Positions 1-39,381 of a DNA stretch of 39,381 nucleotides are shown here, in pieces. The notes under the pieces were generated by a model, which saw only the letters and a program-made list of their open reading frames with translations, did no database searches and had not been told where the DNA came from. The stretch comes from Gammaproteobacteria bacterium. GTDB taxonomy: Bacteria > Pseudomonadota > Gammaproteobacteria > Pseudomonadales > Pseudohongiellaceae. Made by a program: the position numbers and the translations under genes. Position 1 is the stretch's first letter. Each line of letters opens with the position of its first letter. Location: NCBI GenBank assembly GCA_030752195.1, contig JASMER010000002.1, forward strand, positions 1-39,381, in the 5' to 3' direction.

Positions 1-401
1 GGAAGCTCCCTGTCCTGTTCTTATCCTTAATCATATCCCTTTACTGCTCCAAACTGCCCAATTCGCCCTCTACGCATGCGGTTAATATTCGCACAGGAAT
101 TGTATCGACTGACTTTAAGAAATCTGCATAAGAATATCTAATATAAGGACTTTTTACTTTTCTCTAAGTCACATTCTGAACAGAAGCCGCGCGTTTACTG
201 GCCTGCGAAGTATTTAGGCACTAACCTTTTAAGAAGGGCCCAACGCGCATGCTGGAAACAAAATCGGGACTTCTTGAAAGCCGATGCTAGACACACCGTC
301 TGAGCTTGCGACCGGAACTCGTTCCAACTCTTGCCGACAAAGGATAAAGCGATCACAGAGGCATGCGGCGCAGTGCAAAAGATAGACAAGTCAACTGTGA
401 G

Positions 402-1634
402 TTACTCCATACCCATCGCGTGTCGCACGAGCAGATTTTTCAGCGGGCCAGCACCATCGATCTGAGTCAATCCGAAATTGCGAAGCCAGACCGTGGCGGG
501 AGTACGGCCGGCAAACAGATGTTTGAAACCTTCCATCACCCACATCATTCTGAGGTTGTGAGGCTTGCGCCGGCGTTGATAGCGCCCAAGAATGCGCAGA
601 TCGCTCGCTTCACGACCTGCGTTGAGACCTGTATGGAGCTCCTCACTGAGCGCAATGACATCCAGAAACCCCAGGTTTACGCCCTGGCCGGCCAGGGGAT
701 GTATTGTGTGGGCTGCATCGCCGACCAGAACAATTCCGTCGCGGAAGTATTCTGTCGCATGACGCTGCCGCAGGGGCACCCGAAAGCGCTTATCAGAGCA
801 CCTAACGGCACCCAGTTTAGATTCAAATGCACGCGTCAGCGCGTCATTAAATTGCGCCCCTGACAAGCCCATCAAGCGTTCGGCTTCGCTGGTCACCACC
901 GACCAGACGATCGAGCAATGGCGCTGTTCCTTATCTCCCGCCAGCGGCAGGAATGCCAACGGCCCGGTGTGGATGAAGCGCTGCCAGGCAATCGCCCGGT
1001 GTGGTTTTTCGGTTTGCACTGTTGTAATTATGGCATCGTGTCCGTAGTCCCATTCACGGGTCGCAAAGCCCGCCAGCTGACGAATTCTTGAATTTGCACC
1101 ATCCGCAGCAACCAGTAGCTTTGCCCGGACAGCGCTGCCGTCCTCTGAACCGATTAGCAGCGTACCTGATTCATCACGCTTCACGGAGGTCAGATTGAAA
1201 GGTGCGAAGTAGGTCAGATTGCTCTGTTCTTTCAGCCCCTGATATAGTGCCGATGAAATGACCGAATTCTCGACAATAGAACCCAGGTCGGATTGATGGA
1301 CTTCATGAGCCCGAAACTGAATCGAGCCGGTCCCCTCAGCATCCCAAACATGCATTTCTCCATAGGGGCATTGCCGCATATCGGCAATATAACGCCAGAT
1401 CTTCAGCTCGCTGAACAGCGCTTTCGAGGCCTGCGTCAGCGCGCTGACTCTGGGATCATAGCGCCCCGGTTGCACATGAAATAGCGTCTTGTCTGGTTCA
1501 AACGCGACCCGGTCAAGCAGCGCAATCCGACACGGCTTGCTTCCCGTGCCGATGTCAGCCAGAAGTCTAGCCAGGCTCGTGCCTACCATGCCTCCCCCGG
1601 CGATTACAATGTCAAACTCACGCTCTTGACTCAT
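402..1634 (-). CDS. ubiH: FAD-dependent UbiH/UbiF-family ubiquinone biosynthesis hydroxylase
   Basis: N-terminal FDIVIAGGGMVGTSLARLLAD dinucleotide-binding motif, GIVLVGDAAHTIHPLAGQGVNLGFLD motif typical of the UbiH/UbiF/VisC family; adjacent to visC/pepP. Internal ATG (MSQEREFDIV) preferred over the 1655 start. Confidence 0.85.
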   Translation of the reverse strand: MSQEREFDIVIAGGGMVGTSLARLLADIGTGSKPCRIALLDRVAFEPDKTLFHVQPGRYDPRVSALTQASKALFSELKIWRYIADMRQCPYGEMHVWDAEGTGSIQFRAHEVHQSDLGSIVENSVISSALYQGLKEQSNLTYFAPFNLTSVKRDESGTLLIGSEDGSAVRAKLLVAADGANSRIRQLAGFATREWDYGHDAIITTVQTEKPHRAIAWQRFIHTGPLAFLPLAGDKEQRHCSIVWSVVTSEAERLMGLSGAQFNDALTRAFESKLGAVRCSDKRFRVPLRQRHATEYFRDGIVLVGDAAHTIHPLAGQGVNLGFLDVIALSEELHTGLNAGREASDLRILGRYQRRRKPHNLRMMWVMEGFKHLFAGRTPATVWLRNFGLTQIDGAGPLKNLLVRHAMGME

Positions 1635-1815
1635 CGCCTCATTATAGGGACTCACCAGCGAGCTTGCATGTCATTGCTGATTTAACCCAACAGGCCCTAT
1701 GGCTTTGCGCGCAGCAGTTCACTGATCAAGCGCCCGGGCCCGCTGGCAAATAGGAACTCAAAGTGAATACTGATAGACTGAATTCCTGCCCAGCAAGCGT
1801 ATCGAGGAGATTGCA

Positions 1816-2277
1816 ATGCCACTCACCCTGACCACTGATCAACTGAACGACTATATCGGTAAAGAAGTCGGTGTTTCTGACTGGATGCTGATCGATCAAG
1901 AAAGGATCAATCAGTTCGCCGAAGCAACGGGAGACCATCAGTATATCCATGTTGATCCGGAGCGGGCGGCGCAAACACCTTTTGGAACCACAATTGCCCA
2001 CGGCTTTCTTACAATGTCTCTGATGGTTGAGATGGGCTATGAGGGAAGCACGAAACTTGCGAATTCGGTAATGGGCATCAATTACGGTTTCGACAAGCTA
2101 CGCTTTATCAATCCGGTCAAGGTCAACAACAAAGTCAGAGGACGGTTTCAACTTTTGAGCGCCGAGGAAAAGAATCCCAATCAGTGGTTACTCAAACACG
2201 CGGTAACAGTGGAAATTGAAGGTGAAAGCAAACCTGCCCTGATTGCGGAATGGCTCGGGATGACCGTTGTCCAGTAA
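1816..2277 (+). CDS. MaoC-like dehydratase family protein (NodN-like)
   Basis: Hot-dog/MaoC motif FAEATGDHQYIHVDPERAAQTPFGTTIAHGFLTMSLM. Confidence 0.85.
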   Translation: MPLTLTTDQLNDYIGKEVGVSDWMLIDQERINQFAEATGDHQYIHVDPERAAQTPFGTTIAHGFLTMSLMVEMGYEGSTKLANSVMGINYGFDKLRFINPVKVNNKVRGRFQLLSAEEKNPNQWLLKHAVTVEIEGESKPALIAEWLGMTVVQ

Positions 2278-2345
2278 TCCCAACAGCAAAAGCATGCGTA
2301 TCCGCTAACTTCTTCCCGTAGCGACTTATAAGGCGCCGAGTTAAC

Positions 2346-2759
2346 ATGAAAAGACGCATATTTTCCCTCCTTCCTTTCCTGACAGCCTGTGCCGGAGAGC
2401 CACCGCAAAACATCGGCGTGCAGGATGGTCGTCTGACAGCGTGCCCGGAATCGCCCAACTGCGTCTCCAGCTTCGAGTCTGACGCCAAACATGGAATCCA
2501 GCCCTTGCAAGCGAGCCTGCGCCAAGTCGAACGGGTGCTGCTTGGATTGGACGAGGCCAATATCGTGGAATCAAGTGACGGCTATCTCTACGCCGAATTT
2601 ACTTCGCGCCTCATGCGCTACGTTGACGACGTAGAGTTTCTTGAGGATTCGACAGCAGGCATTATTCATGTACGTTCGGCGTCCAGGCTGGGTTACAGCG
2701 ACCTCGGTGTCAACAGAAAACGCATCGAGAATATTCGCGGCCTGTTAAAGCGAAATTAA
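2346..2759 (+). CDS. DUF1499 domain-containing lipoprotein-like protein
   Basis: CPESPNCVSSFESDA... and IIHVRSASRLGYSDLGVNRKRIENIR motifs typical of DUF1499; N-terminal hydrophobic segment with Cys (LTAC). Confidence 0.75.
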   Translation: MKRRIFSLLPFLTACAGEPPQNIGVQDGRLTACPESPNCVSSFESDAKHGIQPLQASLRQVERVLLGLDEANIVESSDGYLYAEFTSRLMRYVDDVEFLEDSTAGIIHVRSASRLGYSDLGVNRKRIENIRGLLKRN

Positions 2760-2783
2760 GCCCTTCGGGGAGGGGAGGGCCTG

Positions 2784-4013
2784 TCAGGGCTTCAGCCCCA
2801 TTGCGCTTTGAGCAAACCTGCTGCGCATGGATGGCATGAGCTCCAGGCCCAGCAGCCCCAGCTTGCGGATCGCACTGTGACCCCATTGATTGTTTGAAAA
2901 CAGTTTCACCGTTTGATCGGTGAACAGCACCGATTCGAACTGATCCTGATTTTGCGATTCTAGATAGGCCTGCAGATTCCTCACCTCGCCGGGAGCAACC
3001 TGTTGCTCTTTTGCGATGACCAGCTGACGAACCAGGGCCGCAGAGTCGCGCAGGGCGAGGTTCAGACCCTGCCCGGCCACCGGATGTAAGGTGTGCGCCA
3101 CATTGCCCAACAGGACCAGTCCCGGCCTGACCTGCTCCCTGGCCAGCGTCAAAGACAGCGGATAGGCTACGCGCTTGCCGACCTGCATTATTCTGCCCAG
3201 TCGTTCTCCGAAGTACTGCGTCAGCATCGACATAAACGTCTCTTCGTCACAGCTGAGTAGTTCTTCCCGGTAAGATTCTAAGACAGTCCAGACGAGCGAT
3301 CCCCGATTCGACTTCTGAAAATCTGAAAGCGGAAGAACCGCAAGCGGACCAGACTCGGTAAAACGCTCGAAGGCAACCCCCGAATGTGGTCTCTCAAAAG
3401 CGACATTGGTGATAACAGCATGCTGGCCATAATCGGTTTTGGTTTGGTCGATTCCCAGACTTTCGCAAATAGAAGACCTGCCACCATCGGCTAACACAAC
3501 CAACTTGGCAAAGAGCTTGGTCAATTGCTCCTCGCGCGCAACCGTTAACTCCATCCCCGACCGACATGGTTTTATTTGAGTGATCGCAGCTGGAGCCAGC
3601 AGGCTAACTCCGGACGACGCCCGCATGGCCTCACCCAATACGTGGCCCAGTTCTCTATTTTCTATCACGTAACCCAGGGCTTCAACGCCATGCTCTGCGC
3701 TGCTGAGCGTTGTCCGACCAAAGTGTCCGCGATCACTTACATGTATCTCAATAATTGGTTCAACAAGCGGGGTGATCGCAGACCATAAATTCATGGTCTC
3801 GAAAATCTGCCTGCTCCCGAAAGATAGTGCAGTGGATCGCGAATCAAAGCTCGGTTGCTGATCGAAATTTGAACTGTCGACGGCTTCAACAACCAGAATG
3901 CTGTAAGCGCTGTCATTAATTTGTTGAGAAAGGTTCAGTGCGAAACTGGCGCCAACCAGACCACCGCCGACAACAACGACGTCACATTGGGTTGCTGAGT
4001 TCTGGACCTGCAT
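2784..4013 (-). CDS. UbiH/VisC(UbiI)-family FAD-dependent monooxygenase
   Basis: CDVVVVGGGLVGASFAL and GLVLLGNVAHTLHPVAGQGLNLALRD motifs; directly downstream of pepP. Confidence 0.8.
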   Translation of the reverse strand: MQVQNSATQCDVVVVGGGLVGASFALNLSQQINDSAYSILVVEAVDSSNFDQQPSFDSRSTALSFGSRQIFETMNLWSAITPLVEPIIEIHVSDRGHFGRTTLSSAEHGVEALGYVIENRELGHVLGEAMRASSGVSLLAPAAITQIKPCRSGMELTVAREEQLTKLFAKLVVLADGGRSSICESLGIDQTKTDYGQHAVITNVAFERPHSGVAFERFTESGPLAVLPLSDFQKSNRGSLVWTVLESYREELLSCDEETFMSMLTQYFGERLGRIMQVGKRVAYPLSLTLAREQVRPGLVLLGNVAHTLHPVAGQGLNLALRDSAALVRQLVIAKEQQVAPGEVRNLQAYLESQNQDQFESVLFTDQTVKLFSNNQWGHSAIRKLGLLGLELMPSMRSRFAQSAMGLKP

Positions 4014-4015
4014 AG

Positions 4016-5347
4016 CTAATGCGTCGACTCAGACATGAATGCTTCAATTTCTAAAACGGTTTTGGGCACACCTATACTGAGGATTCGATATCCAGACTTG
4101 GTTACCAGCACATCATCTTCGATCCGCACACCGATCCCACGCCATTGTTCCGGCACATCGGTGTTGTCAGGTGCAATATAAATTCCCGGCTCGATTGTAG
4201 TCACCATCCCAGCCTCCAACACACGCCAGGTTCCGTCGATTTTGTAATTGCCAACGTCATGGACATCCATACCGATCCAATGGCCAACACGATGCATGTA
4301 GAACTCTTTGTAGGCCTCGCTCTTGATGCACTGTGACAACGTGCCCTGCAACAGCCCTAACTTAATCAACCCTTTTGTAATCACCTTCACCGATGCGTTA
4401 TGGGGTGCATCCCAGAGCGCACCAGGTTTGACTTCTTCAATTGCGGCTTCCTGAGCTTTCAGTACTATTTCGTAGATCGCTTTCTGTTCATCGCTGAATT
4501 TACCGCTAGCCGGAAAGGTGCGGGTGATGTCAGACGCGTAGTATTCGTATTCACAGCCCGCATCAATGAGAACAAGGTCTCCCATTTCGATTGCCGCGTT
4601 GTTGGTGTTGTAGTGCAGAATGCAGGCGTTGTCCCCGGCAGCCACGATTGAACTGTAGGCAGGCGCACGACTGCCGTTGCGGGTAAAGGCATAAAGCAGT
4701 TCTGCCTCAAGCTCATATTCATGCACTCCGGGTCGGCAGAAAGCCATCGCCCGTCGATGCCCCTCCGCTGAAATTTTAGCAGCACGCTCCATCAGTTTGA
4801 TCTCGGCGGTACTCTTGAACAACCTCATTTCATGCAAGAGGTGATCAAGCATCAAAAATTCCCCCGGTGGACGCGCGCCCATTTTTGCCTTCTGGCGAAC
4901 CGTCTTTACCCATTCCATAACCTGATCATCGAACTTGTCGTCCTTCCCCATGGAGTAGTAGACGCGGTCTCTGCCCTCGATCAGGCCCGGCAGTATGTCA
5001 TCGATATCCGCGATCGGATAGGCATCATCAATCGCAAGATTCTGAATGGCCGCATCCGGGCCCATCAGGATGCCCGTCCACAATTCTTTCTCCTTGTTTT
5101 TTTCCTGGCAGAAAAGAACCACTTCTCCCTGCTTGCGACCGGGGATCAGCGCCAGCAGCGCGTGCTCCTCAGCAAACCCGGTCAGGTAATAAAAGTCACT
5201 GTTCTGGCGGTACAAATACTCCGCATCGTTGTTACGGAAACTCGGCGGGGCAGAGGGAACAAGGCCGATACTGTTGGGCTCCATTTGCGCCATCAACTCC
5301 TTCCGCCGAGTTCTCATTTCTTTATAGGGGTGGGATTTACCTGCCAT
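4016..5347 (-). CDS. pepP: Xaa-Pro aminopeptidase (M24B)
   Basis: NDAEYLYRQNSDFYYLTGFAEEHALLALIPG, metal-ligand segments LVLIDAGCEYEYYASDITRTFPASGKF, HRVGHWIGMDVHDVG, VTTIEPGIYI. Confidence 0.92.
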   Translation of the reverse strand: MAGKSHPYKEMRTRRKELMAQMEPNSIGLVPSAPPSFRNNDAEYLYRQNSDFYYLTGFAEEHALLALIPGRKQGEVVLFCQEKNKEKELWTGILMGPDAAIQNLAIDDAYPIADIDDILPGLIEGRDRVYYSMGKDDKFDDQVMEWVKTVRQKAKMGARPPGEFLMLDHLLHEMRLFKSTAEIKLMERAAKISAEGHRRAMAFCRPGVHEYELEAELLYAFTRNGSRAPAYSSIVAAGDNACILHYNTNNAAIEMGDLVLIDAGCEYEYYASDITRTFPASGKFSDEQKAIYEIVLKAQEAAIEEVKPGALWDAPHNASVKVITKGLIKLGLLQGTLSQCIKSEAYKEFYMHRVGHWIGMDVHDVGNYKIDGTWRVLEAGMVTTIEPGIYIAPDNTDVPEQWRGIGVRIEDDVLVTKSGYRILSIGVPKTVLEIEAFMSESTH

Positions 5348-5630
5348 GGGGACTACAAGACTCCTGTGTTAGTTTGCGGACCATCAGATCAAACGTGCTC
5401 ATCTGGATGATGAACCGGGTTGTAGTTGTGCAAGCATATCGGGCCGGCTGACGGGAACCAAGCCCATTTTTTTCACTCTTTCATTGACCGGAAAACACCT
5501 CGGCTCTATAGTTCATAAATTGCCTAAACAAACGCCGGTATAACGTTGCGGAGGGGTGAGTTTAATCCATTTCGACGAGCCGGTGCCCGCGCGATTTATA
5601 CGGTTCCCCAGCAAAAACAACTGACTACGT

Positions 5631-5837
5631 ATGAGCGAAGAAAGTTTTAACACCCTCAGCGGCAAAGTGGATGATCTGATTGATCTTTGCGCTGAAATGA
5701 AGCGTGAGAACCAGGCCCTAAAAGCGGAAAAGTCGAACTTGCAGCATGAGCGCCAGCAATTGATGGAAAAGAATCAGCTTGCCAAGACCAAATTGCGGTC
5801 GGTACTGGACCGACTGAAGTCCATGGGCGATTCCTGA
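5631..5837 (+). CDS. Short coiled-coil protein, ZapB-like / TIGR02449-type
   Basis: 68 aa heptad-rich sequence immediately upstream of zapA. Confidence 0.65.
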   Translation: MSEESFNTLSGKVDDLIDLCAEMKRENQALKAEKSNLQHERQQLMEKNQLAKTKLRSVLDRLKSMGDS

Positions 5838-5874
5838 GACGGCTCGCAACGCAAAGTTATTTAGGCGACAGAAT

Positions 5875-6189
5875 ATGAGTGAGCAAAACACCGCGGTACA
5901 AGTGACCATTCTGGATAAGGAGTATCAGGTCAGCTGCCCTCCTTCCGATCAGGAGGCATTGATCAAGTCTGCTCGCTATCTTGACGAGAGCATGCGGAAA
6001 ATAAAGGGCCGCGGCAACATACACGGCGCTGAGAAGATCGCTGTAATGGCAGCTCTTAACATCACCCATGACATGCTGCGCAAGAACCTGCTGATTAACG
6101 AAACCCGCCAAACCACTTCAGAGCAGGTACAAGCCCTCGAGGATAAAATCGATCTGGCTTTAGCGTCATCACGACAGCTTGAGTTTTAG
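5875..6189 (+). CDS. zapA: Cell division protein ZapA
   Basis: VQVTILDKEYQVSCPPSDQEALIKSARYLDESMRKIK...KIAVMAALNITHDML, canonical ZapA; conserved synteny with 6S RNA and 5-FCL. Confidence 0.9.
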   Translation: MSEQNTAVQVTILDKEYQVSCPPSDQEALIKSARYLDESMRKIKGRGNIHGAEKIAVMAALNITHDMLRKNLLINETRQTTSEQVQALEDKIDLALASSRQLEF

Positions 6190-6329
6190 CGTTACAAGCC
6201 ATGACCGCGAACGCGGCGTCGAATGGACGCCTCCAAGCCTGACTGACTCCGACCCCCCGTTTAACGAGATCAGGATTACCACGTGTCGGGAGCTTTCCCT
6301 GCCCCCGAAGCCCAAGTTATAATCTCATT

Positions 6330-6513
6330 GAGAGTTCCCTAGAACATTTGCCAGTCAAAAATGTTCTTGAGCCGATATTGTAATACCCGGAGGCAACTCG
6401 TTAGATGTTGTTGTGCAAGTCCGCAAGCCGGAAAGCCTTATGCATCACGGGAGCCACCACCTGAACCTTTCGGTTCAGGGCAACTTTGGTAGCGGTGTTC
6501 CGGGGGACTTGAT
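6330..6513 (+). ncRNA. ssrS: 6S RNA (SsrS)
   Basis: Located between zapA and 5-FCL as in many gammaproteobacteria. Exact GAGCCGATAT block at 6369-6378, GAAAGCCTTA near 6431, CACCTGAACCTTTCGGTTCAGGG hairpin, and a TATAAT -10-like element at 6318-6323. Ends approximate. Confidence 0.88.
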
Positions 6514-6544
6514 ATCACCTTCGCTAGACTGACCATAATCGATT

Positions 6545-7141
6545 ATGGATAACGACGAACGCCATACCCTGCGCGAGTCGCATCGGATGGCTCGCAATCG
6601 CCTGAGTAAAGAGGAGCAAGCAGCGGCAGCGGCAGCACTTTCCTCGTTAATTACCGCTCAGGATTTTTATCAGTCCGCCACGAAGATAGCGTTCTACCTC
6701 GCCATTGATGGCGAAATCGACCCTCAACCCCTGCTGTCACAAGCTTTGGCCGAAGGTAAAACCTGCTTTTTGCCAATTGCTGGCCAGCATGATGAACAAC
6801 TGCTCAGCTTCGCACCCTACGATAGCGCAACGGAGCTGATGGAGAACCAATGGGGCATAGCGGAGCCGCATGCGCCCGCCATCGCGGTCTCTCCCACCGG
6901 TTTTGATCTGGTTCTAGTGCCACTGGTAGCATTTGATCGGGAGTGCTATCGCCTCGGCATGGGGAAGGGGTTTTATGACCGAACGTTCAGTTTTAAAATT
7001 TTCAATCGAAGTAGACAGCCTCTGTTGATTGGGCTGGCACATGAGTGCCAGTTAGCAGAGCGGCTTCCCAACGAAAATTGGGATGTAAGTCTGGACGCGG
7101 TCGTAACCGCGGAGAAAATATACCGCCCGGATACTGCGTAG
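6545..7141 (+). CDS. fau: 5-formyltetrahydrofolate cyclo-ligase
   Basis: FDLVLVPLVAFDRECYRLGMGKGFYDRTF signature; downstream of 6S RNA. Confidence 0.9.
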   Translation: MDNDERHTLRESHRMARNRLSKEEQAAAAAALSSLITAQDFYQSATKIAFYLAIDGEIDPQPLLSQALAEGKTCFLPIAGQHDEQLLSFAPYDSATELMENQWGIAEPHAPAIAVSPTGFDLVLVPLVAFDRECYRLGMGKGFYDRTFSFKIFNRSRQPLLIGLAHECQLAERLPNENWDVSLDAVVTAEKIYRPDTA

Positions 7142-7514
7142 GGCGGTTCATAGCACTTCTCTGCCTATCCCTAGCGTCTCTGTCCCTTCTGGTTAGCGTA
7201 TACTGCATCCTACGGTACGGCAGTGCTATGGCAGGGCGCTACTGGCAAGCAAACTCATCCCGAATACTTCGAAAACTACGAATATCATTTCCGGTTTCTT
7301 ATTCATCGGTACTCTCAGGTACTGATTTCAGATAGAACTGCCGTTTTAGCTGATGAGGGCCTGATGACTGCCAGCAAATTCATCATACAGGGGGACTAAG
7401 TGCTTATTAACGAAGGCCTTCAGAGACAAATAAAGAAAAAGCAATTGATTACTGTCAATATGTAAAAAATACTTAAATATGCAAAAAGAGTTGCGCTTAA
7501 AAAAGCACTGGTCT

Positions 7515-7538
7515 TATACTGTATAAAAATACAGTATA
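7515..7538. promoter_or_regulatory. LexA (SOS) box upstream of imuA
   Basis: TATACTGTATAAAAATACAGTATA: perfect 10-bp inverted repeat around AAAA; core CTGTATAAAAATACAG at 7519-7534 matches CTGT-N8-ACAG. Confidence 0.92.
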
Positions 7539-7544
7539 AGTGGT

Positions 7545-8297
7545 GTGGATTTAAAAATGACTATTCTCAGAGACTCTGTCACTCAGCCAAAGGCCAATAT
7601 TGGCAAGGCGTTAAGTGACACCGCCTGCAACAGCAGAGGAGCCCCCTGGACAAGAGTAAATCAACTGCTGCACAGCAATCCAAACCTCTGGCGTGGTTGC
7701 GATATGGCCGGTCAAGGCTTTCACGGTATCGGCACTGGGTATCATGAGCTGGACGATATTCTACCGGGCCGCGGCTGGCCTAGCAGCGGCCTGGTTGAAG
7801 TGATTGCAAGACACTCGGGGATGGGAGAGCTACAGCTGCTCATCCCCCTGATGCAGTCAGTCATCAAGCAGGGGAAATGGATTCTCTGTGTGGCCCCACC
7901 TTATCTGCTTAATGCGCCTGCCCTGACTCAAGCTGGTATCGATATCGGACAGATCCTAATAGTGAAGCAAGACACGCCCTGTAAAGACGCGCTATGGAGT
8001 ATGGAAAAGGCGATGCAAACTGAAACCTGCGGGCTGGTGTTGGCCTGGCAGAACTGGCTACCGGGTAAAGTGCTACGCCGCCTGCAGCTTGCAGCTGAAG
8101 TTGGCGACACGCTGGCAGTCTTGTTCAAGCATAATGATAGCAAGTATTCACCATCGTCATTACGCCTGCAGATAAAGGGTTCAGTCACCGATAATCGCGA
8201 CTTTTCCCGGGCCGAAGTGACTGTCATCAAGGCTCGTGGCAACTTCAGGCCATTAAGTGCCCAGTTCAGTCTCTATCCGAAGACAGTGTCAGCCTGA
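7545..8297 (+). CDS. imuA: ImuA, translesion synthesis accessory protein (RecA/SulA-like)
   Basis: GTG start just after LexA box; GTGYHELDDILPGRGWPSSGLVEV, ALTQAGIDIGQILIV and C-terminal GNFRPLSAQFSLY; upstream of and overlapping the imuB ORF. Confidence 0.85.
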   Translation: MDLKMTILRDSVTQPKANIGKALSDTACNSRGAPWTRVNQLLHSNPNLWRGCDMAGQGFHGIGTGYHELDDILPGRGWPSSGLVEVIARHSGMGELQLLIPLMQSVIKQGKWILCVAPPYLLNAPALTQAGIDIGQILIVKQDTPCKDALWSMEKAMQTETCGLVLAWQNWLPGKVLRRLQLAAEVGDTLAVLFKHNDSKYSPSSLRLQIKGSVTDNRDFSRAEVTVIKARGNFRPLSAQFSLYPKTVSA

Positions 8298-8313
8298 GTC
8301 CGCAGAGAGAATC

Positions 8314-9792
8314 ATGGAGGATCCGAATAATTCGGCGCAAAAACCGGTGGCCACCGCCGGGTCACGTAAATCAGGCGTGATCAAGCTGCCCCTAGCTAAC
8401 CGCTGCGGGCCTGGTAAGCAGCGCCGTACCAATAACGAAAGCAATAAAGAACCTGCGAAATCTCGACCCAGGCGGCAAAGCCTCTGGTATGCGATCTATT
8501 TTCCGCAGCTAAGCGAACTCAGCGAATCACAACAGACGCAGATTCTCTATGAGTTAGCGGGTCTGGCGGAAAACGTCAGTGCCACCGTAAGCTTCCACTC
8601 TCAGGCACTGGTCTGCGAAATTCGCAGCAGCCTCAGATATTTTGGCGGGATAGACAATATCCACAGCAAGCTCCAGAGCCTGATTGTACCCGCACTGCAA
8701 ACCAGATCTCTGGGAGACAGCTTTCTCTATGCAGCCAGCCCAACAGTCAGCGGCAGTTTATTGCTGGCACGTTCAGGACATAATGCTCTGGTCTATCAGA
8801 AAGAAAACCTGCGCTCTGCCCTTGGAAAGCTATCTGTCGATGTACTCGATCTGCAGAAGGAGCAGCACCGGCGTTTGCACAACATGGGTGTCAGAAAAAT
8901 AAGGGACATCTGGCGTTTGCCAGTTGAAGGATTACATAAACGGTTTGGGAGTAATTTTGTCAATTCACTCAGCAAGGCAGCAGGCACAAGCCCTGAGCCA
9001 ACCCGAAACTATATACCCTCACCTGAATTTTCAGTTTCTTATGACCTTCCTTATGAAGTCGAGAATATAAATTATCTGCTGCCGATCATTGATGAAATAC
9101 TGATAAAACTTCGCGACTTCCTGATACAGAGAGATTTAAGTACCAGCCATCTGCTGCTGTCTATGGTCCATGAAAAGCGCAGCCGCACTGAAATTGACAT
9201 AGGCCTGAGACAGGCTACTCGACACCGTGACCACCTTTTATTACTAATAGAGACCCATTTTGCCCAACTTGCTGTACCTGCCCCTGTTGTCGGTTTAAAA
9301 CTCGAAGTCAAACAGTTCGATGCATTTCTGAGCGAAAGTGATGCCCTGTTAACAGAAGAGCGGGTGGAGTGCAGATCAAAAATTAACAGTAAGCACCTTG
9401 ATCAATTCATGGAGCAACTGCATGCACGCCTCGGCGATGATGCACTAAAGAGCATCAATACGATTGCTGAACATTGCCCGGAATATGCAACTCAACAGCT
9501 GAACTACGAAGACAAAAAGGCACAAATGTCGGCTACTGGAGTAACGAATAACCCACGTCCATTTTGGCTTCTGGATGAGCCCATTCAACTAACTTTAAAG
9601 GGCAGTAAACTGTATCATCGTCAGGCTATTACTTTGATCAGCGGCCCTGAACGTATCGAAACCTACTGGTGGTCAGGCCTAGATATTCTCCGCGATTACT
9701 ATATTGCAAGAGAACGAAATGGTAGCCGCCTGTGGGTGTTTCGAGAACGTAGTGGTGAGCGTAATTGGTTCCTGCATGGTTATTTTTCCTGA
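8314..9792 (+). CDS. imuB: ImuB, Y-family polymerase-like protein of the mutasome
   Basis: Y-family-like fold motifs (LWYAIYFPQL, EIRSSLRYFGG), RLHNMGVRKIRDIWRLPVEGLHKRFG, C-terminal YWWSGLDILRDYYIARERNGSRLWVFRERSGERNWFLHGYFS. ATG at 8314 is more plausible than the GTG at 8257. Confidence 0.87.
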   Translation: MEDPNNSAQKPVATAGSRKSGVIKLPLANRCGPGKQRRTNNESNKEPAKSRPRRQSLWYAIYFPQLSELSESQQTQILYELAGLAENVSATVSFHSQALVCEIRSSLRYFGGIDNIHSKLQSLIVPALQTRSLGDSFLYAASPTVSGSLLLARSGHNALVYQKENLRSALGKLSVDVLDLQKEQHRRLHNMGVRKIRDIWRLPVEGLHKRFGSNFVNSLSKAAGTSPEPTRNYIPSPEFSVSYDLPYEVENINYLLPIIDEILIKLRDFLIQRDLSTSHLLLSMVHEKRSRTEIDIGLRQATRHRDHLLLLIETHFAQLAVPAPVVGLKLEVKQFDAFLSESDALLTEERVECRSKINSKHLDQFMEQLHARLGDDALKSINTIAEHCPEYATQQLNYEDKKAQMSATGVTNNPRPFWLLDEPIQLTLKGSKLYHRQAITLISGPERIETYWWSGLDILRDYYIARERNGSRLWVFRERSGERNWFLHGYFS

Positions 9793-9985
9793 GCGAACTC
9801 ACCTGCACTGTTAGCGCACCATGAGCCTCCAGCAGATACTAGAACAAACAGGAATAGATAGTATGAATCCACTTCCCTGAACGCGGACTGAAAATAAGGA
9901 GCAATCGGTCCACACCAAAAAGAAAGTGCGATAGACGAAAGCCCCGGCAAGCAGCCAGGGCTTCGTGTCGAGCCCAGTAAAACCT

Positions 9986-10882
9986 TTAGGAGGGTTTGCG
10001 AAACCTGATCGTCATGCGGTCAGATTCGCCTATTGCCGCTGTCTCTGGATTGTCAGTGCGCGTAGGTGGCAATCGCCAGACGAGACCATCGGCCGGATCA
10101 TTGGGATTGGCGTTGATCTCGCTGGCTTCCTCAAAAGTAAAGCCTGCTCTCTCGAACGCAGCAATCACATCACTCTGTTTCAAGTAACCATTGTTACCGC
10201 TGGCAAACGCGGAGTCAGCATCTTCCGGTGCACGGTGCTGGACCACACCTACTACGCCACCGGGAGCAAGTGCGTCATAAACTTCGGCTAAAGCAGTATC
10301 GATAAGTGGCTCATCAAACCGAAACAGGTGATGCATGGCACGAAAAAATAGAGCCGCATCAACCTGACCATTCTCGGAGTCTGGAATATTGTCGATTGTA
10401 TACCCTATGATGGGTTGCGAAGGCTCAACTCCCTCTACGTCCAGGTAGCGAGCCATTTGAGTAATATCAGCACCCATACGCTCAATAGTCTGCTCATTCC
10501 ATGTGCCCATCATTTGTCTAAACAGAACGTCTGGATAGGTCACACCAATCAAACGACCTTGTTCAGCCGTCAACGGATTCAGAATCTGTGTATACCAACC
10601 ACCGTTAGCAGGCAGAACCTCAATAAGGGTCATATCTGGCTCAATTCCAAAGAAAGACAATGTATCCAGGGGGTGGCGCCATTCATCTCTACCCTGGTTA
10701 TCCGCCCTGCGTTCGTCATTAATGACGTCTTCCAGGCTGGGGCCAGTCGGCATACTCGTTTCTGCCATCGCCGGTGGAGCTGCGCTGGATGGGGAGTCAG
10801 CAGTTGAGGTTTCAGAGTCGTTAGAGCAAGCGGCCAACAGCAGGCCCATTGCGCTCATCGTAATTATTAGCTTGGCTTTCAT
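9986..10882 (-). CDS. Putative lipoprotein with class I SAM-methyltransferase-like domain
   Basis: Re-called start gives MKAKLIITMSAMGLLLAACSNDSETS (lipobox LLAAC) and motif I-like segment MTLIEVLPANGGWYTQILNPL. The longer 398-aa ORF start is not supported. Confidence 0.75.
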   Translation of the reverse strand: MKAKLIITMSAMGLLLAACSNDSETSTADSPSSAAPPAMAETSMPTGPSLEDVINDERRADNQGRDEWRHPLDTLSFFGIEPDMTLIEVLPANGGWYTQILNPLTAEQGRLIGVTYPDVLFRQMMGTWNEQTIERMGADITQMARYLDVEGVEPSQPIIGYTIDNIPDSENGQVDAALFFRAMHHLFRFDEPLIDTALAEVYDALAPGGVVGVVQHRAPEDADSAFASGNNGYLKQSDVIAAFERAGFTFEEASEINANPNDPADGLVWRLPPTRTDNPETAAIGESDRMTIRFRKPS

Positions 10883-11010
10883 GAAGTTCTCCTTAAGAAT
10901 CGCCTGACTTTTATGCTCTAAATGCGTTTTAGTGCTTCCAGGACCGATATTATTGGAAACATAATACTTGGGGCAGAGAGAAAGTAACTTCGATGAACGC
11001 GGTTGTCCAG

Positions 11011-14000
11011 CTACGTGAAGTCCCGAGATGAGACGTCCATTGCTCCTAACCAGTGACTGAGGTCGACCAGGTCTCTGGCAATAAGGTGCACAACACCATT
11101 GTTCTTCTGAACGTGCCCTACTACCCCTATCAACATCGCTTGACGAACAACCGGCCGCCGCTTTTCTCCAAGAGAAGGCCACACCACCACATTGACAAAA
11201 CCGCTCTCATCTTCAAGTGTAAGAAAGGTAACCCCTGCCGCCGTCATCGGCCGCTGTCGGCATGTGACCAGACCACTTATCTTGGCAGAGCCTTCATTGT
11301 CGATCAACGCAAGTTCATCAGCGCGCTGCACTCTGAAATGATTCAAGTGCGATCTGAACAGCGCGAGCGGATGGCGCCGAAGGGTAAAACCGGTAGATCT
11401 GTAGTCTGCGGCAATATTCTGGCTTTCACTGGCTACAGGCAGTAAGACGTCAGCACCAAAATCACTGTCGAAGCCTGGATCAGAAAAAAATAGCATCTGA
11501 TTCCCTGCATTAACAGATCTGACATTCTGGCCTGCGGTTTCAATGCCGCTGGCCTGCCAAAAGGCACGATGACGATCGCCGCTTAATTGATGTAGGGCAT
11601 CAGCTGCCGCCAGAGCCTCAAGGTCCTTGCGATTGATTCCGCTCTGAAAGACCAGGCTCTGGACGGTGTCGAACGCGCCCCCTTGGCGTGCTTCTAGAAT
11701 GGCTTCTGCGCCGGTCTGGGACAGACCTTTCACCATTCGCAATCCAATCCGTATTTTTGCTTCTGTATGATCATGACAAGGTGAGTTCGGTTTTACATAG
11801 CTACTGTCAAATTCCAGAGTACTGTCATAATGGCTCTGATTAACATCAACCGGAAGAATAATGACACCATGCCTCTGTGCGTCCTTGATCAGCTGCGCTG
11901 GGGCATAAAACCCCATAGGCTGGCTATTGAGTAAGGCACAGCAAAAAGCCGCAGGGTGATAGCGCTTGAGCCAAGATGAGACATAGGCAATGAGGGCAAA
12001 GCTGGCTGAATGAGACTCTGGAAAACCATAATCGCCGAATCCTTTGATCTGGCTAAAAAGCTTCTGTGCAAAATCTGGCTCATAACCACGGGCAAGCATA
12101 CCATCGACCAGTTTCTTATGGTACGGCTCTAAACCTCCCTTTCGCTTCCAGGCGGCCATAGCTCGACGCAGCTGATCTGCTTCTCCGCCGGTAAATCCAG
12201 CTGCCACCATAGCCAGCTGCATAACCTGCTCCTGAAATATAGGCACCCCCAGCGTTCTTTCAAGCGCCTCTTTAACTGCTTCGCTCGGATAACTAATAAG
12301 TTCTTTGCCATTACGCCGGTTCAGATAGGGATGAACCATATCTCCTTGAATAGGGCCAGGTCGCACAATCGCAATTTGAATAACCAGATCATAATAATTA
12401 CGAGGGCGAAGTCGTGGCAACATACTCATCTGAGCCCGTGATTCAATCTGGAATACTCCGATAGTGTCTGCCTCGCACATCATGTCATAGACCTTAGGAT
12501 CTTCTGCGGGGATGTTCTGCATTACGAGAGGTTGCTGACTGTAATCACTAACCAAGCGCAAACATTTTTGTACCGCCGTCAGCATTCCCAGCGCCAGTAC
12601 ATCTATCTTAAGCAGCCCCAGTGATTCCAGATCATCCTTCTCCCACTGGATCACAGTCCGCTCTGCCATACTGGCGTTCTCAATAGGAACCATATGCGTC
12701 AACGATCCTTGGCTGATGACAAACCCTCCCACGTGCTGGGAAAGGTGGCGCGGAAAACCGATTAGCTGACCGGCTAACGTCACCAGCATCCGGATTTTTC
12801 TGTCGCTGTAATCAAGGCCGGAGTCAGAAAGCTGTTCTTCGAGAGAAGAACCCCACCAATAGATGGATTTGGTTATACGATTGAGTAATGACTCTTCCAG
12901 ACCGAGCACCTTACCCACGTCCCGAATCGCGCTGCGAGAGCGGTAGGTAATAACGGTAGCAGCCAATGCCGCTCTGGCTCTGCCATATTTGTTGTAGATA
13001 TATTGAATGACCTCCTCACGACGCGCGTTCTCAAAATCCACATCAATATCCGGAGGCTCGTTCCGCTCTCTGGAAATAAACCGTTCAAATAGAACCTCTA
13101 CCCGGGCCGGATCCACCTCAGTAATTCCGAGGCAATAGCACACAGCCGAATTGGCAGCTGACCCGCGCCCCTGACACAAAATGCCCTGATTGCGAGCAAA
13201 GGTCACCAGGTCATGCACTGTGAGGAAGTAATGCTCATAGTTGAGCTCTTTGATAAGCATCAGCTCATGTTCAATCAGATTGCGTACCTTAGGGTTAGCA
13301 CCTTCTGGCCAGCGTGTCCGGATCCCGACCTCGGTCAGTTCACGTAGCCAACCGTGCGCAGTGTACTCAGGCGGTACCAGCTCCTCGGGATACTCATAAC
13401 GCAGCTCATCCAGCGAGAACTTACAGCGATCAGCAATTTCCGTTGTGGCAGCCAGCAGTGTTGGAGGGTACAACTTGGCCAGTTGTTTGCGACCCCGAAG
13501 ATGGCGCTGAGCATTGCACTCTCCCTCCAGTCCGAGCTCATTGATGGCGCGCCGCAAGCGAATCGCGGTTACTGTGTCCTGCACAATGCGCCGACTTGGC
13601 ACATGCATGTAAACACCACCTGTTGCGCACAAGGGTATTGCGTACTGCTCACCTAAGCGCTGTAGAAATCGTAACTTCCTCAGGTCATCTCCCCGGAGCA
13701 GCAATTCGACCCCAATCCATAAGCGCTTACTGAATAATCGGTGCAGCCATACTGCTTGATGTGCTAGATGCTCAGGAGCATGGTTCAGGTCAGGTAACCA
13801 TAGGGCTAAGCAATCACTGGGCAGGTGCTGCTCTACCATTGCGTAATCCATATGGTAGTTACCCTTGGCGGTGTCCTTACGAGCGCAGCTGATCAAATGA
13901 CTTAAATGACCATAACCACGCCGATTACAGGCCAGCAGAACGAAATGGCAGCCTTCCTCCAGATGAAATTCGCTGCCAATAATCAGTTCAATACCTCTCT

Positions 14001-14223
14001 CCTTAGCAACCGCATGTGCGCGCACTACCCCGGACAAGGAGCACTCATCAGTAATGGCGATTGCCCGGTAGCCCAGCTCGTCAGCACGCTCTATCAGCTC
14101 CTCCGGAAAAGAAGCGCCGCGCAAGAAAGTAAAATTCGAAAGGCAGTGCAATTCAGCATAATCTGGCAGCCCGGGAGAGCACTCCGGGTTCAGGACCGTT
14201 TCATGGAGGGGTTTTGGTGGCAT
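11011..14223 (-). CDS. dnaE2: Error-prone DNA polymerase III alpha subunit DnaE2
   Basis: YAELHCLSNFTFLRGASFPEELIERADELGYRAIAITDECSL (PHP), GRGSAANSAVCYCLGITEVDP, PDIDVDFENARREEVIQYIY; 1070 aa; LexA box at start. Confidence 0.95.
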   Translation of the reverse strand: MPPKPLHETVLNPECSPGLPDYAELHCLSNFTFLRGASFPEELIERADELGYRAIAITDECSLSGVVRAHAVAKERGIELIIGSEFHLEEGCHFVLLACNRRGYGHLSHLISCARKDTAKGNYHMDYAMVEQHLPSDCLALWLPDLNHAPEHLAHQAVWLHRLFSKRLWIGVELLLRGDDLRKLRFLQRLGEQYAIPLCATGGVYMHVPSRRIVQDTVTAIRLRRAINELGLEGECNAQRHLRGRKQLAKLYPPTLLAATTEIADRCKFSLDELRYEYPEELVPPEYTAHGWLRELTEVGIRTRWPEGANPKVRNLIEHELMLIKELNYEHYFLTVHDLVTFARNQGILCQGRGSAANSAVCYCLGITEVDPARVEVLFERFISRERNEPPDIDVDFENARREEVIQYIYNKYGRARAALAATVITYRSRSAIRDVGKVLGLEESLLNRITKSIYWWGSSLEEQLSDSGLDYSDRKIRMLVTLAGQLIGFPRHLSQHVGGFVISQGSLTHMVPIENASMAERTVIQWEKDDLESLGLLKIDVLALGMLTAVQKCLRLVSDYSQQPLVMQNIPAEDPKVYDMMCEADTIGVFQIESRAQMSMLPRLRPRNYYDLVIQIAIVRPGPIQGDMVHPYLNRRNGKELISYPSEAVKEALERTLGVPIFQEQVMQLAMVAAGFTGGEADQLRRAMAAWKRKGGLEPYHKKLVDGMLARGYEPDFAQKLFSQIKGFGDYGFPESHSASFALIAYVSSWLKRYHPAAFCCALLNSQPMGFYAPAQLIKDAQRHGVIILPVDVNQSHYDSTLEFDSSYVKPNSPCHDHTEAKIRIGLRMVKGLSQTGAEAILEARQGGAFDTVQSLVFQSGINRKDLEALAAADALHQLSGDRHRAFWQASGIETAGQNVRSVNAGNQMLFFSDPGFDSDFGADVLLPVASESQNIAADYRSTGFTLRRHPLALFRSHLNHFRVQRADELALIDNEGSAKISGLVTCRQRPMTAAGVTFLTLEDESGFVNVVVWPSLGEKRRPVVRQAMLIGVVGHVQKNNGVVHLIARDLVDLSHWLGAMDVSSRDFT

Positions 14224-14235
14224 GATGACATGAAG

Positions 14236-14263
14236 AAAATACTGTATTTATATACAGTATTTT
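14236..14263. promoter_or_regulatory. LexA (SOS) box upstream of dnaE2
   Basis: AAAATACTGTATTTATATACAGTATTTT: perfect 12-bp inverted repeat; core CTGTATTTATATACAG 14242-14257. Exact TTGACA (-35-like) on minus strand at 14282-14277. Confidence 0.93.
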
Positions 14264-14370
14264 TGAGAACGCCTGATGTCAACCCGAAACAACAAAAACC
14301 GACACCCGGTGCCTAGAAAAGTGCCAAACGCTGCCCGACTGACTGACAGGGGCGCAACGGGTTTCTGCCA

Positions 14371-14817
14371 GCCAGCGGAAAAGTTGAGCCACACCTGCAA
14401 AATGTCGCCAGGAGCATCGCCCTGCCCTGGGTGAGCTTTGCCTAAGGCGCGCAATCAACGGTAACCGAAGGGGTCTTTCTCGAACGCGGCACCCCTCCGC
14501 GCGACTACGGTAATTTCGCCCGGGTGCTGGGCCGGTACGTCCTTGATGAGCGGGTCATCACCCTGCCTGAAACAATTCGTAAGCTGAGCAAGCCACCGGC
14601 AAGCAATTTAAAACTCTAGGATCGTGGCGAACGGGCGAAGGTTATTTTGCCGATATTGTGGTGTTCGGTCCCTCCTCAATGTCAGACCACGCAAGCTTCA
14701 GCGGCCCTCATCAGTTTTCGACCAGCATGGTCTTCGTCGATAGAGAAGCTGTTATCAGCGACGGGGAGCATACCGGCGCACTGCCCGCCCAGATTTGTCA
14801 GGGGCCCGGGCTGGCGC
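14371..14817 (+). pseudogene. Decayed C-terminal fragment of D-aminoacylase / N-acyl-D-amino-acid deacylase
   Basis: Conceptual translation LQNVARSIALPWVSFA*GAQSTVTEGVFLERGTPPRDYGNFARVLGRYVLDERVITLPETIRKLSKPPASNLKL*DRGERA(frameshift)GYFADIVVFGPSSMSDHASFSGPHQFSTSMVFVDREAVISDGEHTGALPAQICQGPGLA. It aligns by eye with the C-terminus of the intact gene at 26415-28016. Two in-frame stops plus a frameshift. Confidence 0.85.
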
Positions 14818-14889
14818 GAATAGCAGCAAGCCGGAGAGCCGGACACGTCACCGTAATTTGCCCGGACCTGAATCCGTTTTGACCTGTTC

Positions 14890-15897
14890 TCAGTCAGATC
14901 CTTGCGCCGCGCGTATCTCCTCCATGCGTTGCCCGCGCAGTATATTCACCATGCCGTAGTTGCCTTCATGGCAGGCGTACTCATACAGCTGACCGCGAAC
15001 CTTGGTCATCGGCACGATCGCGGTAATTCTGTCTGTGAAGGTCGCTGAATCCTCTAACGTCCATTCGTAATCCACTGTCACCGCGTCGACGCGGGTGAAA
15101 CGCTCGGTGAGTACTTTCTCATCCGAGGTGCCAAACGCACTGAAACTTTGAGTGAGCCCATTGAAGTTCCGGCTGACCACGACCAGCGAATCCCCGTCCC
15201 AGTAGCCTCGCCCATCGCCGCTCCACTGACCGACCTCCTCTGGTAATGGAGGTCTGTTGTCGAGTGGCACAATGCGGGCATTGTGAATCATCTCAGTAAG
15301 AATGACTGCGTGATCGCGGTTCTGGAAAATCTGGACATTGTTGTTATAGAGGCTGGGCATGAACGGTGGCCCGTCGTTAAAACCAACAATGCAGCGCTCT
15401 GACAGTCCGCGATCTTCCGGCCCATTCTTGGCAATACCACCAACCGTATAGCGAACCGGTCGCTGACCCGGAACATCCGGCCCAAGGCCTCCAAACTGGA
15501 CTGCAGATCCCGCTACCCGGTCGGGTAAGCGACCATCCGCAGGATAGACCAGATGAGAAGTGCGGATGCGATCGGTAATGCCAGCACTTTCCACCCAGAA
15601 ATCGTTGTATCCCCCGGGGCTGTTTGGGTCGGCACTTGGCACAGCCTGGTCAGAAGCCGCATCAGCTTCCGCTAGTCGCGCCCGCATGGCCGCGATCTCA
15701 TCATCAGTCATGAATTCGCGCTCGCCGAACTGTTGCGGACGCTGAAAGGGTACGTTAGAGGAGAAATTCCAAACACCCTGCAGATCGGGCTGCCCCCACA
15801 CATTGCGGGGAGAAACGTAGGTATCGTCTGCCGCCACCACTGAGCCACATAGCAGAAACCCGCACATTATCGGCAAGGTGTTGCTCAACCTGATCAT
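14890..15897 (-). CDS. Secreted protein of unknown function (PDLQGVWNF-type)
   Basis: Signal peptide MIRLSNTLPIMCGFLLCGSVVAADD; WGQPDLQGVWNFSSNVPFQRP; intact 335 aa ORF. Confidence 0.7.
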   Translation of the reverse strand: MIRLSNTLPIMCGFLLCGSVVAADDTYVSPRNVWGQPDLQGVWNFSSNVPFQRPQQFGEREFMTDDEIAAMRARLAEADAASDQAVPSADPNSPGGYNDFWVESAGITDRIRTSHLVYPADGRLPDRVAGSAVQFGGLGPDVPGQRPVRYTVGGIAKNGPEDRGLSERCIVGFNDGPPFMPSLYNNNVQIFQNRDHAVILTEMIHNARIVPLDNRPPLPEEVGQWSGDGRGYWDGDSLVVVSRNFNGLTQSFSAFGTSDEKVLTERFTRVDAVTVDYEWTLEDSATFTDRITAIVPMTKVRGQLYEYACHEGNYGMVNILRGQRMEEIRAAQGSD

Positions 15898-15998
15898 ATT
15901 GACTCCTTAATCACTGAAATAGAGCGAATTAACTTAGTCATTTTGCCCCGTTATAGCAATCTGCAAAGCACAGAGGCTGATTCGCACCAGAGGCACAC

Positions 15999-16652
15999 TC
16001 AGTCAGGCATCGGCACCGGCAAATCCTGTGGGACCGCATAGCCTCTCTGCACGGCAGGGCGCTCCGCAATTCTTACGTACCAATCCTTCAAGTGCGGAAA
16101 CTCCCGCAGATCCATCTCCTGCCATTCGAATCGGGAAATCCACGGCCACGCCGCAATGTCAGCGACCGAGTACTCCCCACAGATGAATTGTCGACCTTCG
16201 AGTCGGGCATCCAGAACCTTGTAAAGGCGGCGGTTCTCAGCCCGGTAACGGTCCTCTGCATAGACTGACTTTCCTGCATTAAATTTTACAAAATGGTGGG
16301 TCTGACCCAGCATTGGCCCGAGACTGCCCATCTGAAACATCAGCCATTCAAGTTGCTGCCAGTGTAGGGGCCCAGCTGAACTCATCAGGCGCCCCGATTT
16401 ACTTGCCAGGTACATCAGGATGGCACCGGATTCCATGAGCTGCGCCCCCTCGTCATGATCGACGATCGCCGGAATCTTATTGTTCGGGCTGATCGCCAGA
16501 AATTCAGGGGCGTGCTGTTGGTCACGGGTAATGTCTACAGGAATCACTCGATAAGGCAACGCAAGCTCTTCAAGCATAATGGAGACCTTACGGCCATTAG
16601 GGGTTGCCCAGGTATAGAGATCTATTTTCCGGTTCTTTACGACATCTAACAT
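15999..16652 (-). CDS. Glutathione S-transferase family protein (YfcG/Ure2p-like)
   Basis: KIDLYTWATPNGRKVSIMLEELALPYRVIPVDI...NNKIPAIVDHDEGAQLMESGAILMYLASK; internal ATG preferred as start. Confidence 0.85.
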   Translation of the reverse strand: MLDVVKNRKIDLYTWATPNGRKVSIMLEELALPYRVIPVDITRDQQHAPEFLAISPNNKIPAIVDHDEGAQLMESGAILMYLASKSGRLMSSAGPLHWQQLEWLMFQMGSLGPMLGQTHHFVKFNAGKSVYAEDRYRAENRRLYKVLDARLEGRQFICGEYSVADIAAWPWISRFEWQEMDLREFPHLKDWYVRIAERPAVQRGYAVPQDLPVPMPD

Positions 16653-16798
16653 ACTGTGATCCTTGTCGATTAAAAACGCGTTTGAGACGACAAAGGTGGG
16701 TCTTCGTTCGTGCCCGTGGAGTATAGCGGCACTTGCCGACTGGCGTGAACAGGTCCAATATTTGCGGGTCACCGGGTTTGCGCTATTCTGAATGAATT

Positions 16799-18136
16799 GT
16801 GAGCCATTATCGTTCTTATATGCTGCGTCTGCTTATTTTGATTGTCCTGAGCTTCCCTGCTAGCTCTGCCCTGACACAGGAAACCGGCAGTGCACTGCCG
16901 TACAGCAGCGTATATGAGCACGAGCGTTCTGAGCAGCTTATTGCCCGGGGGCTGCTGCAAATGGAGGCGGAGGATTACCGAACAGCGGAAAAAACCTTCC
17001 TAGAAGCCGTTCAGGTCGCCAAAGTGAATTATGGGCTCCGAGCACCTCAACAGCGTACCGCTCTGGAACACTTGATCGAAGCGCTGCTGGCACAGCAGAA
17101 GTGGCAGCTGGCGGATGATCAGCTCAGCTACTTTGAGTGGCTCAACGACGAAATTTATCTGCGCGATTTCTATGATTACCTGCGCGGCACCAAGCAGCTC
17201 AGTGAGCTGCTCTATCGAGCATCGGCCGATGCCGAAAATTCCAACAGCACCCGGTATCTCATTCTGGCAAAGAATCTCAGCTGGCGCGCGATCAGCGCGA
17301 TCGAGGCAACTCTTGGGGAAGCAGATCCTGAGTTGGTGCCCTGGCTGTATGATGTGGTTCTGGCGCATTACTACCAGGTGTCCCTTGTTAAGCGACGCTC
17401 GCTGCTCAATGAAGTCGCCTTAAAAGAGAACTCTGCGGAGTATCAGGGATGGACTCTGGCGAAGAGTGAGTCTTTGCGCATCAGCTATCGGATAGGTAGG
17501 GATTTACTGAGCCGCATCCAACAGATCCTGTCCGCCGGTCCAGACAGTCCGACTGAGGCTTCGGCGCTTGCGGTAATCTATCAGGCAGACTGGGAACTGC
17601 TATTTGGTCATGAGGCCATTGCAATGACGCTGTACGGTGAAGCGAACCGACAGCTCAGTTCGATCGGTGCCCTTAGCGAACGACTTAATCAGCTCTTTGG
17701 TCGGCCCCGGGTGTTGCCTGATCCAGTGTTGTACACGAGCCTGAATAGGCTTGAGGCCGCTTTAGCACAAGGGCCTATTCAGTTTAGGGCATGGACCCCC
17801 AATTATCCCGGCGCGCAGCTGCCGTCTGCCAAGGTCTCTCTTGCCGACCGGCCGCAGCCAAGCAGTGCGCTAGTCGAATTCACCCTGCTGCCGGCGCCAC
17901 CCATTGCACTGATGGGCAATCGCCGAATAATCAAGCTGGGATTCGGGCTCAGAAATGTTGACGTATTGGAAATCACACCGCAAGCCAGCGCTCTGGATAA
18001 CGAAGTCCGCTATCAGATGTCACTGCTACAACTGAGACCAGCCCTGAAGGACGGCTCGCCTGTCGAGATGGACGGGCTCCAGTTACGTTATCATTTCGCG
18101 CCGCAGCAAGAGCTGCCTAACAATAGAGAAAGTTGA
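16799..18136 (+). CDS. Secreted tetratricopeptide-like protein of unknown function
   Basis: N-terminal signal-like hydrophobic segment; helical-repeat-like sequence (GLLQMEAEDYRTAEKTFLEAVQVAKVNYG). Confidence 0.6.
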   Translation: MSHYRSYMLRLLILIVLSFPASSALTQETGSALPYSSVYEHERSEQLIARGLLQMEAEDYRTAEKTFLEAVQVAKVNYGLRAPQQRTALEHLIEALLAQQKWQLADDQLSYFEWLNDEIYLRDFYDYLRGTKQLSELLYRASADAENSNSTRYLILAKNLSWRAISAIEATLGEADPELVPWLYDVVLAHYYQVSLVKRRSLLNEVALKENSAEYQGWTLAKSESLRISYRIGRDLLSRIQQILSAGPDSPTEASALAVIYQADWELLFGHEAIAMTLYGEANRQLSSIGALSERLNQLFGRPRVLPDPVLYTSLNRLEAALAQGPIQFRAWTPNYPGAQLPSAKVSLADRPQPSSALVEFTLLPAPPIALMGNRRIIKLGFGLRNVDVLEITPQASALDNEVRYQMSLLQLRPALKDGSPVEMDGLQLRYHFAPQQELPNNRES

Positions 18137-18139
18137 TCC

Positions 18140-18415
18140 GTGAAAAATTTTTTCAGAATGTCGATGCCTTTATTCGTTCTGCTAGGATGGCAATCCTGCA
18201 CCGTGTCTCCGCCGAAAGGCGACAGCGCACGGCTCACGCCCACCGACGCTGAAGTTGAACAGTACAACGCTCGCGTGGCGCCTGAGGACCGGATTGTATG
18301 TCGCCACGAAAAACCCGTCGGCACCTACATTGCCAAGCGGGTGTGCCGCCTTCAGGTCGACGTCGATGCGACGTCATCTCTTCACCGCCAGCAGCTGCGA
18401 CGGGTGCTGAACTGA
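18140..18415 (+). CDS. Small putative lipoprotein of unknown function
   Basis: MKNFFRMSMPLFVLLGWQSCTVSPPKGD with possible lipobox Cys; starts 3 nt after the upstream CDS. Confidence 0.5.
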   Translation: MKNFFRMSMPLFVLLGWQSCTVSPPKGDSARLTPTDAEVEQYNARVAPEDRIVCRHEKPVGTYIAKRVCRLQVDVDATSSLHRQQLRRVLN

Positions 18416-19645
18416 TCAGTCCGACAGGATGAAGTCATAGTCAATGGCTTCGCCGAGATCGATTCGACGATGGTCACCAGGCATTGGGTACTTTAACCCC
18501 GTTGCACAGTTAAACAGCACCACCTTTTCATCTGCTTTAATTCTGCCCGAGCCAAGCTCCTGTCTGAGCGCTGCCAGAGTCGCCGCACCCTCCGGACAAA
18601 GCAGCACGCCCTCAGTCCGCGCGCAGTGCTGGTGCGCATCGCGAATGGCCTCGTCGGAAACAGCAACAGCGAACCCTCCGCTTTCGCGAACGGCCTCGAG
18701 AATCAGAAAATCTCCAATCGCGGCCGGTACGCGAATGCCCGCCGCAATGGTTTGCGCATCGGGCCACGGATCGGCAAGTTTGGCTCCGTCGTCATAGGCC
18801 TTCACAATTGGCGCACAGCCCTCAGCCTGTACCGCCACCATGCGAGGCCGCTTGGAGCCGATCCAATCGATTGCCTCGAGCTCATTGAAAGCCTTCCACA
18901 TTCCAATCAAACCGGTTCCACCTCCGGTTGGATACAAAATGACATCTGGCAATTCCCAATCGAGCTGCTCAGCCAATTCCAGACCCATGGTCTTCTTGCC
19001 TTCAATCCGATAAGGCTCTTTCAGGGTAGAGACATCGAACCAGCCAACAGTGTCTTTGCCTTCGCCAACAATGCGACCACAATCATTGATAAAGCCGTTA
19101 GCAAGAAATGTTTTGGCACCCTGAAAAGCAATTTCTTCAACGTTGACTGTGGGCGTATCTTCAGGACAGAACACATAAGTTTCGATACCCGCCCGCGAGC
19201 AGTAGGCGGCCAGCGCGGCCCCCGCATTGCCATTAGTTGGCATGGCCATGACCCTTACACCCAGCTCCTTCGCCATGGAGACTGCCATGGTGAGCCCGCG
19301 AGCCTTGAAAGAGCCAGTTGGCAAACGCCCTTCATCCTTTATCAGGATTTCGCCGCACTGATACTCCCGCTGTATTTTGATTGCCGGCAGCAGCGGGGTC
19401 ATTAATTCGCCCAGGCGCACCACGTTTTGCGAGTGACGCACGGGCAAAAACTCACGATAGCGCCATAATTCGGGCAGGCGGGATTTCAGGTCCTGCTTTG
19501 TCAATGCTTTCCCAAGCCCGTCAAGGTCATAACGGACAAGCAGGGGCTTACCGGCATCTGAGAGCCCGTGCAGCTGATCCGCCGGGTAATGCTTACCGGT
19601 TTCGCTACACTCGAGATGGGTGACGAAAGTCGGAAATTCTTCCAT
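18416..19645 (-). CDS. thrC: Threonine synthase (PLP-dependent)
   Basis: THLECSETGKHYPADQLHGLSDAGKPLLVRYDL; PLP-Lys context LPTGSFKARGLTMAVSMAKELG; YPTGGGTGLIGMWKAF. Confidence 0.82.
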   Translation of the reverse strand: MEEFPTFVTHLECSETGKHYPADQLHGLSDAGKPLLVRYDLDGLGKALTKQDLKSRLPELWRYREFLPVRHSQNVVRLGELMTPLLPAIKIQREYQCGEILIKDEGRLPTGSFKARGLTMAVSMAKELGVRVMAMPTNGNAGAALAAYCSRAGIETYVFCPEDTPTVNVEEIAFQGAKTFLANGFINDCGRIVGEGKDTVGWFDVSTLKEPYRIEGKKTMGLELAEQLDWELPDVILYPTGGGTGLIGMWKAFNELEAIDWIGSKRPRMVAVQAEGCAPIVKAYDDGAKLADPWPDAQTIAAGIRVPAAIGDFLILEAVRESGGFAVAVSDEAIRDAHQHCARTEGVLLCPEGAATLAALRQELGSGRIKADEKVVLFNCATGLKYPMPGDHRRIDLGEAIDYDFILSD

Positions 19646-19698
19646 GTAAGTCGCTCCCCCGTCGCAAAATGTTACGACATTACTGCCCGTAGGGGCTC

Positions 19699-21030
19699 TT
19701 ATTCGACTTGATTCTGATACTTGTCACGAAAGCGCTCATAAAGCTGCTGCTGAGTGCCATTCAAATCTATATCCCGACCCTGAATAAAAGCCCCAATTAC
19801 CTTGCTAGTACGCATATCCAGCGCATCTCCCTCCGAAATGAAAAGCGTTGCATCCTTCCCAACCTCAAGTGTACCTATGCGTTCTTGAATGCCGAGAATC
19901 TCCGCGTTTATCCGAGTTACCATAGCCAGTGCAGTCTCTCGCTCAACCCCGTAGGCTGCTGCTGTACCGGCAAAGAAAGGCAAGTTGCGCTGGCGATCAA
20001 TTGAGGTTGCACCTCCGCCAATTCCCACTTTGATACCAGCATCGTGCAACAGAAACGGCGTCTTAAACGGCATATCCACATCATTCCATTCGCGCAGCGG
20101 AAGTTCATGAATACGCTCGTAGATAACCGGAATTTTCTCAGCCAACAAAAAGTCGAGCACCAGGACTGCTTCTGCACCTCCAATCAACACAATATCCCGC
20201 ACACCATAACTACGTGCGAATCGAACCGCGCTTATTATTTCTTTTGCTTCGTCAGCATGGATAAAAAGCTTGGCGTTTCCGCTAAACGCAGGCTGCAGGG
20301 CCTGAAGGTTTAGATTGAGCGGCTCACCTGTGTAAGTTGCTGCATCCTGAAACAGCGAGTGCAAAAGCTGCGTCTGGCCCTGGTAATTTTCGTTAACAAC
20401 TCGCTCAAACTGACCAGATTCAGGATTTCGGCGCCGACGCTTCATACCAGGCCAGTGAAGGTGAAGCCCTACATCTTCGGAAAGCAAAGCATCCTCCCAG
20501 TTCCAGCCATCTAGTTTAAACACTGAAGATGAGCCTGATAGCAGGCCGCCCTGGGGCGCAACCTGCGCGGTTAGGATCCCGTTAAAGCGATTAGTAGGAA
20601 TGATTTCAGAATCTGTGTTGTAGGCGATCGCTGAACGCACGCTTGCATTGATATCACCCTCCTCCACTACGTCCTGTGTCGCTCTCACGCTGTTAACCTC
20701 GACCAATCCCAGCGACGTATTAGGCAGAATCAATCCCGGATAGACATGCCGACCCTGCAGATCGAAAACCTCATGATTCTGGAGATCAATGGCGTCGTCG
20801 GCACTGCCAACCTCAGTAATGATGCCTTCATCAAAAGTGATCACACCATCTCCGATGATGTTGCCATTTCCGTCATGAATCACTGCGCCAGTCAGAGCAA
20901 TTGGTCCTTCCTGATCCGGCGCAGGCGTGGGAACAATACCAAATGAAGAACCGAACCAAAGTACGGCTAAAAGACAGCAGTAGCCCAACCAGTTGCGATA
21001 CACCCTTTTAGCCAAATCAATATATTTCAT
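19699..21030 (-). CDS. Amidohydrolase-like protein (imidazolonepropionase-like), HxH motif not retained
   Basis: FDLQGRHVYPGLILPNTSLGLVEVNSVRATQDV, GIGGGATSIDRQRNLPFFAGTAAAYGVERETALAMVTRINAEILGIQERIGTLEVGKDATLFI. Confidence 0.8.
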   Translation of the reverse strand: MKYIDLAKRVYRNWLGYCCLLAVLWFGSSFGIVPTPAPDQEGPIALTGAVIHDGNGNIIGDGVITFDEGIITEVGSADDAIDLQNHEVFDLQGRHVYPGLILPNTSLGLVEVNSVRATQDVVEEGDINASVRSAIAYNTDSEIIPTNRFNGILTAQVAPQGGLLSGSSSVFKLDGWNWEDALLSEDVGLHLHWPGMKRRRRNPESGQFERVVNENYQGQTQLLHSLFQDAATYTGEPLNLNLQALQPAFSGNAKLFIHADEAKEIISAVRFARSYGVRDIVLIGGAEAVLVLDFLLAEKIPVIYERIHELPLREWNDVDMPFKTPFLLHDAGIKVGIGGGATSIDRQRNLPFFAGTAAAYGVERETALAMVTRINAEILGIQERIGTLEVGKDATLFISEGDALDMRTSKVIGAFIQGRDIDLNGTQQQLYERFRDKYQNQVE

Positions 21031-23963
21031 CAGTTGGCTTCTCCTTTGGTTATCTTGGCAATAATCCTTGCGCGCTCGGCGGCGATGCGAGCTCTGAGTA
21101 GAGCGTCCTCCTTTTTATCGTAATACGGGGTCCCCTCTATCCAGGTCGTCTCTGCAGATGCGTAAATTGATAGCGGGTGATCCGACCATAGGACAAGGTC
21201 CGCATCCTTTCCCTCCCGGATACTACCCATACGATCTTCGAGATGCAGAAGTATCGCCGGATTTAAGGTGACCATCTTTAACGCATCAATCTCGCTCACT
21301 TCTCCGTATTTCACGGCTTTCGCAGCCTCCTGGTTCAGACGCCGTGACATTTCTGCGTCGTCGGAATTCAGTGCTACGATAACTCCAGCTTGCTGCATTA
21401 AAGCGGCGTTGTAGGGTATCGCGTAGCGCACTTCCCATTTGTAGCCCCACCAGTCGGCAAATGTGGAACCGCCGGCGCCATGGGCCGCCATTTTGTCCGC
21501 AACCTTGTACCCTTCTAGGATGTGAGTGAAAGTATTTATATTGAAGCCAAAGCTATCGGCAACATTCATTAACATGTTGATTTCCGACTGAACGTAAGAA
21601 TGGCTGGTGACAAACCGTTCGCTATTCAGGACCTCCAGCATGGCCTCGTCGACCAGATCTCGCCTGGGCGGTAAGGCATTGCGCTGCTGCGCGCGCGACA
21701 GATTTCGATAATCCTCCCACGTCTTTCCGTACTCCTGAGCCTGACTGAACGCGTTTACGAAAACTTGCTCCACGCCCATTCGGGTTTGCGGATACCGGAA
21801 TGAGAACGGATTGCGAGATCGTTTTACGTTTTCTCCCAATGCGAATTTGATGAACTCCGCGGCATCTTCAATCAGCAGCCCTTTTGCGGTCTCGCCCCAC
21901 CGCATCTTGATGATTGCAGACTGCCCGCCGATGGGATTCGCCGAGCCATGCAGTAATTGTGCTGCCACTACGCCGCCGGCCAGATTTCGGTAAATGTTGA
22001 TGTTCTCCGAGTCGACCACATCCTTCATGCGAACCATGCTGGAGTTAGTCTGACCCTCATTGATGTTGAACAGGGCAATATGGGAATGCTCATCAATAAT
22101 GCCGGGGGTGAGATGTTTACCGGCACCGTCAATCATCTCGACTCCCGTGGCAGACAGGTTGTCGCCCACCTCAGCTATGCGGCCATCTCTGACGAGCACA
22201 TCGGTGTTAACAATTCCCTCGGCCTCGTTGGTCCAGACGGTCGCACCCCGAACCAAGAAGTCCTGCTGCCTGGGAAGCGTTTCCCTGCCATAAGCGGTGA
22301 ACGGATACAACACAACTGCTGGCAGATCCGCTGCAACCTGTGCATTACCCGGCGAACTGGCTGAATCCGGCACGCCGCGCTGGCCAAGAGACCAGCTCAC
22401 CAGCTCCCCGGCCGGGGTGTAGGCATTACCCTGCCAACCCTGCTCAGTCGACCAGCCTGTCAGGCGCAGCTGATTCCCTTCCTCATCGTATACAAAACTC
22501 AGGGTAATCAGATCCGGGCCCAGCTCCAGATTGACCGGTCGGGTCTGGTCACCCGGCAACAGCAGCTCTGCACTGGGCTCGGTACCCTCAACAGTCAGAG
22601 AGAGTTCATAGGTTTCAGAGCCTACGTTCAGCTGGTAAAGACCGGCCCGGCTGTCGAAATCTTCGTTGAGCAGGTAGCGCTCGCCCGCTATCCAGTTTTC
22701 CAGAAGTACCGTCCCTTCACCCAGTAGCGGCCCGTTCGTAATCAGAAAATTCGCCAGTGCGTTTTCCCGCAGAGACCCGATCTGATCGGATGCGCCGAGC
22801 ATCGCCGCCGGTACGCTGGTCAGCGCATTGATGGCGTCAGCCTCGGACAGACCGCTGGCCACGGCCTCTCTCAAATCGGACCAGAAGCCAGGATCGGCAC
22901 CACTGGTCAACGCAAACTCTATATCGGCTTCGACGAGCAGGCGCGCGTTAAACGGTGCCAGTTCCCAATGCTTGAGCGCGTCCAGAGAGACATCTTCCGC
23001 AGCAATTGGATCAGTCACCTCAGGCGCTTCCGGGAAATTGAGGGGCACGATCAGAGAGGCATCGGTTGCGGCAATCAGATCGGCGCGTTTGTAGCTGTCT
23101 CCGGCCGTTTTCAGGATGTACTGGGTATCGAATTCATCCCCAACTTTGTCTGCAGTCAGCGCCTGCTGCCAGTTTTCTACTTCCATAATCTGGGGCAGTG
23201 ATTGCGTCGCCTGCCACGCTTCAAGCGTGTCATCAGTAAACGGCCGCGGCTGCTGCTGCGTGAACCAGGCAGCATCCAGGAAAGTCTGCCTGATCAGGGC
23301 AAATGAGCCCATCAGGGAGGTTGGCATTGATTGAGTCGAACTGCCCTTATCTAGTGAATAATGCGCTGCCACGTCAGGCAGGATAATGGCCTCATTTGCA
23401 TTCTGGTCACCCAGCGTGATCAGCGCAGACGTGCCGCGGGCAATACCGTCCGCGCGATGGCTGAGCACCGTGGAAAACCCCAGTTCTCGAAAGTTGCGCA
23501 CGGCGTTCTCATTGGTGCGGTAGGAGGTGCTGGCGCGGAAGTTGGCGCGAATCGCATCGTTGGCATTGAGCGCACCGTTGGAGGGAAACAGATTTTCAGC
23601 AGCACCATTGTTGTCGATTGACTCCAGTTCAGGCATCCCCAAATCGGTGTAAATGTCAATCAGACCGGGATACAGGTACTTTCCGTCCAGATCAATTGCA
23701 AAAAAGCCGTCAGGAACCCGGTCATTGTCCTGCACTGAGACAATGCGCCCGTTCCTGATTAACAGGCTGCCGTTGCGGTAACTGCCGTCTGACTGATAGA
23801 GCTGAGCGTTCGTCAGCGCGTAAGCACCGGCGCGATTGTCGGCAATGCCGTTTGGCGTCGAGGTTTCCTGAGCCGCGGACTGAACTGTGAGACTGCTCAG
23901 CAGTGTCACAGTGGCTACAACAAAACCAATCTGAAACGCCAAAATGCGGAGAATTCTCGTCAT
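21030..23963 (-). CDS. Large secreted amidohydrolase with two amidohydrolase-like halves
   Basis: N-half GKYLYPGLIDIYTDLG; C-half GKHLTPGIIDEHSHIALFNINEGQ, VTSHSYVQSEI, NTFTHILEGYKVADKM, ALNSDDAEMSRRLNQEAAKAVKYG; TGATG stop/start overlap with downstream gene. Confidence 0.88.
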   Translation of the reverse strand: MTRILRILAFQIGFVVATVTLLSSLTVQSAAQETSTPNGIADNRAGAYALTNAQLYQSDGSYRNGSLLIRNGRIVSVQDNDRVPDGFFAIDLDGKYLYPGLIDIYTDLGMPELESIDNNGAAENLFPSNGALNANDAIRANFRASTSYRTNENAVRNFRELGFSTVLSHRADGIARGTSALITLGDQNANEAIILPDVAAHYSLDKGSSTQSMPTSLMGSFALIRQTFLDAAWFTQQQPRPFTDDTLEAWQATQSLPQIMEVENWQQALTADKVGDEFDTQYILKTAGDSYKRADLIAATDASLIVPLNFPEAPEVTDPIAAEDVSLDALKHWELAPFNARLLVEADIEFALTSGADPGFWSDLREAVASGLSEADAINALTSVPAAMLGASDQIGSLRENALANFLITNGPLLGEGTVLLENWIAGERYLLNEDFDSRAGLYQLNVGSETYELSLTVEGTEPSAELLLPGDQTRPVNLELGPDLITLSFVYDEEGNQLRLTGWSTEQGWQGNAYTPAGELVSWSLGQRGVPDSASSPGNAQVAADLPAVVLYPFTAYGRETLPRQQDFLVRGATVWTNEAEGIVNTDVLVRDGRIAEVGDNLSATGVEMIDGAGKHLTPGIIDEHSHIALFNINEGQTNSSMVRMKDVVDSENINIYRNLAGGVVAAQLLHGSANPIGGQSAIIKMRWGETAKGLLIEDAAEFIKFALGENVKRSRNPFSFRYPQTRMGVEQVFVNAFSQAQEYGKTWEDYRNLSRAQQRNALPPRRDLVDEAMLEVLNSERFVTSHSYVQSEINMLMNVADSFGFNINTFTHILEGYKVADKMAAHGAGGSTFADWWGYKWEVRYAIPYNAALMQQAGVIVALNSDDAEMSRRLNQEAAKAVKYGEVSEIDALKMVTLNPAILLHLEDRMGSIREGKDADLVLWSDHPLSIYASAETTWIEGTPYYDKKEDALLRARIAAERARIIAKITKGEAN

Positions 23964-24213
23964 GGGTCAACCTCCTGCTCTTAACCTGCGTATGACTCTG
24001 GTAGCCGCGCAATCTGATAAAGCGGCAGTGTATCGTTATCAAAGACCATTGATAAAGCGAGCCCGTTGATAAAGTGAACGCTTTGACAAGGTCAAGTAAT
24101 CAGTGTCTATGAACAGTCAGCAATGCGGGGGTTCGGGGAGCACCTGGGCCAACTATCCCGGGGATTTTGGGTATACTTCCGCCTCGCTCGACAAATGATG
24201 ATTGGAGAAAGAC

Positions 24214-26331
24214 ATGTCTTCGCCTATAAAAGTATTAGCAGCCACCTTCTGTGTATTACTGGTTTCCTGCGGCTCTGAAGACGCACCCACCCAGGAGGCC
24301 AGTCCTCAAGTCGCCGCTGTTTCGCGACAAAGCGCCGGCTCTGACGGCGAGCCCGAGAATGCCGGACCCGAACTTGGCAGCTTTGGCGTAGACCTGAGCC
24401 ATCAGGATCCGGACATTCGCCCCGGGGATGACTTTTTCCGCTACGCCAATGGCAAATGGCTGGAAAGCTTTGAGCTGCCGACCAGCCGCAGCAACTACGG
24501 GTCTTTTACGGTACTTAGTGACCGGTCCGATCAGCGTGTTCGCACAATTATCGACGATCTTTCTTCCAGGGAGCCGGCCATGGGCACGATTGAGCAGAAG
24601 ATCAGCGACTACTATAAAAGCTACATGGATGTCGAAACCCTGAATGAGCTGGGGATCAGTCCCCTGCTGCCGGGTCTGACCACGCTCGATCAGATTGAGA
24701 CTCGCGAACAGCTCATCGCCGCCTTCGGTCGAGCTCAGATTGACAATACTGCCAGCCCTTTTGGCTTTTATATAAGCGCTGACCGCTCCGATGCAGACCG
24801 CCATCAGCTCAACCTGTCGGTCGGTGGTCTGGGATTGCCTGATCGTGACTATTACCTTGAAGACACCGAAGAATTCATCACAGTTCGTGAGGAGTATGTT
24901 GCACATATCACCCGGATTCTGGATTTCGCCGGCATTGAAGATAGCGACACCAAGGCTGCAGCGATACTGGCACTCGAAACGCGGATTGCGGAGCATACCT
25001 GGCCACGGTCCCAGCGACGCAATCGCGATCTCACCTACAATCCGATGTCCTATGAGGATTTCAAGGCCGAGTATGCCGGCCTTGACTGGGAAAGCTATTT
25101 CGCCGCGGCAGGCATAGAGAATCTTACTGATCTCAACGTGTCCTACCCAAGCGCCATGTCTCCCATAATTGAGCTTGTTGCCTCACGACCCGTGGGAGAG
25201 TGGAAGAGCTTCATGACCTACCGCTTTATCGTCGACAGCGCGAACGTACTCTCAGAGGAGATTGATCAAGAGGCATTCCATTTCTACTCGACTGTTCTCA
25301 ATGGCGTGCCTGAGCAGCGCGAACGCTGGGAGCGAGGCGTGATGAGGGTGGGCTCCCTGAGCAGCCTGGGCGAAGCAATCGGACAGGTTTACGTCCAGCG
25401 TCACTTTCCCGAATCAGCCAAGGCACAGATGGATGAGCTGGTGGAGAATCTGCGTGCGGCGCTGCGTCAGAGCATCGAACAGAACGACTGGATGAGTGCA
25501 GATACCAAAGAGGAAGCCTATAAAAAACTGGAAGCCTTCAGACCGAAAATCGCCTATCCAGATGAATGGAAGGATTTTTCGTCCATCGCTATCAGCAAGG
25601 ACAATCTGTTTCAGAACGCGCAGAACATCCGACTGTTCAACTATGAGGATGAAATTGGCCGGCTGGGTCAGCCGACTGACCGCGAGGAATGGGGCATGAC
25701 GCCACAAACAGTTAATGCCTATTACAACCCCTCTTTCAATGAGATTGTCTTTCCGGCCGGTATCCTGCAACCACCGTTCTTCGACCCTGCTGCTGACCTT
25801 GCAGTCAACTATGGCGGAATCGGAGCAGTAATTGGCCACGAGATGGGCCATGGGTTCGATGACCAGGGCTCTAAATCGGATTGGCGTGGAGTCCAGCGTA
25901 ACTGGTGGACCGCTGCTGACCGCGCCAACTTTGAATCACAAGCCGACGCCCTCGCTGAGCAATACGGCCAGTTCGAACCGGTGCCCGGCTACTTCATCGA
26001 CGGTCGATTTACCCTTGGCGAAAACATCGGCGACGTCGGAGGTCTGTCACTGGCATACCGAGCCTATAGAATGGCGCTCAATGGCGAGGAAGCGCCGGTG
26101 ATCGAAGGATTAACCGGCGACCAGCGTTTCTTTCTAGCGTGGGCCCAAGTCTGGCAGCGCAAGTACCGCGAGGATGCTCTCATCCAGCGGCTGACGACCG
26201 ATCCACATTCTCCGTCTGAGTTCAGAGTGAACGGCGTCGTGCGCAACTTCAATGAGTGGTATGAGGCTTTCAACGTACAAGCTGACGAAGCGCTGTACCT
26301 GCCGCCAGAGCAACGGATCAGGATCTGGTAG
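24214..26331 (+). CDS. M13 family metallopeptidase (PepO/neprilysin-like lipoprotein)
   Basis: Zinc motif VIGHEMGHGFDDQGSKSDW, NAYYNPSFNEIVFPAGILQPPFF, FTLGENIGDVGGLSLAYRAY; N-terminal lipobox LLVSC; ATG at 24214 with GGAG upstream. Confidence 0.93.
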   Translation: MSSPIKVLAATFCVLLVSCGSEDAPTQEASPQVAAVSRQSAGSDGEPENAGPELGSFGVDLSHQDPDIRPGDDFFRYANGKWLESFELPTSRSNYGSFTVLSDRSDQRVRTIIDDLSSREPAMGTIEQKISDYYKSYMDVETLNELGISPLLPGLTTLDQIETREQLIAAFGRAQIDNTASPFGFYISADRSDADRHQLNLSVGGLGLPDRDYYLEDTEEFITVREEYVAHITRILDFAGIEDSDTKAAAILALETRIAEHTWPRSQRRNRDLTYNPMSYEDFKAEYAGLDWESYFAAAGIENLTDLNVSYPSAMSPIIELVASRPVGEWKSFMTYRFIVDSANVLSEEIDQEAFHFYSTVLNGVPEQRERWERGVMRVGSLSSLGEAIGQVYVQRHFPESAKAQMDELVENLRAALRQSIEQNDWMSADTKEEAYKKLEAFRPKIAYPDEWKDFSSIAISKDNLFQNAQNIRLFNYEDEIGRLGQPTDREEWGMTPQTVNAYYNPSFNEIVFPAGILQPPFFDPAADLAVNYGGIGAVIGHEMGHGFDDQGSKSDWRGVQRNWWTAADRANFESQADALAEQYGQFEPVPGYFIDGRFTLGENIGDVGGLSLAYRAYRMALNGEEAPVIEGLTGDQRFFLAWAQVWQRKYREDALIQRLTTDPHSPSEFRVNGVVRNFNEWYEAFNVQADEALYLPPEQRIRIW

Positions 26332-26349
26332 ATCAATAAGCAAGAAAAG

Positions 26350-26374
26350 GGTAGCTTGTAGCTACCTTTTTTTT
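26350..26374 (+). terminator. Rho-independent terminator after M13 peptidase gene
   Basis: GGTAGC-TTGTA-GCTACC followed by a run of T. Confidence 0.8.
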
Positions 26375-26414
26375 GCACTCAAAAACCATAGCTGTTCAGG
26401 GGCATGCCAACACT

Positions 26415-28016
26415 ATGAAAATGATACTTCATTCACTGGCTTTTCTGGCGATCTCGACAGCTATGCTGCCCCTGTTTGCCGTCGCTCAGGAATCTTTTGA
26501 CCTACTGATCAAAAATGGACGCATCGTTGATGGCACAGGCACACCTTGGTACGAAGCTGACGTTGGGATAGTTGGAGACCGGATCACTCGCGTTGGCAAT
26601 CTTTCTGGGGCGACTGCCCCCCAGGTCATCGATGCAACGGGCTTGATCGTCGCACCGGGGTTTATAGATCCGCACACACACGCATTAAGAGGAATTTTCG
26701 ATGTCCCTAATGCCGAAAGCGCCCTTTTACAAGGAGTTACGACCCTTACCGAGGGGAACGATGGCTCGTCTCCCTACCCGATCGATAGACACTATGCTGA
26801 CATTCAAGATTTGCGAATAAGCCCTAACTGGGCGGTTTTCGTCGGTCAAGGCACCATCAGACAGAGGGTCATTGGTTTCGGGCTCAGAAAGGCCTCGCCT
26901 CAAGAAATGGATCGCATGAAGCAAATGGTGAGGGACGCCATGGAGCAGGGCGCGCTTGGTATCTCCACTGGGTTGTTTTACGTTCCAGGAAGCTTTACTT
27001 CAACAGAGGAAGTTATAGAACTATCCAAAGTGGCGGCTGAATATAACGGCATATATATATCTCACATTCGCGAGGAAGCCGCACAGCTTATCGACTCGGT
27101 CCAAGAAACAATTCGGATCGGAGAGGAAGCCGGGATTCCCGTGCAAATTACCCACCATAAAGTAATAGGGGTGGAAAACTGGGGCGCATCAATTGAAAGT
27201 TTGCGATTAGTTGATGAAGCACGTGCTCGCGGTGTCGACGTTACGATTGATCAGTATCCCTATACTGCCTCACAAACCAGCATTAATGCGCTGATCCCGC
27301 AATGGGCACAGGCCGGCGGCCGGGAAGAAATGCTGAACCGAATTAACAGCCCTGAAACCTATTCAACTATTAAAAGTGAAGTGATAGCGAAGATCTTGTA
27401 TGACCGCGGAGGCGGTGATCCAAAGAACGTTTTTATTTCTCGAAACAGCTGGGATCCCAACATGGCTGGCAAGAATTTGGCGGAATTAACCATGGAAGCT
27501 GGCATGGAGCCAACGCCGGAAAATGCAGCGGAGATAGTCTTCGACATCATACGCGGAGGTGGAGCAACCGCTGTTTACCACGCCATCGGACCAGAGGATG
27601 TTGATCGTATTATGCGCCATCCAGCTACCGCCATTGGGTCCGATGGGCCCGTCGGTGTGTTCGGTGAAGGCGCTCCCCACCCAAGACAGTATGGGACCTT
27701 TGCCCGGATTCTGGGGCACTATGTCAGAGAGCGCGGCGTCATCACACTGGAAGAGGCCGTTAAAAAAATGAGTAGCCAGTCTGCCCGAAGACTAGGTATT
27801 CACGATCGTGGACTCATTACCGAAGGCTACTTTGCCGATGTGGCAGTCTTTGATGCAGAGGAAATCATCGACCGCGCCAGCTTCGAACAACCCCATCAGT
27901 ATGCGACAGGGATGAAGTTTGTTCTGGTAAATGGAGAGGTGGTAGTGGAGAACGGAGCCCACACCGGTCGCAGGCCCGGACGGATTTTGCACGGGCCGGG
28001 TTTCACCGTCAGGTAA
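26415..28016 (+). CDS. D-aminoacylase / N-acyl-D-amino-acid deacylase family amidohydrolase, secreted
   Basis: DLLIKNGRIVDGTGTPWYEADVGIVGDRI, APGFIDPHTHALRGIFD, PVQITHHKVIG, PATAIGSDGPVGVFGEGAPHPRQYGTFARILGHYVRERGVITLEEAVKKMSSQSARRLGIHDRG; internal ATG start MKMILHSLAFLAIS. Confidence 0.92.
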   Translation: MKMILHSLAFLAISTAMLPLFAVAQESFDLLIKNGRIVDGTGTPWYEADVGIVGDRITRVGNLSGATAPQVIDATGLIVAPGFIDPHTHALRGIFDVPNAESALLQGVTTLTEGNDGSSPYPIDRHYADIQDLRISPNWAVFVGQGTIRQRVIGFGLRKASPQEMDRMKQMVRDAMEQGALGISTGLFYVPGSFTSTEEVIELSKVAAEYNGIYISHIREEAAQLIDSVQETIRIGEEAGIPVQITHHKVIGVENWGASIESLRLVDEARARGVDVTIDQYPYTASQTSINALIPQWAQAGGREEMLNRINSPETYSTIKSEVIAKILYDRGGGDPKNVFISRNSWDPNMAGKNLAELTMEAGMEPTPENAAEIVFDIIRGGGATAVYHAIGPEDVDRIMRHPATAIGSDGPVGVFGEGAPHPRQYGTFARILGHYVRERGVITLEEAVKKMSSQSARRLGIHDRGLITEGYFADVAVFDAEEIIDRASFEQPHQYATGMKFVLVNGEVVVENGAHTGRRPGRILHGPGFTVR

Positions 28017-28042
28017 AAACGCGCAGTCGACCTGTCGGCAGG

Positions 28043-29809
28043 TCAATACGCGATGGCGTAGGCTTCCCGTCTGGGGTCTGCTGCAGCTGTGAGCACTCCG
28101 GTCGCAGGGTCACGATGAATCATCTGCGCGCCGCCGAATGTCGCCGTCCACCCTTCAATGACATTCAGCTCATGGCCTCGAGATCGAAGTTCACGCAGCA
28201 CCGCCTCTGTGATCCGGTTTTCAATCGCGAGCCGATTACCGGTTTGGGAACGGAACCGTGGGGCCTCGAGAGCCTGCTGAGGAGTCATGTCAAACATCAG
28301 CAAATTCTGCGTAATCTGGATGATCGTTTGCGTCTGGCTGTCGCCGCCGGGTGTTCCGAGCGTAAAGGCAAACTGACCGTTTGGATATAAAGCCATCATG
28401 GGTGACAGGGTATGATAGGGTCGCTTTCCCGGAGCCACCTGATTGGGGTGACCAGTCTCTAAAGTAAACAGAGCGCCGCGATTGTGAAGCAGAATCCCGG
28501 TAGCTTCGTCCAGTAGCCCTGAGCCAAAGCCAGCAAAATTGGACTGTATCCAACTCACTGCGTTGCCCCACTGGTCTACAGCAGTGATGTACACAGTATC
28601 ACCGGCATCAGAGCGACTGCCGTTTGGCGCGGCCGCGGCCACCTCTCCAAAGCCCGGCGCCACTTCAACCGCGGCAACCGCCATATCGACTGCCAGGGCT
28701 CGTTGCCGCAGATAGTCGGAATCAAGTAACTGGGGCACCGGCACCGGCGCCATCTCCGGATCTGCTACCCAGCGATCACGATCAGCGAATGCCAGTTTTT
28801 TCAGTTCAATGAGCGTATGTAGATAATCTGCTGTGTTTTGTCCCTGCTGCTTCAAGTCATGAGATTTCGCCATTGCAAAAAGCGCGAGCTGCGTGACGCC
28901 CTGAGTGTTCGGTGGCATCACAATGAATTCGTGGTCAAGATAATCACCGCGCAGCGGCGTCACCCAGTTAGACGTGTGGTTGGCAAAGTCTTCCGGCCGG
29001 AGATAACCACCCTGCTCTGTAATGAACGCCGACAACCGCTTGGCGATGTCGCCCTGATAGAAGCCCTCCTTGCCCTCAGTGGCCACAATCTGAAGCGAAT
29101 CTGCCAAAGCCGGATTGCGCAGCAAGCTGCCCACCGGAGGCGCCGCAGCATTCGGGAGGTAAAGGTCAAGGCCAGCCTGATTGAGGTTGGCTCCCTGTTC
29201 CTCAAAATCTTGTGCCAATCGTGTCGAGACTGCAAATCCATTACGGGCATAGTCAATCCCTGTTTCCAGCAGATCTGCAAAATCCATGCTGCCATATCGC
29301 TCATGGGCATCGACCCAGCCAGCCACGGCACCGGGCACACTGACCGACAGCGGCCCTGCTCCCGGGATTTGATCAAGCCCGGCGGCGGCAAAAAACTCCG
29401 GTGTTGCGAGGGCTCCCGCCCTGCCACTTGCATTGAGCGCCGCAACCTCTCCGGTCTCTCCGTCGTAGAAGATCCCGAATGCATCGCCTCCGATACCATT
29501 CATGTGCGGACGTACGACGGCCAACACGCCTGCCATCGCAATCACGGCGTCCGTCGCATTACCGCCGCTCTGCAGGACCCTTAGCCCGGCCTGTGCCGCC
29601 AGAGGATGTCCAGCAGACACCGCACCAATTCGCCCTCTGACATCCGGTCGATTCTGCGAGGCATATTTGGTGGAAGCAGGCGTTTCAGGCGCTGCAACTA
29701 CTTGGGGCAATTCTGCGTCATTTGATTCCAGTTGCGCTTCTTCGCACGATGCCAGAACCAGCGCCAGAGCGCTTAAGGTAATAAGAAGACGAGTGGGCGT
29801 TTTCAACAC
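28043..29809 (-). CDS. ggt: Gamma-glutamyltransferase (lipoprotein/secreted)
   Basis: GRIGAVSAGHPLAAQAGLRVLQSGGNATDAVIAMAGVLAVVRPHMNGIGGDAFGIFYDG; GDTVYITAVDQWGNAVSWIQSNF around the predicted autocleavage Thr; GTG start preceded by GGGGAG, lipobox-like VLASC. Confidence 0.9.
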   Translation of the reverse strand: MLKTPTRLLITLSALALVLASCEEAQLESNDAELPQVVAAPETPASTKYASQNRPDVRGRIGAVSAGHPLAAQAGLRVLQSGGNATDAVIAMAGVLAVVRPHMNGIGGDAFGIFYDGETGEVAALNASGRAGALATPEFFAAAGLDQIPGAGPLSVSVPGAVAGWVDAHERYGSMDFADLLETGIDYARNGFAVSTRLAQDFEEQGANLNQAGLDLYLPNAAAPPVGSLLRNPALADSLQIVATEGKEGFYQGDIAKRLSAFITEQGGYLRPEDFANHTSNWVTPLRGDYLDHEFIVMPPNTQGVTQLALFAMAKSHDLKQQGQNTADYLHTLIELKKLAFADRDRWVADPEMAPVPVPQLLDSDYLRQRALAVDMAVAAVEVAPGFGEVAAAAPNGSRSDAGDTVYITAVDQWGNAVSWIQSNFAGFGSGLLDEATGILLHNRGALFTLETGHPNQVAPGKRPYHTLSPMMALYPNGQFAFTLGTPGGDSQTQTIIQITQNLLMFDMTPQQALEAPRFRSQTGNRLAIENRITEAVLRELRSRGHELNVIEGWTATFGGAQMIHRDPATGVLTAAADPRREAYAIAY

Positions 29810-29974
29810 GTTAGGCTCCCCGAAAAGCGATGTGGGCTCACGGGCAGTATAAACCGATGTATCTGAAAGCATAAACAGCTGGCCACTGCCAGTCACTGGG
29901 ACTATCCAGTGTGCTGACACTGGTGTTTTAATGCGTCGAACCCCAGACTGACGGCTAGAAGAGAGGAGAGTCCC

Positions 29975-31528
29975 ATGATGCCTGCAAAACCAACCATCCG
30001 TTGGGCCGTTGTGTGCCTGCTCTCGCTACAGGCATTTGCCTGCCTGGGCCAGACTCCGTCAGCGTTAGAAGTCGCAGACGCGGTCAACACATTTCGGGCC
30101 GCTCGCGAGAGAAAGATCATTGAGGATTTTATTGCGTTTCTAGCTCTGCCGAACGTGGCTAGCAGCCTGCCGGACATGCAGGCGAATGCCCGGCATATCA
30201 CCGCGCTGCTTGAACCGAGAGGGTTTACTGTGCGAACACTTCGCTCAGGCGGAGCACCTTATGTATTTGCAGAATTAAGTACACCTGGAGCCAGGGAAAC
30301 CGTTCTTATCTATGCGCATTTCGATGGGCAGCCTGTACAGACCGAAAACTGGACCTACGCACCTTTCACGCCAACCCTGCTCGACGGTCTGATTCAGGAG
30401 GGGGGCGAGCCGATCGAGTTAAATTCGGTCGCAGATCAGTTCAATCCGGAATGGCGCATCTATGCCCGATCTGCCGGTGACGACAAGATGCCCGTGATCG
30501 CACTGATCCATATGCTTGATGCGCTCCGGGCGAATGGCCTTGAACTGACAGTAAACCTCAAGCTGCTGCTGGATGGAGAGGAGGAGCGCGGCTCACCGAC
30601 TCTGGGTCAGGTGATTGATGACAATCCTGGTCTGTTTGATGCAGACCTACTGCTTTTCTGCGATGGGCCGATGCACCAGTCGCGCCAGACGCAGCTGGTA
30701 TTTGGCGTGCGTGGCGGCCGCACACTGGATATCACGACCTACGGCGCCAATCGGCCACTTCACTCTGGCCACTATGGAAACTGGGGCCCGAACCCAATCA
30801 TGTCCATGGCGTATCTGTTAACCAGCATGCGCGATGAAACAGGCCGGATTTTAATTGAGGGATACTATGACAATGTAGCAGCATTGACCGAGTCGGAGCG
30901 CGCGGCCATCGATGCCATGCCGAACATAGAGACTCAGCTCAAGGACGAACTGGCCGTGCATACGCCGGAAGGCAGTGGCACACGGATTGAGGAACTCGTG
31001 ACCTTACCCGCGTTCAATGCCAGAGGAATCACGGGAGGCGGTGTCGGCGATCAGGGCCGCAACATTATCCTGAGCAGCTCTACGGTTTCACTGAATCTCC
31101 GTCTCGTGCCGAATCAGCGACCCGAGCGCATTCGCCAGATCATCGAGAACCACATTACTAAGGAAGGATATTCTATTATTTACGAGGACCCCACTGACGA
31201 TATTCTTCGAGCCAACCCCAAGGTCGTCAAACTGGACTGGCGGGGAGGCGGGTCACCCGGACTGAGAACTTCAATGGATGGTCCCATGGCTCAGCGTCTG
31301 ATTAATGTAATGCGGGAACTGACGCCGGAGCTCATTCTGACTCCGACCATGGGAGGTGGGCTGCCCCTGAACGCGTTCGCCAGCCGCATTGAAACACCGA
31401 TCATCGTGTTGCCGCTTGCCAACCATGACAACAATCAGCATGGAGAGAATGAAAATCTTCGGCTACAGAATCTCTGGGATGCGATAATGGTTTACGGAGT
31501 CGTTCTCACCCAACTGGGCAGAGACTGA
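29975..31528 (+). CDS. M20 family metallopeptidase (dipeptidase-like), secreted
   Basis: Signal peptide; VLIYAHFDGQPVQTENWTYAPF, LLLDGEEERGSPTLGQVI, THGGG-like TPTMGGGLPLNAFASRIETPIIVLPLANHDNNQHGENENLRL. Confidence 0.9.
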   Translation: MMPAKPTIRWAVVCLLSLQAFACLGQTPSALEVADAVNTFRAARERKIIEDFIAFLALPNVASSLPDMQANARHITALLEPRGFTVRTLRSGGAPYVFAELSTPGARETVLIYAHFDGQPVQTENWTYAPFTPTLLDGLIQEGGEPIELNSVADQFNPEWRIYARSAGDDKMPVIALIHMLDALRANGLELTVNLKLLLDGEEERGSPTLGQVIDDNPGLFDADLLLFCDGPMHQSRQTQLVFGVRGGRTLDITTYGANRPLHSGHYGNWGPNPIMSMAYLLTSMRDETGRILIEGYYDNVAALTESERAAIDAMPNIETQLKDELAVHTPEGSGTRIEELVTLPAFNARGITGGGVGDQGRNIILSSSTVSLNLRLVPNQRPERIRQIIENHITKEGYSIIYEDPTDDILRANPKVVKLDWRGGGSPGLRTSMDGPMAQRLINVMRELTPELILTPTMGGGLPLNAFASRIETPIIVLPLANHDNNQHGENENLRLQNLWDAIMVYGVVLTQLGRD

Positions 31529-31775
31529 GATGACAAAGCGCGCTGGGTATGGCAACCACTGCACGGGCTGGGTGAGTCCGGCAAGCCGTGAGGGTGCCGA
31601 AAACGGCGCGACCTCTGGATGCTGAACAGATGCGATATGGACAAGGGGTAGCCGTTTTTGGCATCGGTTATACCCATCACCATCGCACTGCACAGGCACT
31701 GTCAGTTACCGGGCCTCGCGGCTTTGGGTTTGACCTTGACTTAATTCCCTTAGAAGAGGTCGACTTACCATAGTT

Positions 31776-32915
31776 TTATCTCGAGCTGAAATAAAGTCGC
31801 TCGATCTCCTCTGACAAGCTGGACGGAGAGAGGCCGATATCATTACACAGCAGGATAGTGGAAAATTGTTCCGTCGGATAACGCGCATAAAACGTGGTCA
31901 CCCCGAGCCATCCGCCGGAGTGATAGATCCGCTCTTTACCGTTCGCTCTGCCGATGTTCTGGCCGTTGGCATACAGCGTATTCGATGCGGACGGAATCGA
32001 GCTGTTGGGCGTCAGAAACTGGGCCATCAGCACTTCTGGATTGAGGCCCAAAGTCGGCTGATAAAAGTGAGCATCCCAAATCGCCAGGTCGTCTACATTA
32101 GTATGTAAACCACCATCCCCGACCCAGAAAAGGTTCGTCATATCAGTCACATATCCGCCGGCCTCGGGGCGATAGCCACTTGCCCTGTTCTTTACAATTT
32201 CAACCGGATCGTCGCTGAAAAAAGTGTTGCTCATGCCGAGGGGCTCGAAGATCTGTCTAGCTGCGTATTCCCGCAAAGATTCGCCGGACACTTCCTCTAC
32301 GAGCATAGATAGCAGGAAATATCCCAGATTGCTGTAGCGATAGGATTCGTTCGGCGCCTGTCGCAGGGGAATCTGCTTTACCACGTCGAAGAACTCTTGG
32401 ATGTTCAGATAGTCCTCATTGCCGAGTCGAAAAGGCCCCCCCGCAACGGAGGTAAGATTCAGCCCTCCCTCGATCGGGCCGTCTTCACCTCCAGAGACAT
32501 AGTCATAGTCTGCCATACCGGCAACATGTCCGAGCACCGCATTGATACTGACGGGGTAGCCGTAACTACGCAGTTCGGGTAAGTACATCCTGATGTCCTC
32601 TTCAAGATCGACCTTGCCTTCTTCGGCCAGAAGCAAAACTGCAAACGCAGTAAACTGCTTGGATACCGAACCAATCCGGTGCACCTGCGTGCCATCCAGC
32701 GGCACATCCAGTTCAAGGTTAGCCAAGCCATACCCGGACCGGTGGATCAATTCACTTCTCGCAATGACACCAACATTGCAGCCGGGATCAGTATCAGCGT
32801 CAATCTGGGCAAAAATAGCATCCACGCTGTCGTTGAAATCGTCGGCCCCGGCCAGTGAAGGTAGCAGAAGAGCGATGAGGGTTAAGCCCGAAAACCGGGC
32901 GCGCCAGCTTGTCAT
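31776..32915 (-). CDS. Serine hydrolase, beta-lactamase/class C-like family
   Basis: RIGSVSKQFTAFAVLLLAEEGKVDLEED (SxxK), YRYSNLGYFLLSMLVEEVSGES (YxN), YHSGGWLGVTTF. Confidence 0.9.
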   Translation of the reverse strand: MTSWRARFSGLTLIALLLPSLAGADDFNDSVDAIFAQIDADTDPGCNVGVIARSELIHRSGYGLANLELDVPLDGTQVHRIGSVSKQFTAFAVLLLAEEGKVDLEEDIRMYLPELRSYGYPVSINAVLGHVAGMADYDYVSGGEDGPIEGGLNLTSVAGGPFRLGNEDYLNIQEFFDVVKQIPLRQAPNESYRYSNLGYFLLSMLVEEVSGESLREYAARQIFEPLGMSNTFFSDDPVEIVKNRASGYRPEAGGYVTDMTNLFWVGDGGLHTNVDDLAIWDAHFYQPTLGLNPEVLMAQFLTPNSSIPSASNTLYANGQNIGRANGKERIYHSGGWLGVTTFYARYPTEQFSTILLCNDIGLSPSSLSEEIERLYFSSR

Positions 32916-33047
32916 AGAGGTATTACCCGAACCTTGTCGTTAAATGTTGATGCGGAAAAAGCAATCGCACTACGCTTTAGTCGCGTATTTCGTGGGTACC
33001 CCAGCTTACCATCTGCCGCCCGTTTATGCCGCCGGACTAGACCCACC

Positions 33048-33812
33048 ATGCCAATAATCGAAGTCTGTGACTTGCAGAAGAAATATCCCCTGCCGGACGA
33101 CAAATCGCAAAAGTTCTTTGCAGTGAACGGCGTGTCTCTCTCGATAGAGCAGGGCGAGGTTTTTGGTATCCTCGGTCCGAACGGAGCCGGCAAGACCACC
33201 ACGCTCGAAATGATCGAGGGCCTGAACGATATTGATGGAGGAGAAGCCCGTATTGACGGCATCAGCGTCAGGACCGACCCCTATCAGGTCAAAGAGCGGA
33301 TTGGCGTCCAGCTTCAGGCGAATGAATATTTTGACAACGTCAGTCTTGGAGAGCTTCTCTCCCTGTTCGGCGCGCTGTATCACAGAACCATAGACCCCCT
33401 TGTGCTGCTCGCCAAAGTTCAGCTGGAGGACAAAGCCAAAGCAAAGCCTGCGGCCCTGTCAGGTGGTCAGAAACAGCGCTTTTCAATTGCCTGTGCGCTG
33501 GTAAACGAGCCGAAGGTCTTGTTCCTTGATGAGCCAACCACGGGTCTCGACCCTCAGGCCAAGCGCAATCTTTGGGATCTGGTACAGGGCCTAAATGACG
33601 GTGGCATGACCATTGTGCTGACCACCCACAACATGGAAGAGGCCGAGGAGCTCTGCGATCGCATCGCCATCATGGACCACGGCAAGATCATCGCGGAAGG
33701 CACGCCCCAAGCATTGATACTTGAATTCGCACCCGAGCCGCCTGACGCCCCACTGCACGGAAATCTGGAAGACGTTTTTCTGTCCTTAACTGGCCACGGC
33801 TTGAGAGAGTAA
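33048..33812 (+). CDS. ABC transporter ATP-binding protein
   Basis: Walker A GPNGAGKTT, signature LSGGQKQR, Walker B VLFLDEPTTGLDP; internal ATG MPIIEVCDLQKKY preferred. Confidence 0.95.
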   Translation: MPIIEVCDLQKKYPLPDDKSQKFFAVNGVSLSIEQGEVFGILGPNGAGKTTTLEMIEGLNDIDGGEARIDGISVRTDPYQVKERIGVQLQANEYFDNVSLGELLSLFGALYHRTIDPLVLLAKVQLEDKAKAKPAALSGGQKQRFSIACALVNEPKVLFLDEPTTGLDPQAKRNLWDLVQGLNDGGMTIVLTTHNMEEAEELCDRIAIMDHGKIIAEGTPQALILEFAPEPPDAPLHGNLEDVFLSLTGHGLRE

Positions 33813-33815
33813 CTG

Positions 33816-34916
33816 ATGATGCTCAATCCCCTCCAGCGACATCTGACGTCGGTCTTTTTAAAAATTTTCCTGAGAGACCGGCGCTCAATCTTTTTCAGCT
33901 TATTCTTCCCGGTCATATTCATGACCGTCTTTAGTCTGGCGAATGTTCGCGAACAGGAGCCCATCAACATTGGAGTGGCCAACCTATCATCAAACCAAGT
34001 CGCCTTAGATTTTGTCCAGAGGCTGAGCGATTCTCCTGTGTTTAATACTGTCACCGGCGAGTCGGCTCCACTCAGAGAAGCGCTGATTGCCGGCGATCAG
34101 ACGATGGTGCTGGAACTACCCGCCGATTTTGGCCAGTCCCCTGAGACGCGCAGTTCTGAAATTAACGTGGTTGTCGATGCGGCCCAAGTAAGCCAATTAG
34201 GTCTGATCATGCCTGTGCTGGATCAAACGCTGCTGTCCATTGAGCGAGAATTTCGCGGCATCGCTCCCCTATTCACCATCGCTATAGAAGATGTCCAAGC
34301 CAGATCGCAGCGCTATATCGATTTTCTGCTGCCGGGGTTAATGGCATTGACACTGATGAATCTATCTATCGCCGGCAGTGGCTTCAACATTGTGGAATAT
34401 CGCCGCAAGGGCATTCTTAAGCGGCTGTTCGTCACGCCGATTGAACCAAAAGATTTCATCACTGCGATCGTCCTTGCGCGGATGACTATCGTGCTGGTGC
34501 AGCTTACCGTGCTGATTTTCCTTGCAGTAGTGCTGCTAGATATTCGGATTGTCGGCAACTTCTTCGCTTACTATTTTGTTGTTATTTTTGGAACAGTTCT
34601 GTTTTTATGCCTCGGATTCAGCTTAGGCAGTCTGGCAAAAACTCAGGAGACTATCGGCGCGCTTGGCAACGTTGTCATCATGCCGCAGATATTCCTTTCA
34701 GGCATTTTTTATCCGATCGAATCAATGCCGGAATGGATACAACCGCTGGCCCAACTGCTCCCGCTATCTTTCGTTTCCACAGGGATGCGCGAAATCGCCA
34801 ACGCCGGAGCCGCCTTGAGCGAGATCCTGCCAAGCCTGCTAGGTATCGCTGTGTGGCTGGCAATCAGTTTTCTGGCTGCTACCCGACTCTTCCTTTGGAA
34901 AGAGGTGGCAAGCTAG
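33816..34916 (+). CDS. ABC-2 type transporter permease
   Basis: Membrane-spanning C-terminal region, NLSIAGSGFNIVEYRRKGILKRLFVTPI; immediately downstream of ATPase. Confidence 0.92.
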   Translation: MMLNPLQRHLTSVFLKIFLRDRRSIFFSLFFPVIFMTVFSLANVREQEPINIGVANLSSNQVALDFVQRLSDSPVFNTVTGESAPLREALIAGDQTMVLELPADFGQSPETRSSEINVVVDAAQVSQLGLIMPVLDQTLLSIEREFRGIAPLFTIAIEDVQARSQRYIDFLLPGLMALTLMNLSIAGSGFNIVEYRRKGILKRLFVTPIEPKDFITAIVLARMTIVLVQLTVLIFLAVVLLDIRIVGNFFAYYFVVIFGTVLFLCLGFSLGSLAKTQETIGALGNVVIMPQIFLSGIFYPIESMPEWIQPLAQLLPLSFVSTGMREIANAGAALSEILPSLLGIAVWLAISFLAATRLFLWKEVAS

Positions 34917-35083
34917 GCGGACACGTCGGCCCCCGCCGATGGCGTGCGTTCCCGCTTTGTAATATATTCGGCTTAAGCTGAGTAGAAGCCTATTGTATAC
35001 GGGGATAATCAGCGAATCCCGCAGGCTAAAAACTGTTTCATAAATTCATCTGGCCTGCTGACTTATGTGCTGGAGGTTCAATA

Positions 35084-35566
35084 ATGAAAAAAATACTGAT
35101 TCTGGTTTCCGCGCTATGCGTGACCGTGTCTGGGTTGCTGATGGTCGTATCTGCGCAAGACGACATCACTCCAGAGCAGCGCGCAGCGCAAGCCGTTGAT
35201 CAACGCAAAGCCCTTTTCAAGACGCTCCGTTTTAACTTGATCCCTATCGCCGGTATGGCTCAGGGCGCGCCTTTTAACGCGGAAGTCGCCGAACGGAACG
35301 CACGGAGAATTGGCGTGATAGCCAGCATGATTCCAGAAGTGATGGCAGAAGACACGCGAGGGTTTGAGGTAGAAACCACCGCGCTAGACAGCATCTGGGA
35401 CAACATGAGTGACCTCAGCGATAAGGCTCAGGCACTGGAAGACAATGCTATTGCGTTTGCCGACGCGGCTTCGACCGGAGAATTTGCAACCGCGATGGGC
35501 GCCTTCAGAGCGCTGGGCGGCTCCTGCGGCAATTGTCACGATACCTACCGAGTCGACAACGACTGA
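35084..35566 (+). CDS. Cytochrome c' family protein
   Basis: Signal peptide, helical protein with single C-terminal heme motif CGNCHDTYR. Confidence 0.87.
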   Translation: MKKILILVSALCVTVSGLLMVVSAQDDITPEQRAAQAVDQRKALFKTLRFNLIPIAGMAQGAPFNAEVAERNARRIGVIASMIPEVMAEDTRGFEVETTALDSIWDNMSDLSDKAQALEDNAIAFADAASTGEFATAMGAFRALGGSCGNCHDTYRVDND

Positions 35567-35592
35567 GTAATCCTGCGGAAAAACCATCAACA

Positions 35593-35614
35593 GCGGGACA
35601 GTAAAATGTCCCGC
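35593..35614. terminator. Hairpin between convergent cytochrome genes, possible terminator
   Basis: GCGGGACA-GTAAAA-TGTCCCGC perfect 8-bp stem; no clear U-tract on + strand. Confidence 0.55.
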
Positions 35615-35689
35615 AATTATGTGGTTCCAGCCTCCGTCTTTTTTGTCACTGCGCGATAGACACGGGACAAACCAGCATGCCATCAGGTA

Positions 35690-36571
35690 TCAATCAGGGC
35701 GCCGATGGCGCGTAAAGAACGCAGCCAAAGCCTCGCGGTCTTGGTCTGTCAATCTGCTGGTGTTGAACTCGATCACTTCGTTCATGTCGCCACCGACAAA
35801 CTCACCTTCGGGCTTCATACCCAACATGAGAAACAGATCGAAATTGGCAGCAGTCCAGTGTGCTAGTGCTTCTGAGTCAATGGGTTCAATAATCTCATCA
35901 CCCAACTGACTGCCGCCGAACTCTCGACTCCAATCTGGTATGCCAAGGCCGTTCCTGGGGGTATGACATTCTCCGCAATGCCCGAGATTTCTTGCAAGAT
36001 AGGCGCCACGAGCCACAGTTTCATCAGCGAATGTCTCTCTGTCCGGCTGGGACAGATCAGCAAGCCTGTTCCAGCCGGCAATCATCCAGCGGCGCAACCA
36101 TGGAGCCGGTTCGGGCTCCGGTGACCGGAAATCAACAGCGTCCAGCGATAGCATATAAGCCGCCATATTCAGCACATCTTCATCACTCAACCCCGCATAG
36201 GAGCGATAGGGGAAAGCCGGGAAATAGTAACTGCCATCCGGTGCCCGCCCATATTTGACCGCATTGATAAAGTCACCGCCAGACCAGTTACCGGTGCCGC
36301 TGACCGGATCGGGCGTAATATTAGGAGCGTAGAAAACACCAAAATCCGTGCTCAATGCAAGACCTCCACTAGGACTCTCAGGACGCTTCTCACCCTTGTG
36401 ACAGCTAATACAGCCGCCAGCGCTGAACAGGTATTCCCCTCGCGCAACTGCATCGTCGCTGCTCGGGATCACGGCGTTAACTGCAGCGGGTGGGGGAGCG
36501 AACACCCAGAAAAGCGCACCGGCCATGGCCGTCAGACCTGACAGCGAGAGCGTTACTGAGAATCTGTTCAT
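35690..36571 (-). CDS. Diheme cytochrome c
   Basis: Two CxxCH motifs (CISCHKG, CGECHTPRN), N-terminal signal/anchor. Confidence 0.9.
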   Translation of the reverse strand: MNRFSVTLSLSGLTAMAGALFWVFAPPPAAVNAVIPSSDDAVARGEYLFSAGGCISCHKGEKRPESPSGGLALSTDFGVFYAPNITPDPVSGTGNWSGGDFINAVKYGRAPDGSYYFPAFPYRSYAGLSDEDVLNMAAYMLSLDAVDFRSPEPEPAPWLRRWMIAGWNRLADLSQPDRETFADETVARGAYLARNLGHCGECHTPRNGLGIPDWSREFGGSQLGDEIIEPIDSEALAHWTAANFDLFLMLGMKPEGEFVGGDMNEVIEFNTSRLTDQDREALAAFFTRHRRPD

Positions 36572-36585
36572 GCTAACAGCCCCAT

Positions 36586-37680
36586 CTAGATCAGTTCCGC
36601 AAGCTGTTCCTTATTGAAAGTCCTGAGTTTATCGGTTTCACCCGCACGAATTAGTTTCGGCCAGTCTGGATTCGCCAGGAGCGCTCGACCGACCGCAATC
36701 AGATCAAACTCATCCTCCTCCATGCGGGCAAGCAAATCTTCGATTCCGCGAACTTCAGCAGTACCCTCCCGATAAGTGGCAACGAATTCTTCGGACAGCC
36801 CCACGCTGCCGACGCTGATGGTCGGTTTGCCGGTAATTTTTTTGACCCAGCCAGCCAGATTAAGCGGCGATTCTTCGAATTCAGATTCCCAGAAGCGACG
36901 CGTGCTACAGTGAAAAATGTCAACGCCAGCATCGGACAGAGGCTTTAGAAATTGCTCCAGTTCCTCTGCGGTTTGAGCAAGCTTTGCCTCATAATCCTGC
37001 TGTTTCCACTGAGAGAATCGCAGGATAATCGGAAAGTCCTCGCCAATTTCTGCTCTTATCGATTCGACGATCGCTACCGCAAATCGAGTGCGCTTGATCA
37101 GCGAACCACCATACGCGTCCTCACGAACATTGGTGCCTTCCCAAAAGAAATTGTCAATCAGATACCCGTGTGCACCGTGCAGCTCGAGCGCATCGAATCC
37201 CAGCTGCTTGGCGTTGGCTGCGGACTGAGTGAACGCCTCAATAATCTGGTCTATTTCGGCGGTTGAGAGCGGCTGCAGCACCTTTTTCTCAGGCCGCAGG
37301 TAGCCGGACGGGGAAACGGTTTGATAATCCGGACAGGGGCCTTGGCCCGGCTTACGAATCACGCCAACGTGCCAGAGCTGCGGGGCAATCTTGCTCCCTG
37401 CAGCATGCACGGTCTCGACAACTTTAGCCCACCCCTCCAGTGATTGATCATGAAATTTCGGAATTTGAATGTGAGAAGAGGCCGCCGGATGAGGAACAGT
37501 AGTCCCCTCCGTGATAATCAGGCCGACTTCACCCTCCGCGCGGCGACGGTAGTAATCACACACAGCGGCGTCCGGAATACCCTGTGGCGAAAACTGCCGC
37601 GTCATGGGCGCCATCGCAATGCGATTGGGCAGCTGGAGTTTAGGATGCGTGAAAGGTCTGAAAAGTATGTCCGTATTCAT
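36586..37680 (-). CDS. NADH:flavin oxidoreductase, Old Yellow Enzyme family
   Basis: LFRPFTHPKLQLPNRIAMAPMTR, ALELHGAHGYLIDNFFWEGTNVREDAYGGSLIKRTRFAVAIVESIR, DLIAVGRALLANPDWPKLI. Confidence 0.93.
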   Translation of the reverse strand: MNTDILFRPFTHPKLQLPNRIAMAPMTRQFSPQGIPDAAVCDYYRRRAEGEVGLIITEGTTVPHPAASSHIQIPKFHDQSLEGWAKVVETVHAAGSKIAPQLWHVGVIRKPGQGPCPDYQTVSPSGYLRPEKKVLQPLSTAEIDQIIEAFTQSAANAKQLGFDALELHGAHGYLIDNFFWEGTNVREDAYGGSLIKRTRFAVAIVESIRAEIGEDFPIILRFSQWKQQDYEAKLAQTAEELEQFLKPLSDAGVDIFHCSTRRFWESEFEESPLNLAGWVKKITGKPTISVGSVGLSEEFVATYREGTAEVRGIEDLLARMEEDEFDLIAVGRALLANPDWPKLIRAGETDKLRTFNKEQLAELI

Positions 37681-38180
37681 TAGTATTCCGTTAACAAAGC
37701 GCTTAAAACTGAGTAGCGGCAGTCTACTGAGCCTGAGCACCGTTTGTCGAATGCAGGTTGATCTGGTTTACCCGTATTTGCTGCTCAGCCAGCGATCGGA
37801 GGATATGCCGCCTCACCACGCCTGGCAGGGGAACATTTCCCAGGGCAGCCTCCCCATGCACGCTGCACCAACAGAGCAGCGAGCATCAATACGTTCGAAC
37901 GAGCCATCTAGGCAAGAGAGGACAGTTTATGCGACCGGCTGATCCTGTGTCCTGAGACGCAGATAGTCACCGGGACGACCGCCCAGGGCAGCCCATTTTT
38001 GGCTCGGAACAGGACCTGCATTGAGCACTCTTGAAAGGGGGCCCTCTTCGCTCTTTTAATATCAGCTTGACCTAAGCAAACCTGATGAGCGCTCGGGCGT
38101 CAGGATATATTTGCGGGCCGACTTTCGGCGGCTCGATGTGGACGCCATCCATCGCATCAGACAGATTATGGAAGAGTGTG

Positions 38181-39137
38181 TTACGGATTGCGAACAGATT
38201 GGCGGGTGCTGATGACCAGTCGAAATCCGATGGCATCGTTGCGCACACCAGGGTCGACGCCACCTCTGACCGCAGCTCTGATGTTACCGAGGCCGTCCGC
38301 AAAGGATCCGCCTCGCATGACCCAAAGCGCCTGGCCATCCAGGGCTTCCAGATCATCGGCTTCAGAGTAGGGATAAGGCTGCATAGGACTGGTTGTCATT
38401 TCCCAGACGTTGCCCGCCATGTCGGACAAACCCCACGCGCATTCGGAACAATCCATCGCGTTGACAGCACGTATTTCGCTGCTGTTGAAATTGACGCTCT
38501 CCGGCGGCGGCCCGCTGCGCCAAGGGAAAACCTGTCCCTCGGTGCCACGCGCGGCCTTCTCCCACTCCGCCTCCGATGGCAGCGTCACGCGACCTCCACT
38601 TTCCAGAAAAGCACTAAGCTCTGCTGGCGTCTGATCCGAATGCCGCAAGGTAAGGTCAAGCCAGCGGGTATAGGCCAAAGCCTCAGGCCAGGTGATTCCG
38701 GTAATCGGCAAGTCATGTGCCAGCCCCTCGACTGCATTCGTGGACTGACCGGTGGCATTCAGATAAGCCGCAAACTGCGCCACGCTCGTTTCATAGCGGG
38801 CGACGTAAAAGGAAGGCAGCTCTACATGACCCTGCCGGCGCGTGGCTGACCAGCGTTCATTTCCATAGGCCATCCGATCAACCGCCGGATTGCTGCCCAT
38901 GGTGAAGCCACCCGCTGGAATGTGGACAAAGCCCATGTAAGAGTCGTCTGGCATATACCAGTGCTCGGATGAGAATCCCGACAAATTTGCCGGTAGCGAC
39001 AATGCCGGTGTCTGATCGTCAGCTTCCTGTTGCTGCGCCAGAAACAGTGCTACCGCAACAATTACCACGCTCATCAGTGTGAAACCCAGCGTACGACTTG
39101 GTACGGGAGTTTCAACTGGCGGAGTACCCTGACTCAT
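38181..39137 (-). CDS. SUMF1/formylglycine-generating-enzyme-fold protein with N-terminal membrane anchor
   Basis: VHIPAGGFTMGSN, LPSEAEWEKAARGTEGQVFPW, GLSDMAGNVWEMT, VMRGGSFADGLGNIRAAVRGGVDPGVRNDAIGFRLV; N-terminal TM segment. Confidence 0.9.
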   Translation of the reverse strand: MSQGTPPVETPVPSRTLGFTLMSVVIVAVALFLAQQQEADDQTPALSLPANLSGFSSEHWYMPDDSYMGFVHIPAGGFTMGSNPAVDRMAYGNERWSATRRQGHVELPSFYVARYETSVAQFAAYLNATGQSTNAVEGLAHDLPITGITWPEALAYTRWLDLTLRHSDQTPAELSAFLESGGRVTLPSEAEWEKAARGTEGQVFPWRSGPPPESVNFNSSEIRAVNAMDCSECAWGLSDMAGNVWEMTTSPMQPYPYSEADDLEALDGQALWVMRGGSFADGLGNIRAAVRGGVDPGVRNDAIGFRLVISTRQSVRNP

Positions 39138-39146
39138 CCAATCAGA

Positions 39147-39381
39147 TCAACTTTTACTGCAGGCAAAGGCCCAGTTGTGCTCGCAAGCTCGAGAGTAGAG
39201 GTCTGCTTCCGACCACTCCAGGAGGTTGCGGCTGCCTTCGCGCAACAGCAGGCGGAGGTCGAGGGGTCTGGGGTCAGCACTGGCGAATCGGTCTTCCGCC
39301 AGCAGATTTAGACAGCCCGCCTGAAACTTGAGTTCACAGGACTGAGAAAAATAGGCGCTGGCCCGTGTTTCATCTTTTTCA
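39147..39381 (-). CDS. 3' end of a CDS running off the right edge; possibly Sel1-like/repeat protein
   Basis: Uninterrupted frame to window edge: ...DETRASAYFSQSCELKFQAGCLNLLAEDRFASADPRPLDLRLLLREGSRNLLEWSEADLYSRACEHNWAFACSKS*. Stop is 9 nt upstream of the SUMF1 start. Missing from the ORF track because its start is outside the window. Confidence 0.6.
   Translation of the reverse strand, partial: EKDETRASAYFSQSCELKFQAGCLNLLAEDRFASADPRPLDLRLLLREGSRNLLEWSEADLYSRACEHNWAFACSKS

Follow-up and report, generated by a model that had tools for sequence, protein, structure and literature searches.

In Pseudohongiellaceae, a family of mostly marine bacteria, the translesion mutasome genes imuA, imuB and dnaE2 (imuC) very probably represent a vertically inherited, once-rearranged cassette: an ancestral imuA>imuB>dnaE2 operon appears to have been broken a single time at the base of the family, giving two convergent transcription units, each behind its own LexA-type box. 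The locus was analyzed in a contig of 39,381 nucleotides from a gammaproteobacterial assembly (GCA_030752195.1, contig JASMER010000002.1), hereafter called the window, and was then compared with loci from the family, the order and the class.

A search of 137 Pseudohongiellaceae genomes for DnaE2, ImuA and ImuB yielded 93 family loci, defined as a dnaE2 gene that has imuB or imuA no more than 60 kb away on its contig. Ninety of these, distributed across four genera, are convergent; thus, the layout is the rule of the clade and not peculiar to this genome, an outcome that the original prediction itself had named as counting against it. Among the three exceptions, the loci of G008 and of the second copy in G073 are collinear, and their DnaE2 proteins fall outside the family clade and look foreign. 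The third, G123, carries dnaE2 32 kb from imuAB and is a rearranged locus inside the convergent clade. Named family records include Pseudohongiella, OM182, unclassified Gammaproteobacteria and one entry labelled SAR86; the NCBI taxonomy places Pseudohongiella in Pseudohongiellaceae, Pseudomonadales.

Beyond the family, an even sample of 245 genomes from the order was surveyed, with loci counted when the genes lay within 40 kb. Every such locus from the other families is collinear (87/87), and 36 of the 123 non-family loci are uninformative, with the genes on different contigs, no imuA found, or a separation of more than 40 kb. A class-wide sample of 239 genomes contributed 39 collinear loci and 1 divergent locus, the sole convergent locus within 40 kb being the window itself. 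In a tree of 98 DnaE2 sequences, 75 convergent loci and G123 form one clade with a support of 100, a pattern most simply explained by one rearrangement at the family base.

Genes of the locus

By its encoded proteins, the locus is a set of ImuA-ImuB-DnaE2 translesion mutasome genes, the three products of which would be expected to assemble into one complex. Profile searches showed that ImuA clears the NCBIfam equivalog NF033429 (173.4 bits against a cut-off of 150) and that DnaE2 clears NF004225, the model for error-prone DNA polymerase (1411.5 bits against a cut-off of 939). DnaE2 additionally matches the Pfam families DNA_pol3_alpha, finger, PHP and OB, and both of its catalytic motifs, PDIDVDF and LLKIDVLALG, are in place. 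The open reading frames and the curated models agree on the split, convergent cassette of the original prediction, with imuA-imuB facing dnaE2 (Table 1). With dnaE2 on the opposite strand, the three genes are not co-directional and do not make up a single co-transcribable operon. The longest open reading frame for imuB begins at a GTG at 8257 and overlaps imuA. Upstream, a 6S RNA gene belongs to the block ubiH-pepP-zapA-6S-ygfA, which anchors the locus and the protein-coding part of which is kept in relatives.

Table 1. Features of the mutasome locus, numbered from the first nucleotide of the window
Feature	Position	Strand	Description
6S RNA	6333-6510	+	Rfam RF00013, 77.2 bits; context only
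Putative imuA promoter	7491-7521	+	TTGCGC - 18 nt - TATACT; consensus match only
imuAB-arm LexA-type box	7517-7536		TACTGTATAAAAATACAGTA; 20 bp upstream of the imuA start codon (ATG)
imuA	7557-8297	+	246 aa from ATG; longest ORF begins at GTG 7545; RecA/SulA-like mutasome subunit
imuB	8314-9792	+	492 aa from ATG 8314; inactive Y-family-like scaffold
Intervening gene	9986-10882	-	Lipoprotein with weak methyltransferase-like domain
dnaE2 (imuC)	11011-14223	-	1070 aa; error-prone C-family polymerase
dnaE2-arm LexA-type box	14240-14259	- (sequence of this strand)	TACTGTATATAAATACAGTA; 16 bp before the dnaE2 ATG
Putative dnaE2 promoter	14254-14282	-	TTGACA - 17 nt - TACTGT; consensus match

LexA-type boxes and promoters of the two arms

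Both arms start with a CTGT-N8-ACAG palindrome, the arms of which, counted by eye, match at 8/10 positions for TACTGTATAAAAATACAGTA and 9/10 for TACTGTATATAAATACAGTA. When searched as a 20-base pattern with up to two mismatches, just these two sites were recovered from the 2.07-Mb assembly and none with the reversed control. The shorter core ACTGT-N8-ACAGT occurs twice in the assembly and also twice with its reversed control; thus, the core alone is not significant. A third CTGT-N8-ACAG, at 36564-36579, is without the flanking A/T of strong boxes and was taken as a chance occurrence. Within the window, no Gram-positive or alphaproteobacterial LexA motif was found. Because lexA was not found in the genome's own assembly, which is 79% complete, the identification of LexA as the presumed repressor draws on the boxes together with knowledge of gammaproteobacterial SOS regulation.

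The boxes were followed through 100 loci and the window (775 kb in total), using scores out of 26 and counting 22 or more as strong. Scores of at least 22 sit solely just upstream of mutasome genes, with a few tandem pairs at imuA. The imuA-arm box is present in 75/75 testable family loci. The original prediction of an independent LexA-type box on each arm is likewise upheld at the sequence level by the dnaE2 arm, where the box is kept in all 73 family loci having enough upstream sequence; the family dnaE2 genes lacking one (L100, L137 and L159) sit at contig ends. Compact collinear operons of other families have no box at dnaE2 (0/18; scores of 13-21, mostly at shuffle level). The score of 21.0 in L175 falls inside imuB. 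Both collinear loci in which dnaE2 is displaced, by about 8 kb and 11.5 kb, have a box at this gene (L160 and L178). Further fragmentation within the family follows the same pattern: in a sub-clade with relocated imuA (L094, L095, L102 and L154, with L150-L153), a separate box precedes each of imuA, imuB and dnaE2, and in L096, where imuA and imuB are divergent, one shared box lies between them.

That the box tracks the transcription unit in this way provides strong comparative evidence for selected SOS control of each piece. That dnaE2 is boxed on the split arm of the family and unboxed in compact operons points to SOS control having been rebuilt on each piece at breakage. Separate SOS control of both arms is therefore supported by sequence comparison, with LexA binding and damage induction the expected behavior of such sites.

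In the proposed mechanism, each piece would form its own LexA-repressed transcription unit. The putative imuA -10 in the window overlaps the left end of the LexA-type box and is preceded by a -35 with 3/6 matches to consensus, whereas the -10 of the dnaE2 arm is itself the left end of the box and its -35 is perfect. LexA bound to either box would thus cover the -10 of that arm. Upon DNA damage, RecA-stimulated cleavage of LexA would free both -10 regions together, such that the accessory factors and the polymerase would be co-induced without being co-transcribed, and promoter strength would be free to differ between the arms.

An extension of this mechanism, which we regard as possible though somewhat doubtful, is that the split tunes the polymerase and its accessory factors separately, the basal promoter of the dnaE2 arm being stronger than that of the imuAB arm. 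Separately tuned levels had been suggested at the outset, and the part of this idea that stands is the asymmetry in consensus match: a -35 with 5 or 6 of 6 matches is usual at dnaE2 (45/73 family arms, among them the TTGACA of the window) and rare at imuA (3/75, with TTGCGC in the window), which suggests that promoter strengths differ between the arms. However, consensus match differs from measured activity, to which box strength and untranslated regions also contribute, and the stronger -35 at dnaE2 may be a by-product of the origin of the new promoter.

The ImuB scaffold

Family ImuB proteins are shortened. Alignment against the ImuBs of 20 loci from other families showed that they lack roughly 55 fingers-region residues; the interval from palm strand 1 (LWYAIYFPQL) to the palm motif (EIRSS) spans 36-61 residues in 76 family ImuBs versus 93-134 residues in the 20 others. 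The thumb/little-finger region, a RecA-NT-like stretch and ImuB-C are retained; the protein aligns end to end with its relatives, and its last ~420 residues align with ImuBs of other families. By inspection, the palm motif EIRSS has no DE pair. At the usual threshold, the window ImuB matched no Pfam family and the IMS domain was not detected, as would fit the missing fingers region; four of the other-family ImuBs do match PF00817 (IMS). The AlphaFold model of ImuB (mean pLDDT 58, pTM 0.32) was too poor for a fold search. According to a recent survey, ImuBs often carry deletions yet keep the thumb, little finger and ImuB-C (PMC12926913), and the family protein can be viewed as a lineage case of this tendency.

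The putative beta-clamp binding motif also differs. The internal LF-type motif, present in most other-family ImuBs, is degenerate here (SDALLT in the window). An N-terminal Q-L-x-L is found in 40/76 family ImuBs and in 0/20 outside, where the N termini are shorter; at this position, the window ImuB reads AQKPVA and is degenerate as well. It is conceivable, though on balance unlikely, that the whole mutasome was rebuilt at the family base, with convergent arms, a stronger polymerase promoter, loss of the ImuB fingers and an N-terminal shift of the clamp motif. If so, the mutasome would be both differently regulated and differently loaded, the motif having formerly stood before the RecA-NT stretch.

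Origin, intervening sequence and relation to known cassettes

The box and promoter owned by the family dnaE2, which compact collinear operons lack at this gene, would also be expected if a foreign dnaE2 had replaced the resident copy and landed inverted with its own SOS promoter. We consider this improbable: within the sample, G140 (family f5) is the nearest outgroup by identity for both ImuB and DnaE2 and is among the nearest for ImuA. A shared nearest outgroup fits vertical descent of all three genes, the tree itself being of DnaE2 alone. The favored reading thus remains a single break in a vertically inherited operon.

The region between the arms bears on whether convergence itself has a function. 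The two arms of the window are separated by 1.2 kb, and the gene between them encodes a product that matches Pfam Methyltransf_12 at E=0.002, below the cut-off. On this gene, the original prediction needs a correction: it lies on the - strand, co-directional with dnaE2 and 128 bp downstream of that gene, and is thus no neutral spacer. A consensus scan of this interval found no terminator and no promoter, and read-through from dnaE2 could occur. The gene is confined to the closest relatives (L023, L034-L037, L063-L067 and L078) and is absent in G079, the imuB of which is 86% identical; by sequence comparison, it is a recent local insertion. As a component of the system it was rejected, gap genes being mostly unrelated between sub-clades. 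Those named by inspection include VOC-type, EamA-type transporter and HD-GYP-type genes, among others, and this variation indicates that insertions are readily tolerated in the gap.

Interference through antisense RNA, raised at the outset, or collision between polymerases could, in principle, limit or time mutasome output and keep the convergent layout under selection, a reading to which we give little credence. The stop codons overlap or lie within 150 bp of each other in 36/75 family loci, and the convergent layout persists over the sampled family tree. No consistent or bidirectional terminator was found between the convergent stops of the 75 loci, so that transcript overlap is possible. 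Tail-to-tail contact is nevertheless not conserved: in the other 39/75 loci, the window included, 0.9-6.5 kb of unrelated genes separate the arms. Moreover, a promoter of its own on each arm can explain retention, since nothing would press for reversion to the operon of the preferred, single-break reading.

An inversion introduced by assembly, or a peculiarity of this genome alone, has next to no likelihood: although the window comes from a fragmented assembly of 394 contigs, independent assemblies and a single-cell genome contain the same junctions and complete one-contig family genomes show the identical layout, and misassembly is thereby in practice ruled out. Specifically, the imuB-gene-dnaE2 stretch aligns at 89-96% identity and without rearrangement across L063-L067 and the relatives L125 and L141, with L065 and L067 stopping part-way through the aligned region. 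L066 is the single-cell genome (AG-899-E05), and the records recovered by protein search also include metagenome assemblies of close relatives. The one-contig genomes are G034, G134, G135 and G136.

The primary earlier survey of the cassette is reportedly that of Erill in 2006. According to a later review, the cassette is found in nearly all configurations, including each gene alone with its own SOS box, and mycobacteria have imuA'-imuB and dnaE2 split and separately SOS-controlled (PMC3901139). The family locus does depart from the single operon regarded at the outset as the textbook form; split cassettes with separate SOS boxes, however, had already been described (PMC3901139). In Pseudomonas aeruginosa and Pseudomonas putida, ImuC function requires imuA and imuB (PMC5261740). 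The imuA-imuB-imuC(dnaE2) operon of Pseudomonas and Caulobacter encodes the same three proteins behind a LexA-type box before imuA, whereas dnaE2 of the family is inverted and is preceded by a box and promoter of its own, and ImuB is without its ~55 fingers residues. The mycobacterial arrangement likewise comprises two SOS-controlled loci, with accessory factors apart from the polymerase (PMC3901139); those loci, however, are unlinked and encode ImuA2/ImuB2-type proteins, while the family loci are adjacent and convergent. In dispersed imuA/imuB/imuC loci, a box accompanies each detached gene, as in the family (PMC3901139). By contrast with such loci, L094, L095, L102 and L154 have imuA relocated and imuB and dnaE2 still convergent. 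Judged by title and abstract, literature searches on convergent cassettes and on SOS work in Pseudohongiella turned up nothing relevant. Thus, the split cassette is a known kind, and its family-wide convergent variant appears to be undescribed in the searchable literature.

The finding is a neat natural experiment in operon breakage and no new system: convergent, further split and divergent forms occur in one clade, related families keep one operon, and the SOS box accompanies the piece in every testable family case. The family-wide shortened ImuB offers a natural minimal scaffold for locating the parts of ImuB that are needed. Moreover, the family makes it testable whether the stoichiometry and timing of a mutagenic polymerase need co-transcription with its accessory factors.

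Shortened ImuB proteins and their clamp-type motifs

The fingers region is approximately 55 residues shorter in all 76 Pseudohongiellaceae ImuBs than in 20 ImuBs from other families. Because these residues are absent, the IMS Pfam domain goes undetected. This fingers loss constitutes a second family-level change, alongside the inversion of dnaE2.

An N-terminal Q-L-x-L motif is present in 40 of the 76 family ImuBs; the window protein carries AQKPVA at this position, and its internal LF clamp-type motif is degenerate (SDALLT). These motifs suggest that the clamp-binding site was possibly relocated and subsequently lost.

Coordinates of the features
Feature	Position	Remarks
ubiH-pepP-zapA-6S RNA-ygfA block	2784-7141	upstream of imuA; conserved among genus relatives
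imuB	8314-9792 (+)	shortened fingers region
ImuB N-terminus	8314-8380	Q-L-x-L motif position
ImuB internal LF motif	~9330-9360	degenerate
imuA and dnaE2, class-level genome G572	C5:103221-107641	divergent

Further rearrangements and additional copies

In one sub-clade of loci (L094, L095, L102 and L154, with L150-L153), imuA is separated from imuB, and each gene retains its own LexA box; at locus L096, the two genes are divergent and share a single box located between them. The imuA and dnaE2 genes of G572 lie only 812 bp apart, leaving no space for imuB between them. Searches of the window's own assembly, which is 79% complete, recovered no lexA and no gene with an IMS domain (DinB/UmuC).

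Two family genomes, G008 and G073, contain additional, collinear mutasome copies (L003 and L010, respectively), whose DnaE2 proteins were placed outside the family clade in the DnaE2 tree. These copies were likely acquired horizontally.
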